Source of the DNA: an uncultured Pseudomonadota bacterium
Lineage (GTDB): Bacteria; Pseudomonadota; Zetaproteobacteria; Mariprofundales; Mariprofundaceae
Direction: 5' to 3'
Assembly (NCBI GenBank): GCA_913055645.1
Contig: CAJXLC010000005.1
Span: 1-64,000 of the forward strand
DNA: 64,000 nucleotides
A program made the translations under genes and the position numbers. Each line of letters starts with the position of its first letter. Within the stretch, counting starts at the first letter, position 1. Positions 1 through 64,000 of the stretch are shown here, one piece after another. The notes beneath the pieces were generated by a model that worked only from the letters and a program-made list of their open reading frames with translations, searched no databases and was not told where the DNA came from.

Positions 1-176
1 CTTGCTTATCTCCTTGGGGAATAATAAGCAGATACACAAACTAATTTACAGTCTCGTCAGACTCGATTGATTTATTGATTTTATAAACATGTTAAAACGA
101 CTAAATATTGCGATTAACTTTTAATAAAATACAATATTTTAGCGATTAACCTTCACCCAATCAGCACGATGAGTGC
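1..176. other. AT-rich stretch, no gene recognised
   Basis: No reading frame here looks like a protein and no RNA gene was recognised. The only structure noticed is a short direct repeat of GCGATTAAC about 32 bases apart (near 110 and 142) in an AT-rich context. It may be the downstream region of the small minus-strand gene that ends at 177. Confidence 0.4.
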
Positions 177-356
177 TCAAGCATCATACGGGTAGTCGAA
201 GTCCGCCATCGCATTATGTAAGGTTTCATGTTCTGGAATATCCATCAAAAATGCTAAATCTGATACTGGCACATGAGCATTGCGCTCACTCATCCATTGC
301 AACATTTCCAAGTTATTACGCGCTTCACGGCTTAATGTTTCACAATTCAATTGCAT
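177..356 (-). CDS. 59-aa small acidic protein of unknown function
   Basis: A complete short frame from ATG at 356 to TGA at 177, 59 codons. The product begins MQLNCETLSREARNNLEML and ends DFDYPYDA; it is acidic, has no membrane segment and looks like one or two amphipathic helices. A purine-rich SD (AAGGGGGA) lies about 4 bases upstream of the ATG, and codon use looks like normal coding sequence. A 15-codon frame ends one base upstream, which would couple translation. I do not recognise the family. The good SD and protein-like composition make it a likely real gene despite its size. Confidence 0.6.
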   Translation of the reverse strand: MQLNCETLSREARNNLEMLQWMSERNAHVPVSDLAFLMDIPEHETLHNAMADFDYPYDA

Positions 357-357
357 A

Positions 358-405
358 TCATCCCCCTTCCCCCGTGTCTCCCACGGTTTGAATGGAACGC
401 ATCAT
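358..405 (-). CDS. 15-codon upstream leader ORF
   Basis: A tiny frame (MMRSIQTVGDTGEGG) starts at ATG 405 behind an AAAGGTGA SD and stops at 358, leaving one base before the start codon of the 59-aa gene. The arrangement is typical of translational coupling or a leader peptide. Chance occurrence cannot be excluded for something this short. Confidence 0.3.
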   Translation of the reverse strand: MMRSIQTVGDTGEGG

Positions 406-446
406 GATTCACCTTTATGTCATCATTATGACAGCAATATGACCAA

Positions 447-460
447 GTATGACATCATAC
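447..460. promoter_or_regulatory. Inverted repeat upstream of the 59-aa gene
   Basis: GTATGA and TCATAC are inverted around a 2-base spacer about 45 bases upstream of the leader ORF, among further TGACA/TGTCA-like words. The position suits a dimeric regulator's operator, but no regulator is encoded nearby. Confidence 0.25.
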
Positions 461-521
461 TCTTGAGTAACAAAATAATGGATGCTGTCATTTTATTACT
501 CAATCGTTAGATATTAGTAAC

Positions 522-535
522 GCGACTTGAGTCGC
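522..535 (-). repeat. GCGAC/GTCGC hairpin overlapping a stop codon (copy 1)
   Basis: A 5-bp stem with a 4-base loop whose last base is part of the TAG stop codon of the DUF455 gene. The same GAATAGCGAC...GTCGCGTT arrangement occurs at 56356-56369, also at a TAG stop. No U-tract follows on the minus strand, so it is not a standard terminator. It may protect the mRNA 3' end or be a small dispersed palindrome. Confidence 0.45.
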
Positions 536-1335
536 TATTCACCCAAAAGAATCTTTATCTCCGCTTCTGAAAAACCCGCTTGCTCACGGGCATCTAAATT
601 TAAAACACCACCAATGCCCTTAGGGAAATACTTCTCAACCAAAGCAATAAAGGTTTCCGTAGGTTTTAAATAGCGTTCTTTACACACATAACGAAACCAG
701 CGGCTACCCACTTCCACATGTCCAATTTCATCCTTAAAAATAATATCCAATAAGGTGGCTGCATGTGTATCACCCACATTGATGAATTTTTTCTGAATGC
801 CAGGTGTCACATCCAAACCGCGTGCCTCTAACACTCTGGGAACCAATGCCATACGATCCAATACATCATGCGCTGTACTCTCTGCCATTTCCCATAAACC
901 ATTGTGTGCAGGATAATCACCATATTCACCACCCAAATGCCGCAAATGGGCTCGAACAAGTTCAAAATGATAGGCTTCTTCAGCAGCTACACGCATCCAG
1001 TCACTATAGAACGCCAATGGCATATCATTAAAGCGTTGCGCTGCATCCAAAGCTAAATTAATAGCATTAAATTCAATGTGTGCAATGGCATGCATCATAA
1101 TTTTGCGACCTTCAAGTGTTCCCATTGCACGCTTAGGCAAATGCTTAGGCAAAACTAATTTAGGGTATTCAGGGCAACCAGGGGCATACACATCAGTAGG
1201 CTCGCCAAAAGAGTTGCGAATATCTGCTTTTTTTAAGCCATCAAGTTTACCCATAGCAAACCTTGTGAGACTTAGCTTGTTATCAGGCGAGGATGCCTGC
1301 AAAGCTGCACGTACTGCATTAAAAAAATCTGCCAT
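535..1335 (-). CDS. DUF455 family ferritin-like protein
   Basis: About 266 aa and similar to the DUF455 (PF04305) ferritin-like proteins. Carboxylate/histidine clusters that could hold a di-iron site are visible: HIEFNAINLALDA, EEAYHFELV and FKDEIGHVEVG. It is predicted to be all-helical and cytosolic; the substrate of this family is not settled. I place the start at ATG 1335 (MADFFNAVRAAL) because GAGGAG sits 6-7 bases ahead of it. Longer frames back to 1392 would run into the divergent hflD start. The gene ends in a hairpin that overlaps its TAG stop. Confidence 0.75.
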   Translation of the reverse strand: MADFFNAVRAALQASSPDNKLSLTRFAMGKLDGLKKADIRNSFGEPTDVYAPGCPEYPKLVLPKHLPKRAMGTLEGRKIMMHAIAHIEFNAINLALDAAQRFNDMPLAFYSDWMRVAAEEAYHFELVRAHLRHLGGEYGDYPAHNGLWEMAESTAHDVLDRMALVPRVLEARGLDVTPGIQKKFINVGDTHAATLLDIIFKDEIGHVEVGSRWFRYVCKERYLKPTETFIALVEKYFPKGIGGVLNLDAREQAGFSEAEIKILLGE

Positions 1336-1391
1336 CCATCTCTCCTCGCCCAATGCTTGAGTCTCGACACTCATATCGCCACAATGCGCCA

Positions 1392-2021
1392 ATGTCAGTT
1401 ACAAACCATGCTCATACGCGCGTTATCGCACTTGCTGCTCTTATGCAAACATCGAAACTTGTCGATGACATTGCCCGTAAAGGTATCTGCGACAGCGATG
1501 ATTTTCACGCTCTTCTTAACAGCCTATTTGCTAACACTGAAAAAGCTGAAGCTTTATTCGGCGGCAGTAGTCATTTACAAGCAGGTCTTCTGCTTAGCAA
1601 ACATCTACTTTCTGGCGATAATGTTGAGCAAGCAAAAACAATCATGGCATATACCGCCAGTATCATTGCCGTTGAAAAGAAGCTCAATAAGAATACTGAT
1701 ATATTACAAAGTATTGCTGCTGGCATGCAGCGCATTCAAAAACAAGCCAGCTATTTTGGTAACTCCAGTCATGAAAGCGTCGTTGGTGGTATTGCAGATT
1801 TATATGGTCATACCGTGAGCACCATAAAACCACGCATTATCATTCGTGGCAAACCTGAATTTCTACGGCAACATAGCAATACCAATAAAGTGCGAGCATT
1901 ATTATTTTCTGGAATTCGTGCTGCGCATTTATGGAGACAGCATAAGGGTGGTCATTTAAGGTTGCTTTTTGGTCGCAAAAAACTACTGCATGATATTGAT
2001 AATATTTTAAAAACACTCTAG
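1392..2021 (+). CDS. hflD: HflD-like lysogenization regulator homologue
   Basis: About 209 aa. The N-terminus (HTRVIALAALMQTSKLVDDIARKG) lines up with the E. coli HflD start, and the body has the all-helical HflD pattern, with GMQRIQKQASYFG and IYGH-like motifs. HflD is a peripheral inner-membrane protein known in E. coli for binding lambda CII; its housekeeping role is unclear. In enterics it lies next to mnmA; here it stands alone, divergent from the DUF455 gene across 56 bases. The start at 1392 is chosen by alignment with the family because no strong SD is visible; the frame is open back to 1353. Confidence 0.72.
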   Translation: MSVTNHAHTRVIALAALMQTSKLVDDIARKGICDSDDFHALLNSLFANTEKAEALFGGSSHLQAGLLLSKHLLSGDNVEQAKTIMAYTASIIAVEKKLNKNTDILQSIAAGMQRIQKQASYFGNSSHESVVGGIADLYGHTVSTIKPRIIIRGKPEFLRQHSNTNKVRALLFSGIRAAHLWRQHKGGHLRLLFGRKKLLHDIDNILKTL

Positions 2022-2036
2022 AAGTCTGTCTAAAGG

Positions 2037-2120
2037 TATCATCTCGACCGAAGTGGCGATATCTATTTCATTTCGCCATATCTTGCAAGCAAAGATCTTT
2101 CGACGTCGCTCAAGATGACA
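2037..2120. repeat. Imperfect palindromic intergenic element
   Basis: The left arm ATCATCTCGACCGAAGTGG and the right arm, read in reverse complement (GTCATCTTGAGCGACGTCG), are imperfect inverted copies. Inside them a second inverted repeat TGGCGA...TCGCCA surrounds an AT-rich loop. The TCGACNTCGCTCAAGATGAC wording resembles dispersed palindromic units I know from several bacterial genomes. It is a single copy in this window, between two converging genes. Confidence 0.45.
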
Positions 2121-2149
2121 AGTGGCGTGCATCCGTGCTTGCTAAGAAG

Positions 2150-2824
2150 TTACGTTTTTTCTTCTTTTTCTGCTAATTCCTTTTCCATTTGTCGTTTACG
2201 CCCATGCTCTTCAACAAAGAAGGTTAAATTTGCAATCATCAATGAATAAACAGCAATACCAAAAACCATGGTAAATACAGCCACAATGCGCCCACCATCT
2301 GTCACGGGTACAATATCACCATAACCCACTGTTGTGAGCGTGACAAATGCCCACCACAGACCATCAGAAATCTTACCAAACTGCGGATTTGCGCTATGTT
2401 CTAAAAGAAAAACAGTCATTCCAAAAATAAAAACGACACCAAAAATCATCGCCATTGCAGCTGGAAGACTTTCCTGTGAAAGAATAACAATATTCAGTAT
2501 CTTCTTACGATGGGCTTGCAAGAATGCCCCCAGACGTAAGGCTGGTAAAATTCGCACCACCCTCAGGGCTGTAAATAAACGCAACAATGGCGATGCCAGC
2601 AATACAATTAATGCCAAATCCAGCCAGTTTGCTTTCAAATAAGCCTGCCGATCCATAGAAATAAACCAACGCCATACAAAAAATGCAAAGAAACAGCTTA
2701 GCGCCAGAGGGTCTGCCCACTCAGGCGCTTCTTCCCATAGAGCAACACCTACCGCAACAAGCGTTGTGACAAAAAGCAAGCCATCCAACACTCGCCCAAG
2801 CCTGATATGATGCGGCGCTGGCAT
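2150..2824 (-). CDS. Voltage-gated-type potassium channel (6 TM)
   Basis: A 224-aa membrane protein. Four hydrophobic segments (S1-S4) come first; S4 at about residues 81-103 carries spaced arginines (LRLFTALRVVRIL). A pore module follows, with the K+ signature TTVGYGD at residues 164-170 between S5 and S6, then a short charged cytosolic tail rich in K and E. It should form a tetrameric K+-selective channel in the inner membrane. The start lies 2 bases after the stop of the yqhA-like gene, so the two are co-transcribed. Whether it is truly voltage-gated cannot be told from sequence. Confidence 0.85.
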   Translation of the reverse strand: MPAPHHIRLGRVLDGLLFVTTLVAVGVALWEEAPEWADPLALSCFFAFFVWRWFISMDRQAYLKANWLDLALIVLLASPLLRLFTALRVVRILPALRLGAFLQAHRKKILNIVILSQESLPAAMAMIFGVVFIFGMTVFLLEHSANPQFGKISDGLWWAFVTLTTVGYGDIVPVTDGGRIVAVFTMVFGIAVYSLMIANLTFFVEEHGRKRQMEKELAEKEEKT

Positions 2825-2826
2825 AC

Positions 2827-3339
2827 TTAGTGGCTCTCACCTGCTTTATGTCCAAAATAAAGTGCCAATGAAACAAGAAAAATACCAGCGCCCATATACA
2901 AAATATTCAAAGGATCATCAAAAGTTACATGTAAAACATTTTTGAAAAATGCCACAATAAGAATCATTAAAATCACTTTGCCCAAGCGGTCTTTTAAATC
3001 ATCCAAGCTATTAATCATTAAGATATTATTGGCATGTTGATCACCATGTGCCGCTTCAATTTTAGAGATAAATAACTCATAAAGTCCCAAACCAAAAATA
3101 AGTAATACAGTTGCCAATAAAAAATCATCTACCGCTGTAATCACATGACTCACCACAGTAACATGAAAATCTGGTTTATCTAAGCCAAGAAACATCACTT
3201 GAACAAATTCCACCGCCAAATGCCCCATATCCACGGCTGACGATACAAATAACAACAGCATACCAATAATCGATGACCAAACCGCAAGTAAAACGATATA
3301 ACGTGAATTCCATAATAAATTCTCAAAAAAACCTTTCAT
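2827..3339 (-). CDS. yqhA: YqhA/UPF0114 family membrane protein
   Basis: A 170-aa protein with four predicted membrane segments and the UPF0114 pattern: N-terminal SRYIVLLAVWSSIIGMLLLF, a middle FGLGLYELFISKIE and a DDLKDRLGKVILMILIVAFFK segment. The family's function is not established. The SD GGGAG precedes the ATG. It lies immediately upstream of the K+ channel with a 2-base gap, a pairing that suggests membrane ion handling. The start has no competing upstream ATG. Confidence 0.8.
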   Translation of the reverse strand: MKGFFENLLWNSRYIVLLAVWSSIIGMLLLFVSSAVDMGHLAVEFVQVMFLGLDKPDFHVTVVSHVITAVDDFLLATVLLIFGLGLYELFISKIEAAHGDQHANNILMINSLDDLKDRLGKVILMILIVAFFKNVLHVTFDDPLNILYMGAGIFLVSLALYFGHKAGESH

Positions 3340-3404
3340 CCCTTACTCCCTCAAGCATGTATCCATAACAATTAACTAAAACAACACTAGCAAAAATAAA
3401 GCCA

Positions 3405-4817
3405 TTATGATTTTATCGCAGCAAACAGTGCTTTTTCATCCACAATCTTACTATCAACTTTACAGTACAATGATGACTCTTCAACAATTGCCAACGCCTC
3501 AACCACACCTTCAACTGTCAACACCCTAGCTTCTACAGCACGTGCCTGAGCTGCATCATCCAATAACACCTGGAATGAACGTGATGCCAAATAAGGTGGT
3601 TGTTTCATAGTAATACCTATCACCCACCATACACCCAATAACAACGCAATAATTACAAACACTGAGGCGTAATTTTGCATAGCGGGATGATACATAAAAC
3701 CACCCAAAACACCGCCAATAAAAGCTCCAAAAAATTGGCTCGTATTAAACACACCAATCGCTGTTCCCTTTGCTCCAACTGGAGCATATTTGGCTACCAA
3801 CGATGGCAAGCTAGCTTCTAACGTATTAAAACCTGTAAAAAACACCAATAATGCAATAGCAATCCAAAGAATGGATGCATGACCCATCGCCAATATCGCA
3901 CAAGCTGCAATTAAAAAACTAATAGCAAGCACAAACACCTGTTTCATTTTACGCTTTGCTTCCGCAATAATGATTAGCGGAATCATGAGTACAAAAGAAA
4001 CTAGCATCACAGGTAAATATAACATCCATTGATCAGATAGTGCTAATAAATTCAATGTTTTATCAGCCAAAACCATAGGTAAAACTACAAACATTGCCGT
4101 TAACGAAGCATGTAAAATAAACACGCCCGCATCCAAACGTAAGAGATTTGTATTGCTTAAAATTTGACCAAACATAGGTAGTGTTACTTCACTATCACTA
4201 TGATGTGAAGATTTTTTGACTTCAGGCACAACCAAATACAGCACCAAAATTGAGCCCAATGCGAATAGCGCTGTAAGCCAAAAAATACCAGCCACGCCAA
4301 CCCAACTATTTAACAACGGCCCTAGCACCATCGAAATCGCAAAAGAAACACCTATTGTGATACCAATCATCCCCATTGCTTTGGTACGATGTTCATCACG
4401 TGTCAAATCAGCCACTAAAGCAGTGATTGCAGCAGCCACAGCACCAGAACCTTGAATAATACGCCCCAACAATACACCCTCAATCGAGGTTGACATGGCA
4501 GCAATCACACTACCTATCGCAAATAAAATCATCCCCACCGCAATCACAGGCTTACGACCAAATTTATCCGACATCATACCAAAAGGAATCTGCAACAATG
4601 CCTGCGTTAAACCATAAGCACCCAGTGCAATACCCACCAAGTAAGGCCTCTCTAAAGCACCATCCAAACCATGTGCATAGGTTGAGAACACGGGTAAAAT
4701 TAAAAATAGCCCCATCATACGAAGCCCAAAAATACTCGCCAATGAGGCAGCACCCTTGCGCTCTTCAGCAGTCATTTCCGTAGACATATCTTGTTCTACC
4801 ACATTTTCTTTTGCCAC
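3405..4817 (-). CDS. yajR: YajR-type MFS transporter with C-terminal YAM domain
   Basis: 470 aa: twelve predicted membrane helices plus a cytosolic C-terminal domain of about 65 residues (VEARVLTVEGVVEALAIVEE...YCKVDSK), matching the ferredoxin-like YAM domain of E. coli YajR. Visible MFS features are the loop 2-3 motif A (GMMSDKFGRKP) and LGRIIQGSGAVAAA. FGLRMMGLF and KRKMKQVF also occur in YajR. It is probably a proton-driven exporter; the substrate is unknown even for E. coli. The start is GTG at 4817 with AAGGAG 8 bases upstream. An end of the dispersed palindromic element lies downstream. Confidence 0.85.
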   Translation of the reverse strand: MAKENVVEQDMSTEMTAEERKGAASLASIFGLRMMGLFLILPVFSTYAHGLDGALERPYLVGIALGAYGLTQALLQIPFGMMSDKFGRKPVIAVGMILFAIGSVIAAMSTSIEGVLLGRIIQGSGAVAAAITALVADLTRDEHRTKAMGMIGITIGVSFAISMVLGPLLNSWVGVAGIFWLTALFALGSILVLYLVVPEVKKSSHHSDSEVTLPMFGQILSNTNLLRLDAGVFILHASLTAMFVVLPMVLADKTLNLLALSDQWMLYLPVMLVSFVLMIPLIIIAEAKRKMKQVFVLAISFLIAACAILAMGHASILWIAIALLVFFTGFNTLEASLPSLVAKYAPVGAKGTAIGVFNTSQFFGAFIGGVLGGFMYHPAMQNYASVFVIIALLLGVWWVIGITMKQPPYLASRSFQVLLDDAAQARAVEARVLTVEGVVEALAIVEESSLYCKVDSKIVDEKALFAAIKS

Positions 4818-4862
4818 TTTTTTTCTCCTTTATTTTCATCAAAGCATTCATAAGTCATTATT

Positions 4863-4889
4863 GTAACTATTCAAATTGCCGCTAATTTA
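4863..4889. repeat. Partial (one-ended) copy of the palindromic intergenic element
   Basis: GTAACTATTCAAATTGCCGC matches the left end of the elements at 35194 and 62807, then runs directly into the end of yciO with no opposite arm. It reads as a solo end or decayed copy. Confidence 0.5.
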
Positions 4890-4893
4890 CCCA

Positions 4894-5514
4894 TTATTTA
4901 AATGGCCAATTACCCAAACCCAAACGTAATACGTTTTCATCATCACACAAGTCCACAACTGTGGTTGGTGTCATCCCACCCCAACCAGCATCAATCAACA
5001 CCGCTGCCAAATGCTGACATCGCTCTCGCATTTGATCAGGATCAGTCGCAATATATTCTTCATCAGCAAACTGCATCGAGGTTGCCAACAAAGGCTCACC
5101 CAATTCATCCAATAGCATCGAACACACCGCGTGACTCGGCATACGAATACCTACATCTTTACGTTTTCCAAACACCCGCTTGGGTAGTGACCCCGTAGCT
5201 GGTAAAACAAATGTATAAGGACCAGGTAAACAATGTTTCAAAATACGATGCGCTTGATTATCCATACTTACATAATGAGAAGCTTGTGATAAATCGGACA
5301 CCACCAAAGACCACAAATGTTTATCATCAAGCTGACGCAACTGACGCACCACAACTTGAGCCTGCAATGCTTGCGGAAGCATCATGATTGCATACGTTGT
5401 TTCTGTAGGCACGATAGCAAAACCACCTTGCCTCAATACATCCGCTGCCCTACGAATCTGACGAATTTGAGGGCGCTCTGGCTGTACTCTTACATGCTCA
5501 AATACTTTTAACAC
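4894..5514 (-). CDS. yciO: YciO/YrdC/Sua5-family RNA-binding-type protein
   Basis: 206 aa, the same length as E. coli YciO. It has the Sua5/YrdC core: GGFAIVPTETTYAIMM near the N-terminus, then CLPGPYTFVLPAT, RKDVGIRMPSH, GEPLLATSMQ and PTTVVDL. YrdC and Sua5 make threonylcarbamoyl-AMP for tRNA t6A; YciO is a paralogue whose role is less clear. No separate Sua5 C-terminal domain is present. The start is GTG at 5514, 3 bases after the AsmA-like stop, so it is translated as the second gene of that operon. Confidence 0.82.
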   Translation of the reverse strand: MLKVFEHVRVQPERPQIRQIRRAADVLRQGGFAIVPTETTYAIMMLPQALQAQVVVRQLRQLDDKHLWSLVVSDLSQASHYVSMDNQAHRILKHCLPGPYTFVLPATGSLPKRVFGKRKDVGIRMPSHAVCSMLLDELGEPLLATSMQFADEEYIATDPDQMRERCQHLAAVLIDAGWGGMTPTTVVDLCDDENVLRLGLGNWPFK

Positions 5515-5517
5515 CGC

Positions 5518-7851
5518 TTAAAATCCCAATGCTCCTTTCAGACCTTTTTGTATTTGTTGCTTAGGAGTCAAAGGCTGCGCGCTGGGTTTAATCTTTGCGG
5601 GCTTATTCTTAGCAGGCTGAGCATGCTTACCACCCAACAAACCACCCAAGACTCCGCCTACACCACTAGCGCCACTACCCACTATACCACCTGCATTTTC
5701 AAGCACTGATTTTGCATCCAGCTCAGGTTTAATACTTGGAGATGCAAATGGCCCATAAATATGCAAAGGTACAGATAAACCTTTACGTACAGTCAACGTG
5801 TCACCCTGACCGACCAATGAACCTACCAACTTAGGACGTACATGATAATCAAGGTTTGAGCTAGGTAAATTTACAATACCTTTACCGGTCAAACGAAACA
5901 ATGGTGAAGCCATAAATAAATCATTATTCGTCGCGATACCATTGCGAATTTTAAAGCTGGCTTGTAATTGTGCAAAATCAGTATATTTCGGACCAGCTGA
6001 TGCTTGCGTACCAAGCGAAGATAAATTACGTAAGGCACCTGCAATATCAAAGCCTTTCACACGACCATTCTGCAACAATAATTGTGCTGTACCATTCAAA
6101 GAAGCCATCGCTGCCTTGGGCAGCAAACCTGTCGCCCTCAAATTGGTATCCAACTGCATGGTTCCATCCAATAAATCCGTATCTGCCACAGCTTGTAATA
6201 CAGGTTTTAGTTTCAACCCTGAAATATGAATCGATTCCGTCCACGTTGCTGGATAACGATTTACATTCAAACCAGCCGTTTCTCGAACCTGTCCTTCTGC
6301 CAAATCAAAACTTAAGGGGGCAAGCTTAAATACACCACGTTCACCTTTTAGCGTTCCACGCAAATGCCCCAGTTCCAAACCTCGCATGAATAGTTGCTCA
6401 ACCTGTAATTGCATCGATACGCGCCAAGGCTTTAAAAAACGCAAATCTGGCTCAACAGCAGCTTGTGTAGATGCCTTTGTTGTCGCCCCCGATGTCGCTG
6501 ATGATGTCTCATGAGCAGCCTTATTTTCAGAAGCTTGTGGCTGCGGCAACCAAGGATCTAGGTGCAAAGTCTTAGCCGCCAAACGCAAACGGATATTGGG
6601 CGCTTTTGCAAATCCAATATTGCCCGACAACTGCACAATTTCACCATCCAAGAGCAGTTGCATATCCCGTAAATCAACACGATCTGTTGTGCCTGCAAGC
6701 GAAGCCCCCACCTTTAAAGTGTTCCACGGAGCAGGGTGTGCTGCATACATCTGATTCAACTCTGGTAACAAGCCTGCCAACCATGCACGTTGAATCTTTT
6801 TACCCTGAATCCGTAACGTATAACGTGGTGTTTTACGCAACTGTTTCACATCCCCTTGCATAGCAAATAAAGCTTTATCATTGATACCAATCCCAACATG
6901 GTTCAAGCGCAAGGCATCCGCATTTGGCATTTCAACTTTCCAATCCAATGCAATATTCATAGCTGCCGAGAGTGCCCCCTCTCCAGCCAATAAACGAACA
7001 CCATCAGGTCGTTGTTCTAATTGTGTATTTAACATCACACTTGCTTTGTTTATATCACCCAACTGCGCAGGAAAAGAGCCAATCCATGCTGCAAATGATT
7101 TTAAACGAATCGCATCGCTCTTAAGCGATAGATGAAGAGGCAGCTTGTTTACATCCAACTTGGATAAATCGCCCACAGGACCAAGCTGTGCATCCACATC
7201 AACCTTATCATCATTCAAACGTGCCGAAATCTGTGCTTGAATAGGACGATTCAATTGCACATCATCCAATTTCACCTGCATATCCGTCAACGCCATGCGT
7301 ACACCCGACTGTGCATCCTGCCATAGGAACTTACCATCGCGCAGTTGTAGTGATTGTGCGCTAAAAGCAGCCAGAGCCGATTCGCTTTTTTTATTTTGCT
7401 TTCCTGATGCAGGTGTATCTTTTGCATCACCTTTAAGCGCTGTCATTGATTCTGATGAGGCAGGCAATAAATCTTCCCAGTTTCCCTCACCTTTGGCATT
7501 ACGCTCCAAAAAGACTTCTGGTGCATCGAGCTTAAAACGGGCAACTTCTAATGTTTGGCTTAATAATGGTAAGAAGGCCACCTGCACATCAAGATGCTTT
7601 ACCTTTAAAAAGTCACGCTCTGAAAAGCCTTTGCGGTTTGCCAATACAACATCATCCAAGGTAACGCCAACCCAAGGAAACAATGAAGCCTTCAAGCCAC
7701 CAATTTTCAATGTGCGTCCTGTTGCATCCTCTACTTGTTGCTCAATTTGTTGTTTATAATCTTCCACATTCAAGAAAAAAGGTGCAAGCAGCAACAAAAT
7801 GACCACGACTGCCAATACACTTAGGCTATATTTAATAATTTTCTTCATCAT
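5518..7851 (-). CDS. AsmA family protein
   Basis: 777 aa. An N-terminal signal anchor (YSLSVLAVVVILLLLAPFFL) is followed by the AsmA start NVEDYKQQIEQQVEDATGRTL, long beta-rich repeats and the C-terminal AsmA-like half (LNGTAQLLLQNGRVKGFDIAGAL, YHVRPKLVGSL). Between residues about 135 and 150, and again near 440, there are S/T/A/K-rich linkers. The tail is glycine-rich then basic (VGSGASGVGGVLGG, KNKPAKIKPSAQP). AsmA-like proteins are thought to bridge the envelope and move or tune lipids. It is first in an operon with yciO. Confidence 0.82.
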   Translation of the reverse strand: MMKKIIKYSLSVLAVVVILLLLAPFFLNVEDYKQQIEQQVEDATGRTLKIGGLKASLFPWVGVTLDDVVLANRKGFSERDFLKVKHLDVQVAFLPLLSQTLEVARFKLDAPEVFLERNAKGEGNWEDLLPASSESMTALKGDAKDTPASGKQNKKSESALAAFSAQSLQLRDGKFLWQDAQSGVRMALTDMQVKLDDVQLNRPIQAQISARLNDDKVDVDAQLGPVGDLSKLDVNKLPLHLSLKSDAIRLKSFAAWIGSFPAQLGDINKASVMLNTQLEQRPDGVRLLAGEGALSAAMNIALDWKVEMPNADALRLNHVGIGINDKALFAMQGDVKQLRKTPRYTLRIQGKKIQRAWLAGLLPELNQMYAAHPAPWNTLKVGASLAGTTDRVDLRDMQLLLDGEIVQLSGNIGFAKAPNIRLRLAAKTLHLDPWLPQPQASENKAAHETSSATSGATTKASTQAAVEPDLRFLKPWRVSMQLQVEQLFMRGLELGHLRGTLKGERGVFKLAPLSFDLAEGQVRETAGLNVNRYPATWTESIHISGLKLKPVLQAVADTDLLDGTMQLDTNLRATGLLPKAAMASLNGTAQLLLQNGRVKGFDIAGALRNLSSLGTQASAGPKYTDFAQLQASFKIRNGIATNNDLFMASPLFRLTGKGIVNLPSSNLDYHVRPKLVGSLVGQGDTLTVRKGLSVPLHIYGPFASPSIKPELDAKSVLENAGGIVGSGASGVGGVLGGLLGGKHAQPAKNKPAKIKPSAQPLTPKQQIQKGLKGALGF

Positions 7852-7932
7852 TCCTCCAACATATCAATCATTCACCAACTGTACACAACCAACTTTAAAA
7901 CATGATGTGTATTTATTACGCTCTACGAGTTT

Positions 7933-8580
7933 TTAAGGAAAGCAATCCAGTAATTCCTCAAAACTATACAACACCTTATCAGCACCTTCATCATACAAAA
8001 GTTGTGTGTTTTCAGAGCCAAAGGCTACCCCCAAGGCACGTACCCCTGCAGCTTTTGCCATTTGCATGTCAAAATGCGAGTCTCCAACTAAGGTTGTATT
8101 ATCAGTCTCAACACCCAGCTCTTCCATGCATTCGAGTGCCATCGCAGGGTGCGGCTTGGAATTACAGCAATCTGCTGTTCGCCAAGTATAAAAGTACGAT
8201 GCTAAATCAAAACGTGACAACACACGCTCCAAACCATCTTTGGATTTCCCTGTCACCACTGCCATCCAATAACCACGTTGCTTTAATATACTTAAAACAT
8301 CTAACACCTTTGGATACAAGCGAATATCTTTTTCAAAAGACCCGTAATGCTCGCGGTAATCCTGTGCAATCGTAGCTACAAGTTTTGTTGAGTGATGATC
8401 TTGTTTGTGTAACAGCCCCTCAACTACACCATCCAAAGACATACCCAAAGCTGCTAATACATCCGTACTATTCGGTGCTGTTAATGCACTATCTTCAAAT
8501 GCCTGTTGAATAGATCGTACAATAACCATATTTGAATCCGTTAGCGTACCGTCACAATCAAATAAAATAAGTTGACTCAT
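7933..8580 (-). CDS. HAD-superfamily phosphatase, Gph/PpaX type
   Basis: 215 aa with the HAD motifs: DCDGTLTDS (nucleophile Asp near residue 8), VTGKS, SKPHPAM and VGDSHFDMQMA. The cap is the helical type of phosphoglycolate phosphatases, but the substrate is not certain. The start ATG at 8580 overlaps the DUF4340 stop as ATGA; the frame is open further upstream but the overlap fits the operon. It is the last gene of the ABC/Gld-like operon, an unexpected metabolic passenger there. Confidence 0.82.
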   Translation of the reverse strand: MSQLILFDCDGTLTDSNMVIVRSIQQAFEDSALTAPNSTDVLAALGMSLDGVVEGLLHKQDHHSTKLVATIAQDYREHYGSFEKDIRLYPKVLDVLSILKQRGYWMAVVTGKSKDGLERVLSRFDLASYFYTWRTADCCNSKPHPAMALECMEELGVETDNTTLVGDSHFDMQMAKAAGVRALGVAFGSENTQLLYDEGADKVLYSFEELLDCFP

Positions 8581-9098
8581 TGCTCTACCTTTTTCACAGC
8601 TTTCCAAGCTTTTTCACTGCGTTTTACCTGCCAAACCAAAGCTTTATTCACTGCCACAACCGCATCACCACCAGCTCTTCGAACATAGGTAGAAAGCAAG
8701 TCACTACCCTGTTTACCAACTGTCATATCCAATAACACAACACCTTGAGCATCCATACATTGCACACGTACACCACGATGAAGCAACCCTAAATCAGCAT
8801 CATAATCATGTTTGCGTGTCACCACCCGAATCACCTGCATGTCCGCCAAATCATCAAGCAAACGTAAAACAGCATCTTGCACAGCCAAATCACCATGACC
8901 CAATCGCCATTTTCCATCTTTTAAACTTAAAATAATATCGTTATAACTCTGTTTCTGAATCGTTATGTTCACAACCTCTTTCACTGCAATCGGTGACCAC
9001 ACATCCATGCGCTGCGATTGCGATGTTGGCTGCTGCCAAAGCCACAATACCGCCCATAACAACACCAAAATAGATACTGCCCACGCTACTTTTTTCAT
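8577..9098 (-). CDS. DUF4340 domain protein, membrane-anchored
   Basis: 173 aa: one N-terminal membrane segment (VAWAVSILVLLWAVLWLW), then a periplasmic beta-rich domain with the DUF4340-like pattern (WRLGHGDLAVQDAVLRLLDDLADMQVIRVV, then LLDMTVGKQG). It begins directly after the GldG-like stop and overlaps the next gene by 4 bases. DUF4340 proteins are commonly encoded behind Gld-type ABC permeases and are presumed to be part of that complex. No catalytic motif is visible. Confidence 0.75.
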   Translation of the reverse strand: MKKVAWAVSILVLLWAVLWLWQQPTSQSQRMDVWSPIAVKEVVNITIQKQSYNDIILSLKDGKWRLGHGDLAVQDAVLRLLDDLADMQVIRVVTRKHDYDADLGLLHRGVRVQCMDAQGVVLLDMTVGKQGSDLLSTYVRRAGGDAVVAVNKALVWQVKRSEKAWKAVKKVEQ

Positions 9099-10655
9099 TT
9101 ATTTAGAACGTTCCAAGGGATGATTTAAACGCCACCAACGCCATAGTCCAAACAGCAACATAAACAAAGGCAACCCAAACAACCACAGTGTTTTAAATAC
9201 CAACTTCCCACTTTGGCTTAATGCCGCCAATGGACGCTCGGTTACACCCCGCGAACGCAGCCCAATCAAAGCCTCATCATGACTCAACCAATCCAAACTA
9301 TTCAAAGTCAAGATCAATGCTGAACCATCCATAAATTCATCATCGAGCAAGCCTGGAGAACCGAACACCAATAAACGTCCGTCCTTCACATGTGTTAGTA
9401 AATCTCCCTTTTCACCTTGCGGTATTTTTTTAAATGCTGATGTCATATCACCTTCAAATGCCAATACGAGCACTTGAGATTTTAGCTGTAAACCTTTAAA
9501 GCGTTTATCCAATGCCATTAACGGATACACATCAAAAGGAGGTCCATCTTGCACCGCTGCCGACGATGATGATTGTAAAAGCACCTGAGCTTTATCATTA
9601 ACTGCCAATAATGGCGAAACAAACGGTATCGAAACCGACTCCAAGCCTCGACTAATCACATGCGACTTATTCAAATCTAAGACATTGGGCACAAAGGGGT
9701 AATCCACTTGTGATTGAAACACGCCATTACGAACGACCACTCGCTGTGCTCGCTTATCCATCACCAAACCAGGTTCCACAGATACCTTTAAATCTTCACG
9801 CACCCAATCATTGCTAGAAGGCTCAACAGCTTGCACATCAAAGCCTTTCGATAACGCGGGTCTAGCATTGCCTGCCAAAACCCAAACACCACCACCATGC
9901 ATGCGAAATTGATCCAAATGAAAACGCCAAAGCTCTGATGGTGATGATGTCATACCATCGACAATCACAGCTCGCACATCATCAGAAATAGCTGCCTTGG
10001 TCAAATCCAGCGATACAAACTCATAATCATCTTTCATCCATGCAGAAAAGCGACGCAGTTCATCTAATCTATGCGCACCAAAACTCGATGTTAAGCCAAT
10101 CTTCACGCGACCTTTACCCGTCAACTTCTTAATTTTTTTAGTGAGCAGGTATTCAAAACCCTCTTCACTTTGCACCACAGAAATTACCTCTTTACGATCC
10201 AAATATTCCAATACAATCGCCAAATAGCCTTGTTTAACCTGCGCCCTATCATTTTCTACTAGCTGCACTTGCACCTTAGGAATATTTAGGGCCTTAAGCG
10301 AAGCCAATACATTGGCATCCGAGGCAGGATCCATCACATCGAAGCCCACCTTACCATGCCCTGCCTCATCATAAGACTGCAGCATATCCTCAATAAAGCG
10401 TTGCAAACGCCCATAAGGTTGCGGCATATCCGATGTGATATAAGCACGAATCATCAAAGGTTCATCCAGCGCATCAAGCACCTGCTTGGTTGAATCAGAC
10501 AAGCTGTAAATTTGATCTTCTGTCCAATCACTGCGTATATGTGAAAGGTTTGCCAAAGTAAAAAGCAGCCCTCCCAACAACAATACAAGCACCACGCGCA
10601 TCCATGCTGAACGACGCATGACTTTACGTTGATCTATCAATGCATGCTTACTCAT
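9099..10655 (-). CDS. GldG-like ABC transporter auxiliary protein
   Basis: 518 aa: an N-terminal membrane helix (VVLVLLLGGLLFTLANL), a large periplasmic GldG/IFT52-like region starting SDWTEDQIYSLSDSTKQVLDALDEP, and a C-terminal helix (TLWLFGLPLFMLLFGLWRWW) ending in basic residues. This is the architecture of the 'ABC-type transport system involved in gliding motility, auxiliary component' family, which is widespread in non-gliding proteobacteria. It directly abuts the permease stop. It is probably a periplasmic partner of the permease; the substrate is unknown. Confidence 0.8.
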   Translation of the reverse strand: MSKHALIDQRKVMRRSAWMRVVLVLLLGGLLFTLANLSHIRSDWTEDQIYSLSDSTKQVLDALDEPLMIRAYITSDMPQPYGRLQRFIEDMLQSYDEAGHGKVGFDVMDPASDANVLASLKALNIPKVQVQLVENDRAQVKQGYLAIVLEYLDRKEVISVVQSEEGFEYLLTKKIKKLTGKGRVKIGLTSSFGAHRLDELRRFSAWMKDDYEFVSLDLTKAAISDDVRAVIVDGMTSSPSELWRFHLDQFRMHGGGVWVLAGNARPALSKGFDVQAVEPSSNDWVREDLKVSVEPGLVMDKRAQRVVVRNGVFQSQVDYPFVPNVLDLNKSHVISRGLESVSIPFVSPLLAVNDKAQVLLQSSSSAAVQDGPPFDVYPLMALDKRFKGLQLKSQVLVLAFEGDMTSAFKKIPQGEKGDLLTHVKDGRLLVFGSPGLLDDEFMDGSALILTLNSLDWLSHDEALIGLRSRGVTERPLAALSQSGKLVFKTLWLFGLPLFMLLFGLWRWWRLNHPLERSK

Positions 10656-11378
10656 TTAGCGCCACCTTCGACGTTCAAGCTCAAACCATGTTAGACTTAA
10701 AAACAAACCACTCATTGCGATAAAAAACATCACATCAGATAAACGTATCAAACCACGCAACATCGACTGATAATGCGCTAACGGGCTTAACAAGACCAAC
10801 CAGTCTTGCACTGCTGGAGAAAAAGTCGGCATCGCCTTTGAAAGTAAAAACACCAACAGCAACATCACAAAACCAAGCACATAAGCCACCACTTCGTAAC
10901 GGGTGATTGCCGAAGCATACAAACATACTGCGGCATATGATGATGCCAATAACACTGCTGCAAAATAAGATGCCAACACTTGCCCGACATCTAAATTCCC
11001 CAGCCATGAAAGTGTTAAAGGGTATAATAAAGTCAACGCGAGCAATACCACAACCTGCACCCATAGTGCTAAATATTTCCCCCATACAATGCTCATGGTT
11101 GTAATCGGCATAGTTGCCAATAGTTCAAATGTACCACTGCGTTTTTCATCTGCCAGCATACGCATTGCCATGGCTGGAATAAAAAACATCAACAACAAGG
11201 ATAAAATAGAAAACCAGCCGCGCATATCGGCTTGTCCAATCAGAAATAAATTACTTTCAAAGAAAAAACCACATACGATTAAAAATGCAATTGCCATCAC
11301 ATAACCCAGTGGGGTATCCATCACAACGCGCCACTCTTTGCGGCACAAACTTATGATTTGAAACCATGCGCTACTCAT
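10656..11378 (-). CDS. ABC-2 type permease, GldF-like
   Basis: 240 aa with six predicted membrane helices. It starts with the ABC-2 family pattern CRKEWRVVMDTPLGYVM and holds the conserved MRMLADEKRSGTFELLATMPITTMSIVWGKYLA stretch (positions about 70-102). Start ATG 11378 overlaps the ATPase stop as ATGA. With the ATPase upstream and the GldG-like and DUF4340 genes downstream it forms a complete export-type ABC module. Confidence 0.85.
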   Translation of the reverse strand: MSSAWFQIISLCRKEWRVVMDTPLGYVMAIAFLIVCGFFFESNLFLIGQADMRGWFSILSLLLMFFIPAMAMRMLADEKRSGTFELLATMPITTMSIVWGKYLALWVQVVVLLALTLLYPLTLSWLGNLDVGQVLASYFAAVLLASSYAAVCLYASAITRYEVVAYVLGFVMLLLVFLLSKAMPTFSPAVQDWLVLLSPLAHYQSMLRGLIRLSDVMFFIAMSGLFLSLTWFELERRRWR

Positions 11379-12313
11379 AAAGCTCGCCCTGTTAAACGAT
11401 GAAAGACATCTTCCAATGAGGTTTCTTGTGCATGCATCTCAAGCAACACCCCACCCACTGCAACAACCGCTGAAAAAACCGACTCAGCCAAAGCAATGCT
11501 GTCATCCGAATGCCGAAATATAAGTTTTGTAACCTCACTTTCTTCAACAGTATGCATATCGACTTCACAACCCTCATATTGCTTGCATATCGCTGCCACC
11601 ACAGCATCAGCATCACCGCGCATACATACATCCAACCGTAAACCTGAAGATGAACGTGCAATCAACTCATCCCGTGTTCCAAGCGCTCGTAATTCACCAC
11701 CGTCTATAATCATCATACGATCACATACCGCATCCACTTCCGATAATACATGTGAAGACAACAATACAGTTTTTTTCTCGCCCAAATGACGAATGAGTTG
11801 ACGAATTTCAACCATTTGATTGGGATCAAGCCCCGTTGTTGGCTCATCTAAGATAAGGCAGTCAGGATTGTGCAACATACTTGCCGCCAGCCCTACCCGC
11901 TGACGATAGCCCTTGGATAATTCATCAATACGCTGATTCAATCGTCCTTCTAAACCACATGCTACACTCATTTCACGAATTTTATCGTTTAGTGTTGCTT
12001 CTGGAATGCCATACATACGTCCCATAAATGATAAGTGCCCATGCACATTTAAATCACTATAAGAAGGTGCATGTTCTGGCAAATAACCAACTTGGCGCCG
12101 CACCTCCAAATCTTGCTGAATATCAATGCCATCCATGCTTGCCGTACCCGAAGATGGCGGCAAAAAGCAGGTTAACATTTTCATAGTTGTGGATTTCCCT
12201 GCCCCGTTAGGACCTAAAAGCCCCATCACCTCACCACGTCGAACATGAAAACTTAAATCACGAACAGCATATTTCTCACCATATAGGCGGCTTAATTTGT
12301 CGGCTTGAATCAT
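11375..12313 (-). CDS. ABC transporter ATP-binding protein, GldA-like
   Basis: 312 aa. Walker A GPNGAGKST (residues about 34-42), signature LSKGYRQRVGLA, Walker B LILDEPTTGLDP and the switch histidine in LLSSHVLSEVD are all intact, so it should be an active ATPase. The C-terminal 80 residues are the regulatory extension usual in drug/GldA-type ATPases. It is the first gene of a tightly packed operon of five. Confidence 0.88.
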   Translation of the reverse strand: MIQADKLSRLYGEKYAVRDLSFHVRRGEVMGLLGPNGAGKSTTMKMLTCFLPPSSGTASMDGIDIQQDLEVRRQVGYLPEHAPSYSDLNVHGHLSFMGRMYGIPEATLNDKIREMSVACGLEGRLNQRIDELSKGYRQRVGLAASMLHNPDCLILDEPTTGLDPNQMVEIRQLIRHLGEKKTVLLSSHVLSEVDAVCDRMMIIDGGELRALGTRDELIARSSSGLRLDVCMRGDADAVVAAICKQYEGCEVDMHTVEESEVTKLIFRHSDDSIALAESVFSAVVAVGGVLLEMHAQETSLEDVFHRLTGRAL

Positions 12314-12350
12314 AGGTAGAGCATTCTAAAAGCTCTCGAAACAAGGTCAA

Positions 12351-14099
12351 CTAACGACTTTGATTTAATTCTAAATCCAGTTGTACCCCATGTTCATAAA
12401 AATTTCTCAACCATTCACTTATTTCAGCAACTGGCTTGGGTCTACTAATAAAATAACCTTGAATAAAATCGCATCCCATAGCAGCAAGGCTCTCCCAATC
12501 TTCACGGTTTTCCACACCTTCTGCCACCACCCGCAATCCTAAATTATGCGCCATGTTGACAACGGTCTGCACAATCACCAAATCATTTTTATACTCATTC
12601 ATACCCATGACAAAAGAGCGGTCTATTTTCAACTCATCCAGTTGCAAATGCTTTAAATAAGCAAGTGATGAATAACCTGTGCCAAAATCATCTATCGATA
12701 CATCAATATTCATATCATTAATTTCAGCCAATGTTTTTGAAGCTTGATGGGGATCATCCATCAATGTGTTTTCAGTAATTTCTAACGCAAATACATGATC
12801 GGGAACTTGGTATTTGCGTTTAAACTCCGCCACACGCTCCACCACATGTTCTTCTTGTAAAAAATTGGCCGATATATTTATCGATACACACACAGGCAAG
12901 CCATCTTGATGCCATACTGCACATTGTTTCATGGCGGTTTCCAGCACCCACCATGTCATTGGAATAATCAACTCTGAATCTTCAGCCAAAGGAATAAACT
13001 GATCAGGAAAAACCATGCCTTTTTGTGGGTGATTCCAGCGAATCAAGGCTTCTACAGATAACCGGTGACTGCCATCCATCTGCACTTGTGGTTGATAATA
13101 AAGCTCCATACCATCCGATTTAATCGCATGGTTCAATTCTTTAAGCAATGACATACGCTCAATGCTATTTTGATCTTGCATGACATCATAAACGGCAGTT
13201 TTTAAGTTTCTCTTCTTAGCATAATACATCGCCACATCTGCCCGACGCATCAATGTATCTAAATTATCACCATGGGTTGGAAACTCAGCAATGCCAATAC
13301 TCGCTTCCACTGAGAGTATTCTACCCTCACATTCAAATGGCTGACTTAGCACCTGTTGTAATTTTAACGCTACTTTTTCTGCGTCACTGGCATCATTATT
13401 AAACAAAAGAATCGCAAATTCATCACCGCCAAGTCGAGCCAAAACATCCGATGCGCGCAATGAGCCAAGCAAACGTTCGGCAACCTCTCTAAGTACCAAA
13501 TCTCCAGCTTTATGACCAAGGGTATCATTGATATGTTTAAAATCATTCACATCCATAATAAGCAAACTAGAGCACTTCTTCTGACGTGCTGACAATTTAA
13601 ACACCTGCTCTGATCGAGATAACAAAAGCCTTTTATTGGGAAGCCCTGTCAGGGCATCATGCATAAACTGGTGCTCCATACTGCGTCGTTGACGCTCCAA
13701 CTCCAATGACAACTGACCAAGCTGTTGCTTCGACTCATTGCGTTGTTGTAAAACATGCCCCTGCCTACCATGCAACAATTTTAATAAGTTTGCTGCCGAC
13801 ATATCTGCAAGATCTTGCTGTTGCATAACAACATCGACCTCTACTGTTTTAAAAAAGTCGGTTTTCTCCTGCCAACAATCCCCTTCAATAAGTAATTGAT
13901 ATGCTTCTGATGGCTTATGAATACTACAACACATGTGCACAACATCAGTAGTTGAACAATGTGCGGCAACGGTTTCTGCAAATACTTCAGCAAGTCTCTC
14001 ATCCATACCAAGTGCCTGCACTAAGCCCAATATTTTATAATAAGCAATAATATTTGCAGGCTGTGGTATATCAAAGTCAACCTTTGTAAGATTATCCAT
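12351..14099 (-). CDS. GGDEF-EAL cyclic-di-GMP signalling protein
   Basis: About 582 aa, cytosolic. The N-terminal 125 residues form a helical region with no domain I recognise, containing a cysteine/histidine cluster (DVVHMCCSIHKPS), then a coiled coil (LGQLSLELERQRRS). GGDEF follows (RLGGDEFAILL) with an intact inhibitory I-site RxxD five residues before it, then EAL (VEALIRWNHP, EITENTLMDD, DDFGTGYSS, KIDRSFVMG), with all key metal-binding motifs present. Both synthesis and hydrolysis of c-di-GMP are therefore possible. I prefer ATG 14099 because AAGG lies 5 bases ahead; a TTG at 14114 is also in frame. Confidence 0.85.
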   Translation of the reverse strand: MDNLTKVDFDIPQPANIIAYYKILGLVQALGMDERLAEVFAETVAAHCSTTDVVHMCCSIHKPSEAYQLLIEGDCWQEKTDFFKTVEVDVVMQQQDLADMSAANLLKLLHGRQGHVLQQRNESKQQLGQLSLELERQRRSMEHQFMHDALTGLPNKRLLLSRSEQVFKLSARQKKCSSLLIMDVNDFKHINDTLGHKAGDLVLREVAERLLGSLRASDVLARLGGDEFAILLFNNDASDAEKVALKLQQVLSQPFECEGRILSVEASIGIAEFPTHGDNLDTLMRRADVAMYYAKKRNLKTAVYDVMQDQNSIERMSLLKELNHAIKSDGMELYYQPQVQMDGSHRLSVEALIRWNHPQKGMVFPDQFIPLAEDSELIIPMTWWVLETAMKQCAVWHQDGLPVCVSINISANFLQEEHVVERVAEFKRKYQVPDHVFALEITENTLMDDPHQASKTLAEINDMNIDVSIDDFGTGYSSLAYLKHLQLDELKIDRSFVMGMNEYKNDLVIVQTVVNMAHNLGLRVVAEGVENREDWESLAAMGCDFIQGYFISRPKPVAEISEWLRNFYEHGVQLDLELNQSR

Positions 14100-14159
14100 A
14101 CTCACCTTGCCCAATCATTGAAATAAAAACAAATGACACTTTCAAAATATTCTTAAACC

Positions 14160-17030
14160 TTAAGAAGTCTCATGTGATTCACATGTACTACCTTCCCCAA
14201 TTACAATGAGTTCAGCAATATTTTCACGGTATTCACTCCATGAATGGCGAGAAACTGGATTGCCAAAGGGGTTGATAACAATCTGAAATTGACGAAGACA
14301 GCCAAAATCTTCCTCACGAGGAAAGAACTTGCGAATAACATCCTGTAACGGATCACTCCAAACAAAACTTTCCTTTAATCGATAACCAATCCAAACATAA
14401 CCTTGAGCAAGCAGTTGTGCAGACAAAGCTTCCGCATCGTCATCCAATGGTTTATCAACCTGTAAAACCTGCAACTCCATTTCATCACCCTCACCAACAT
14501 CGCCCATCAAATCGTCAATAGTATGCCGCAAAGTGCGTTGTAATTCATAGGACTCAGGGCTCTCTGAAGCATACATATGAAAGCTGGTATGCGCGACATA
14601 GGTTGCATAAAATTCATCAGGAACAAGCACATGAATTTCCAAAGGAAACTTAAAACGATACAGTTCCTCCTGCAATAGACGTGCCTGCTCACGATTTTCA
14701 AGTATAGGGAAAACATCAGGCTTTGTACCTGCCGCATTGATTAGCGTCACCATATGGGATAATACCGTAGATATGCTTGCATACGCATGCGCGCGCAGGT
14801 GAGCAGAGCGCGACAAAAGAATCCGATTGGCATCAGCAATATAATCGCGCAAAAAATTCATATCAGTGAAATTCCAAGGCACCATAGTGATCTTAATGCG
14901 TTCATTCGCACCTTCTCTAACAGCACAACGCCTACGTAAATAAGCCACTTGTTCCGCGCAATCTTCCTCAGAAAGATCATCAAGTATTGTAACCTCAATG
15001 TACTCAAATTCATCCAGCAACCGCTGCAACAGCAAAGGTAAACTACCAACCCAACCAGTAATCAGAAGTTTTAATTTTCTGCTATGCTCTACCACGCGCA
15101 ACCCAGTCGGTAATTCTTCACAGATCGGTTTCGACAGTTCATGCAAATGCTTAATTGTGTAGAAAGTTTCAGCATGCAATGCATTGGAATTAATCGAAAT
15201 CCCCAGTAGCGAAGGAATACGCAATGGCAACGACATCTCGGCTGCCTTGTATAGTGGTCGAACTTTTCCATCATCACCAACCAACGCAACCAGCGTTACG
15301 CCCCGCATCATCAGACGTGCAGCAAGTACCGTGAGCGACATTGATTTGGAATCATCGGGCAACGACAACATGATTTCGCCATTTTCCAACTTCAACAAAC
15401 CGCCCCATTCGCAAATTTGCAGTGATGATTCTTCCGTGCGTTCTGGAATCGTCAAACGTTCCATGACCTGGTCAAAATCGCGATAAACTAGGATATTACG
15501 GAACATATTGGCACGCACATCAGCACGCGACTGCACAACCGTCGGTTTATCATAAAAGCTCTTTATATCCCAACCAATTTGCAGCATATGGTGATGACAA
15601 TCCAGATGTGGATGAGCCATGCCAGGGGTCGTAAAGTTAAGATAAATATTAGGACTAACCGTACGAATAGCAATCAACGAAAAAGTAGCCTGAGCCAAGT
15701 TATCCGCACCTGAATATCCATCAGGAATATTAACAATCGCTTGCCTAGCATGGGCGATATTCACCCGCTCTAAGGAACTAATTTGTTCCATATCTCCCCA
15801 ACGGTAAGATACCCATGAATGTTCAATGAGCTCAGGAGGAATCTTGTCATCATTATTTAGAATGACTAATTTTAATTTGGAAAAGCTACGCTCAGAAATA
15901 GTTTTCAACTGTGTAAGAATAAAAGGAGCCACCTCAGACCAACCCAGCATCACCATATGATTGGTAATATTCAAACGTTCATTACGCAACTTGAGCATCA
16001 GCCCTGATACAATACTGGCACCAATACCAATAAAAAATGCAAAGATAAATACACCGATAACAACGGCAATCACTGAAATAATGGTAATTTCATTACCATC
16101 TGGATAGGAAATGGAATTCCCTGGATCGGTAAATAAACGGAAGGCAAACCAAATGGGGGCCAACATGCCTTTATCGTTGGCATCACTTTGACCATTCTGA
16201 GTATAATCAAACTCTGGCATGGTATAATGCCCGATAACACCAGCACCAATCGACAACACTGCCAAAAGCAGAACAATCAGGTTGATTTCTTGCATAAACT
16301 GCCCTTCTCGCATGACACCCTTTAGATTACGAATAATCACCATCCAAGGGCGAAGCAAACGAATCAAACGCAGCATACGCAGAGCGCCGCCATACGGAAT
16401 AAATGCAAAAGCTGGGATCATCACGATTGTGGCAACCGTATCAACCCACCAAAAAGCCCACTCGGAGACCCTATCCTTTTTCGTTTCAAACCTAGTATTG
16501 CGTATGATGATAAAACGAATCGCCAGTTCAACACTGAAGAAAATAATAATAACCCACATCAGCGTGTCTTGGGCGAAGAATGACAACAAGATAATCAATG
16601 AAATCATCATGCCATAAGTCGGTGAATACATAGCACTCTGCAAGTCAATATAACGGAACATCCGAAGTGTGCGCAGCAAATATACTGCACGCAAAAGACG
16701 CACGGCTGCAATATCCTCCACCGGAATAGCGATATTCAATACTGTGATTAATAGTGAAAGTACACCAACGATGTCTAGCACAAGAAATAACGTATCCAAT
16801 TTATGATTCATCGAGGAGCGGTAAGGATTGGTTCGTCGCTTATAAAGCATAATCAAAAAACGTAGAATCAACTCCATGGAGAAGACCAAAAATAGGGCTC
16901 CTGCTAAAAGCTGATTATGCATGAATGATAAAGCAATCAACCCCATCATTAAGAACCCAAAGCGAGGGTGCATCAACACCCATTCCATATGATGGTAAAA
17001 AAGTGGTCTATCATTGAATACGGATTTCAT
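14160..17030 (-). CDS. CASTOR/POLLUX-type ion channel with two voltage-sensor-like modules
   Basis: 956 aa. Two S1-S4-like blocks come in tandem (about residues 24-128 and 139-240). They share FSMELILRFLI / FSVELAIRFII, a following hydrophobic segment with Asp (FLVLDIVGVLSLL / FWWVDTVATIVMI) and an Arg-rich helix (VRLLRAVYLLRTLRMFR / LRMLRLIRLLRPWMVIIR). A single S5-pore-S6 follows (about 248-345); its FRLFTDPGNS filter resembles the AD(S/A/P)GN filter of plant CASTOR/POLLUX channels, not TVGYG. Two RCK-like cytosolic halves begin near residues 355 (NHMVMLGWSEVAPFIL) and 653 (KLLITGWVGSLPLLL). Probably Ca2+-modulated and cation-permeable. The start ATG 17030 has no good SD. Confidence 0.8.
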   Translation of the reverse strand: MKSVFNDRPLFYHHMEWVLMHPRFGFLMMGLIALSFMHNQLLAGALFLVFSMELILRFLIMLYKRRTNPYRSSMNHKLDTLFLVLDIVGVLSLLITVLNIAIPVEDIAAVRLLRAVYLLRTLRMFRYIDLQSAMYSPTYGMMISLIILLSFFAQDTLMWVIIIFFSVELAIRFIIIRNTRFETKKDRVSEWAFWWVDTVATIVMIPAFAFIPYGGALRMLRLIRLLRPWMVIIRNLKGVMREGQFMQEINLIVLLLAVLSIGAGVIGHYTMPEFDYTQNGQSDANDKGMLAPIWFAFRLFTDPGNSISYPDGNEITIISVIAVVIGVFIFAFFIGIGASIVSGLMLKLRNERLNITNHMVMLGWSEVAPFILTQLKTISERSFSKLKLVILNNDDKIPPELIEHSWVSYRWGDMEQISSLERVNIAHARQAIVNIPDGYSGADNLAQATFSLIAIRTVSPNIYLNFTTPGMAHPHLDCHHHMLQIGWDIKSFYDKPTVVQSRADVRANMFRNILVYRDFDQVMERLTIPERTEESSLQICEWGGLLKLENGEIMLSLPDDSKSMSLTVLAARLMMRGVTLVALVGDDGKVRPLYKAAEMSLPLRIPSLLGISINSNALHAETFYTIKHLHELSKPICEELPTGLRVVEHSRKLKLLITGWVGSLPLLLQRLLDEFEYIEVTILDDLSEEDCAEQVAYLRRRCAVREGANERIKITMVPWNFTDMNFLRDYIADANRILLSRSAHLRAHAYASISTVLSHMVTLINAAGTKPDVFPILENREQARLLQEELYRFKFPLEIHVLVPDEFYATYVAHTSFHMYASESPESYELQRTLRHTIDDLMGDVGEGDEMELQVLQVDKPLDDDAEALSAQLLAQGYVWIGYRLKESFVWSDPLQDVIRKFFPREEDFGCLRQFQIVINPFGNPVSRHSWSEYRENIAELIVIGEGSTCESHETS

Positions 17031-17349
17031 ATAAACCTCATCTTAATTCATACCCGAAATTCATCACAAAACTATTGCTTATCGCATAAAACTTGAACTG
17101 AGCCATAAGCAGTTTTATGATTTATAAGTTATGTGTTTCATTCGTGATTGTTAGTCATTGCTTTGGTTTTTTTCTTTGCTTCGCTTAACTACGCAAGGTT
17201 AATGCCATATATTTGGGTCTTTTTTCACTCACATTGTGATGATATACCTTTAAATGATTATCATCATAAACCATTCAATACAAAACAAGGATTTATACAA
17301 ACCATGGATATATTAGCCGCACAATTAACGCAAAACTTCGGGAACACCA
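17031..17349. other. Divergent intergenic region
   Basis: 319 bases between the divergent channel gene and tatD, AT-rich, so promoters for both are expected here. Seen: a Fur-box-like palindrome at 17254-17264, and a 17-codon frame from ATG 17304 (MDILAAQLTQNFGNTID) whose end overlaps the TTG start of tatD and could couple its translation. No RNA gene was recognised. Confidence 0.45.
17254..17264. promoter_or_regulatory. Fur-box-like palindrome
   Basis: ATGATTATCAT is a perfect 11-base palindrome inside AAATGATTATCATCATAAA, close to the Fur consensus GATAATGATAATCATTATC. It lies about 85-95 bases upstream of tatD. Chance matches in AT-rich DNA are common, so this is a candidate only. Confidence 0.25.
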
Positions 17350-18090
17350 TTGATTGATAGCCACTGTCATTTAGATGACCCACGTTTTTCAAGCGATTTA
17401 GAAGCGGTGCTTTTACGTGCCAATCAATCGGATATTCAACACTTGGTTATTCCTGGGGTGCAGCATCAGCAATGGTCTATACAGTTACTTTTAGCAGAGA
17501 ACCATCAAAATATTTCCAATGCTTTTGGCATTCATCCATGGTATTGCGAGCAACATAATGATGCGGATTTACAACAACTTGAAACGTTGTTGCCTCATGC
17601 CGTGGCTGTGGGTGAATGTGGGCTTGATTTCACAGCGGATAAACCAGCAGAGGATATACAGCAATATTTTTTTCAAAAGCAACTAGAACTCGCACAAAAA
17701 TTTGATTTACCACTTATAATTCACAGTGTTAAATCAGCAGATTCAGTGGCAATACAATTACGCTCTTACCCACAGCTTCGTGGTGTAATTCATGGGTTTT
17801 CGGGTAGTATACAGCAGGCTAACAACTTCATAAATTTGGGTTTTTATATTGGTATCGGCACACGTTTATTGCAGCAAAGAGGTCAAAAAAACAATACCTT
17901 GTTACGCGAAATACCACTAGAATTGACACTCTTAGAAAGCGATGCTCCTGATGGTTTAGGTAAACACCAGCGTAATGAACCAGCCAACTTGATTGATGTC
18001 GCACAGGCACTGGCACATGCTAAAAATATTCCGTTAGAATTCGTGCAAAAACAATGCACATCAAATACCAAGGAGCTTTTTTCATTATGA
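17350..18090 (+). CDS. TatD family metal-dependent hydrolase
   Basis: 246 aa. TatD signatures visible: SHCHLDDPRF at the N-terminus, GIHPWYCE, GECGLDF, IIHSVKSAD, IHGFSGS and LESDAP (metal-binding His, Glu and Asp). It is a predicted Mg2+-dependent DNase or quality-control hydrolase in the cytosol. The start is TTG at 17350, since the conserved IDSHCH begins at codon 2; there is only a weak GGGA SD. The stop overlaps the tcdA start as ATGA. The genes form a two-gene operon. Confidence 0.85.
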   Translation: MIDSHCHLDDPRFSSDLEAVLLRANQSDIQHLVIPGVQHQQWSIQLLLAENHQNISNAFGIHPWYCEQHNDADLQQLETLLPHAVAVGECGLDFTADKPAEDIQQYFFQKQLELAQKFDLPLIIHSVKSADSVAIQLRSYPQLRGVIHGFSGSIQQANNFINLGFYIGIGTRLLQQRGQKNNTLLREIPLELTLLESDAPDGLGKHQRNEPANLIDVAQALAHAKNIPLEFVQKQCTSNTKELFSL

Positions 18091-18830
18091 GTCAAAATAT
18101 CAACCCACTTCACGAGCGTACCCATATTCTTGTTGGTGATGAAGGTATTACTAAACTTGCCAGTAAACATGTGCTTATTGTTGGACTTGGTGGTGTGGGT
18201 GGTGCTGCCACAGAGGCAATTACACGTATTGGTATTGGTCATATCACCTTACTTGACCACGATGTAGTTGGTTTATCCAACCTCAACCGCCAACTCATCA
18301 CCCTACAATCCAACCTTGGTGAAAAGAAAACAAGCGTTGCCGCCAAACGTATCGCAGACATCAACCCCGATGTTCAGGTCAGCATACGTGATGAATTTAT
18401 TCATCCCGATAATGTCGAAGCACTATTAGCAGAACTAAAACCTGACTATGTATTGGATTGTATTGATTCAGTCGTGTGTAAAGCTGCATTGATTCATGCA
18501 TGTCAAAAAGCAGGTATTGCCATTGTCACTAGTCTTGGTGCGGGTGGTCGTTTTGATGTTAGCAAGGCAGAAGTCACCACATTGAAAAAAACGCATACCT
18601 GTGGTCTGGCTCGCGCCTTACGTGCTCGCTTACGAAAAATTGGCGGCTCACTTGATCATCCTGTGATTTTTTCATCCGAGCCCGCCATCAATGCTTCAGC
18701 TCATGAAGCAATTCCAGGTGATCCCAATGCAAGACCGCGCGCAACCAATGGCACGATTTCATATTTACCCAATATCTTTGGTTTTATGACAGCAGGTTAT
18801 GCCATTCAACACATGTTAAAAGACGACTAA
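18087..18830 (+). CDS. tcdA: tRNA threonylcarbamoyladenosine dehydratase
   Basis: 247 aa, E1/ThiF-like fold. The nucleotide-binding VLIVGLGGVGGAATEAITRIG, SNLNRQ, CIDSVVCKAALI and RARLRK motifs match TcdA/CsdL, which makes cyclic t6A37 in tRNA using ATP. Start ATG 18087 follows AAGGAG by 12 bases and overlaps the tatD stop; the frame upstream (MHIKYQGAFFI) belongs to tatD. C-terminal hydrophobic residues (FGFMTAGYAIQHML) suit membrane association as in E. coli. Confidence 0.88.
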   Translation: MSQNINPLHERTHILVGDEGITKLASKHVLIVGLGGVGGAATEAITRIGIGHITLLDHDVVGLSNLNRQLITLQSNLGEKKTSVAAKRIADINPDVQVSIRDEFIHPDNVEALLAELKPDYVLDCIDSVVCKAALIHACQKAGIAIVTSLGAGGRFDVSKAEVTTLKKTHTCGLARALRARLRKIGGSLDHPVIFSSEPAINASAHEAIPGDPNARPRATNGTISYLPNIFGFMTAGYAIQHMLKDD

Positions 18831-18911
18831 CCTATCACGCATCGTTTGATAAAAAAGCAGTGCTATCTATTTATGGCATTCTTGTTACTATGCGCGCGAT
18901 TTTATAGGTCT

Positions 18912-18925
18912 CCGAACTAATTCGG
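18912..18925 (+). promoter_or_regulatory. Hairpin in the typA leader
   Basis: CCGAA and TTCGG pair around CTAA, extended by a flanking TC/GA pair, ending about 23 bases before the typA ATG. It is just upstream of the SD (TGAGG) and could modulate translation or be the end of a promoter operator. No U-tract follows. Confidence 0.3.
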
Positions 18926-18948
18926 TGACACTCTGAGGTAAACATTAT

Positions 18949-20769
18949 ATGTCACGCAAATTACGCAATATTGCCATCATCGCTCACGTGGATCACGGCA
19001 AAACTACACTGGTTGATGAGCTGCTAAAGCAGTCTGGAACATTTGATGATGTTCGCGAAGAACAAGATACCTGTGTGATGGATTCCAATGCTATTGAAAA
19101 AGAGCGTGGCATTACCATCCTAGCAAAAAATACAGCCATTGATTATGGCGACTATCACATCAACATCGTTGACACCCCAGGCCATGCGGACTTCGGCGGT
19201 GAAGTTGAACGTGTATTAAACATGGTAGATGGCGTGGTTTTATTGGTAGATGCGGCAGAGGGCCCTATGCCACAAACTCGCTTTGTAACCTCTAAAGCTT
19301 TGGCTTTGGGCTTGAAACCCATCGTTGTAGTCAACAAAATTGACCGTGATGGGGCTGATCCCGATGCGGTTGTAGACAAAACTTTCGATTTGTTTGCTGC
19401 TTTGGGTGCAACCGATGAACAACTTGAATTCCCTGTTGTATTTGCATCTGCGAAAAATGGCTATGCCATGATGGATCACACTGAAGAATCCGACAATATG
19501 ATTTGCCTATTTGATACTATCCTTGAACATGTCGAAGCACCATCGGGTAGTGCTGATGCACCATTGCAAATGCTTGCGACCACTTTGGACTGGGATGAAT
19601 ATATCGGACGTATCGTGATTGGTCGTCTTGCTAATGGTCGTGTAAAAACAGGCCAAGAAGTCACTGTGATTCATGCTGATAGCACAGCCGAAAACTTTAA
19701 AGTGACCAAACTATTGGGCTTTAAAGGTTTGGATCGCATTGAAGTGCAAGAAGCTGAATGTGGCGACTTGGTTGCTGTTGCTGGTCTTGAAAATATTAAC
19801 ATCGGTGAAACCATGGCAGATAAAGCAGAGCCTATTGCATTACCTGTGATTCATGTGGATGAACCTACGTTGAGCATGGAGCTGCATGTAAATAACTCTC
19901 CACTTGCAGGAACTGAAGGAAAATTCGTAACCACACGTCAAATTCGTGAGCGTTTGTTTAAAGAAGTACGTACCAACGTAGCAATGAAAGTAGAAGAAAC
20001 TGATTCTGCGGATATCTACAAGGTTTCTGGTCGTGGTGAGCTACAGATTGGTATTTTACTTGAAAATATGCGTCGTGAAGGCTTTGAAATGGCGGTTTCT
20101 CGCCCGACTGTAATTGTTCGCACCATTGACGGTGTGAAAAAAGAGCCTTATGAACATGTCACCATTGATGTTGAAGCTGAATATCAAGGTACTGTGATTG
20201 AGAAAATGGGTGTTCGTGGTGCTGAAATGACCAGCATGGAAACAGCTGATGATGGTATGACTCGTATTGAGTTTATTGCGCCAACCCGTGGCTTGATTGG
20301 TTATACCTCTGAATTTATGACCGATACACGTGGTACAGGTATCATGAACCATGTATTCCATGAATATGGCAATTTTGTAGGTCAACTACCAGGTCGTCAG
20401 AATGGTGTATTAATCTCTATGGCTGCTGGTGAAACGGTTGCTTTTGGTATGTGGAAGATTCAAGAACGTGGTAAGTTGTTCTTTGGCGCTAATGTTAAAA
20501 TTTATGAAGGTATGATTATCGGTATTCATGCCCGTGATAATGATTTGGTTGTGAATGCAACACGTGAAAAGAAACTGACCAATGTACGTTCATCAGGTAC
20601 CGATGAGGCTGTGAATTTAATTCCACCTGTTAAGCTTTCATTGGAACGTGCAATTGAATTTATTGCAGATGATGAGTTGGTAGAAATTACACCGAAAAAC
20701 ATTCGCCTGCGTAAACGTTTACTCACTGAAACTGAACGTAAACGTAGCACACCTAAGAAAGTTAAGTAA
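18949..20769 (+). CDS. typA: Ribosome-associated GTPase TypA/BipA
   Basis: 606 aa, full family length. G1 [16 protein letters not shown]2 RGITI, G3 [12 protein letters not shown] and G4 NKIDRDGA are present, then EF-G-like domains III and V ([20 protein letters not shown]) and the BipA-specific C-terminal domain with the basic loop [11 protein letters not shown]. It is a translational GTPase that acts on the 70S ribosome at low temperature or stress. The SD TGAGG lies 10 bases ahead. A strong terminator follows at 20792, so it is a single-gene unit. Confidence 0.95.
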
Positions 20770-20791
20770 TTAACAAACTCGATACATAATC

Positions 20792-20823
20792 AAGGTCGCA
20801 GCTAACCCCTGCGACCTTTTTTT
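20792..20823 (+). terminator. Rho-independent terminator of typA
   Basis: A perfect 10-bp stem AAGGTCGCAG / CTGCGACCTT with a 7-base loop is followed by a run of T. Confidence 0.9.
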
Positions 20824-20866
20824 GTGCTTCTTAAAGTGAAGTCTCTCGGCATTAAAATACCGAGCA

Positions 20867-21480
20867 TCATGAAGATGCAAGAGATTCCTGTTTCAACGAA
20901 GCGGCTTGTATTTTCTTGATAGAAAATACAGAGGCCTTCTTCTCCACAGGCGTTAATTCGGGCGCTTCCATCCCTATTTTTTGAATGTTTTTGGCAGCGT
21001 TAATATCCCTGTCATGGATGGTTAGACATTTTGGGCATGTCCAATCTCTGTCAGAGAGTTTCAATGCGTCATGCTTGTAGTCACATCCTTGAGTTGAGCA
21101 AAGCTTACTGGTTGGCTCCCATTGTCCAATTTGAACAATGATTGACCCTTTCCACAAAGCCTTGTATTTTAACTGCCTAACAAACTCACTCCAGCCACAA
21201 TCGGATATAGCTTTTGAGAGATGTCGGTTTTTCATCATACCCTGCACATTTAGCGATTCGAGATAGATCACTTGGTTTTCGTTTACTATCCGTTTGCTTT
21301 CTTTGTGTAGGAAATCTTTCCTTTGGTTGGCAATCTTTTCATGAATTTTTGCCACGCAAAGTCGTTGTTTCTTTCGATTTAATGATCCTTTCTGTTTACG
21401 CGATAATTTGCGCTGTGCTCTTTTTAACTTTATTTCAGCATCATGAAGAAACTTGGGCGCATTGATCTTATTGCCATTGG
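20867..21480 (-). pseudogene. tnpB: tnpB, C-terminal part (split by IS)
   Basis: The 3' part of tnpB. It begins in frame at the IS junction (ESNGNKINAPKFLHDAEIKL...) and carries the catalytic Glu (IYLESLNVQGM), the four-cysteine zinc ribbon (LCSTQGC...WTCPKC) and the last RuvC Asp (HDRDINAAKNI). Joined to the N-terminal part without one 4-base duplication, it gives exactly 410 codons, the normal TnpB length, so the gene was intact when the IS landed. A 162-codon frame beginning MAKIHEKIANQ remains open inside it. Confidence 0.85.
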
Positions 21481-21555
21481 ATTCGGTAATCCCCCCGAAA
21501 AATAATAGGAGTTATAAGTAGAATTTTCTATTATGATTCAAAAAGGGGATTTTAC

Positions 21556-21822
21556 ATGAAGAAATCACGGTATTCTGAAAGCCAAATTATGAATATACTT
21601 AAACAAGCTGAGGCAGGCATTCCTGTTCCAGAGCTTTGCCGAGAACACGGAATGAGTTCTGCATCATTCTATAAATGGCGCAGCAAATACGGCGGCATGG
21701 ATGCATCCATGATGGTTCGAATGAAAGAGCTTGAATCAGAGAATCGTCGATTGAAACGAATGTATGCCGAAGAGCGTTTAAAGTCTGAAATTATTCAGGA
21801 AGCAATGGCAAAAAAGTGGTAA
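21556..21822 (+). CDS. IS3-family transposase OrfA
   Basis: 88 aa: an N-terminal helix-turn-helix ([27 protein letters not shown]...[12 protein letters not shown]) followed by a leucine zipper ([20 protein letters not shown]), the standard OrfA layout for binding the IS ends and dimerising. It ends with the slippery heptamer A AAA AAG at 21810-21816, where a -1 shift enters orfB and produces the OrfAB transposase. Confidence 0.92.
21810..21816 (+). other. Programmed -1 frameshift site
   Basis: A AAA AAG sits in the orfA zero frame, four codons before its end (before TGG TAA). Slipping back by one base continues as GTG GTA AAG in orfB. Confidence 0.8.
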
Positions 21823-22643
21823 AGCCATCTGCACGATGTGAGATGGCTAAGAAGGCAGTTAGTCTTAAAGGGGTTAGTATTCGTTTGGCATGTTGTGCAT
21901 TTACAATCAGTCAAACATGTTACCGATATGAATCTAAACTACAGCCCGAAAATGAAATTATTGCAGACTGGCTGATACGACTCACCCAGAATCAAGTGAA
22001 CTGGGGCTTTGGTTTGTGTTTTCTGTATCTGCGTAATGTGAAGGGTTATCGGTGGAACCATAAGCGTGTGTATCGTATCTACAGGGAGCTTGAACTGAAT
22101 TTACGCATCCGACCAAGGAAACGGCTGAAACGAGACAAACCAGATGCACTGGCTGTGCCTGAAGCTATCAATGAATGCTGGTCGATGGACTTTATGCATG
22201 ACCAGCTTGGGGATGGACGTAATTATCGACTATTTAATGTTATTGACGATTTTAATCGTGAAGGATTAACCATTGAAGCTGATTTATCTTTGCCTGCAAT
22301 CAGAGTGATTCGCGCTTTGGATCAGGTGATTGAATGGCGTGGTAAGCCCAAAAGGATTCGTAGTGATAACGGTCCTGAATATATCAGCCATTTACTCAAA
22401 GATTGGGCTAAAAGAAATGATATTACATTGGACTTTATCCAACCAGGAAACCCACAGCAAAATGCGTATGTTGAACGTTATAATCGGACAGTGAGATACG
22501 ATTGGCTATCACAATATATTTTCAAAAGTATCAAGCAGGTTCAAGAGCATGCAACACGATGGTTATGGACGTACAACAATGAACGACCTAACATGGCCAT
22601 TGGCGGTATAACTCCAATTCAAAAATTGGCGTTAGCTACATGA
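21816..22643 (+). CDS. IS3-family transposase OrfB (DDE catalytic part)
   Basis: 275 aa in the -1 frame relative to orfA, overlapping it by 7 bases. An HTH_21-like N-terminal region is followed by an rve integrase core with the DDE triad visible: [14 protein letters not shown] and [12 protein letters not shown], then W..YNNERPN near the end. All catalytic residues are present, so the element is probably active. It is normally made as an OrfAB fusion by frameshifting; the GTG at 21816 may give free OrfB. Confidence 0.92.
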
Positions 22644-22686
22644 AAACTTTCTACTTTTAACTGAGGTTAAAAATGGGGGGATTACC

Positions 22687-23302
22687 ATTCCACCAGGAAA
22701 TCTTTTATGCCAAGGTCAATGCCAACCGTGCTTGTTTTTGATTCAACTTTTGAAATAGGGGTTTTGTGTTCGATTCTTTCTTCAACAGCGATGGAAACAT
22801 GGTACTTCCCTGATGGTGACATAGTGATAGTTAGGGAACATAATTTTTCAACCTGTTTCAAACTGCGATGAAATACGGTTTTAATGCCAGTCTTGAGTTT
22901 TGGTATGAATATTTGGCCATGTTTCACATTTACCGTGAAATGTTGCGGCACAGTAAATGATTCACGGATTCCTTTCTTTTTGAAAGATGGATACCCAGCT
23001 TTTAATGATTTATTAAAAAAGCGTTTATAGGATTTTTCAAGACAAATCGCAGCTTCCTGAAGACTTTGTGAGTTAACATCTTTAAGCCAAGCATATTCAT
23101 CTTGTTTCTTTAACAATGGAATAAGTTTCTTACATTCTAATCCACTTATGGAAATACCGTCATTTTTATAAGCATTTGAGCGTATAGAAAGCAGGTGGTT
23201 ATAAACAAAGCGAGTGCAGCCAAAGTGTTTTGAGAAAAACACGCGCTGCTCATCCGTTGGATAGATTCGGAATTTGTATGCTTTATTTACAAGCTCTTTC
23301 AT
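22687..23302 (-). pseudogene. tnpB: tnpB, N-terminal part (split by IS)
   Basis: The first 205 codons of tnpB: the OrfB HTH start (KAYKFRIYPTDEQRVFF...CTRFVYNHLL), the wedge region, and the first RuvC motif VGIDLGIKDF with the catalytic Asp just before the break. The IS adds a TGG TAA so the frame stops at 22682. Start ATG 23302 overlaps the tnpA stop. TnpB is an RNA-guided nuclease; this split copy should be inactive unless the IS excises precisely. Confidence 0.88.
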
Positions 23303-23712
23303 TTCTTCTTTTGACCATCAATGTATTGACGCACTGTATCTTCTGAAATATGCCCAATCGTTTCAATATATGTCGATGGGTTCCATAAATGCCCGCCCCA
23401 AAGCTTAGATTTCAATTCTGGATGCTTTACAAACATTCGCCGCGCAGAAATACCTTTCATCATTTTGTAAATATATGAAGGCGCAATCTTCGGTTTTGCT
23501 GATGCAAAAATATGTATATGGTCAATGTCACACTCCATTTCTTTGATAATAAAACCCTTCTCATTCGCAATTTGATAAAGAATTTCCTTCAACGATGATT
23601 CAACCGCTCCAATTAAGACTTTACGCCTATACTTCACAGACCACACAATATGATAACCTATATTATGCACCGTGGTTCTATCATGAATTAACCTGGTTGA
23701 CATATTACGCAT
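23299..23712 (-). CDS. tnpA: IS200/IS605 Y1 transposase TnpA
   Basis: 137 aa, the usual size. The HUH motif (DIDHIHIFAS) and the catalytic tyrosine (NPSTYIETIG) are present, as is the family's start VHNIGYHIVWSVKYRRKVL. It cuts and rejoins single-stranded DNA at the hairpin ends. The start at 23712 is the longest; MSTRL at 23703 is an alternative. The gene looks intact, so the element could still be mobilised by its own TnpA. Confidence 0.9.
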   Translation of the reverse strand: MRNMSTRLIHDRTTVHNIGYHIVWSVKYRRKVLIGAVESSLKEILYQIANEKGFIIKEMECDIDHIHIFASAKPKIAPSYIYKMMKGISARRMFVKHPELKSKLWGGHLWNPSTYIETIGHISEDTVRQYIDGQKKK

Positions 23713-23876
23713 GGTATAACTATATTCACTTATTGTACATATTTAATAACATTAAATTCTATTACATATACTTGTGCTATCGCACAACATTACTCTCATC
23801 TCGGTAATGAATTACCGAGGATTCACGCAATGAATTCCTAAAAATTTAGAGAGATCTAGTATTGGTATTCGCACAT

Positions 23877-23905
23877 AAAAAAAGGCGGAGGCACAAGCCC
23901 CCACC
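23877..23905 (-). terminator. Rho-independent terminator after the cyclophilin gene
   Basis: On the minus strand GGTGGGGGC pairs with GCCTCCGCC (two G-T pairs) around TTGT, followed by seven T. It closes the rimP-to-cyclophilin operon. Confidence 0.85.
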
Positions 23906-23929
23906 TTACAAATAGAGCACCCTATTAAT

Positions 23930-24514
23930 TTAAGGTAAAACAGAAACCTTAATCATCAAATCGCCCTGCTTGATTTGATCCAATACATCCAAACCTTCGG
24001 TGACTTGACCAAAAATTGTGTACTGACCATCCAAATGCGGTGCGGGCGCAAAACAAATATAAAACTGGCTTCCTGCAGAATCAGGATCTTGTGAACGTGC
24101 CATTGCCACAGTACCGTGTACATGTTTTCTATCATTAAATTCAGCTTTTACTTTATACCCCGGACCACCCATACCTGTACCATCTGGGTCGCCACCTTGT
24201 GCCATAAAACCAGCAATCACACGGTGAAATTTCAAGCCGTCATAAAAACCTTTACCAGCCAAAGCTTTGAAGTTTGCCACTGTATTGGGGGCAGAGTCAG
24301 GATATAATTCAATGATCATATCACCATTTTTTGTTTCAATTTTAATATGGTTTCCTTCTGGAATACCTTCATCACCTGCTTGCGGTGCCTTGCTAAATAA
24401 ACCCATTTTCTTCTCCTTATTTGTCGTTGATTGATCTGCACATGCCAACTGCCCAAAACCTAGAAAGACAAGCAGAGCCATGATTAACATACGTGTATAA
24501 CATTGATTTATCAT
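23930..24514 (-). CDS. Cyclophilin-type peptidyl-prolyl cis-trans isomerase
   Basis: 194 aa from ATG 24514: a signal-peptide-like N-terminus (MLIMALLVFLGFGQLACA) and a linker, then the cyclophilin domain with FHRVIAGFMAQGGDPDGTG, FNDRKHVHGTVAMAR, SAGSQFYICF and HLDGQYTIFGQV, matching catalytic Arg, Phe and Gln. The upstream start overlaps the truB stop as ATGA. An internal ATG at 24406 (MGLFSKAPQ) has an excellent AAGGAG SD, so a cytosolic form is also likely, or may be the only one. The -1 to -3 residues do not make a canonical lipobox. Confidence 0.88.
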   Translation of the reverse strand: MINQCYTRMLIMALLVFLGFGQLACADQSTTNKEKKMGLFSKAPQAGDEGIPEGNHIKIETKNGDMIIELYPDSAPNTVANFKALAGKGFYDGLKFHRVIAGFMAQGGDPDGTGMGGPGYKVKAEFNDRKHVHGTVAMARSQDPDSAGSQFYICFAPAPHLDGQYTIFGQVTEGLDVLDQIKQGDLMIKVSVLP

Positions 24515-25434
24515 TGTTTTGAATCCTTCTTTGTTGCAAATAGCTGTTGCGAGGATGGCAAGATACGCAATGGATGCAAGACCATACGACGCATACCAGG
24601 CTTTAATTCACCCGTACCTAAAAGAAACTCACCGCATACAACCGCAACACTACCCTCTTCTTCTTTCTCAAGCTGAATCCGCTGACCATTTAAAAAACGC
24701 CAAGCCTCATCGTTATTCAATTCACATGTTGGAAAATCACGTAACCATTGGCGCAATGGTAAGACTGCCTGCTCTTTATCTTGCCTTAAACGCTCTTCAC
24801 TAACCAACATAGATTCAGGCCAACCACCTGTTGATGTGCGTCGCAATGCTGTCACACAACCACCCATATTTAACTTCTCACCAATATCACGTGCCAAAGA
24901 GCGAATATATGTGCCTTTCGAGCATGACACATCCAAACTTACATAGGGAAATTCAAAGCTCAGAAGTTCTAAGGCATAAATACAAACATCACGCGCTTTA
25001 AGCTCAACAGCCTCACCTTTACGTGCCATAGCATGTGCTCGTTTACCATCAACACGAATTGCTGAATAAATCGGTGGGATTTGTTTTATATCACCTTTGA
25101 ATTGAGCCAAAACTTCCAATAACTGTTGTTGGCTAATTTGATTATCAAAACGCGCAATCACTTCACCTTCACAATCCAATGTGTCTGTTTGATAACTTAA
25201 ATCGAAGGTAACGATATAACGTTTTTCAGCATTGAGTCCCAACTCAGAGAAACGCGTCGCATCACCCAATAAAATGGGCAGCATGCCTGTTGCTAAGGGG
25301 TCTAAGGTACCTGCATGTCCTGCTTTGATACGTTTCTTTCCTGTTACGGAGAAAATACGAATCACTTCATTTACCGCACGACGCGATGTCCAACCAAGCG
25401 GTTTGTCCAAAAACACCACACCTGAAACTATCAT
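24511..25434 (-). CDS. truB: tRNA pseudouridine(55) synthase TruB
   Basis: 307 aa. The catalytic Asp is in AGHAGTLDPLATGML; GVVFLDKPLGWTSRRAVNEV, the KRYIVTF strand and SCSKGTYIRSLARDIGE are also typical. It makes the T-loop pseudouridine in tRNA. Start 25434 overlaps the stop of the DHH gene. It belongs to the nusA-infB-rbfA operon, a common arrangement. Confidence 0.93.
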   Translation of the reverse strand: MIVSGVVFLDKPLGWTSRRAVNEVIRIFSVTGKKRIKAGHAGTLDPLATGMLPILLGDATRFSELGLNAEKRYIVTFDLSYQTDTLDCEGEVIARFDNQISQQQLLEVLAQFKGDIKQIPPIYSAIRVDGKRAHAMARKGEAVELKARDVCIYALELLSFEFPYVSLDVSCSKGTYIRSLARDIGEKLNMGGCVTALRRTSTGGWPESMLVSEERLRQDKEQAVLPLRQWLRDFPTCELNNDEAWRFLNGQRIQLEKEEEGSVAVVCGEFLLGTGELKPGMRRMVLHPLRILPSSQQLFATKKDSKQ

Positions 25435-26411
25435 GAATTCAGCATATCCACCAAGGCATGTTTAATTTTTTCCTGCACCTCATCCAATGTCCCAAATAAA
25501 GTACAACCCGCAGCATATTGATGACCACCACCACCCAACATTCCAGCCACAACACCCACATCACATGGGGCTTTGGCACGAAAACTAACTTTCCATTCCT
25601 GCAATTTTTCCTCACGTATAAATACAGCAATATCCACGCCTTCAATACTGCGGGCATAATCAATAAAACCTTCACTATCTTCACCACAAAGGTTCGTTCT
25701 TTCATACAAGTTATGAGCAAGAGAAATCCATGCCACACGACCATTATGGCTAATATTCAGGCTATCCAAAGCATGTTTCAACAATTCAAAACGCGCTGGT
25801 TTATGACTTTGATAAATAGATTGAGCTGCCAGTCCTACATCCGCACCCCCATCAATCAAATCAGCCACCATACGATGTACATCAGCATCCACACAGGTAA
25901 GGCGAAAGCTAGCTGTATCGGTTAGAACTGCGGCATAAATAGCCGATGCAGAACCCATATTAAGCGGCACATTAAGATGTTGTAGTAAGTCATAAATCAT
26001 GGCGCCTGTCGCGCAATAACGTGCATCAACTACGTTGATAGAACCATATAACGTATTACTGGCATGGTGATCAATATTAATCAGGATTTTGTCTTCAAAA
26101 TAAGATGCTTCCATGCCCAAACGACCCATTGAGCCTGCATCCACGGCAATCACAAGGTCAGAAGCAGCTATCTCACTTGGCACATCGCCATGCGTAATAT
26201 CATCTACAGCAGGTAAATAACGACAAATATATGGCGCAATATCTTGATTATGCATTACAACACATTTTCCCATGCTTTTCAGGGCATGATAGAGAGCCAA
26301 TTGCGAACCAATGGTATCTGCATCAGGATTCACATGTGCAACAATATGAATCTGTTTTGCCTGTTGCACAGCATCCATTACTGGCTGCCATGACACATCG
26401 GCATAAAGCAT
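25431..26411 (-). CDS. DHH/DHHA1 phosphoesterase, NrnA type
   Basis: About 326 aa. The DHH motifs are present: AHVNPDADTIGSQLALY, VDAGSMGRLG, NIDHHASNTLYG and YAAVLTDTASFR; the C-terminal DHHA1 domain ends VGVVAGMLGGGGHQYAAGCTLFG. Family members degrade oligoribonucleotides or pAp and are often encoded between rbfA and truB, as here. I take ATG 26411; a TTG at 26417 overlapping the rbfA stop as TTGA is an alternative that adds two codons. Confidence 0.87.
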   Translation of the reverse strand: MLYADVSWQPVMDAVQQAKQIHIVAHVNPDADTIGSQLALYHALKSMGKCVVMHNQDIAPYICRYLPAVDDITHGDVPSEIAASDLVIAVDAGSMGRLGMEASYFEDKILINIDHHASNTLYGSINVVDARYCATGAMIYDLLQHLNVPLNMGSASAIYAAVLTDTASFRLTCVDADVHRMVADLIDGGADVGLAAQSIYQSHKPARFELLKHALDSLNISHNGRVAWISLAHNLYERTNLCGEDSEGFIDYARSIEGVDIAVFIREEKLQEWKVSFRAKAPCDVGVVAGMLGGGGHQYAAGCTLFGTLDEVQEKIKHALVDMLNS

Positions 26412-26413
26412 AC

Positions 26414-26761
26414 TCAAGCGCGATCCAATGTGTTAAGAAGTTCTACCATATCATTGCCAGCATCAAGTGCTGTATCCCAAGAAAAGCTCAACTTAGGCAG
26501 ACGTTTCTTGCCAAGTGAACGGCGCAAACCATGCTCAAAATGCGGCGCCATGCGGCGCAATCCATCCACAAGCATATCGGCTTCATCACGGTTCATACCA
26601 TGCACTTTAATTACTGCACTCTGATTATCCCGTGATACATCCACCGATGTAATAACCATGCCCAAAAAGCATGGGTCATTAGCATCGCGTTGAATCATTG
26701 TCGTCAAAAGACGTTGAATATCGACTTGTATACGTCGTTTTGCCGGTGATTTAGATGTCAT
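26414..26761 (-). CDS. rbfA: 30S ribosome-binding factor RbfA
   Basis: 115 aa, the usual length. It starts with the basic RRIQVDIQRLLTTMIQRD and holds the KH-like core VITSVDVSRDNQSAVIKV and LRRSLGKKRLPKLSFSWDTALDAG. It helps mature the 5' end of 16S rRNA. It lies 9 bases downstream of infB and overlaps the DHH gene start. Confidence 0.92.
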   Translation of the reverse strand: MTSKSPAKRRIQVDIQRLLTTMIQRDANDPCFLGMVITSVDVSRDNQSAVIKVHGMNRDEADMLVDGLRRMAPHFEHGLRRSLGKKRLPKLSFSWDTALDAGNDMVELLNTLDRA

Positions 26762-26770
26762 AATTATAAA

Positions 26771-29752
26771 TTACAGTTTTGCCGCAACTTCCTCAATGAT
26801 ATAAAACTCAAACACATCGCCTTCTTTCACATCATTGAATTTATCCACGCCAATACCACATTCATAACCAGCCTTCACTTCTTTCACATCATCTTTAAAG
26901 CGGCGTAGAGAAGCCAAGTCACCATCATAAATCATCACATTATCACGTAATACACGCACTTTCGAACCACGTGTAACAAAGCCTTCGGTAACATATGTAC
27001 CAGCAACAGCGCCAATTTTCGGCACCATAATAACCTGACGTACTTCTGCTTCACCGGTGACTTTCTCAACTTGATCTGGTGACAATTCGCCAGCCATTGC
27101 AGCACGAATATCATCAATCGCATCATAGATGACTTTATAGAAGCGAATATCCACACCATGATCAGCAGCCAATTTCTTAGCCTTGCTTTCAGGGCGAACA
27201 TTAAAACCAATCACAATCGCATTCGATGCCGAAGCCAACATAATGTCTGATTCAGTAATCGCACCAATACCTTTATGTACCAGTTTCACTTTCACTTCAT
27301 CGGTACCTTGTTTCACCAAAGAATCAGCCATGGCTTCAACAGAGCCCGTTACATCACCCTTAATAATTACAGGAACTTCTGCCATATCACTCTTCACAGC
27401 TGCAAACATATCATCAAAACTTGCACGTTTACTTGATGCTTCTTTTAGCTGACGCGCTTTTTCTTTACGATAAGAAATAATGTCACGTGCCTGTCTATCA
27501 TTGGCAACAGCAACAATATCTTCCCCTGCTTCAGGTACAGATTCCAAGCCCAACAACTCAAAAGGAACCGATGGACCTGCTGTACGGTGTTGTATCGCAT
27601 TTTCATCGACAATCGCACGAATACGACCTGTAACCGTACCAACAACAACAATATCACCCTTGTTAAAGGTACCATTTTGAACAAGAACCGTGGCCACTGG
27701 CCCACGACCTTTATCCAAGCGTGATTCAACCACAACACCACGACCCACACCTTCAGGATTCGCTTTCAACTCCAAGACTTCTGTTTGCAATGCAAGCATT
27801 TCAAGCAAGTCTTCCAAGCCTTGTCCTGTATGTGCAGAAACTTCTACAAAAATCGTATCCCCACCCCAATCTTCGGGGATAATTTCGTGTTCAGATAATT
27901 GACGTTTCACATTTTCAGGATTCGCGCCCTCTTTATCCATTTTATTGATTGCAACAATAATCGGTACACCTGCAGACTTGGCATGGCTCAAAGCTTCAAC
28001 TGTTTGAGGCATCACACCATCATCAGCAGCTACCACCAATACCGCCACATCTGTTAAGTTTGCACCACGTGCACGCAGGCTGGTAAATGCTTCATGACCA
28101 GGTGTATCAACAAAGACCACACGTTCACCACCATCAAGTTTCACCATATAAGCACCGATATGCTGGGTAATGCCACCTGCCTCACCATCAGCAATATGGG
28201 CTTTGCGTAAGGCATCAAGAATCGATGTTTTACCATGATCCACATGCCCCATCACCACCACAACAGGAGGACGAGGCAACAGACCTTCATCATCTTCATC
28301 AATGACTTCAAGCAATACATCTTCCACGGCAGCTTCATTGATAAGCTTGGCCTTATGACCAAATTCTTCCACGAGCAAAACGGCAGTATCAGCATCAATA
28401 TTATCATTGATAGCCACTATAGAGCCCATTTCCATTAATTTTTTCAAAACCTCAGTGGTTTTGGTTGCCATACGGCTTGCCAACTCAGATACAACAATAG
28501 GGTTGGTCACTTCCACTTCACGAATCACAAATGCTTCATCATCTTTGGTGACAATATTGACAGCACGACGACGACCGCCCTTTGCCAATCTTGCCATACG
28601 CTCTTCCTGCTGAGGCGTAAGTACTTCGTTACGCTTGGATGAATAAGAACGACGTGCAGCCTTTTCCGCAGGAGATAAACGACGCTGTTGTTGGCGCTGC
28701 GGACCACCTGGACCACGGCGTTTTACACCTGCTGGTGCCGTTGGTGCATTTGGATCTGTTGTTACTGCAACTGATGGTCGGCGTGTCGTGGTAGCACCTG
28801 TATTTGCGCCCGCTGGACGACGATTCGGTCGAGCAGCACCACGATTGGCGTTATTCTCACGACGACGATCATTACGCTCTTTAGTAATTTTCGCTTCAAT
28901 TTGTTTTAATGATGATTTTGGCGCTTTTGATGCAGCAATTTGAGCTGGGGTTAAACCAGTACGAATCGTTGTTCGAGGCCCTGATGCAGGACGTTTCTGT
29001 TGACCCGCACCACCTGCCGCTGGGCGATTTGGATTTGGACGCTCGCCTGGGCGTGTTGAACGGTTCGGGTTTGGACGCTCACCTGGGCGTGTTGAACGGT
29101 TCGGGTTTGGACGTGATGCGCGTGCTTCTGCACGTTTTGCACGAGCTTCTTGCTCACGAACCTTGGCTTGCTCTTTATTTTTCTCAACAGCTTGGGCTGC
29201 CATTTGCGCTGGAGAAAGCTTCTTAACAGCAGGTTTCTTAGCAATTTTAGGCTCAGTTTTAGCTGCAGATTTTTGCTTTGTTGCAACTGTTTTTTCTTTG
29301 CCGGCAGGCTTCTTTACTGCAGGTGTTTTTTTCACCTCAACAGCTTGTTTAGCCTCTGTCTTCACTTCCACCTTTTCAGGCGCGGCTACTGACTTTTTCT
29401 TTAATGAAATTTTACCATCTGAAGCTACTGTTGATTTAGCAACACTATCAGCTGGTTTGGGTGCTGCACGACGACGGCGAACTGCAACTTGCACCGTGCG
29501 ACCTCGACCTTCAACGCTGGAACCACGCTCTTGCTGCCCCGTCACAACAGGGCGACTCAAGGTCAATGTTTTTCCTCCAGAGCCACTTTTCGCAGGTTTT
29601 TTCAAGTTCGCCTTGATTTTACCTGTGTCTTCATCATTCAACATCGTGGTTGGACCTGTAACAGCAACACCACAGCTACTAGCTGCGCGTTTTACATCTG
29701 CCACTTCAACATTCAGTTCTTTTGCCAATTCGAGCACGCGTTTATTCGCCAT
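26771..29752 (-). CDS. infB: Translation initiation factor IF-2
   Basis: 993 aa. An IF2_N start (KRVLELAKELNVEVADVKRAA) is followed by a long lysine/arginine/alanine-rich linker (residues about 50-370) with a tandem RPNPNRSTRPGE repeat, a second IF2_N-like block (RGATKTTEVLKKLM region), the G domain (VVVMGHVDHGKTSILDAL, GGITQHIG, DTPGHEAFTSLRARG, NKMDKEGANPENV) and domains II-IV. It delivers fMet-tRNA to the 30S subunit. Its start overlaps the end of the ylxR gene by 11 bases. Confidence 0.95.
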   Translation of the reverse strand: MANKRVLELAKELNVEVADVKRAASSCGVAVTGPTTMLNDEDTGKIKANLKKPAKSGSGGKTLTLSRPVVTGQQERGSSVEGRGRTVQVAVRRRRAAPKPADSVAKSTVASDGKISLKKKSVAAPEKVEVKTEAKQAVEVKKTPAVKKPAGKEKTVATKQKSAAKTEPKIAKKPAVKKLSPAQMAAQAVEKNKEQAKVREQEARAKRAEARASRPNPNRSTRPGERPNPNRSTRPGERPNPNRPAAGGAGQQKRPASGPRTTIRTGLTPAQIAASKAPKSSLKQIEAKITKERNDRRRENNANRGAARPNRRPAGANTGATTTRRPSVAVTTDPNAPTAPAGVKRRGPGGPQRQQQRRLSPAEKAARRSYSSKRNEVLTPQQEERMARLAKGGRRRAVNIVTKDDEAFVIREVEVTNPIVVSELASRMATKTTEVLKKLMEMGSIVAINDNIDADTAVLLVEEFGHKAKLINEAAVEDVLLEVIDEDDEGLLPRPPVVVVMGHVDHGKTSILDALRKAHIADGEAGGITQHIGAYMVKLDGGERVVFVDTPGHEAFTSLRARGANLTDVAVLVVAADDGVMPQTVEALSHAKSAGVPIIVAINKMDKEGANPENVKRQLSEHEIIPEDWGGDTIFVEVSAHTGQGLEDLLEMLALQTEVLELKANPEGVGRGVVVESRLDKGRGPVATVLVQNGTFNKGDIVVVGTVTGRIRAIVDENAIQHRTAGPSVPFELLGLESVPEAGEDIVAVANDRQARDIISYRKEKARQLKEASSKRASFDDMFAAVKSDMAEVPVIIKGDVTGSVEAMADSLVKQGTDEVKVKLVHKGIGAITESDIMLASASNAIVIGFNVRPESKAKKLAADHGVDIRFYKVIYDAIDDIRAAMAGELSPDQVEKVTGEAEVRQVIMVPKIGAVAGTYVTEGFVTRGSKVRVLRDNVMIYDGDLASLRRFKDDVKEVKAGYECGIGVDKFNDVKEGDVFEFYIIEEVAAKL
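29037..29108 (-). repeat. Two tandem 36-bp repeats inside infB
   Basis: 29037-29072 and 29073-29108 differ at one visible base and encode RPNPNRSTRPGE twice in the IF-2 linker; a third partial unit follows. Such in-frame repeats expand and contract by slippage. Confidence 0.85.
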
Positions 29753-30395
29753 TGCTTACCTTGCTTCCTTTTATTCGCCCATACCAGGCGCAATACCGTT
29801 GCAACTTTGCTGTTTTTTTAGAAACAGTCAATGCTACCACAGACATTTTACCTCGCTGAAAGACATTTACCAGACAAGCCTCTGGTAAACCATTCAACGA
29901 CGTTGTTTTCAATCCTGCCTCACCACGCTTTTTAACAGCATCCATGACTTGCCGTACCAAAGCCTGACCCGCTTCTTCTGCCAATAGCAGTAGAAGCTCC
30001 GCATTCTTCCACATTTGATGCATCACTGCATCCCTTCCAATCGCAGCACCTAATTTCAGGTGCGTTAACTGCAAGGCAATATGTTGCGAGAGAATATCCA
30101 ATAAACGCTCTTGCAACCCATCCCACTGTGGAAGAACTATCTTATGTTTGTTTCGCAACACGCCCAACCGCTTATCATTCAACGACGATAGACATGACTC
30201 ATCCATACATAAGTAAAACCCTCTTCCAGGGGCTTTTGCCAACAAATCTGGCCAAATTTGACCGGACTCATCAACAACCAACCGCAACATAGATGATTTC
30301 TCATCCTTCTTGCGACAGGCAAAACATGACCGTACAGATGTGCGGTTATGCTCTAAATCATTATTCAAACCAACCACTAGCCTCACGTGCTGCAA
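29742..30395 (-). CDS. YlxR (DUF448) protein with C-terminal L7Ae-like domain
   Basis: Up to 217 aa. The YlxR part has RSCFACRKKDEKSSMLRLVV and APGRGFYLC (normally CVACR...GRGAYVC), then an L7Ae/ribosomal-like half (LKLGAAIGRDAVMHQMWKNAELLLLLAEEAG). It probably binds RNA near the transcription/translation machinery. The start is uncertain: the frame begins at 30395 inside nusA, but a TTG close to 30370 (LNNDLEHNRTSV) gives a more usual N-terminus. The family is regularly encoded between nusA and infB. Confidence 0.82.
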   Translation of the reverse strand: MQHVRLVVGLNNDLEHNRTSVRSCFACRKKDEKSSMLRLVVDESGQIWPDLLAKAPGRGFYLCMDESCLSSLNDKRLGVLRNKHKIVLPQWDGLQERLLDILSQHIALQLTHLKLGAAIGRDAVMHQMWKNAELLLLLAEEAGQALVRQVMDAVKKRGEAGLKTTSLNGLPEACLVNVFQRGKMSVVALTVSKKTAKLQRYCAWYGRIKGSKVSNGE

Positions 30396-31833
30396 TAATC
30401 AAAGCATCGGCTGCTTCACGTTCCAAGCCTTCAATCCCTTCAAGATCATCCCCAGCAGCATCTGCCAAAGCTTCCACTGAAAGCAAATTACGCTCTGCCA
30501 ATTGCGCAGCAATTTCACGTGTCATATTTGGCAAATCTAACAAAGATACACTATTTTCATCATCATCTTCCGTAGGCTTTTGCAATGCTTGGTCAAGCAA
30601 AGCATTACGTGCACGTTTTTGAATCTCTAATGCCAAATCATCATCCAAACCTTCAACCGCAGCAATGTCAGTAACCTCACAATAGGCTAAATCAGCCAAT
30701 GACATAAAGCCTTCTGTTACCAGCAAATCAGCAAAATCAGCATCAACATCCAAGCCAGCAACAAAAGCTTCTTTTGCTGCTCCGATTTCTTCCGCACGTT
30801 TTTCTTGCTCTTCACCCGTAGTCATCAACTCAATATTCCAACCCGTTAGTTCTGATGCAAGGCGAACATTCTGTCCACGACGTCCAATTGCAATAGCCAA
30901 GTTCTCTTCGTCTACAGCCACTTCAATGGTATTGCTTTCTTCATCCACAAGCACACGATCAATCTCTGCTGGTGCAAGCGCATTCACCACAAATGCTGCT
31001 GGATCTTCTGTCCACTCAATAATATCAACGCGTTCACCATGCAACTCATTGACCACAGCCTGCACACGCGCACCACGCATACCCACACAAGCGCCCACAG
31101 GGTCAATCCCTGCATCCATCGAAATGACCGCAATCTTACTACGTGAACCAGGGTCACGTGAAATCGCTTGAATGGTAATCAAGTTATCCTGAATTTCAGG
31201 TACTTCTTGCTCAAACAAGCGCAATACCATACCAGCATCAGCACGCGATAAGAAAACCAATGCGCCCTTGGGCTGATTACGCACTTCACGCAAATATGCA
31301 CGTACGCGATCACCCTGACGATAAGCTTCACGTGGTAATAAATCTTCACGATACATTACCCCTTCACCACGACCCAAATCCACATATACATTACCACGTT
31401 CAACACGTTTCACGATACCTGTAATCAACTCGCCCACACGTGGTTCATATTCAGCCACCACGCGTTCACGCTCGGCTTCACGAATCTTTTGGTTAATCAC
31501 TTGCTTCGCTGTTTGTGCTGCAATACGGCCTAATTCAATTGGCGCCAAGGGTTCACGGAACTCTGTTCCCAGTTCAGCATCTGCTTGCAATGCCTTGCCA
31601 GCCTCTAGTGTTAACTCATTTTCTTCATCTTCAACTTCTTCAACCACAGTACGCACATGGGACAAAGCAATTTCACCCGTATCACGATCCATCTTGGCAT
31701 CAACAACCTTATTACCATATGTCCGACGTGCCGCTGTTTTAATAGCTTGTTCCATTGCTTCAATTACTAATTCGCAATCAACAGCCTTTTCACGCGCCAC
31801 TGCCTCGGCAACCTGCATCATATCAACACTCAT
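30361..31833 (-). CDS. nusA: Transcription termination/antitermination factor NusA
   Basis: 490 aa, full length. N-terminal RNA-polymerase-binding domain (VAREKAVDCELVIEAMEQAIKTAARRTYG), S1 domain (GELITGIVKRVERGNVYVDLGRGEGVM), two KH domains (GMRGARVQAVVNELHGERVDIIEW, IGRRGQNVRLASELTGWNIELMT) and C-terminal acidic repeats (LEGIEGLEREAADALIIAAREASGW). It controls pausing and rRNA antitermination. The operon order is rimP-nusA-ylxR-infB. Confidence 0.95.
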   Translation of the reverse strand: MSVDMMQVAEAVAREKAVDCELVIEAMEQAIKTAARRTYGNKVVDAKMDRDTGEIALSHVRTVVEEVEDEENELTLEAGKALQADAELGTEFREPLAPIELGRIAAQTAKQVINQKIREAERERVVAEYEPRVGELITGIVKRVERGNVYVDLGRGEGVMYREDLLPREAYRQGDRVRAYLREVRNQPKGALVFLSRADAGMVLRLFEQEVPEIQDNLITIQAISRDPGSRSKIAVISMDAGIDPVGACVGMRGARVQAVVNELHGERVDIIEWTEDPAAFVVNALAPAEIDRVLVDEESNTIEVAVDEENLAIAIGRRGQNVRLASELTGWNIELMTTGEEQEKRAEEIGAAKEAFVAGLDVDADFADLLVTEGFMSLADLAYCEVTDIAAVEGLDDDLALEIQKRARNALLDQALQKPTEDDDENSVSLLDLPNMTREIAAQLAERNLLSVEALADAAGDDLEGIEGLEREAADALIIAAREASGWFE

Positions 31834-31857
31834 TGTCGTTAACCTCGCTACGACTCA

Positions 31858-32331
31858 CTATTTATTCTTACCCGCGCGGGATATGGCTGCCCAATTCACC
31901 GCACGTGTTACTCTTACAACTTCTGCCAAATTGAATTCACGAACCTTGCCTTTCTCGTTGCGCAAGCTGAATTCTTCCCCATCTAACCCCAAATTCTCAC
32001 CTTCAATGGCTGGACCATGCTCCAGCACCACTTGAATCCAATCACCCAAATAGCGATCAAAATCCGCCTGTGTTTGCAATGGCCATTCAAAACCAGGTGT
32101 CGTAACTTCTAAGTTATATTTACCTGGAATATAATCTTCCACATCCATCTGCAAAGCCAAGCCACGACTAATGCGCGCCAACTGATCAGCAATCACACCG
32201 CCTTTACAATCCACAATTACCTTAACCAAACGAACTTGCTTACCACCGCCCAGCACAACCTTGAGTGTTTCCACACCCAATTCATCAGCAATCGGCTTCA
32301 CAAGTTGCTGTATTTTATCTTCTAAAAGCAA
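31858..32331 (-). CDS. rimP: Ribosome maturation factor RimP
   Basis: About 157 aa. The N-terminal alpha/beta domain (KIQQLVKPIADELGVETLKVVLGGGKQVRLVKVIVDCKGG) is followed by YIPGKYNLEVTTPGFEWPL, the RimP signature, then the SH3-like C-terminal domain. It is needed for 30S maturation. I prefer TTG 32331 because AGGA lies 8 bases ahead and the N-terminus then has the E. coli length. The frame extends to ATG 32352, which has no SD and lies only 9 bases after a terminator-like U-tract. Confidence 0.85.
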   Translation of the reverse strand: MLLEDKIQQLVKPIADELGVETLKVVLGGGKQVRLVKVIVDCKGGVIADQLARISRGLALQMDVEDYIPGKYNLEVTTPGFEWPLQTQADFDRYLGDWIQVVLEHGPAIEGENLGLDGEEFSLRNEKGKVREFNLAEVVRVTRAVNWAAISRAGKNK

Positions 32332-32360
32332 TAGTTCAGTCCTAAATCCCATATAAAAAC

Positions 32361-32386
32361 AAAAAAAGCGAGCCGCAGCTCACTTT
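32361..32386 (-). terminator. Intrinsic terminator or attenuator just upstream of rimP
   Basis: The minus strand reads AAAGTGAGC, loop TGCG, GCTCGCTTT and then more T: a classic terminator. It lies 9 bases ahead of the first rimP ATG and about 12 bases after a good promoter -10. It could end the transcript of the lipoprotein gene upstream, or act as an attenuator for rimP-nusA-infB. Confidence 0.7.
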
Positions 32387-32397
32387 TAACGTGCCGA

Positions 32398-32425
32398 ATC
32401 ATAGAAGCCACTGTTAAAATAGCAA
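32398..32425 (-). promoter_or_regulatory. Sigma-70-like promoter for the rimP-nusA-infB operon
   Basis: On the minus strand TTGCTA (32425-32420), a 16-base spacer and TATGAT (32403-32398) match the sigma-70 consensus well. Transcription would begin near 32391, so the terminator-like hairpin would be the first structure in the RNA. Confidence 0.5.
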
Positions 32426-32510
32426 GAAAAAAGGACTTCGATTAAGAGGCTGACGACGAGGAGTCAGTCAGATAGGAGAAGTTCAATCAGTCCCTTCTTC
32501 TCTATTAGCA

Positions 32511-33359
32511 TTAAGGAGCTGTTGGATAACGGGACTGAAATTCCGATTCAGCCCTTTCATTCCATCGAACAACGCCATGAATGGCATCTTCATATGAATT
32601 GGTAAAATCAAAACTAAGTGTAATGAGTCCTCCGAGACCAATAGCAGTCGATGCTAATGAACCATGATGCCCGTGACTCGCATTATAAACTGGTACAGCT
32701 ACTGCTATAAGTCCCGCGATTGCTATACCCAATCGAGTCAACCCACTTTGAGTTTCACCCAAATACATTTGCCCCATGCCTGGAATAATTGACCTAAAAC
32801 CAGCTTCTTCTTTTGTTTTATACGGAACTTCTTTTGCATCTTTAGCCAATATCGCTAAATTGGAATTTGGTTTCTCTCGAATTAACTCATTAAACGCTTT
32901 TTCAGAAGAACGCGGAAGACCTTGCGCTCCAACATTACGGTAAGCCCAACCAAGTTTATAAAGCGTTATAGGTTTTAATTTTGTGTCGGGATATTCTTGA
33001 AGAAGTGTTTCCCAAAGTTGAACTGCACTATCAGGTGCCCGAAAACGCAAGTCTTCCATATCCAATGAACCTGCTAAAGATTGGAACCCAGGAAAGTCAG
33101 TAATGGCAGAGGCAGCTTCCGCAAAGTATTTTGCACTACTTTCAGGGGGTGGTGTAAACCTATATTGATAAAAACCTTCGGCCTGCATAAAAATATTAGC
33201 TTCGGCTGAAGGTGGATTCATTTCATGAATGATTTTTTTGGTATGCTGAAAATGATTTTGAGCTTTAGAAAAAGCATCATCATGATGACGAATCAATACA
33301 GATTCAGTGGAGCATGAGGTACATCCTAAAATAATGATAAATAAAACAACATGTTTCAT
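32511..33359 (-). CDS. Predicted lipoprotein with TPR-like middle region
   Basis: About 282 aa. A lipoprotein-type signal (MKHVVLFIIILGCTSC) ends in cysteines; either ILGC or CTSC could be the lipid site. The middle (SAVQLWETLLQEYPDTKLKPITLYKLGWAYRNVG) resembles tetratricopeptide helices. The C-terminal third has GFRSIIPGMGQMYLGETQSGLTRLG followed by two hydrophobic segments, a pattern seen in small PGxGQxYxG membrane domains. The start at 33359 has AAGGAG 8 bases upstream. The function is unknown; its neighbours are unrelated housekeeping genes. Confidence 0.7.
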   Translation of the reverse strand: MKHVVLFIIILGCTSCSTESVLIRHHDDAFSKAQNHFQHTKKIIHEMNPPSAEANIFMQAEGFYQYRFTPPPESSAKYFAEAASAITDFPGFQSLAGSLDMEDLRFRAPDSAVQLWETLLQEYPDTKLKPITLYKLGWAYRNVGAQGLPRSSEKAFNELIREKPNSNLAILAKDAKEVPYKTKEEAGFRSIIPGMGQMYLGETQSGLTRLGIAIAGLIAVAVPVYNASHGHHGSLASTAIGLGGLITLSFDFTNSYEDAIHGVVRWNERAESEFQSRYPTAP

Positions 33360-33457
33360 GGCATGAGCTCCTTGAGTAAACAATATCAACTAGATTCTGA
33401 AAGTGCTAGACACACATAGCACAACCCTTTGATTTCTCAAAGAGGGCTTATTATCAA

Positions 33458-35128
33458 TCACACCAGTTTTTTGTATTTAATCCGATGCGGTTGCGCTGCA
33501 TCTTTACCAAGTCTGCGCTCTTTGTCTTTTTCATATTCTTCAAAGTTGCCTTCAAACCATTCTATACGCCCTTCATCCTCATAGGCTAAGATATGCGTAG
33601 CAATCCTATCCAAGAACCACCTATCATGCGAAATCACGACGGCGCAACCTGCAAAATCAAGAAGCGCTTCTTCCAATGCTCGAAGGGTTTCAACATCCAA
33701 ATCATTGGTCGGCTCATCGAGTAACAACACATTGCCACCCTCTTTCAGCATTTTTGCCAAATGCACGCGATTCCGTTCACCACCTGATAACAATTTAATT
33801 TTCTTCTGTTGATCGCCGCCTTTAAAGTTGAAACGACCACAATACGCACGCGAAGGCACTTCAACATTGCCCAACATCATGGTGTCTGTACCACCTGAGA
33901 TTTCTTCCCAAACTGTTTTATCACCATCCAATGCATCACGGCTTTGATCCACATAGGCAACCTGCACCGTTTCACCCATGGTCAATTCACCTGAATCAGG
34001 CTTTTCTTCGCCTGTAATCATACGAAATAGTGTGGTCTTACCCGCACCATTAGCACCAATCACACCAACAATACCACCACGCGGCAAATTAAAATTCATA
34101 TCATCATAAAGCACTCTATCGCCATAACCTTTCACAACATGTTCAGCTTTAATCACAATATCACCCAAACGTTCCGCCACAGGGATATAAATCTGTTTGG
34201 TAGCGTTGCGTTCTTGCGTTTCTTTGCTAGACAACTCATCAAAGGCTTTCAAACGTGCTTTGGATTTAGCATGGCGACCTTTAGCACCTTGGCGCACCCA
34301 TTCAAGCTCCTGTTTCATAGCTTTTTGGCGCGATGATTCTTGCTTTTCTTCTGCGGCAAGGCGTTTTTCTTTTTGCTCTAGCCATGATGAATAATTGCCT
34401 TCAAATGGAATACCTTTACCCCTATCCAGCTCCAATATCCAACCAGCAACATTATCCAAGAAATACCTATCATGGGTTACGGCAACCACTGTACCTGTAA
34501 AATCATGCAAAAAACGCTCCAACCATGCTACCGATTCCGCATCCAGATGGTTGGTTGGCTCATCTAGCAGCAACATATCAGGGTTGGACAGCAACAGTTT
34601 GCAAAGTGCCACACGACGACGCTCCCCGCCTGATAATTTCGACACATCAGCATCCCAATCAGGCAAGCGCAAAGCATCAGCAGCAATACCAAGCTTTCTA
34701 TCCAAATTATGCCCATCGCCAGCTTCAATAAAATCTTCCAACTGCGCTTGTTTTTTGGCAATGGCATCAAAATCGGCATCTGGCTCGGCATAGGCAGCGT
34801 ATACCGCATCCAATTCAGCCAAAGCATCTTTCATCTCTTGCACGGCTTCTTCCACATTGCCACGCACGTCTTTACTCTCATCTAGTTCAGGCTCTTGCGC
34901 CAAATAACCAATCTTAATACGTGGGGCTGGACGTGCTTCACCCAAGATATCCGTGTCCAAACCAGTCATAATTTTTAATAGGGTAGATTTACCCGAACCA
35001 TTCAAACCCAACACGCCAATCTTCGCACCTGGATAAAACGATAAATAAATATCCTTTAAAATCTCTTTTTTACCATCGACAACCTTGCCAACGCCCTGCA
35101 TCGAAAAAATATGCTGATGTTCTGCCAT
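33458..35128 (-). CDS. ettA: Energy-dependent translational throttle protein EttA (ABC-F)
   Basis: 556 aa with two ABC modules: Walker [10 protein letters not shown] and GANGAGKTT, signatures [15 protein letters not shown] and [15 protein letters not shown], Walker [12 protein letters not shown] and [11 protein letters not shown]. Between them lies the PtIM/arm region ([23 protein letters not shown]). The C-terminus [17 protein letters not shown] is typical of EttA. It binds the ribosomal E site and gates early elongation with ATP/ADP. It is a single gene, no membrane domain. Confidence 0.95.
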
Positions 35129-35442
35129 GTGTTACCTCTATCCATTCATTTTTGTAGATTCATGCGAAGCATAACATCACCCTAAAAAAAACGGTAACTT
35201 ATTCAGATTGCCGCTGTTTTGTTTGCTAGCGATACGAAAAAAAACGAAGCCTACTCGTGTAATCAATGGTAAGCTGAATGGTTACAATAAAAACGAATGA
35301 TAAAATTCTATGTGCGCTCTTAGCCTTCTATGGTTAATATCTCGCGGTCAGAGGGAATATGGGTGAATTTGCATGTCAAAACGCTTTGGGTCAGACCCAG
35401 ACACGCATTCATACAATACAATAAATTACCGAGAGAATTGAT
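35129..35442. other. Divergent intergenic region between ettA and the yebC-family gene
   Basis: 314 bases holding a palindromic dispersed element at 35194-35285 and a perfect TGGGTC-A-GACCCA palindrome at 35387-35399, 44 bases upstream of the yebC-family gene. No gene or RNA was recognised. Promoters for both flanking genes should lie here but none is clear enough to mark. Confidence 0.45.
35194..35285. repeat. Palindromic intergenic element, copy of 92 bp
   Basis: It begins GTAACTTATTCAGATTGCCG and ends GCTGAATGGTTAC, so its ends are inverted (GTAACNNATTCAG / CTGAATNGTTAC). The left end matches the elements at 4863 and 62807. The interior is shorter and more diverged than in the 62807 copy. 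It lies upstream of both flanking genes. Confidence 0.65.
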
Positions 35443-36162
35443 ATGGGAAGAGCTTACCAAAACAAAAAACTAGATATGGCAAAAACCGCTGGTGCAAAAA
35501 CCAAGGTTTATTCCAAGTATGGCCGCGAACTATATGTATGCGCCAAAAATGGTGGTCCAGACCCAGAAGGTAACTTATCCCTGCGCCGCTTGATTGAAAA
35601 AGCCAAAAAAGATCAAGTGCCTGCACATGTGATTAAAAATGCCTTGGATAAAGCCCTCGGTGGCGCTGGTGAAGATTTTACCCCTGCACGTTATGAAGGT
35701 TTCGGTCCTGCGGGTTGCATGGTGATTGTCGATTGCCTGACCGATAACAACAACCGTACTTTTGCCGATGTTCGCCAATGCTTCACTAAAAATGGTTCCA
35801 AGCTTGGTGGCCCTGGTGCTGTCGCACATATGTTTGACCATCAATCGGTATTTGCATTTAAAGGTGATGATGAAGATGCTGTATTGGAAGCATTGATGAT
35901 GGCAGATGTGGATGTGGCTGATATTGAGTGTGAAGATAGCATGATTACAGTGTTCGCATCACACACTGATTTTTACAAAGCCAAAACTGCATTGTCCGAA
36001 GCTTTCCCTGATATTGAGTTTGCTATGGATGATATTTCTTATGAGCCGCAAACATTCTGTGAAATCTCTGGTGATGATGTGCAAACCTTCGAAAACTTAC
36101 TCGAAGCACTCAATGATTGTGATGATGTGCAAAAAGTGTATCACAACGCTGAAATCGCCTAA
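35443..36162 (+). CDS. YebC/PmpR family protein
   Basis: 239 aa, the family's usual length. It starts [38 protein letters not shown] (positions 1-38) and has the YebC pattern [25 protein letters not shown] and [23 protein letters not shown]. Members act as transcriptional regulators or help ribosomes with polyproline stretches; which applies here cannot be told. The SD GAGAGA precedes ATG 35443. A long hairpin follows at 36189. Confidence 0.9.
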
Positions 36163-36188
36163 AGATCATCTCATTGAATAAATAAATC

Positions 36189-36223
36189 AAGCAACTTTAG
36201 GTGGTAAGAGCCTAAAGCTGCTT
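36189..36223 (+). terminator. Hairpin after the yebC-family gene
   Basis: AAGCA + CTTTAGG pairs with CCTAAAG + TGCTT around a short loop. The following sequence is only weakly T-rich (ATTATTT), so it is a probable but imperfect terminator. Confidence 0.5.
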
Positions 36224-36541
36224 ATTATTTAAGAGAACACCTCATATACATATTTATTTTGCATGATGCAAGCATAAAATCCATGTGTTTTAGGAGTTCT
36301 CCACAAGAATGCTCATTATCCAATATAAATAAAAATTCATGCTTTTTTAATATTAAAACAATACCCTAACTATTTGTTATATAAGATTATATTTAATAAT
36401 GATTAAAATATAGGCACTATGTCACATAGAGCTAAATATGACATATAACACAAGAAAGCAGAAACTATTCACAAAGTTATCCACAGGCACTGTGGGTTGT
36501 TTTTCAAGCCCTTAATTTACAACAACTTAGCGTCATCTAAC
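36224..36541. other. AT-rich intergenic region with DnaA-box-like sites
   Basis: About 318 bases without a gene. The middle part (about 36320-36420) is very AT-rich. A perfect DnaA box TTATCCACA lies at 36477-36485, a one-mismatch box CTATTCACA at 36465-36473, and TTCTCCACA near 36297. This could be a DnaA-binding regulatory site; evidence for a replication origin is insufficient. Confidence 0.4.
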
Positions 36542-36715
36542 CTATGTTAGCTGCTCCAAATCACGCACAGCACCCTTATCTGCCGAGGTCGTCAAAGCTG
36601 CATAAGCTTTTAATGCTTTGGACACCACACGGTTACGATTTACTGGTTGCCAAGCATCTTTACCCTTGGCTTCCATCGCCGTACGACGCGCTAATAATTC
36701 TTCATCAGAAATCAT
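36542..36715 (-). pseudogene. Diverged 3'-terminal fragment of ilvD
   Basis: 57 codons ([20 protein letters not shown]...AVRDLEQLT) equal to the C-terminus of dihydroxy-acid dehydratase. It is in the same orientation as the complete ilvD 2 kb downstream; by eye the two DNA segments are about 89% identical. It cannot be functional alone. It abuts a broken psd gene at the shared sequence ATGATTTCT, so a recombination joined the two. It marks the left edge of the island. Confidence 0.85.
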
Positions 36716-37007
36716 TGAATGATTTATAGGATCTCTCTATCGGGTTCTCTTTGAACGATCCCTTCTAATATTGATCAATTTGAATGTTAAATTTTTTGAG
36801 AAAGGGCGGGACTTTTTTGGTCGACTTCGGGCTATCCTGTGCGTAGCCGTATAAGCGACTGAACATCTTACTTGCAATGAGAGGGCCCAGCATTCGCCCG
36901 ATGGGATTGCCGTAAGCGAATCTGATCGCCCCATCGCCATAGACCTTCTCTATCTCGATCTTGTTTTCGTAACGGTTAAAAACCTGAATTTCAAAGCCAT
37001 GACTCAT
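36716..37007 (-). pseudogene. Phosphatidylserine decarboxylase, N-terminal remnant
   Basis: From ATG 37007 the translation (FEIQVFNRYENKIEIEKVYG, then AIRFAYGNPIGRMLG, FSRLYGYAQDSPKS and KVPPFLKKFNIQIDQY) matches the start of PSD proenzyme. An in-frame TAG at 36767-36765 interrupts it. Beyond the stop the homology continues ([19 protein letters not shown]) right up to the ilvD fragment, where it ends. The catalytic half with the pyruvoyl-forming serine is missing. So this is a decayed gene, not a small protein, even though an open frame of 98 codons (from 37061) remains. Confidence 0.78.
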
Positions 37008-37178
37008 TGCAGGAAACCCTATCTCCTTTTTCAACTTCAGCGAGGCTACCATGTGAATCAAAGCGAGCTAAGAAAAAGCCCCCTGCTTTCGCAGAGAGCC
37101 TGATTGAATTAAGTACACTGTCCCCGAAATTTCCTGAACGTTCCATATTTTTTCGGTAGCTATAGACAGAGCAGCAAT

Positions 37179-37721
37179 CTAGTCTTCATCTTGCTCTTTT
37201 GGCACACGAATCAGTGGTGACCCAGTTACAGCAAAGGCCATATAGACAAATAACAATCCAAACAGCGATCCAATTATATATTCTCCATAAAGACGATCGA
37301 TAAAAACAGGTACACTTGCATAAGCAACAACAATTAGACCGACTGTCAAACCACGAAAACGTGGTTTTGACTCAGAGAAATCCAGCCTTCCAGTGTAAGA
37401 TCTATTCTTTCTCTTCAGTTCTTTAGCTTGTTCAATCTTGTATGGAAATAGAAACTCTAAAGCCGATATAACTGTATCTTCGATTATTTCAATCAGACCA
37501 ACTAGAAGAGCATAGCCAATCACCAACAAGAAGATAACTCCAACAATTGCGATAAATATATTAGTTGAACCAGAACTAAAGGGTTCAGTCCCATCATACA
37601 TATATGAGTCAATATTATTTACCCCTGCAATACTTGTATCTGGCACACAAATACTTAGTGTTATTAGCATCAAGGAAAAGAATATTTGTGCACATACGGG
37701 GGCAGGTCTTGTTTCGCGCAT
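37179..37721 (-). CDS. Membrane protein of unknown function, 180 aa
   Basis: A signal peptide-like start (AQIFFSLMLITLSICVPDTSIAG) is followed by three predicted membrane segments (IFIAIVGVIFLLVIGYALLVGLI, LTVGLIVVAYASVPVFI, IIGSLFGLLFVYMAFAV). Between the first and second lies a basic cytosolic stretch (KELKRKNRSYTGRLDF). The SD GGGAGGA lies 8 bases ahead of the ATG. I do not recognise the family. It lies in the island 50 bases downstream of the toxin gene. Confidence 0.65.
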   Translation of the reverse strand: MRETRPAPVCAQIFFSLMLITLSICVPDTSIAGVNNIDSYMYDGTEPFSSGSTNIFIAIVGVIFLLVIGYALLVGLIEIIEDTVISALEFLFPYKIEQAKELKRKNRSYTGRLDFSESKPRFRGLTVGLIVVAYASVPVFIDRLYGEYIIGSLFGLLFVYMAFAVTGSPLIRVPKEQDED

Positions 37722-37771
37722 TTACATTCCTCCCTTTAAGCTCTATCCGCATAATTCCGAGGACACAATAC

Positions 37772-38185
37772 TTATTTTTCCCATGGATCAACCACCTCAA
37801 GACCCGAAAAGCGGAAATCCTGTGTATTGCGAGTAACCATCCGCAGGTCATGATGTAGTGCGGTTGCAGCCAGCAGGCTATCAATCACAGGAACCGGACG
37901 ATTCACATCTGCCAGCATCCGCCCCCACTGTTCGGCGACAGCTTCATCAACCGGAAGCATCCTTTCCTCAAACCAATCCGGCAACGTATGCTCCAGCCAG
38001 ATACGCAGCTTCTCCTTTCGATTGGCATCTGAAACAAGTTCAACACCCTTGCGAATCTCGCCGATCGTCAACACGCTGATATAGAGACTATCGTCCGGCA
38101 CGCTATCAAACCATGCCACCACAGCCGGCTCCGGTTTCGCGCGTACCAGCTCGGAGAGGACATTGGTATCCAGCAGATAACTCAC
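37772..38185 (-). CDS. VapC-type PIN-domain toxin (predicted RNase)
   Basis: 137 aa. The PIN acidic residues are visible: LLDTNVLSEL (first Asp), SVLTIGEIRKGVE (Glu) and VIDSLLAATALHHDLRMVTRNTQDF (two more Asp). Toxins of this type cut tRNA or other RNA. The start is GTG at 38185, overlapping the antitoxin stop as GTGA. Base composition is clearly more GC-rich than the neighbouring genome, which points to horizontal acquisition. Confidence 0.88.
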   Translation of the reverse strand: MSYLLDTNVLSELVRAKPEPAVVAWFDSVPDDSLYISVLTIGEIRKGVELVSDANRKEKLRIWLEHTLPDWFEERMLPVDEAVAEQWGRMLADVNRPVPVIDSLLAATALHHDLRMVTRNTQDFRFSGLEVVDPWEK

Positions 38186-38430
38186 AAAGAGATATCCCTG
38201 GTCAGCGAATCGGAACGTTCGATAAGGATATTTTCACCCACCAGCGGAGAGGTGCGCATTAGATCGACAAAGCGCGGACGCTGCCTCCTCATCGCCTCAT
38301 ATTCTTCAACCGAGATCACAACTGCCGAAGGTTTACCGCGCACTGTGACCTGCTGAGGTCCTTCATCCTGCACTGACTTGATCAACTCGCTCAGACGAGC
38401 TTTTGCATCCTGTAACTGCCACTGTCCCAT
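38182..38430 (-). CDS. Phd/YefM-type antitoxin
   Basis: About 82 aa: MGQWQLQDAKARLSELIKSV, then VTVRGKPSAVVISVEEYEAM, the Phd/YefM DNA-binding fold, and a C-terminal tail that would neutralise the PIN toxin. I choose ATG 38430, with GGAGG 5 bases upstream; the frame also opens at 38442 and 38433. It is co-transcribed with the toxin and probably represses the shared promoter through the palindrome upstream. Confidence 0.85.
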   Translation of the reverse strand: MGQWQLQDAKARLSELIKSVQDEGPQQVTVRGKPSAVVISVEEYEAMRRQRPRFVDLMRTSPLVGENILIERSDSLTRDISL

Positions 38431-38450
38431 CATAGCCTCCATATAAACAC

Positions 38451-38485
38451 CTAGTCAGACTAGTCGCTTAATGCGCTCTTGTCAA
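38451..38485 (-). promoter_or_regulatory. Promoter and operator of the toxin-antitoxin pair
   Basis: On the minus strand the -35 TTGACA (38485-38480), a 17-base spacer and the -10 TAGTCT (38462-38457) are followed by the antitoxin gene. The -10 lies inside a perfect 13-base palindrome CTAGTCAGACTAG (38451-38463), the expected position for autorepression. Confidence 0.65.
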
Positions 38486-38492
38486 CGGTGAC

Positions 38493-38561
38493 TTACATTA
38501 CAAACTTAACTTCAAAACGACTAAGCTCAGCAATCATATCGCGATAATCTTTAGCCAGCAC
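38493..38561 (-). pseudogene. Nucleotidyltransferase N-terminal remnant
   Basis: 22 codons from GTG 38561 (LAKDYRDMIAELSRFEVKFVM) resemble the opening helix of MNT/AbiEii-like nucleotidyltransferases, which normally continue with a G-G-x-A-x-x-x-H-G motif. Here a stop follows at the point where the toxin-antitoxin promoter begins. The match is short, so the family name is tentative. Confidence 0.4.
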
Positions 38562-38703
38562 GAATAAGTTTAACCTTTGATTTATCCATTTTTTTAGGCA
38601 TAGGCGTAGGCCAGGTCATACAGGTTACTTCCCAAACCTGATTAAAAATCATGTCTGGTTTTTCTTTGCCAAGTTTAAGAAGTTTACCTTTTGATTTGTT
38701 CAT
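38551..38703 (-). CDS. 50-aa basic protein of unknown function
   Basis: A frame from ATG 38703 to TAA 38551, starting MNKSKGKLLKLGKEKPDM and ending KKMDKSKVKLIRAG. The two ends are similar (MNKSKGKLLKLG / MDKSKVKLIRAG), as is the DNA beneath them, so it may be a partial tandem duplication. The SD is weak. Its end overlaps the nucleotidyltransferase remnant, so both may once have formed an operon. Confidence 0.4.
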   Translation of the reverse strand: MNKSKGKLLKLGKEKPDMIFNQVWEVTCMTWPTPMPKKMDKSKVKLIRAG

Positions 38704-38737
38704 GGACTTATTTTAGCAAATAACATCAAGCATGTCT

Positions 38738-40585
38738 TTATTTCAACTGTTCAAGATCGCGCACAGCACCTTTATCCGCCGATGTTGTAAGTGCCGCATA
38801 AGCCTTTAATGCTTTGGACACCACACGGTTACGATTCACAGGCTGCCAAGCATCTTTACCCTTGCCTTCCATCGCCGTACGACGCACTAATAATTCTTCA
38901 TCAGAAATCATCAGGTTGATGCTTCGATTCGGAATATCAATGTTGATAATATCACCATCTTCAATCAAACCAATCGCACCACCTTCAGCAGCTTCTGGTG
39001 AGGCATGTCCAATGGATAGCCCTGATGTACCACCAGAGAAACGACCATCGGTTAACAGTGCGCAGACTTTGCCCAAACCTTTGGATTTTAAATAGGAAGT
39101 CGGATAAAGCATTTCCTGCATACCAGGTCCACCTTTCGGACCTTCATAGGTGATAATCACTATATCGCCTGCTTTAATTTTATCGTTCAGAATGGCATTC
39201 ACCGCATCATCTTGGGATACAAATACCCGCGCTGTGCCTGTAAATTTCCAAATGGATTCATCCACACCAGCCGTTTTCACAATACAACCGCGCTCGGCAA
39301 TATTACCAAACAACACCGCCAAACCACCTTCTCTTGAATAGGCATGTTCAACACTACGAATACACCCAGCTTCACGATCTATATCAAGTGTTTTCCAACG
39401 CTCTGATTGAGAAAATGCAACTTGTGTCGGAATACCACCCGGTGCTGCACGGAACATCTCACGTGGTTCAGCATTGAATTCATTTACAATATCGTTGGCA
39501 TCCAAAGCATCACCCAATGTAGACGAATGAACGGTACGTGTATCACGATGAATCAAACCGCCACGATCAAGCTCCGCAAGAATATTCATCACACCACCAG
39601 CACGATGCACATCTTCCATATGATATTGCGCTATAGCAGGAGCAACCTTGCATAAGTTTGGAATTTTACGACTTAAGCGATCCATATCGGTCATCGTGAA
39701 ATCAACCTCAGCCTCTTGTGCACAAGCCAGTAAATGCAACACCGTATTGGTACTTCCACCCATGGCAATATCCAAAGCCATGGCATTTTCAAAGGCATCA
39801 AAGGTTGCAATGGAGCGCGGTAAGACAGAATAATCATCTTGTTCATAATGACGTTTACACAAATCCACAATCAAACGTCCAGCTTCTAAAAATAGTTCTT
39901 TTCGATCGCTATGCGTTGCCAATAAGGAGCCATTACCAGGCAATGAAAAGCCCAATGCTTCGGTCAGGCAGTTCATCGAATTGGCCGTAAACATACCCGA
40001 ACAAGAGCCACACGTTGGGCAAGCTGAGCGCTCAACAGCAACAACATCCTCATCCGATTCATTATCATCAGCAGCCATCACCATCGCATCCACCAAATCC
40101 AGCATTTGTTCGCGATTTTTAATCGTCACTTTACCTGCTTCCATCGGACCACCGGATACAAATACCGCAGGGATGTTCAAGCGCAGAGCAGCCATCAGCA
40201 TGCCCGGCGTGATTTTATCGCAGTTAGAAATACACACCAAAGCATCGGCACAATGGGCATTGGCCATATACTCCACCGAATCCGCAATAATTTCACGGCT
40301 AGGCAAAGAATAGAGCATACCACCATGACCCATAGCGATACCATCATCCACAGCGATAGTGTTGAACTCTTTGGCAACGCCACCAGCAGATTCAATTTCT
40401 CGGGCTACCATTTGCCCCAAGTCTTTCAAATGCACATGGCCAGGAACAAATTGAGTGAATGAGTTGACCACAGCAATGATAGGCTTCTCAAAATCACCAT
40501 CTTTCATGCCAGTAGCACGCCAAAGCGAACGGGCTCCAGCCATATTGCGACCAGCAGTGGTAGTACGAGAACGGTATGTCGGCAT
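38738..40585 (-). CDS. ilvD: Dihydroxy-acid dehydratase
   Basis: About 615 aa, full length. Cluster-ligand and active-site regions are present: [32 protein letters not shown] and [20 protein letters not shown]. It converts 2,3-dihydroxy-isovalerate and its isoleucine counterpart to the 2-keto acids, using an iron-sulfur cluster. Start ATG 40585 ([19 protein letters not shown]) has GAGG 8 bases upstream. A second, diverged copy of its last 57 codons lies at 36542. Confidence 0.95.
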
Positions 40586-40694
40586 ATTCAAAACCTCACA
40601 AAGAAATTACGCGCACTATAACCCTATACACAAAAGCTTGCGAGAGAGCATTGTTTACGTTGACATCATTACCCCACAATACAACAATTTGCCT

Positions 40695-41783
40695 ATGAGC
40701 ACTCAAGCACTGCTGAAGCAGTTATACGACACCCCTGAACAAGATATTATTAAAAACATTCATGCACTCAAAGCGGAACTCGGCGAGAAAGTCTTCATTC
40801 TTGGCCATCACTATCAGCGTGAAGAAGTTTTTGAGTTCGCGGATGTATCAGGTGACTCACTCAAACTTTCCCAACAAGCTGCCAATGCTGATGCTGCCAA
40901 TATTATTTTTTGTGGCGTGCATTTTATGGCTGAAACAGCAGATATTCTTACATCCGATGAACAAGCTGTATTCTTACCCGACCTTGCTGCGGGTTGTTCT
41001 ATGGCGGATATGGCAAACGATGCGCAAGTTTCAAAGTGCTGGGAGGAGCTTTCTAGCATTATTCAACCTGATACGTGTGTCACACCAGTAACGTATATTA
41101 ACTCTACCGCCGCACTGAAATCATTTTGCGGTGAACATGGCGGTATTGTCTGCACCTCATCCAATGCCCAAAAAGTGCTCGAATGGTCTTGGGGAAATCG
41201 TGAGAAGATTCTTTTCTTTCCCGACCAACATTTGGGTGAGAATACTGCTCTTGCCATGGGTATTCCTGAAGAGCAGATGATTGTCTGGGATCCATTTCAA
41301 CCTTTGGGTGGCAATACACCCGCAGCCATTGAACGTGCCACATTGATTTTATGGAAAGGTTTTTGTTCGGTACATCAACTTTTCAAAGCCGAACATGCAG
41401 ATACCATGCGAAAGAATCATGCTGGCATTGAAATACTTGCGCACCCCGAGTGCTCACGTGAAGTTTGTGAAACAGCTGATTTTGTCGGTTCAACCGAAGC
41501 GATTATTCAACATGTGCAAGCCGCTGATGTCGGAAGTAAATTTGCCATTGCCACAGAATTAAACTTGGTTAATCGCTTACGTATTCAATACCCAGAGAAA
41601 CCTATTTGGTTTTTATCGCCCATGGTTTGCATGTGCTCCACCATGTTTCGCACCGATCCGCAACATTTATATGCGACATTATTAGCCATTCGTGATGGCA
41701 ATCACGATAATCAAATTATTGTGCCCAAAGCACAAAAACGTTGGGCAAAACTCTCGCTTGAAAGGATGCTAAACCTTGCTTAA
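40695..41783 (+). CDS. nadA: Quinolinate synthase NadA
   Basis: 362 aa. HHYQREEVFEFADVSGDSLKLSQ, IIFCGVHFMAETADIL, CTSSNAQKVLEW, HPECSREVCE and PMVCMCSTM contain the conserved cysteines for the [4Fe-4S] cluster. It makes quinolinate from iminoaspartate and dihydroxyacetone phosphate for NAD synthesis. ATG 40695 (MSTQALLKQLYD) is the best start; the open frame reaches back into the divergent ilvD and is not coding there. The end overlaps the next gene. Confidence 0.93.
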   Translation: MSTQALLKQLYDTPEQDIIKNIHALKAELGEKVFILGHHYQREEVFEFADVSGDSLKLSQQAANADAANIIFCGVHFMAETADILTSDEQAVFLPDLAAGCSMADMANDAQVSKCWEELSSIIQPDTCVTPVTYINSTAALKSFCGEHGGIVCTSSNAQKVLEWSWGNREKILFFPDQHLGENTALAMGIPEEQMIVWDPFQPLGGNTPAAIERATLILWKGFCSVHQLFKAEHADTMRKNHAGIEILAHPECSREVCETADFVGSTEAIIQHVQAADVGSKFAIATELNLVNRLRIQYPEKPIWFLSPMVCMCSTMFRTDPQHLYATLLAIRDGNHDNQIIVPKAQKRWAKLSLERMLNLA

Positions 41784-43242
41784 ATACGTATTTATTCTTC
41801 TTTCTCTTATCATTTCCAACCATGCTTTCGCAGTAGAAACCATTAAATCAGTACAACAGCAGATCAATACATTCAAACAAAGCCCCAATGCCATATATGC
41901 CGAAGCTACGCTAACGCGTGCCGAAGCTTATCTAGGCGCAGCCATGTTCGCTGATGAAGAAGAAAAACCGAAAGTAACACAGGAAGCCTTGCGCAAGGCT
42001 CAAAGCACCCTTCAAGAAGCAAAAGACAATGCCAAACATTTTCAAGAACAATTTAAAGACCTTCTAGACTTACAAAATGCAGCACAGGAAGTCATCAACA
42101 AACTTCCTCACGATAACAACCCACTGAAAGACCCTAACCCAAATTTGTTACTAGGCGATGCGAACAATTCGCTCAAAGACGTGATTCATGCTACAGAAGC
42201 TGGAAATTTAAATGTTAGCCAACAAGCCGCAGATACTACACGTGCATCATTCAAACATATTCTTGATATTACTTTACCTACGCTGATTGGTGCAACAGCT
42301 AGCACCTTATCCCGCGCCGCTTCAAAGAATGCCAAATATTATGCCCCAACCACCTATGAAAAAGCCAAACAAGCATTATCATCACTAAAACTATATCGCG
42401 ATGGTATAAGCAGCCAGCTTCCTAAACATCCCGTCAAAGCACTTGAATTGGCTGAACTGGCATTGGAAATCAGTAGGAATGTTAAAATGTGGCGGAGAGA
42501 TAAAGGCAGCCATGAAATGCTGTGGTTACAAGCAAGGGAACAGCGTCAACAACTTGCCGCAAGTTTAAACCTTCCCCTACATCAAGATGATATAAGTGTT
42601 CATCAACTTACTCAGGCTATCGAGCAATTACAAAGCGATTTACAGCATACAAAAACCACCGAACAACAAAAAATTGCCCAACTTAAAAATAAGCATGAAA
42701 AAAGTCTAAAAAACGCTTTAGAATCACAACGTTCTTCACTCATGCATGCTCATGATGAACAACTCAATGATATGAAAGAAGCTTTTCGAGCAAAACTTGA
42801 GCGTGAAACCTTTGAAACAAAACGCCAGAAACGTATTCAAGCACTCTTCCCCAAACATGGCGTTAGTATTATCGCAAATTTGGATGGTTCACTCATTTTA
42901 CGTTTATCCAGCCTTAAATTTGCGCCTGGAAGCAGTAAAATTGATGCCGCTTATTTTGATTTATTAAGCCGTGTAAAAGATGTTTTAGATATATATGGTG
43001 ACCGCAACTTTCGTATTGAAGGCCATACTGATGATCAAGGTGAACTTAAAGCCAATCAACGCCTTTCATTAAAACGTGCCGAAGCTGTGCGGGACTTCCT
43101 TGCCGCCGCAGGAGCCGATGCCAGCGTAATGAAAGCATTGGGTTATGGTGAAGTGCGCCCCATTGCTAGTAATGATTTTGCCAAAGGTCGAGAAATGAAC
43201 CGTCGCATTGATTTGGTTATTGAAGCACGTAATGACAAATAA
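41776..43242 (+). CDS. OmpA-family protein with long helical region
   Basis: 488 aa. A signal peptide (YVFILLSLIISNHAFA) is followed by a helical domain rich in A, K and Q (DUF4398-like arrangement AEATLTRAEAYLGAAMFADEE), a coiled coil (about residues 270-355) and a C-terminal OmpA domain (LSSLKFAPGSSKID, FRIEGHTDDQGELKANQRLSLKRAEAVRDFL, NRRIDLVI) that binds peptidoglycan. It probably spans the periplasm from the wall. The start is TTG 41776 with AGGA upstream, overlapping the nadA stop by 8 bases. There is no beta-barrel, so it is not a porin. Confidence 0.8.
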   Translation: MLKYVFILLSLIISNHAFAVETIKSVQQQINTFKQSPNAIYAEATLTRAEAYLGAAMFADEEEKPKVTQEALRKAQSTLQEAKDNAKHFQEQFKDLLDLQNAAQEVINKLPHDNNPLKDPNPNLLLGDANNSLKDVIHATEAGNLNVSQQAADTTRASFKHILDITLPTLIGATASTLSRAASKNAKYYAPTTYEKAKQALSSLKLYRDGISSQLPKHPVKALELAELALEISRNVKMWRRDKGSHEMLWLQAREQRQQLAASLNLPLHQDDISVHQLTQAIEQLQSDLQHTKTTEQQKIAQLKNKHEKSLKNALESQRSSLMHAHDEQLNDMKEAFRAKLERETFETKRQKRIQALFPKHGVSIIANLDGSLILRLSSLKFAPGSSKIDAAYFDLLSRVKDVLDIYGDRNFRIEGHTDDQGELKANQRLSLKRAEAVRDFLAAAGADASVMKALGYGEVRPIASNDFAKGREMNRRIDLVIEARNDK

Positions 43243-44290
43243 AAAAACTGACTATCAAGAGGAAATTCAGGGCTTTTTAAACGAACTTTTTTTATCCCTT
43301 GAAAAAGATAAAGTCTATAAACAGAAAATTTTAACCGAGAGCCTAAGGCTTTTGCGTGGTAACCATGCACAAAGTGACTTGAAAATGATGGCTAGGGTTC
43401 TCAAAGAAATGCGTCTGGGTTTGGAAACCTTCAAACCCTACCAAGCATGGCGAAAAGTGAGCGTGTTTGGCTCTGCACGTACCAACAAAGAAGAGCCACG
43501 TTATATCCAAACGCGTGATTTTTCCAAAGCCATCAGTGATGAAGGTTTTATGGTCATTACAGGTGGTGGGCCTGGCATGATGCAAGCTGCCAATGAAGGT
43601 GCTGGTGCAGATCGCTCCTTTGGCATTGGCATCAACTTACCCATGGAGCAACACCCCAACCCTGTCGTCGATGGCACTTCCCGCCATTTTGACTGCCAGT
43701 ATTTTTTCACCCGTAAATTATTCTTTTTGAAAGAAAGTGATGCTGTGGTACTAACACCTGGTGGTTTTGGAACGTTGGATGAAGGTTTTGAGACCTTGAC
43801 ACTACTACAAACAGGACGTAACCCCCCCATCCCTGTGGTATTACTTGAAGCACCCGGCGATGATTTCTGGGGGCCATTTATCCGCTCATGGGTTCGTCGG
43901 TTAACCCACGATGGTTTGATAAGTCCAGAGGATAAAGATTTACTCTTTCACACAGATTCTATTGAAGCCGCAACTGCACATATCCGTGATTTTTACAGCA
44001 ATTACCATAGTTTTCGTTATGTAGGACATTGGATATTATTGCGTCTGTTAAACCCACTGGCACACGATGCGCTGGAACGGCTCAATGCCGAGTTCTCCGA
44101 TACCTTGCATGAAGGCTGCATTGAGCAGGTTTTTGACTGGCCTCACAACGATGATGCCTGTTTTAGTCACTTACCAAGATTACGTATGCGACTAAACCAC
44201 AAGCATATGAATATATTGCCACAAATGATTCGCCGCATTAATGCATTGCATAACACAGCATCACGCGATAAATCTTCCACAGAGGCTTGA
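43232..44290 (+). CDS. LOG-family protein (nucleotide hydrolase type)
   Basis: 352 aa. The Rossmann-like LOG core is visible: VSVFGSARTNKEEPRY, VITGGGPGMMQAANEGA, and the PGGFGTLDEGFETLTLLQTG motif of phosphoribohydrolases. The protein is longer than plain LOG enzymes, with extra N-terminal (about 75 aa) and C-terminal (about 90 aa) regions, as in the longer PpnN-like forms. It probably cleaves nucleoside monophosphates at the N-glycosidic bond. Start ATG 43232 overlaps the preceding stop by 11 bases. Confidence 0.82.
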   Translation: MTNKKTDYQEEIQGFLNELFLSLEKDKVYKQKILTESLRLLRGNHAQSDLKMMARVLKEMRLGLETFKPYQAWRKVSVFGSARTNKEEPRYIQTRDFSKAISDEGFMVITGGGPGMMQAANEGAGADRSFGIGINLPMEQHPNPVVDGTSRHFDCQYFFTRKLFFLKESDAVVLTPGGFGTLDEGFETLTLLQTGRNPPIPVVLLEAPGDDFWGPFIRSWVRRLTHDGLISPEDKDLLFHTDSIEAATAHIRDFYSNYHSFRYVGHWILLRLLNPLAHDALERLNAEFSDTLHEGCIEQVFDWPHNDDACFSHLPRLRMRLNHKHMNILPQMIRRINALHNTASRDKSSTEA

Positions 44291-44293
44291 ACC

Positions 44294-44944
44294 ATGACTA
44301 CAAAAAAATTTAGAAACAATACACTCGCCGATCATTTGATTGAGCATGTTGATCAAGCTTTAAATAATATTTTTTGCCGTCAAATGAGCCAACGTCCCTA
44401 CCCAGCATCGAACGTTAAATCCTACCAGTTATCCGATAACGATAAACGTAAGGCTGCTGGATTGATGCGTGTCAACCATGCGGGCGAAATGGCCGCACAA
44501 GCTTTGTATCAAGGGCAAAGCATTACTGCGCGCGATCCATCTATTCGAGAACAACTTCGCCACGCCTCGGTTGAAGAGTCTGACCACTTAAACTGGTGTC
44601 GAACACGTTTGGATGAGTTGGATGCCAAACCGTCCAAGCTGGATCCTTTGTGGTATGCAGGCTCATTTGCTATGGGCATTGCAGCTGGTATTGCGGGTGA
44701 CCGTTGGAATTTAGGTTTTTTAGCTGAAACAGAACATCAAGTAGTACGTCATTTGGATAGTCATTTACAAAACTTACCACAGCAAGACGAACGGAGCCGC
44801 GCTATTGTAAATCAAATGCGCGAAGATGAACTTGGCCATGCCACTTTGGCAGAAGATTTGGGTGCAGCCACACTACCCAAAGCAGTGAATACAGCCATGG
44901 GTTTCACAGCCAAAATCATGACCTCATTGGCAGAGCGTATTTAA
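44294..44944 (+). CDS. coq7: Demethoxyubiquinone hydroxylase Coq7
   Basis: 216 aa. The di-iron ligands appear in MRVNHAGEMAAQAL, EESDHLNW, ETEHQVVRHLD and EDELGHA, in the ferritin-like order of Coq7. It adds the final ring hydroxyl in ubiquinone synthesis with O2, which implies an aerobic, ubiquinone-using host. It lies 3 bases after the LOG gene and in the same unit as trmL. Confidence 0.9.
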   Translation: MTTKKFRNNTLADHLIEHVDQALNNIFCRQMSQRPYPASNVKSYQLSDNDKRKAAGLMRVNHAGEMAAQALYQGQSITARDPSIREQLRHASVEESDHLNWCRTRLDELDAKPSKLDPLWYAGSFAMGIAAGIAGDRWNLGFLAETEHQVVRHLDSHLQNLPQQDERSRAIVNQMREDELGHATLAEDLGAATLPKAVNTAMGFTAKIMTSLAERI

Positions 44945-44953
44945 ACCCATTAT

Positions 44954-45427
44954 ATGCAAAAAAATAACCAGCCTCCCCTGCACATTGTTTTATTTGAGCC
45001 TGAAATACCGCCCAATACAGGAAATATTGCCCGCTTATGCGCTTGTACTGGCTGTGCTCTGCACTTGGTCCACCCATTAGGCTTTGAAATTTCAGACAAA
45101 CAATTGCGTCGAGCAGGTTTAGATTATTGGGAATGGCTGCAAGTCAATGAATACGATGATTGGACGCAACTACATAACAATATTCAAGCAAAAGGCACTT
45201 GGTATGCCCTTAGCACCAAAGCAACGAATACCATTTGGGATGTAAAATTCAAAGCCGATGATGTGCTTGTTTTCGGACCTGAAAGTCGCGGTTTACCTGC
45301 ATCCATATTGGCAAGTTTATCCATGATAAAAATACCTATGCGTAACGATGCTCCCGTACGCTCGCTCAATCTATCTTCGGCATGCTCTATTGTGACCTAT
45401 GAGGCATTAAGAGAGATCAATAGTTAA
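44954..45427 (+). CDS. trmL: tRNA (cytidine/uridine-34 2'-O)-methyltransferase TrmL
   Basis: 157 aa. The SPOUT-knot motifs are seen: FEPEIPPNTGNIARLCACTG, LVFGPESRGLP and IPMRNDAPVRSLNLSSACSIVTYEAL. It methylates the wobble ribose of leucine tRNAs using SAM. The start codon lies 9 bases after coq7 with little SD. It is the last gene of the plus-strand run that begins at nadA. Confidence 0.9.
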   Translation: MQKNNQPPLHIVLFEPEIPPNTGNIARLCACTGCALHLVHPLGFEISDKQLRRAGLDYWEWLQVNEYDDWTQLHNNIQAKGTWYALSTKATNTIWDVKFKADDVLVFGPESRGLPASILASLSMIKIPMRNDAPVRSLNLSSACSIVTYEALREINS

Positions 45428-45452
45428 AGAAAACTTGTAAAACCAGTAGTTA

Positions 45453-46283
45453 TTAACAAGACCCTGTACAACATGGCTTTGGCTTCACAGCTTCAATACG
45501 TGCTGAAACCACATAATCTTCTACGCCGCGCCCCGGTGCCCAATCACGAATAAATTCGCGTGTTTCATCTTTTGGCTCGACCACCACCTGCTCAAAACCT
45601 GCATCTTTCATCATGGTAATCAAATCATCCACCAATGAAGCACCAGCCATACAACCCGCATGCAAGATAGGATCATTTTTCATTTCATCAGGCATTTCAC
45701 AGGTTGCAACCACATCAGAAATTGCCAAACGTCCACCTGGTTTCAAAGCACGAAAAGCATCACGAAATACTTGGGGTTTATTGGGTGATAAGTTGATTAC
45801 ACAGTTGGACATCATCACATCGGCAGTATTATCAGGCACTGGTAAATGCTCAATTTCACCCAAACGAAACTCCACCTGTGAGAACTTTCCTTTTTCTGCA
45901 TTTTTTCGTGCTTTTGAAATCATCGTGGGTGTCATATCAATACCAATCACACGACCTGATTCGCCTACTTCATGCGCTGCCAAAAAAGCATCAAAGCCAC
46001 CCCCACTGCCCAAATCTATGATCACCTCACCAGCCTTCAAACTTGCAATAGCACGAGGATTACCACACCCCAAACCCATGTCTGCACCGCTTGGAACGTT
46101 CGCTAAATCTTCTTCCGAATAACCCATACGTGTAGAAACCAATGTATTAATGCCTGCATCATCCGATACACCACAACAACTAACAACTTCACCACAACAT
46201 CCGCCTGCATTACTAGCCTCAGCCACTTCCGCATAAGACTCCCGCACATTCTGACGAACATCATCTGCAATTACTTCACTCAT
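45453..46283 (-). CDS. arsM: Arsenite methyltransferase ArsM
   Basis: 276 aa. SAM-binding VIIDLGSGGGFDAFLAA and the arsenic-binding cysteines are visible: GLGCGNPRAIA, SNCVINLSPNK and HAGCMAGASLVDD. Cysteine pairs near both ends (GGCCGEVVSCCG, KPCCTGSC) are common in bacterial ArsM. It methylates As(III) stepwise. Together with arsS on the other side of a palindromic element it suggests arsenosugar or methylarsenic chemistry. No arsR, arsB or arsC is seen nearby. Confidence 0.92.
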   Translation of the reverse strand: MSEVIADDVRQNVRESYAEVAEASNAGGCCGEVVSCCGVSDDAGINTLVSTRMGYSEEDLANVPSGADMGLGCGNPRAIASLKAGEVIIDLGSGGGFDAFLAAHEVGESGRVIGIDMTPTMISKARKNAEKGKFSQVEFRLGEIEHLPVPDNTADVMMSNCVINLSPNKPQVFRDAFRALKPGGRLAISDVVATCEMPDEMKNDPILHAGCMAGASLVDDLITMMKDAGFEQVVVEPKDETREFIRDWAPGRGVEDYVVSARIEAVKPKPCCTGSC

Positions 46284-46321
46284 ATCTTATTCCACCTTTC
46301 ATAACTTCTATTAACTTATAT

Positions 46322-46441
46322 GTAATACTTAAGCTTGCCGCAGCTTTATTCGAGAGCAAGGATCATACGCGCAGTGTGCTCCCGCACATGAGTATATGAA
46401 ACGTGGCTATCGTATAAAGAAGTGGTGAGATGAAGTATTAC
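46322..46441. repeat. Palindromic intergenic element, 120-bp copy
   Basis: It starts GTAATACTTAAGCTTGCCGC and ends GTGGTGAGATGAAGTATTAC, so the nine terminal bases (GTAATACTT / AAGTATTAC) are inverted. The centre holds GTGTGC-TCCC-GCACAT. The design and size equal the copy at 62807, but the sequence has diverged. Its right end contains the TAA stop of arsS. Confidence 0.6.
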
Positions 46442-47391
46442 AGTGCGCCACCACAACTTGAGCCTTGCCCCGCCGTACAACCATAACAATGATCCATAAT
46501 GGCAATGGGCATGCCTTCTGTTTGTTTTTCTAAGAACTCCGTTAAATGTGTTTGTGCTTTGCCCAATACTGGCAACTCCAACATTTGATTAAAATCACAA
46601 TCATACACATAACCCTGCCAATCAATGCTAAGCAATGAACGACACATGACACTATCCACATTTTCAGGCTTATAATTATCCTTCAACTGCTGCATATAAT
46701 ATTCAAATTCACCTTTAGAAACAAGCCAGCTACCAAAGCGTTTAATGGGCATATTAGTGATGGTAAAAAGTTGATTAAAAACAATATCAAAACGTTCTTT
46801 CAGCTCTTTTTTATAAGCTTCTTCCAACTCAACCTGTGATGGAGGCAACGATGTACCTGTCGGATTATAAACTAGGTTCAGCGTTAAACCGCTACCATCC
46901 ACCCCATAACCCAAAGCATTCAACTTTTTAAGACCTGCAATACTATCGGCAAACACACCCTTACCACGTTGCGCATCTACATTATCACCCAAATAACATG
47001 GCAACGATGCCGAAACTTCCACCTTATGCTCTGCCAAAAATTCAGCCAAACCTTCATAACCAGGTTCACTTAAAATCGTTAAATTACAGCGGTCAATGAC
47101 CTGCACACCCAATTGACAAGCTGCATGCACCAAATATCGAAAGTGCGGGTTCATTTCAGGTGCACCACCCGTTAAATCAAGTGTTTTCACATCTGATACA
47201 TGTAAAAACTCAAGAATCGTATCTACTGTATCACGTTGCATAATTTCTTTGCGACGCGGCCCTGCATCGACATGGCAATGCACACATGTCTGGTTACATA
47301 AATAACCCAAATTCACCTGTAATGTCGTCAGCTTTCCTCTTTGTATGGCTGGAAAATCCGTATCTTCCAACAAAGGTCGACAATCATGCAT
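46438..47391 (-). CDS. arsS: Arsenosugar biosynthesis radical SAM protein ArsS
   Basis: 317 aa. The radical SAM cysteine motif is CNQTCVHC (residues about 32-39), followed by HVDAGPRRKE, LTGGAPEMNPHFRYLV and DRCNLTILSEPGYEGL, then a C-terminal cysteine-rich SPASM-like tail (MCRSLLSIDWQGYVYDCDFNQML, DHCYGCTAGQGSSCGGAL). This matches the ArsS family, thought to transfer a 5'-deoxyadenosyl group to dimethylarsenite. It is co-oriented with arsM 155 bases downstream. Confidence 0.9.
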   Translation of the reverse strand: MHDCRPLLEDTDFPAIQRGKLTTLQVNLGYLCNQTCVHCHVDAGPRRKEIMQRDTVDTILEFLHVSDVKTLDLTGGAPEMNPHFRYLVHAACQLGVQVIDRCNLTILSEPGYEGLAEFLAEHKVEVSASLPCYLGDNVDAQRGKGVFADSIAGLKKLNALGYGVDGSGLTLNLVYNPTGTSLPPSQVELEEAYKKELKERFDIVFNQLFTITNMPIKRFGSWLVSKGEFEYYMQQLKDNYKPENVDSVMCRSLLSIDWQGYVYDCDFNQMLELPVLGKAQTHLTEFLEKQTEGMPIAIMDHCYGCTAGQGSSCGGAL

Positions 47392-47464
47392 GTATATACT
47401 CCATCTCTCTGTTACTGAATTTCAATATAGTCGCAAAGCTTCAAAAAAACTTACACAGCAGCTT

Positions 47465-48685
47465 TTATTTATGTAATTTCGCCCAAAAGAAGCCATCATG
47501 CTCATCCGCAGGAAGTATGCGATTCGAAGATATCACATTAAAACCCTCAATCACCTGCTCATTTTCTTGCGGGTTAATGGAACACACAGCATATACCAAT
47601 ATAGCATCTTCTTTTAGCGCTTTTAAGCAACACAATAACATATTTTTTTGCACAACAACCAACGCGTTTACTGCATCTTCATCATGTAAAAATTTTGCGT
47701 CAGGGTGCCTGCGTAAAATACCCGATGCCGAACACGGTGCATCTAAAAATATCGCATCGGCACAAGACTCTAATACTGATAAATCAAGTGCATCAGCCTG
47801 CACAACACGCACATTGTCACACTTTAAACGTAATAAATTTTGTTTCAGTCGCGGTATGCGTTTGCTATTCAATTCCACAGCAACAATCCGCGCCTTGGGA
47901 AAGCGGTGTGCAAGCAATGCCGTTTTCCCGCCTGGTGCTGCGCATACATCCAAAATAAGCCCATCTTCTGGCGCATCCAATGCCAGTACAGCCATTTGAG
48001 CTGCCTGATCCATGACTGTAAAAGCACCTTCATCAAAGCCTGGCAATAAAGTAACATTTGTTCCTACTGGCAATAATGCGGCATACGGCGAAAATGCGCC
48101 TTTTTCTACCTCAATACCCATGCTATATACTTCTTCCAACCACGTTTTACGATCTACAAATACAGCCACACACAAATGTGCAGGTGTTTGCAATACTTGC
48201 GAAAATGTTTGCACCACATCCTGACCAAAAGCATCCCGCCAATGTTTATACAACCAATTGGGTATGCCTGCCCGTTGATATGGCTTTAATTTTCTAGGAC
48301 GCTCTCCAGCAGCTACCTTGCGCAACACAGCATTGACCATACCTGATGCTTTGGGTTGTAATCGTTTCATTACATTCACACATTCTGACACCGCAGCATG
48401 ACTGGGTACACGCATATAACGCAATTGATAAGTTCCAAGCAACAATGTCATACGCGCTTCAATATCTGGTTTTTGTTTTAGAAAACGAGAAAAGTCAGCT
48501 TCCAAAGCATAAAAGCATCTTAAAACACCCAAGACCAATTCATGTAATAAAGCGCGGTCTCGAGTATCTAAGTTCGCTCCCAACTGCTCCAACGCGACGT
48601 CTGCCTTATGCTTTTTTTCTAGTATACGAATCAATACCTGCACAGCCAACATGCGTACCGAACCTGATTGTTTATACGACCCCAT
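47465..48685 (-). CDS. rsmB: 16S rRNA (cytosine-967 C5)-methyltransferase RsmB
   Basis: About 406 aa. An N-terminal NusB-like RNA-binding domain (RMLAVQVLIRILEKKHKADVALEQL, LLHELVLGVLR) is followed by the Rossmann methyltransferase part with VMDQAAQMAVLAL, LDVCAAPGGKTALLAHRF, FLDAPCSASGILRRHPDAK and VYAVCSINPQENEQV; the two conserved cysteines (DAPC, AVC-S) are the catalytic pair. Start ATG 48685 has an AAGGGTGG SD; a TTG at 48703 is less likely. Confidence 0.9.
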   Translation of the reverse strand: MGSYKQSGSVRMLAVQVLIRILEKKHKADVALEQLGANLDTRDRALLHELVLGVLRCFYALEADFSRFLKQKPDIEARMTLLLGTYQLRYMRVPSHAAVSECVNVMKRLQPKASGMVNAVLRKVAAGERPRKLKPYQRAGIPNWLYKHWRDAFGQDVVQTFSQVLQTPAHLCVAVFVDRKTWLEEVYSMGIEVEKGAFSPYAALLPVGTNVTLLPGFDEGAFTVMDQAAQMAVLALDAPEDGLILDVCAAPGGKTALLAHRFPKARIVAVELNSKRIPRLKQNLLRLKCDNVRVVQADALDLSVLESCADAIFLDAPCSASGILRRHPDAKFLHDEDAVNALVVVQKNMLLCCLKALKEDAILVYAVCSINPQENEQVIEGFNVISSNRILPADEHDGFFWAKLHK

Positions 48686-48752
48686 GACCACCCTTATACC
48701 CAAATACGTTTATGCCAAGAATTGACATTGCCTACAGTAACAGACACATCAT

Positions 48753-51482
48753 TTAAGTCAGTAGCTGGTGAAAGTAACGGTGTACCTGCTGCATTGTGTC
48801 TTGCAAATCTTGTGGACTTTTCATCGACGTATGCCTGCGCATAGTTTCCCATTCAGGCGCATGCTTATCTAAACTTAATTTACCAATGGATTGCCAAAGC
48901 TCAACACGCAAAGCATTTTCCATTTCTCTATATAAAATATAAGTCTTTGCCAACATCACCCCTGCATCTCGCCACATTTCTGGGACGCTCTCAGGTAAGT
49001 TTAAGAGGCTATCAACTGTTGAATAATACCCTATTTGCTGGGAGCCAAATGCCAAACATGCATATTGCGCCAGAAATTCAATATCTACCAAACCACCAGC
49101 ATCATGTTTTAAATTAATGATGGATGCAGTTTTACTGGATAAATGCTCAAGCATTTTCTCGCGCATTTGCATCACATCAGCAGCCAAAATTTGATATTCC
49201 CTAGGAAGCTCCAGTACTTCTTGAAGCACTGTCATCACCTGAGTTTGCACTTCATCTGTGCCTGTTACTGCCCTAGCCCGACATAGAGCTTGATGCTCCC
49301 AAGTTTGTGCTTCTGTCAATTGATAATCTCGAAAACCATCCAACGTTGTCACCAAAACACCACTGTTACCGGATGGGCGCAAACGCGCATCAAATTCATA
49401 ACCAGCACCAAATGGTGGCATGCCTATCAATTGTCGAATCACTCTTCGTCCCAAACGTTGCGCCCATTCTCTAGCGGAACGTTTGTTTATATCAGTATCT
49501 GGATTACCTACCAACACAAATACCATATCCAAATCCGATACCAAACCCATTTCTCGACTACCATGTTTACCCAATGCCAATGCAACCATAGGAAAATCAC
49601 AAGGAAGTTCCAATTGCTGCAAACTGGAACGAAAACAAGCCTGTGTAGACGCATCAGCCACATCTGACAGCCAATGTCCTATGGTTATAGCGCCCACCTT
49701 GTGTGCATCCACTGCCAATGCACATTGAATGCGAGCCTGATCTATCAAACGACCCAATGCCGCTAAAAATTCTTCCTCATTCTTACCTGCATCCAAAACA
49801 TTGATTTGTTCACACAGGCGATAAATTTCAGTCGCACCACGATCATTTTCAAGTGGCCATTCCAACCAAGCTGGGTTTTTCACGATATGCTCAGAGAGAT
49901 AACGACTCGCCGATAATACACCAATGAACCAGTCCAGTGCCCCTCGATGTGTTGCCAATAAATCAATCCACGTTGCCCTGCCTGCAATGGTGTGTAATAA
50001 ATCAGAAAATGCATGCAAAGCATGCAAACCATTGCTGTCATCCAGCCAACATGGCATCGCCTTGTCTAAAATAAACTCAACTTGTTTACGGCTACGTTCA
50101 GGTAACATCCCACGTGATAATTGTGCATCAATCATATCTAATAACGTTTGCATTTGTTTTTGCATATCTTCTTTCAAGTCAGCTATATCATCCAAACGCG
50201 AACCCGTTAGCCAACTCTGAGCATCTGTTTCACCTTCTAAATCGGGGAGCACCCGTTCAGAAAAAACACCTGCAACATAAGCACTATGATCGCGCATTTG
50301 TTGATCAATATCAGAAATATTCAATGCTTGAGAAAGATAATCCGCATAATCAGCAGGCAAAGCATGAGTTTGTTCACCTTTTCGGGCTTGAATAGCATGT
50401 TCAATACGTCGCCAAAAACAATAAGCTTTAAACAGTTTATCTGCTTCAGCTTTGGGGATAAAACCTTTCTCTTGCAATAAATCTAAAGCAGATTTTCCTT
50501 CTTGCACCCTTAAGGCAATATCCCGACCACCATGCAATAACTGCATAGACTGAATAGTAAACTCGATTTCTCGAACACCACCATGCCCACGTTTTACATC
50601 AAATCCTTTAGCAATGGGTGCATGACCCGCCTGATGATTAATGCGCCGTTTCATCTCTGCCAATGCTGCAACGCTGCTATAATCGAGGTAACGCCTGAAA
50701 ACAAATGGCGATATACCTTCAATAAATTCTTTCCCCAACGCCATATCGCCAGCCACGGGTCGCGCTTTAATGAGCATCGCCCGTTCCCATGTCTGCCCAT
50801 ATTCCAAATAATGCGAAAGCGTGGCATCAAGATTTAAACATATCGCAGCACCCTCACCTCCAGGTCGAAGGCGCATATCTACAGGCCAAACCATGCCTGT
50901 AGTCGTTTGTTCAGACATTAGCTTAATCAACATGCGCGAGTAATGATTATAATATTCTTTGGCAGAAACAGATTTTCTTCCGCCTTCTGTATTGCCACTG
51001 CCTTGCCACACAAATAAAGGATCAACATCCGATCCAAGGTTTAATTCATAACCACCAAGTTTGCCCAAACCAATGATACAAAACTTCCCATCACGTAATC
51101 TACCAAAACGTGTTGCAATTAAGCGTTCTGCCATCGACACCGATTGCTGCAACAAACTTTCTGCAACAGCTGTAATCGCATGATATGAATCTTCAATATC
51201 GCCATGCACACCCAGTTCCCACCAGATAATATACCGCATAGCCCGTTTTTTTAATTGCCTCAAATGATTCATGCACACGGCAAGTTCATCACTGTCACAA
51301 ACAGGCATCCATGCCTCACTACTATCAGGCAAAACTGCGTGGTTTATATCTTGAAATAGCTGTTGATAATGATCTTTATCTGCTGTTCGCATCAAACTTT
51401 CGAATAATGGTGAACACGCTAACAAACGCTTTGCATCTGCTTGTAAGTCATTGGGAATCATGCTGACAAAATCCGAATTCAT
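48753..51482 (-). CDS. glnE: Glutamine synthetase adenylyltransferase/deadenylase
   Basis: 909 aa, slightly shorter than the 946 aa of E. coli GlnE. Two nucleotidyltransferase domains are seen: GLGKLGGYELNLGSDVDPLF (deadenylation half, N-terminal) and ALGKHGSREMGLVSDLDMVFV (adenylation half), each with the G-S-D-x-D metal motif, plus the helical GlnD-responsive linker. It adds or removes AMP on the tyrosine of GlnA. Its target glnA lies 2 kb away on the same strand, separated by the antiporter gene. Confidence 0.93.
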   Translation of the reverse strand: MNSDFVSMIPNDLQADAKRLLACSPLFESLMRTADKDHYQQLFQDINHAVLPDSSEAWMPVCDSDELAVCMNHLRQLKKRAMRYIIWWELGVHGDIEDSYHAITAVAESLLQQSVSMAERLIATRFGRLRDGKFCIIGLGKLGGYELNLGSDVDPLFVWQGSGNTEGGRKSVSAKEYYNHYSRMLIKLMSEQTTTGMVWPVDMRLRPGGEGAAICLNLDATLSHYLEYGQTWERAMLIKARPVAGDMALGKEFIEGISPFVFRRYLDYSSVAALAEMKRRINHQAGHAPIAKGFDVKRGHGGVREIEFTIQSMQLLHGGRDIALRVQEGKSALDLLQEKGFIPKAEADKLFKAYCFWRRIEHAIQARKGEQTHALPADYADYLSQALNISDIDQQMRDHSAYVAGVFSERVLPDLEGETDAQSWLTGSRLDDIADLKEDMQKQMQTLLDMIDAQLSRGMLPERSRKQVEFILDKAMPCWLDDSNGLHALHAFSDLLHTIAGRATWIDLLATHRGALDWFIGVLSASRYLSEHIVKNPAWLEWPLENDRGATEIYRLCEQINVLDAGKNEEEFLAALGRLIDQARIQCALAVDAHKVGAITIGHWLSDVADASTQACFRSSLQQLELPCDFPMVALALGKHGSREMGLVSDLDMVFVLVGNPDTDINKRSAREWAQRLGRRVIRQLIGMPPFGAGYEFDARLRPSGNSGVLVTTLDGFRDYQLTEAQTWEHQALCRARAVTGTDEVQTQVMTVLQEVLELPREYQILAADVMQMREKMLEHLSSKTASIINLKHDAGGLVDIEFLAQYACLAFGSQQIGYYSTVDSLLNLPESVPEMWRDAGVMLAKTYILYREMENALRVELWQSIGKLSLDKHAPEWETMRRHTSMKSPQDLQDTMQQVHRYFHQLLT

Positions 51483-51641
51483 TCAGCTATGCTAATACAA
51501 ATTAGAAAAAAAGCACGCTCATGCATAGCTCTATGACTATGTTATTACAGTAATAATTTGAGCACAAAGTCAGGCATAGAAAAATACATTTTATTTAATA
51601 CTTCATATTTTGATCTCAATTTCTAAATCACAAGAAAAAGC

Positions 51642-53246
51642 CTACTTAACCGTAAAAAACTTCTGACTGTGTTGAGCAAACCCCGCTCCTGCTTCTGTAT
51701 AAATATTAAAAACAGTATCAACGCCACTCTTCATTAAACCTTCTTCTTCATCATGGTAAAGCGATACCGCACTTAGCTTGCCTTTAAAACCTGATTGCCT
51801 AATCAGATTTGCAGCCTCTTTGTTTGCCTCAACATTGGGAACGCACAGAAAAACCCATTCAATAGCCGTGTTCTTTATATCCATTGAATACCAAAAATCA
51901 GAACTGCTCACATTGGCACAATAAGTTTTTCTACCATTTATAACCTGTGCATTTACCACTTGCTCATCAAAATCCAGTCCCACTGCCTTTTTTTGTTCTT
52001 CAACAAGATAATCGTAAGCGCCGCTACCAACACGACCCATGCCACAGATTAATATCCTCACATTAGCAAGATCAATACTTGTCCCATCTTCTTTTAGTTC
52101 AGAGTCCTGAAAGTTTTGTAACTTTGTCTCAAATCTAGAAAATAAATCGTCAAAGCGTTTATTAAATGCTGAAGAAACAACAAATGAAACAGCAACCAAT
52201 AGCGCCATCACAACCAGCCAGTCAGTTGAAATCCATTCTTGAGATACAGCGACAATGGTAACAATAAGCCCAAACTCACTAAAATTTCCAAGCGATATAG
52301 ATGCTTTGCTCGCAGGATATATTTTTACTTTAAAACGTGATAATAACAATAAAAACAAACCACTTTTAATCAGTAATAGTGTTAATAAGATAACAACAAC
52401 CAAGAGCGTTGTAATATCAGGCAAGCCAGCCATACCAATACTCAAAAAGAATCCGACCAAAAACAATTCTTTTATGCCAAACAAGGCTTTGGATAGTTCA
52501 TCAGCCTTCGCTGTGTTTGCCAGTAAAACACCAAATACCAAAGCACCAAGGTCAGCCTTCATATCAACCATTTCAAACAATGAGGCTCCACCCAAAGCCA
52601 TAGATAAGCCAAAAAGCAACAGCAGTTCTCCATGCCCAACCTTGGTTGACAGTTTAATCATCAAAGGTCGTGCAAGGATAATCAATACAATTAAAGGCAA
52701 CGCCCATAATGAAGGTACTTTTGCTTGTGATATGCCCAAATAAAGAACTGCTACCAAATCTTGAATAATTAATATGCCAATGGCGATTTGCCCATACTGA
52801 GAAAGAAAGTCACCACGTTCTTCAAGAGCTTTAACTACAAAAACGGTGCTTGAAAAAGACAAAGCAAAGCTAATAATGAATGCATTCATCAACGATAACT
52901 GTTCAAAAAGAGGCAGGCTCATTTCTTTGAGAAGTAATAATGTCGCAATAGATACAATGCCAAATATCAGCATATGTGCCAGAGTACCGCCCCATATTTC
53001 AGTGCGAAGAAGCTCTTTTATTTTTAGTTTAAGACCAATAGAAAAAAGTAATAGCGTGATGCCAAGGTCAGCCATTTCGTTAAGAAATTCCCCACCTTGT
53101 GCGCCAGCATAATTAAGTGAAAATCCTGCTACAAGAAACCCGACAAGTGGTGGCAACCCTACCGCGCGACTCAAAGCACCAAAAAGAAACGCAACAGCTA
53201 TCCAAAGCGGGTCTTTATAATCAATTGAAGAGAGTATAAATTCCAA
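51642..53246 (-). CDS. KefB-type cation:proton antiporter with TrkA-N domain
   Basis: 534 aa. About 12 membrane helices of the CPA2 family (FGALSRAVGLPPLVGFLVAGFSL, FSIGLKLKIKELL, ILIIQDLVAV) are followed by a C-terminal Rossmann domain (VRILICGMGRVGSGAYDYLVEEQKKAVGLDFDEQVV), as in YbaL/KefB. It probably exchanges K+ or Na+ for H+. The start is TTG 53246 with AGGAG 6 bases upstream. The second part of the nucleotide-binding domain is shorter than in KefB, and no KefF-like partner is present. Confidence 0.82.
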   Translation of the reverse strand: MEFILSSIDYKDPLWIAVAFLFGALSRAVGLPPLVGFLVAGFSLNYAGAQGGEFLNEMADLGITLLLFSIGLKLKIKELLRTEIWGGTLAHMLIFGIVSIATLLLLKEMSLPLFEQLSLMNAFIISFALSFSSTVFVVKALEERGDFLSQYGQIAIGILIIQDLVAVLYLGISQAKVPSLWALPLIVLIILARPLMIKLSTKVGHGELLLLFGLSMALGGASLFEMVDMKADLGALVFGVLLANTAKADELSKALFGIKELFLVGFFLSIGMAGLPDITTLLVVVILLTLLLIKSGLFLLLLSRFKVKIYPASKASISLGNFSEFGLIVTIVAVSQEWISTDWLVVMALLVAVSFVVSSAFNKRFDDLFSRFETKLQNFQDSELKEDGTSIDLANVRILICGMGRVGSGAYDYLVEEQKKAVGLDFDEQVVNAQVINGRKTYCANVSSSDFWYSMDIKNTAIEWVFLCVPNVEANKEAANLIRQSGFKGKLSAVSLYHDEEEGLMKSGVDTVFNIYTEAGAGFAQHSQKFFTVK

Positions 53247-53303
53247 TGAAGACTCCTGTTGTCGATATTACTTACCATGCAAGCTTGTTCAAGAGCAGCC
53301 ACG

Positions 53304-53334
53304 AAAAAAGACCGCCACTTGCGTGACGGTCTTT
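53304..53334 (-). terminator. Rho-independent terminator of glnA
   Basis: AAAGACCGTCA, loop CGCAAG, TGGCGGTCTTT, then more T on the minus strand, 28 bases after the glnA stop. Confidence 0.88.
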
Positions 53335-53361
53335 CATCTTACATTCAACCCTGAATCAAAA

Positions 53362-54777
53362 TTATACTGAGTAGTACATTTCCATTTCAATTGGATGTGG
53401 ACGCATACGAAGTTCAGTTACATCATCCATTTTCATGGAGATATAAGCATCAATCATATCATCATCCATCACACCGCCAACTTTCAAGAAGTCACGATCT
53501 GCATCCAAAGCTTCCAAAGCTTGATCCAAACTAGAGCATACTGTTGGAATCTTAAGTGCTTCTTCCGCAGGTAAATCATACAAGTTCTTATCAGCAGCTT
53601 CGCCTGGATCAATCTTGTTGGCAATACCATCAAGACCAGCCATCAACAATGCTGTAAAACCTAAGTATGGGTTTGATGAGCAATCTGGGAAACGCACTTC
53701 AATCCTACGTGCTGGATCAGAGTTGACCACAGGAACACGAATAGAAGCAGAACGATTACGATTTGAATAGGCCAACATTACTGGTGCTTCAAAACCTGGA
53801 ACCAAACGTTTGTATGAATTTGTAGAAGCATTGGTAAATGCATTCAATGCACGGGCATGTTTAATGATACCGCCGATATACCATAAAGCTTCCTGAGAAA
53901 GATTGGCATACTTATCACCTGCAAAGAGGTTGGTACCATCTTTCCAGATGGATTGATGCACATGCATCGCAGTACCGTTATCACCAAAAATAGGCTTAGG
54001 CATAAATGTTGCAGTTTTGCCATAGGCATCAGCAACATTATGAACCACATATTTGTACCATTGTGCTTTATCAGCCTGTTCAATCAACTGACCAAATCGC
54101 ATCGCTAATTCACACTGTCCAGCTGTTGCAACTTCATGATGATGGCATTCCATATGGATGCCCAAATCACTCATCACCAATGACATATCGTTACGCATTT
54201 CGTGCAATGTATCTACAGGGGGAACTGGGAAGTAACCACCCTTAACTTTAGGGCGATGGCCAGTATTGCCACCTTCGTATTTTTCATTGGAATTCCATGC
54301 CGCTTCTTCAGAGTCAATCGAATAACTACAAGAACCCATTTCATTACTATAGCGCATGCCATCAAAAACAAAGAATTCCAATTCAGGACCAAAATACACA
54401 GTATCCGCGATACCTGCAGCTTTGATATATTTCAATGCACGCTGTGCTACCTGACGAGGGCAACGATTATAATCTTCACCTGTAATAGGGTCGATGACCT
54501 GAGACACAAGTACCAACGTAGATGCTTCAAAGAAAGGATCAATACGCGCACTCTCTGGATCAGGTATCAGAGACATATCTGAATTATTAATATCACACCA
54601 GCCTTCAATAGAAGAGCCATCAAAGGCAAAGCCATCTTCAAAGCTATCTTCACTCAACTCGTGGATTGGGAATGTTACATGCTGCCATTTGCCTTTGGTG
54701 TCCGTAAAACGAACATCCACAAAATCGCATTCATTTTCTTCGACTAATTCGAAGACCTTTTTAATCGCGTCACTCAC
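53362..54777 (-). CDS. glnA: Glutamine synthetase type I
   Basis: 471 aa (E. coli 469). [25 protein letters not shown], the [17 protein letters not shown] signature and [11 protein letters not shown] are present. The adenylylation tyrosine lies in [11 protein letters not shown], consistent with GlnE in this window. The start is GTG 54777 ([12 protein letters not shown]) with GAGGAG 8 bases upstream; the frame is open for 12 more codons. A possible promoter (TTGGAA, 18 bases, TATAGC) lies at 54869-54840. No clear sigma-54 site was seen. Confidence 0.94.
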
Positions 54778-54915
54778 AACTATTCTCCTCTGGGGTAAGT
54801 ATTGCCCATGCAAATAAGCAAGTGGAACGATACACGCCTGCTATAATTTCACAATGCCTGACATTCCAAAATCTAGATAATACAGTTCAAAAGCTATAAA
54901 TTATAGTTTATTGGC

Positions 54916-56301
54916 TTATGCTTTAGGATGCAACATGGTTGTGGGGTCAAGCAGTTTATCCAGTTCAGATGACGAAAAAACACCTTGTTCCAAACATAAC
55001 TGGCGAACAGTTTTACCTTCTTTTACTGCCTGTTTGGCAAGGGCTGAAGCTTTATCATAGCCCATCATAGGTGCCAATGAGGTCACCATACTCATGCTCC
55101 ATTCAATTTGTTGTTCACATTTCTCGCGATTCGCTTCTAAACCTGCGATACATTTATCCGCAAACATCATACTCGCACGGGCTAAAGTGCTTTCTGATTG
55201 CAATAAATTATGCGCCATCACAGGTAGCATCACATTCAAATCAAGCAACCCCGATGCGCCACCAAAAGCAATGGTAGCATCATTACCAATCACCTGCGCA
55301 CATACTTGCGCCATAGATTCTGCAATCACGGGGTTTACCTTACCTGGCATGATTGATGAACCGGGTTGCACTGCGGGAACAGTAATTTCACCCAAACCAC
55401 AACGAGGTCCCATATTTAATACTCGAACATCATTGGCAATTTTCACCAATGACACTGCCAATGCCCGCAATGCACCAGATAATTCCACAGCAGCATCTTG
55501 AGCTGCTTGTGCTTCAAAATGATTTACAGCTTCACTAAAGTTAATACCATAAAACTCGGAAAGCTCCGCCGCCATACGCGCGCCAAATTCAGGATGCGTA
55601 TTCAAACCTGTACCAACAGCCGTACCACCTTGCGCCAATTCTGTAATACGTGGTAAACAAGCCTCTAAACGCGCAATACCAAGCTCAATTTGGCGCCCCC
55701 AAGAAGATATTTCCTGACCCAACGTAATCGGTGTTGCATCCATCAAATGCGTACGCCCAATTTTTACAACATCCATCATAGTTTCTGATTTCTGCTGTAA
55801 CACGCCATGTAAATGCTTCAAAGCTGGTATCAATTGATGTACCAACACATCCGCCGCTGCCACATGAATAGCCGTAGGAATCACATCATTGGATGATTGC
55901 CCCATGTTCACATGGTCATTGGGATGAATGTTCGCAGCTTTATCCAATTGCGCGCAACGGTGAGCAATCACTTCATTGGCATTCATATTGGTGGACGTTC
56001 CTGAACCCGTTTGAAAAATATCCAACACAAAATGCTTATCCAAATCACCATTAACCACTTCTTCTGCAGCTTTGCTTATCACTTTAGAGGCTGACTCATC
56101 CAGCTTACCCAAATCTAAATTCACTTTGGCAGCCGACTGCTTAATTCGCCCCAATGCCTTGATAAAGGTGCGCGAAAAACGCAAATCTGATACAGGAAAA
56201 TTTTCTACTGCTCGCGCTGTCGATGCACCATACATCGCATCCATCGGCACCTGCATTTCACCCATAGAGTCACTTTCAATCCGTGTTTTTTTATCCGTCA
56301 T
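54916..56301 (-). CDS. fumC: Class II fumarate hydratase FumC
   Basis: 461 aa. The signature GSSIMPGKVNP is intact, as are TGSGTSTNMNANEVIAHR, HPNDHVNMGQSSNDVIPTAIH and GRTHLMDATPITLGQE. It interconverts fumarate and malate without an iron-sulfur cluster. Start ATG 56301 (MTDKKTRIESDSMG) has GAGGA 5-6 bases ahead; the frame goes on to 56313. Confidence 0.93.
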   Translation of the reverse strand: MTDKKTRIESDSMGEMQVPMDAMYGASTARAVENFPVSDLRFSRTFIKALGRIKQSAAKVNLDLGKLDESASKVISKAAEEVVNGDLDKHFVLDIFQTGSGTSTNMNANEVIAHRCAQLDKAANIHPNDHVNMGQSSNDVIPTAIHVAAADVLVHQLIPALKHLHGVLQQKSETMMDVVKIGRTHLMDATPITLGQEISSWGRQIELGIARLEACLPRITELAQGGTAVGTGLNTHPEFGARMAAELSEFYGINFSEAVNHFEAQAAQDAAVELSGALRALAVSLVKIANDVRVLNMGPRCGLGEITVPAVQPGSSIMPGKVNPVIAESMAQVCAQVIGNDATIAFGGASGLLDLNVMLPVMAHNLLQSESTLARASMMFADKCIAGLEANREKCEQQIEWSMSMVTSLAPMMGYDKASALAKQAVKEGKTVRQLCLEQGVFSSSELDKLLDPTTMLHPKA

Positions 56302-56355
56302 ATCTATCCTCATCCATTTAAGCTATTTGTTATTTATTCGTTGGGTTTTCGCAAC

Positions 56356-56369
56356 GCGACATGTGTCGC
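56356..56369 (-). repeat. GCGAC/GTCGC hairpin overlapping a stop codon (copy 2)
   Basis: The same layout as at 522-535: GCGAC, 4-base loop, GTCGC, with the last base being part of the TAG stop of the phosphatase gene; the shared context GAATAGCGACAC...GTCGCGTT runs over about 20 bases. Confidence 0.45.
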
Positions 56370-57997
56370 TATTCAGCACGCCTTAACCACAACATAGTCA
56401 CATCATCAGAAGCCGCTAATTTGCCAAAATCATCCAATTCATCCTGAAGCTGTTGAGATAATACAGCAATATCCAATGTGTGATGCTCTGCAAACCATGT
56501 CTTTACTCGATGCTCGCCAAACATCTCATCTGAGTCGTAATTCATCGCCTCGGTAATACCATCACTATAAACCAACAAGGTATCATCTTTTTCGAGCTTT
56601 TGTTCAGACACCTCAAACGTTAAATCAGGCTGTAATCCCATGGGCGGTGATGATGCTTCAAATGCCTCAACCTTCCCATCTCGGCACAATAATGCTGGAA
56701 CATGCCCTGCATTCAACCATAACAAAGCATTGGATTCAGGTTGTAACTTTGCCAAAAATAATGTCACAAAACGCCCCCCTGTCAGGGTTTCACACAGGGT
56801 ATTGTTAATATATTCGGCTGCTTTTTCAAAAGCCAGCTCCAAGTGTGCCAATGCATGCAACATGGCTCGTAAATTCGCGACTGTGAGTGCAGCGGGATAA
56901 CCTTTACCTGCAACATCTGCAACAACCAGCCATACACGACCGTCAGGCAATTCAATGTGATCATAATAATCACCACCCACCGCCTCACAACTCTGTTCAA
57001 AACCCAATACCTGATAATTTTTAATATCTGGGATATCTACGGGCAACATAGCATGATGAATCTCTACAGCGATTTCCAGCCCATGCTTTAATTCCTCACG
57101 CTCTTTCAGACCTGCAAAGGCCGTATTCATACCTTTCGCTAAAGTGCCGAATTCATCATCACTCAATACAGCTACATATCCATCATACTGACCCTGTCGC
57201 ATACGTTCCAAGCCCACAGAGAAGCTTGCCATCACTTGCTTTAAAAGTTTACCAACCGTAAATACAAGCCATGCACCCGCTAACATCAATAAAACAAATA
57301 GCACACCTGCTTGCAATAAAATAAACTGTTGTTCAGATGCACTATCCGCATCCAAAATAAGATAAACAAAAAGTGCCAATATACTGGCTGGTAAAGCACT
57401 GGTAATAAGAAATATAACCCATGGACGGCGTGATATTTTATTCCAACGTAACACATGGCTATAGTCATCATTTAACGTGTGTAAGAATAGACCGCTTACC
57501 GCCAGTTCATCACGTAAGCGTACGCTATATGCCAAGGTCATCGACAAAGCCATGCTCGGAGCCAGCACGCCTGCCCCGTAGAACAATGATAATGTCAAAG
57601 CAATCGACATGCGTGGTGTCAAGACAACACCACTAACTGCCGCACCAATATTTAACACTAAAATGAGATACATTGCACAGCACAACCCTGCAATAAAGAA
57701 CCCTTTCAAAGCCCGCTTTGGTAGTAATGAAATACTTTGTTCCAAATAGCGCTGTGTTTTTCGCGTAGGTTTATCCAACCAGGATTGTCCTCGTTTCAGT
57801 GGCCCATAAACCCACACTGCTGTACCTACAAATACTACTGTAAACACAGTCATATCCATCAACGATAGCCACCATGGAATCGCAATAGATGCACTATTAC
57901 CAAACATTCGCATCACCCACTGGGCAACAATAAACACCATCAAAAGTGGCCATAAAACAGCAATAAAATGCCATATTGATAGTTTAGGTTTTAACAT
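56369..57997 (-). CDS. HAMP-containing PP2C/SpoIIE-type serine phosphatase
   Basis: 542 aa. Several N-terminal membrane helices (about residues 10-270, including WHFIAVLWPLLMVFIVAQWV and FILLQAGVLFVLLMLAGAWLVF), then a HAMP-like stretch (VGLERMRQGQYDGYVAVLSDDEFGTLAKGMN) and a C-terminal SpoIIE phosphatase: QSCEAVGGDYYDHIELPDGRVWLVVADVAGKGYPAAL, FVTLFLAKLQPESNALLWLNAGHVPALL and DTLLVYSDGITEAMN. The metal-binding Asp residues are present. It probably controls an anti-sigma partner switch; no STAS or anti-sigma gene lies in this window. Confidence 0.85.
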   Translation of the reverse strand: MLKPKLSIWHFIAVLWPLLMVFIVAQWVMRMFGNSASIAIPWWLSLMDMTVFTVVFVGTAVWVYGPLKRGQSWLDKPTRKTQRYLEQSISLLPKRALKGFFIAGLCCAMYLILVLNIGAAVSGVVLTPRMSIALTLSLFYGAGVLAPSMALSMTLAYSVRLRDELAVSGLFLHTLNDDYSHVLRWNKISRRPWVIFLITSALPASILALFVYLILDADSASEQQFILLQAGVLFVLLMLAGAWLVFTVGKLLKQVMASFSVGLERMRQGQYDGYVAVLSDDEFGTLAKGMNTAFAGLKEREELKHGLEIAVEIHHAMLPVDIPDIKNYQVLGFEQSCEAVGGDYYDHIELPDGRVWLVVADVAGKGYPAALTVANLRAMLHALAHLELAFEKAAEYINNTLCETLTGGRFVTLFLAKLQPESNALLWLNAGHVPALLCRDGKVEAFEASSPPMGLQPDLTFEVSEQKLEKDDTLLVYSDGITEAMNYDSDEMFGEHRVKTWFAEHHTLDIAVLSQQLQDELDDFGKLAASDDVTMLWLRRAE

Positions 57998-58013
57998 GCA
58001 GCCACTTTAGCAT

Positions 58014-58048
58014 AAAAAAGGGTGGATGAAATAATTTCACCCACCCTT
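58014..58048 (-). terminator. Rho-independent terminator after dapB
   Basis: AAGGGTGG, TGAAAT, loop, ATTTCA, CCACCCTT with one mismatch, then T-rich DNA on the minus strand. It may work in both directions but the phosphatase gene next to it points away. Confidence 0.85.
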
Positions 58049-58083
58049 ACAAAAAATACGTAACTTCATTCAACCGTTGAATG

Positions 58084-58878
58084 TTATAAACCCAATACAT
58101 CCTGCATATCATACCAGCCCACTGGCTGCTCTAATATCCAAGATGCAGCGCGCACGGCTCCTTTGGCAAAGACAATACGATCTTGCGCAAAATGATTAAT
58201 TTCAATGCGTTCTTCATCAGCAATAAATGAAGCTTTATGGTCACCAATAATGTTACCACCACGCACCACTGAAAAACCAATGCTTCCAGCCTCCCGTGCG
58301 CCAGTAATACCCTCGCGCGCATACACCGCAACATCATCAAGTTTCACATCACGTCCATCTGCCAAAGCACGCCCCATCGCCAAAGCTGTGCCTGACGGCG
58401 CATCTACTTTATGTTTGTGATGTGCTTCATAAATTTCTGCATCATAATCACTACCCAGCACCTGTGCGGCTTGTTGAATCAAACTCAAAGCCAAATTCAC
58501 ACCTACTGAATAATTGGCTGCCATCACCACCCGTGAGTTAGCAAGTGTTGATTTCAACTCATCCATTTGTGCAGGTTCAAAACCTGTTGTGCCAATCACC
58601 ATCGCCATACCATGCTTAGCAACAAATTTAGCATGCTCCAAACAACCTTGCGGTGCTGTGAAATCAATCAACACATCGCCAGCTTCGCAGCTTGACAAAT
58701 CATCCACCAAACTCACACCCAATGCACCAATCCCGGCTAAATTTCCAGCATCTGTGCCAAGAAGTGGTGAGTTTTCTCGCTCAGTTGCAGCAACCAGTTC
58801 TGCACCTTCGCTGGCATCAATCGCTTTAACCAACATGCGCCCCATACGCCCAGAAGCACCTGTTACAATAACTTTCAT
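58084..58878 (-). CDS. dapB: 4-Hydroxy-tetrahydrodipicolinate reductase DapB
   Basis: 264 aa. NAD(P)-binding VIVTGASGRMGRMLVKAI, VIGTTGFEP, and EAHHKHKVDAPSGTALAMGRAL, the family signature with the catalytic His and Lys. It takes part in lysine and diaminopimelate synthesis. Its ATG overlaps the dnaJ stop by one base (TAATG), so translation is coupled to dnaJ. Confidence 0.94.
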   Translation of the reverse strand: MKVIVTGASGRMGRMLVKAIDASEGAELVAATERENSPLLGTDAGNLAGIGALGVSLVDDLSSCEAGDVLIDFTAPQGCLEHAKFVAKHGMAMVIGTTGFEPAQMDELKSTLANSRVVMAANYSVGVNLALSLIQQAAQVLGSDYDAEIYEAHHKHKVDAPSGTALAMGRALADGRDVKLDDVAVYAREGITGAREAGSIGFSVVRGGNIIGDHKASFIADEERIEINHFAQDRIVFAKGAVRAASWILEQPVGWYDMQDVLGL

Positions 58879-60023
58879 TATTTCACCTCGCTCGCCAAAT
58901 CATCTAAAAAGCTTTTTACTTTACCCAAAAATGATGAGCGTTCTGGATACACCTCATCACCGGTTGCTTCAGCAAACTTTTCCAAAGATTCCTTTTGCAC
59001 TTTCGATAGTTTTTTAGGTACAGCAATATTCACACGCACATATAAATCACCCGTTTGATTGGTACGCACATCTGGCACACCATGCCCACGCAAACGAAAA
59101 ACACGACCAGCTTCAGTTCCTGCTGGAATACGAATTTTCACCTTGCCCGTTAATGTAGGCGCATCAATTTCTGTACCCAACACAGCTTGCGGGAACGTAA
59201 CAGGCATATCACAATGTAAATCAGCTCCATCACGCTCAAAAATCGCATGCTCTTTCAAGCTAACAACCACATACAAGTCACCAGCAGGTCCGCCATGTTC
59301 ACCCACTTCACCTTCGCCTGACACACGTACTTGTGCACCATGATAGACACCAGCAGGAACTTTAATTTTCAAGTTTTTGGTGACACGTTTACGGCCTGAA
59401 CCTCCGCAACTCACACAAGGGGATTCAATTTTTTTACCAGCCCCATGGCATGCAGGACATGTACGACGTACCGCAAAAAATCCTTGCTGCATCTGCACTT
59501 GTCCATGACCACCACAGGTCGTACAAGGTACAGGGTTTGTGCCAGGGCGTGCGCCTGAACCATCACAGGTATCACAATGGGCATGTTTGGGAATATCCAG
59601 TGAAACTTCTTTTCCTGTAGCGGCTTCTTCTAATGTAATCTCCAAATCATAACGTAAATCCGAACCACGGTTGACCTGCTGACCTCCGCCACCAGCTCCG
59701 CCGAACATATTGCCAAATACATCACCAAACAAATCACCAAAATCACGGTAAGCATGTGAATCTTGGAATCCACCTGCACCAAAACCGCCCATTTGCGCAT
59801 CCACACCAGCATGACCATATTGATCATAGCGAGCACGCTTATCTTCATCGGATAACACTTCATAAGCTTCGGTAACTTCACGAAAGTTTGCAGCCGCTGT
59901 CTCATCATCAGGATTTTTATCGGGATGATATTTCATCGCTAATTTTCGATAAGCACGCTTAATACCATTGGCATCTGTGCCTTTATCTACACCCAAAACT
60001 TCATAATAATCGCGTTGTGACAC
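58878..60023 (-). CDS. dnaJ: Chaperone DnaJ
   Basis: 381 aa. J-domain with YHPDKN, a glycine-rich linker with [11 protein letters not shown], and four zinc-finger repeats: [32 protein letters not shown]. The C-terminal substrate-binding domains follow. It is the co-chaperone of DnaK, 93 bases downstream of dnaK with a hairpin between them. Confidence 0.95.
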
Positions 60024-60065
60024 TAGGACTCTCCAAACTTTATATTCTTCAAACTCTCAAACAAC

Positions 60066-60099
60066 AAAGGGAGCAAGACATAAATGCCTGCTCCCCTTT
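60066..60099 (-). other. Intercistronic hairpin between dnaK and dnaJ
   Basis: AAAGGGGAGCA pairs with TGCTCCCTTT on the minus strand around an AT-rich loop with one bulge; only TTTGTTG follows. It may be a partial terminator or an mRNA stability element lowering dnaJ relative to dnaK. Confidence 0.5.
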
Positions 60100-60116
60100 A
60101 TCAAGCAATCTAGCAA

Positions 60117-62072
60117 TTACTTTTTATCATCAACCACTTCTGCATCAACCACTTCCGCATCCATCACGTCTGCATCTTTTGGTTTTGAAGCTGCATCAGC
60201 TCCCGTTGCAGAACCTTCTGGTGCAGTGCCAGCAGCATCGCCTGCTTCAGAAGCCGCTTGTTCAGCTTGCATCTTTTGATACACAGCTTCGCCCAACTTC
60301 TGTGATTTCTCACCCAAGTTTTCTTCAGCTTTCTTGATTGCTTCAAGATCACTGCCTTCCAATGCAGTTTTTAATTCAGCCATCGCTGTTTCAATCGCAG
60401 CTTTGGTTTCATCATCCACAGCATCACCATTTTCTTTCAATGATTTTTCAGTGGCATAATACATTTGATCAGCACGGTTACGTGTCTCAATGCCTTCTTT
60501 TGCCTTGGCATCTTCATCAGCATGTGCTTCAGCATCTTGTTTCATGCGTTCGATTTCTTCTTCAGATAAGCCAGAACCTGATTCAATACGAATCGAAGTT
60601 TCTTTGCCTGTACCTTTATCTTTGGCATGCACATGAATAATACCATTGGCATCAATATCAAAGGTCACTTCAATTTGAGGCATGCCACGTGGTGCTGGAG
60701 CAATACCTTCCAAGTTAAACAAACCCATTTCTTTATTGGCGGAGAAGATTTCACGTTCACCCTGTGCAATTTTAATGGTTACTGCTGTTTGATTGTCTGC
60801 CGCAGTGGTATAAGTTTGAGATTTCTTGGTAGGAATGGTGGTATTCTTATCAATAATCTTATTGAATAAACCACCTTCCACTTCAATACCCAAAGACAAT
60901 GGCGTAACATCCAATAGCAACACATCTGTTACATCACCAGTAAGGATTGCGCCCTGAATACCAGCACCAATGGCCACCACTTCATCAGGATTCACACCTT
61001 TATGAGGCTCTTTACCAAAGAATGCTTCCACTTTTTCTTGCACCAATGGCATACGAGTTTGACCACCCACCAATACTACATCATGGATTTCAGAGGCTTT
61101 CACACCAGCATCTTTCAATGCTTGTTTACATGGAGCCAATGAACGCTCAACCAAATCACCCACTAAAGATTCAAACTTGGCACGGGTAACCTTCACCAAC
61201 AAATGTTTAGGACCTGAAGCATCTGCTGTGATAAATGGTAAGTTTACTTCTGTTTGTTGCGATGAAGAAAGCTCAATCTTGGCTTTTTCAGCAGCTTCTT
61301 TTAAACGTTGTAATGCCAATTTGTCTTCTAGCAAGTCTACACCGTTTTCTTTCTTAAACTCTTCAGCTAAATATTTGATAAGCACTTGGTCAAAATCTTC
61401 ACCACCCAAGAATGTATCACCATTAGTCGATTTAACTTCAAATACACCATCACCGATTTCAAGAATCGACACGTCAAATGTACCACCACCCAAATCGTAA
61501 ACAGCAATCAAATGATTTTCTTCGGTTTTATCCAAACCATACGCCAATGCCGCAGCGGTTGGCTCATTCACAATACGAAGTACGTTAAGACCAGCAATTG
61601 CACCTGCATCCTTGGTTGCCTGACGTTGTGAATCGTTAAAGTAAGCAGGTACTGTAATCACTGCATCAGTAACAGTTTCACCCAAATAATCTTCAGCTGT
61701 TGATTTCATTTTTTGCAAGGTAATCGCAGAGACTTCCTGTGGGCTCATTTTCTTACCATCAGCTTCAACCCAAGCATCGCCATTATCAGCCGCAACAATC
61801 GGATAAGAAACCAAATCATGATGATGTTTGGTTTCTTTTGAATCAAACTTGCGGCCAATCAAACGTTTTACCGCATAAAAAGTGTTATCTGGATTGGTAA
61901 CCATCTGACGTTTTGCAGCAGCACCCACCAAACGCTCATCGGCTGTAAATGCAACCACAGATGGGGTTGTATTATCGCCTTCACTGTTTGGAATTACTTT
62001 GTGTGTATCACCTTCCATCACAGATACACATGAATTGGTTGTTCCTAAATCAATACCAATGACTTTTGCCAT
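60117..62072 (-). CDS. dnaK: Chaperone DnaK (Hsp70)
   Basis: 651 aa. [32 protein letters not shown] and [13 protein letters not shown] are the Hsp70 signatures; the substrate domain with [20 protein letters not shown] and a C-terminal acidic tail follow. The tail shows short A/D/V-rich repeats ([14 protein letters not shown]) and lacks any membrane signal. The SD CAGGAG is present. It lies downstream of grpE. Confidence 0.96.
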
Positions 62073-62169
62073 GTTCTACTCTCCTGTACTTCTTCAAACT
62101 TTAATTTCTTCTTACTGCTTGTATGGGGGCGCTCATTTCTCGATTCAACCCCTACTAACATATTGCGCT

Positions 62170-62727
62170 TTACTTTCCGCTGGATACCAATACCCGTGCT
62201 GGGCGAATCAAACGTCCATTCAGGGTATATCCAGCACAATGTTGATTAACCACTACTCCTTCAGGTTCATCGGATGGCATTTGTGATAATGCCTCATGTT
62301 TATGCGGGTCAAACTGCTCGCCCACAGCATCAATACGTTCCACATCAAATTTGCCCATCATATCATGCCATGAATCCAAGGTACGTTGCACACCATCACG
62401 CAAGGCATCCTCTTTGCCTTCTTCCACATCCAATGCACGTTCAAGATTGTCCACCACATCAAGCAGAGCCACAGTAAATTTCTCTACTGCAAATTTACGT
62501 GCATCCACCACTTCACGAGCTGTACGTTTGCGCAAGTTATCCATTTCAGCATGTTGACGAAGCAACTTATCATTAAGTTCAGTGACTTCATTCTGTAGCG
62601 CCTGCATTGGATCAATCGGTTCACCTTCTTCATCAACAGTGAGTACATCATCTTCAAGTGATGTTTCTTCGTTTATTGTTTCAACTTCTTGGTCTTCAAT
62701 GTCTTGTTTCTCATTCTTGCTGCTCAC
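62170..62727 (-). CDS. grpE: Nucleotide exchange factor GrpE
   Basis: 185 aa. An acidic N-terminus is followed by a long helix (LQNEVTELNDKLLRQHAEMDNLRKRTAREV) and the four-helix and beta-wing parts (VNQHCAGYTLNGRLIRPARVLVS). It frees ADP from DnaK. The start is GTG 62727 with GGAGG 6 bases upstream. It is the first gene of grpE-dnaK-dnaJ-dapB. Confidence 0.93.
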   Translation of the reverse strand: MSSKNEKQDIEDQEVETINEETSLEDDVLTVDEEGEPIDPMQALQNEVTELNDKLLRQHAEMDNLRKRTAREVVDARKFAVEKFTVALLDVVDNLERALDVEEGKEDALRDGVQRTLDSWHDMMGKFDVERIDAVGEQFDPHKHEALSQMPSDEPEGVVVNQHCAGYTLNGRLIRPARVLVSSGK

Positions 62728-62756
62728 AAAAATCCTCCATCAATTGGCTAGTCGGT

Positions 62757-62786
62757 TATATAGGTATCCCATAATCCATTTTCAAG
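62757..62786 (-). promoter_or_regulatory. Sigma-32-like heat-shock promoter
   Basis: On the minus strand CTTGAAA (62786-62780), a 15-base spacer and CCTATATA (62764-62757) fit the sigma-32 consensus (CTTGAAA, 13-15 bases, CCCCATNT) with a perfect -35. It lies 30 bases upstream of the grpE start. Confidence 0.6.
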
Positions 62787-62806
62787 CCCCCCAATATAAA
62801 AGATAC

Positions 62807-62927
62807 GTAACTATTCAGATTGCTACTGATTTGCTCAAGATTAAGGCGAAAAAGCGCAGCGTACTTCCTGTACGTGAGAATTTTCAACGCAGAGATTATG
62901 TAAATCAGTGGTGAGCGGAGTAGTTAC
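62807..62927. repeat. Palindromic intergenic element, 121-bp copy
   Basis: The left end GTAACTATTCAGATTGCTAC and the right end GGTGAGCGGAGTAGTTAC are inverted (GTAACTA / TAGTTAC, then CTGATTT / AAATCAG further in). The centre is GCGTAC-TTCCT-GTACGT. It could fold into one long stem. It sits just upstream of the grpE promoter. This is the best-preserved copy. Confidence 0.7.
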
Positions 62928-63031
62928 AAAAATGCATACAAATATTCTACAACTTGCAACTCACAGCCTCAACCGCAATATGTGGCGCGATAAAAACACC
63001 TCACAAAACCGTTGATGGAGTAATCACAACC

Positions 63032-63853
63032 ATGCAAAAGTTAGCCCAAAACATCATCCAACATGTTCGTTTTGAACAATTTATTATCGCAGTCATCCTA
63101 ATAAGTGCTGTACTTATCGGATTGGAAACATCTCCAGAAATCATGCTGTCATATGGTGATTGGATTCACCTTGGCAACCAACTGGTACTTGCCGTTTTTA
63201 TCATCGAAGCAGCACTTAAAATATATGCCGTCGCACCCAAACTCAGTGGGTATTTTGGTAAGGGCTGGAATATCTTTGATTTCTCCATCATTTTACTCGC
63301 TCTGTTACCAAGTACGGGTGAATTTGCCATGATTGCACGCTTGGCTCGTCTACTTCGTGTACTTCGCCTTATTTCAGCGATTCCTGAATTACGTTTGATT
63401 GTCTCCACACTCATGCGCTCTATTCCTAGTATGGCAAATGTTATGTTATTGATGAGTGTTATCTTTTATATTTACGCCGTGGCAGGGCAGCAGTTATTCC
63501 ATGAACATGACCCAGAGCATTGGCATAATATAGGTATTTCATTGCTTACATTATTTCGCATTGTCACCTTGGAAGATTGGACAGATGTCATGTACACAGC
63601 TATGGAAATGAATCCATACAGTTGGATTTATTTTGTCTCATTTGTCATTCTTGGCACGTTTGTGATTATCAATTTATTCATTGCTGTGGTGATTAATAAT
63701 CTCGATGAAGCCAAACAAGAACGCCTCGCCGAAATGCGTACGCCACCCAGTCGAGATGATTTACTCAAAGAACTAGCTCAAACACAAAAGGCGTTATTAT
63801 CACTGAGTCAGCAGCTTGCGAATAAAGATATGGATACACTTATAAATAAATAA
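63032..63853 (+). CDS. NaChBac-type voltage-gated cation channel
   Basis: 273 aa, the usual size for bacterial Nav channels. S1-S4 includes an S4 with arginines at residues 103, 106, 109 and 112 (ARLARLLRVLR). The pore has the filter TLEDWTD (179-185), S6 is VIINLFIAVVINNL, and a coiled coil (LLKELAQTQKALLSLSQQL) ends the protein. The second Asp and the last Asp make the filter more acidic than the common TLESWSM, so Ca2+ permeation is likely (inference). ATG 63032 has GGAG 11 bases upstream; the open frame before it is not conserved-looking. Confidence 0.88.
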   Translation: MQKLAQNIIQHVRFEQFIIAVILISAVLIGLETSPEIMLSYGDWIHLGNQLVLAVFIIEAALKIYAVAPKLSGYFGKGWNIFDFSIILLALLPSTGEFAMIARLARLLRVLRLISAIPELRLIVSTLMRSIPSMANVMLLMSVIFYIYAVAGQQLFHEHDPEHWHNIGISLLTLFRIVTLEDWTDVMYTAMEMNPYSWIYFVSFVILGTFVIINLFIAVVINNLDEAKQERLAEMRTPPSRDDLLKELAQTQKALLSLSQQLANKDMDTLINK

Positions 63854-63903
63854 CCATACAAAAGTTGTGCTTTAATTTCATTTCTATTAGAAACCGCAAT
63901 TCG

Positions 63904-64000
63904 ATGTTTCATATTATTGATGATGAGCCCATGCTCCGCGAACTTTTGGATACCATTATTGATGATGCGGGATTTTCTTCTCGCAGTTTTGAATCGGGCG
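63904..64000 (+). CDS. Response regulator, receiver domain start (partial)
   Basis: The frame from ATG 63904 reads MFHIIDDEPMLRELLDTIID and runs off the window after 32 codons. IIDDEP is the acidic pocket of a CheY-like receiver domain. The output domain is unseen. Confidence 0.7.
   Translation, partial: MFHIIDDEPMLRELLDTIIDDAGFSSRSFESG

Follow-up and report, generated by a model that had tools for sequence, protein, structure and literature searches.

Mariprofundales (Zetaproteobacteria) encode channel subunits for which all the evidence from sequences and models indicates two complete voltage-sensor domains (VSDs) instead of one. The gene described here lies in the window, by which we mean the entire 64,000-nucleotide stretch of DNA that was analyzed. 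On balance, we read its product as a tetrameric voltage- and ligand-gated cation channel, possibly for Ca2+, that feeds motility control. The best clues to its function are the flagellar and chemotaxis operon context and an EF-hand-like loop in the turret, both of which were absent from the initial annotation of this DNA. The host is an iron-oxidizing marine bacterium, and the channel may be an electrical input to its motility.

The features of the gene and its downstream neighbor are as follows:

14160..17030 (-): family A tandem-VSD channel gene, 956 aa (ORF call; 29 homologs; AlphaFold2 pLDDT 83, pTM 0.81)
16650..16967 (-): VSD1, residues 22-127 (four model helices; invariant residues; KCNQ2 profile match)
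16305..16622 (-): VSD2, residues 137-242, with S4-S5 linker (four model helices; invariant residues; weak Cav match)
16221..16298 (-): S5, residues 245-270 (model helix)
16173..16208 (-): EF-hand/dockerin-like turret loop, residues 275-286, DYTQNGQSDAND (pattern counts, 42 sequences)
16113..16163 (-): pore helix and filter FTDPGNS, residues 290-306 (model helix 290-301; conserved D302 and G304)
15984..16094 (-): S6, residues 313-349 (model helix)
15111..15965 (-): first RCK half, about residues 356-640 (Foldseek match to the LjCASTOR gating ring; weak MthK and TrkA_N sequence matches)
14196..15083 (-): second RCK half, about residues 650-945 (covered by the same LjCASTOR Foldseek match)
12351..14114 (-): GGDEF-EAL (c-di-GMP) gene directly downstream of the channel, 45-bp gap (Pfam GGDEF 1.4e-44, EAL 6.3e-73)

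A tandem-sensor layout shared by two channel families

The gene is real and conserved, since 29 full-length homologs (family A), which were aligned, share 44-83% identity. The same genome encodes a second, longer protein (G000:C9, L057, a 1,235-aa open frame), which matches residues 16-433 of the 956-aa protein, both sensor blocks included. This protein is a member of a paralogous, longer family (family P). Overall identity between the two families is only 17-20%. The initial annotation had proposed a search for homologs that share the doubled module; these were found in both families, which together are present in 47 of 66 Mariprofundales genomes. No match at E 1e-8 was obtained in any of 332 sampled Pseudomonadota genomes outside Mariprofundales. 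A search of genome contigs for close relatives, which is also the extent of our coverage beyond Pseudomonadota, gave 14 matches, all to Mariprofundus or Zetaproteobacteria, and the window accordingly belongs to a Mariprofundaceae genome.

Because the layout recurs in both families and across these 47 genomes, it is no accident. A gene fusion, a frameshift, or an assembly error in the window's genome would have the unusual layout as its sole point in favor. The homologs rule this out, as the identical layout is seen in isolates and metagenome-assembled genomes alike, and we consider the chance of such an artifact to be negligible.

Both sensor blocks have the hallmarks of a VSD. An AlphaFold2 monomer model of the 956-aa protein, built from a 42-row alignment (pLDDT 83, pTM 0.81), contains ten transmembrane helices, eight of which precede S5-pore-S6. 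These eight helices form two bundles, at residues 22-34, 40-67, 74-97, and 107-127 in the first block and at residues 137-152, 156-178, 184-203, and 214-242 in the second. The two S1-S4-like blocks placed by the initial annotation at about residues 24-128 and 139-240 agree in position with these helices, and structure prediction, which it had named as a check, returned each of them as a four-helix bundle. Both bundles recur in the family P model, which is less confident (pLDDT 73).

Each block carries the S2 aromatic and acidic residues, the S3 acid, and the S4 arginine ladder expected of a VSD. In VSD1, these are F50-x-x-E53-x3-R57, D86, and R111/R114/(Y117)/R120/R123/R126; in VSD2, they are F165-x-x-E168-x3-R172, D197, and R218/R221/R224/R227, to which a conserved S4-S5 linker to the pore is added. 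The matching motifs first pointed out in the initial annotation (FSMELILRFLI and FSVELAIRFII, an Asp in the next helix, here D86 and D197, and Arg-rich fourth helices) are thus all present. Across 42 sequences from both families, F50, R57, D86, R111, R114, R120, and R123 of VSD1 and E168, R172, D197, R218, and R221 of VSD2 are invariant, and E53, Y117, and R126 of VSD1 are kept in at least 90%. R224 and R227 are invariant within family A only. Family P has other residues at these last two arginine positions of VSD2-S4, mostly a hydrophobic one and Asn, and keeps only two S4 arginines there. Invariant residues of family A are concentrated in VSD2-S5-S6 rather than in VSD1. Against the PDB, the VSD1 profile matches the VSD of KCNQ2 (E 0.0043) and the VSD2 profile weakly matches a Cav VSD (E 0.079). 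In one homolog (L031), Pfam Ion_trans extends across residues 160-343 (3.2e-7).

The two VSDs are homologous to each other. Their profiles align with an hhalign probability of 97% (E 1.5e-11), compared with about 0% for VSDs against pore or RCK segments, so the internal homology that had been proposed is far above background. Against the VSD1 profile, 29 of 29 VSD2 sequences outscore every segment of a small control set of four-helix membrane segments (maximum 12.9, n=14), and the 956-aa protein's own VSD2 scores 56.7. Kv and BacNav VSDs score below VSD2 against this profile (median 26, maximum 38). Since VSD2 is closer to VSD1 than ordinary Kv/BacNav VSDs are, the internal sensor duplication put forward in the initial annotation is favored over fusion as the probable origin, although it is not proven. 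In an unresolved tree of 139 columns, however, VSD1 and VSD2 were not joined as sisters. Instead, the VSD1 sequences of families A and P group together, as do their VSD2 sequences (support 80/81 and 98/98), and a recent duplication into sister VSD modules was rejected. From this grouping of each VSD across both families, it follows that the doubling is older than the split between them.

Pore, turret loop, and gating ring

The S5-pore-S6 unit that follows the two blocks, noted previously for its FTDPGNS motif, has its filter at residues 300-306. Within the TDPGN core, G304 is invariant and D302 occurs in at least 90% of sequences in both families. All filters of the two families are of the TDPGN, DPGA, or AAGN type. 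One family A lineage has MAAGNL in place of TDPGN, and thus the filter Asp is not universal. A K+ channel filter (TVGYG type) was not found in any family A or P sequence, nor was the BacNav combination of a T-x-E-[SD]-W filter with one VSD. On our reading, the pore is not a K+ pore. Most likely, it passes Ca2+ or is unselective among cations, and we put Ca2+ permeability itself at even chances. One contig (G036:C127) carries two family A channels in tandem (L018 and L031), one of which has MAAGN replacing TDPGN and has lost the filter Asp; perhaps its selectivity is changed.

The turret loop, located between S5 and the pore helix, is extracellular by topology. Its sequence suggests a putative Ca2+ binder. 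The first position is Asp in 42 of 42 sequences and the twelfth is Asp or Glu in 41 of 42. An EF-hand pattern, D-x-[DNST]-x-[DN]-G-x-[ILV]-x3-[DE], is matched in its loose form by 40 and in its strict form by 22 of the 42 loops, compared with a background of 9 and 0 matches, respectively, in the 41,091 residues that make up the rest of these proteins. The window protein fits the loose form only (Ser at position 8), and the loop of its paralog reads DINDDGNITPAD. Among family A members, only L017 has lost the EF-hand-like turret loop; its aligned positions 275-286 read DYTMGLYDKPVT.

The two RCK-like halves recognized in the initial annotation were borne out by fold. With the isolated ring as query, the best Foldseek match was the LjCASTOR gating ring, spanning both halves (TM 0.71 by target, E 1.1e-15), followed by DMI1 (0.68) and SLO3 (about 0.6). 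Sequence profiles of the ring match those of MthK, BK, and CASTOR rings weakly (E 0.01-0.03).

The protein would work much as a CASTOR-like channel does, yet its membership of the CASTOR/POLLUX family is not supported. It shares with CASTOR/POLLUX/DMI1, which are plant nuclear Ca2+ channels, a D-x-G-N filter without TVGYG and a tandem-RCK ring. Thus, the “CASTOR/POLLUX-type” label of the initial annotation is apt for the filter motif and the ring, but family membership was rejected by Pfam: with E values up to 10 allowed, neither the protein nor its homologs nor the genome matched Castor_Poll_mid (PF06241). Furthermore, the annotation had credited CASTOR with one set of helices before the pore, when CASTOR is predicted to have four transmembrane helices, two of them before the pore (PMC6697748). 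The 956-aa protein has ten, with two full VSDs; the turret EF-like loop and the motility operons are likewise particular to the tandem-VSD channels. In CASTOR, whose filter reads ADSGNHA, there is no current without the filter Asp, and Ca2+ is selected with PCa/PNa of about 30 (PMC6697748). Compared with the pattern AD[SA]GNHA, D-x-G-N is common to both and HA is not.

Other channels share parts of this architecture. Each Slo/BK subunit likewise combines a VSD and a pore with two RCK domains, and the Foldseek match to Slo1 reaches an E as low as 9e-16. Slo channels have S0 in addition to their single VSD, and their filter is of the K+ type, unlike the two VSDs and non-K+ filter of the tandem-VSD channel. 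The VSDs of Kv/KCNQ, BacNav, and Cav channels (Pfam Ion_trans) have the same S2 F-x-x-E-x3-R, S3 Asp, and S4 Arg at every third residue, but there is one VSD per pore unit. Two-pore channels (TPCs) and four-domain Nav/Cav channels do have more than one VSD in a single chain; in these, each VSD leads into a pore of its own, whereas no pore lies between VSD1 and VSD2. BacNav channels have one VSD and lack an RCK ring, and NaVBP of Bacillus pseudofirmus, itself a BacNav, differs from the tandem-VSD channel in both respects. It nevertheless offers a precedent, as a voltage-gated channel of a bacterium that takes part in both motility and chemotaxis (Ito et al. 2004, as cited in PMC4225499). In the open-access literature, of which our coverage was incomplete, we found no description of a channel with two serial VSDs before one pore; tandem VSDs led only to Hv1, TPC, and unrelated subjects. 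The wording “ion channel” is absent from the main text of the PV-1 genome and Zetaproteobacteria pan-genome papers.

Channel genes in motility operons

Family A genes are found inside the flagellar operon, on the same strand, in Mariprofundus and relatives from three families. The order is fliF, fliG, fliH, fliI, fliJ, a FlbB/MotE-like gene, the channel, fliK, flgD, and flgE (checked with NCBIfam, which confirmed most neighbors, some of them weakly, and did not confirm fliJ). In 19 genomes, the channel shares its strand with fliG and lies 3.1-4.3 kb downstream of it. Channel presence also tracks fliG, being recorded in 42 of 45 fliG-positive and 5 of 21 fliG-negative genomes (Fisher p 1.7e-8, with kinship ignored). 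The three fliG-positive genomes that have a fliF-fliI-motE-like cluster and lack the channel are G016, G018, and G074 (L138-L140). Their FliG proteins, at 39-42% identity to PV-1, have also diverged further.

Within the genus to which the window belongs, the family A gene is no longer in the flagellar operon. The GGDEF-EAL gene directly downstream is a possible operon partner in the window's species. The pair is retained only in a close relative (L045), and its linkage was accordingly dropped as a general clue. Adjoining the GGDEF-EAL gene, at 8577-12313 (-), genes for the ATPase and permease of an ABC transporter precede those for a GldG-like protein and a small protein of secreted type; this cluster resembles Gld-type ABC systems.

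Family P genes are part of a chemotaxis operon, MCP-channel-cheY-cheA-cheW-cheB, in five of five loci with full flanks. These include the window's genome (G000:C9, L066 5713-9318, minus strand) and L082-L085. Where flanks are partial, an MCP gene is directly upstream in most. The C-terminal ~112 aa of family P (e.g., L057) form a conserved helical hairpin with an invariant D-R-V-x-Q (model confidence ~65), which occurs three times in one genome (L064) and is absent from family A. Its D-x3-Q spacing recalls the catalytic D-x3-Q of CheZ, and a search of 29 Mariprofundales genomes gave no Pfam CheZ match. We hypothesize that the hairpin could act on CheY as CheZ does. Homology of the tail to CheZ is not significant (hhalign 4%; no Pfam or PDB match), and the resemblance remains a lead.

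Proposed mechanism and alternatives

Since family A lies in a flagellar operon and family P in a chemotaxis operon, the channel is a possible electrical input to swimming behavior. We consider it very likely that the protein conducts ions and likely that it is gated by voltage; that it acts on motility or chemotaxis is probable, and for movement of both sensors the balance tips slightly in favor. Each subunit would comprise VSD1, VSD2, one pore unit, and ten transmembrane helices, and a tetramer is assumed from the channel superfamily. With two sensors per subunit, eight voltage sensors would then surround a single pore. Most likely, VSD2 would gate the pore in the usual way via its conserved S4-S5 linker, VSD1 would serve as a second, peripheral sensor that modulates the pore, and the cytoplasmic CASTOR/Slo-like RCK gating ring would add a ligand input. 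External Ca2+ might act at the turret loop beside the pore mouth. Membrane potential and cytoplasmic ligand would in this way yield an ion signal, and ion entry would inform the flagellar motor (family A) or the CheA/CheY pathway (family P). In some bacteria, both chemotaxis and flagellar direction are altered by internal Ca2+ (PMC7041947).

VSD2 might instead be the sole working sensor, with VSD1 a static peripheral scaffold for neighboring subunits, lipid, or a flagellar/stator-type partner. This is consistent with a whole VSD separating VSD1 from the pore, and with the crowding of family A invariant residues in VSD2-S5-S6. A scaffold, however, has no need of a charge-transfer centre, yet the VSD1 set from F50 to R123 is invariant in both families, and it is VSD2, not VSD1, that loses S4 arginines in family P. 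We therefore regard a static VSD1 as unlikely, though worth serious consideration. If both sensors do move, the channel lends itself to asking how a pore can be influenced by a sensor that is not joined to it.

Two further alternatives keep the architecture and alter its purpose. The channel could serve ion homeostasis (Na+, K+, or unselective), with RCK ligands as its main gating input and an indirect link to motility, such as the upkeep of ion gradients for the motor. The ligands of RCK rings are usually ions or nucleotides, which would suit such a role, as would the proposal that Nav channels in Bacillus supply Na+ to the motor (PMC4225499). Against this are the retention of two sensor sets and a Ca2+-type turret loop, and a paralog located among cheA/cheW/cheY genes, which points to signaling rather than supply; we find homeostasis rather improbable. 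Less probable still is a voltage receptor with little or no ion flow, in which the VSDs move a ring that acts on motor or Che proteins, as in voltage-sensing phosphatases, and the family P hairpin could act on CheY. The conserved D-x3-Q tail, the lack of a CheZ family match in the genomes searched, and the adjoining cheY and cheA genes of family P all fit such a receptor. Conversely, conservation is high in S5-P-S6 and the filter motif, the tail does not significantly match CheZ, and family A has no tail.

Our preferred reading remains that of a conducting, voltage- and ligand-gated channel. Its boldest form is rather improbable: the two serial sensors would be an electrical coincidence detector built into the flagellar and chemotaxis operons of Zetaproteobacteria, and the motility system would read membrane potential directly. 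In family A, it would do so through Ca2+ that enters at the motor, and in family P, through a channel to which a hairpin acting on CheY is fused. The operon context makes testable the long-standing question of whether bacteria control swimming by voltage-gated ion signals. On Fe(II)/O2 gradients, the cells of Zetaproteobacteria either swim or build stalks and switch from one to the other; for them, membrane potential would report directly on the supply of energy.

Other channel genes in the window

A BacNav-like channel with a single VSD and the filter TLEDWT is encoded at 62954-63853 (+). The gene at 2150-2824 (-) encodes a short K+ channel (TVGYGD) whose match to Ion_trans is partial, and it adjoins a gene for a UPF0114 membrane protein at 2827-3339 (-). 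With the BacNav-like gene added to the others, the window holds three different VSD-type channel genes.
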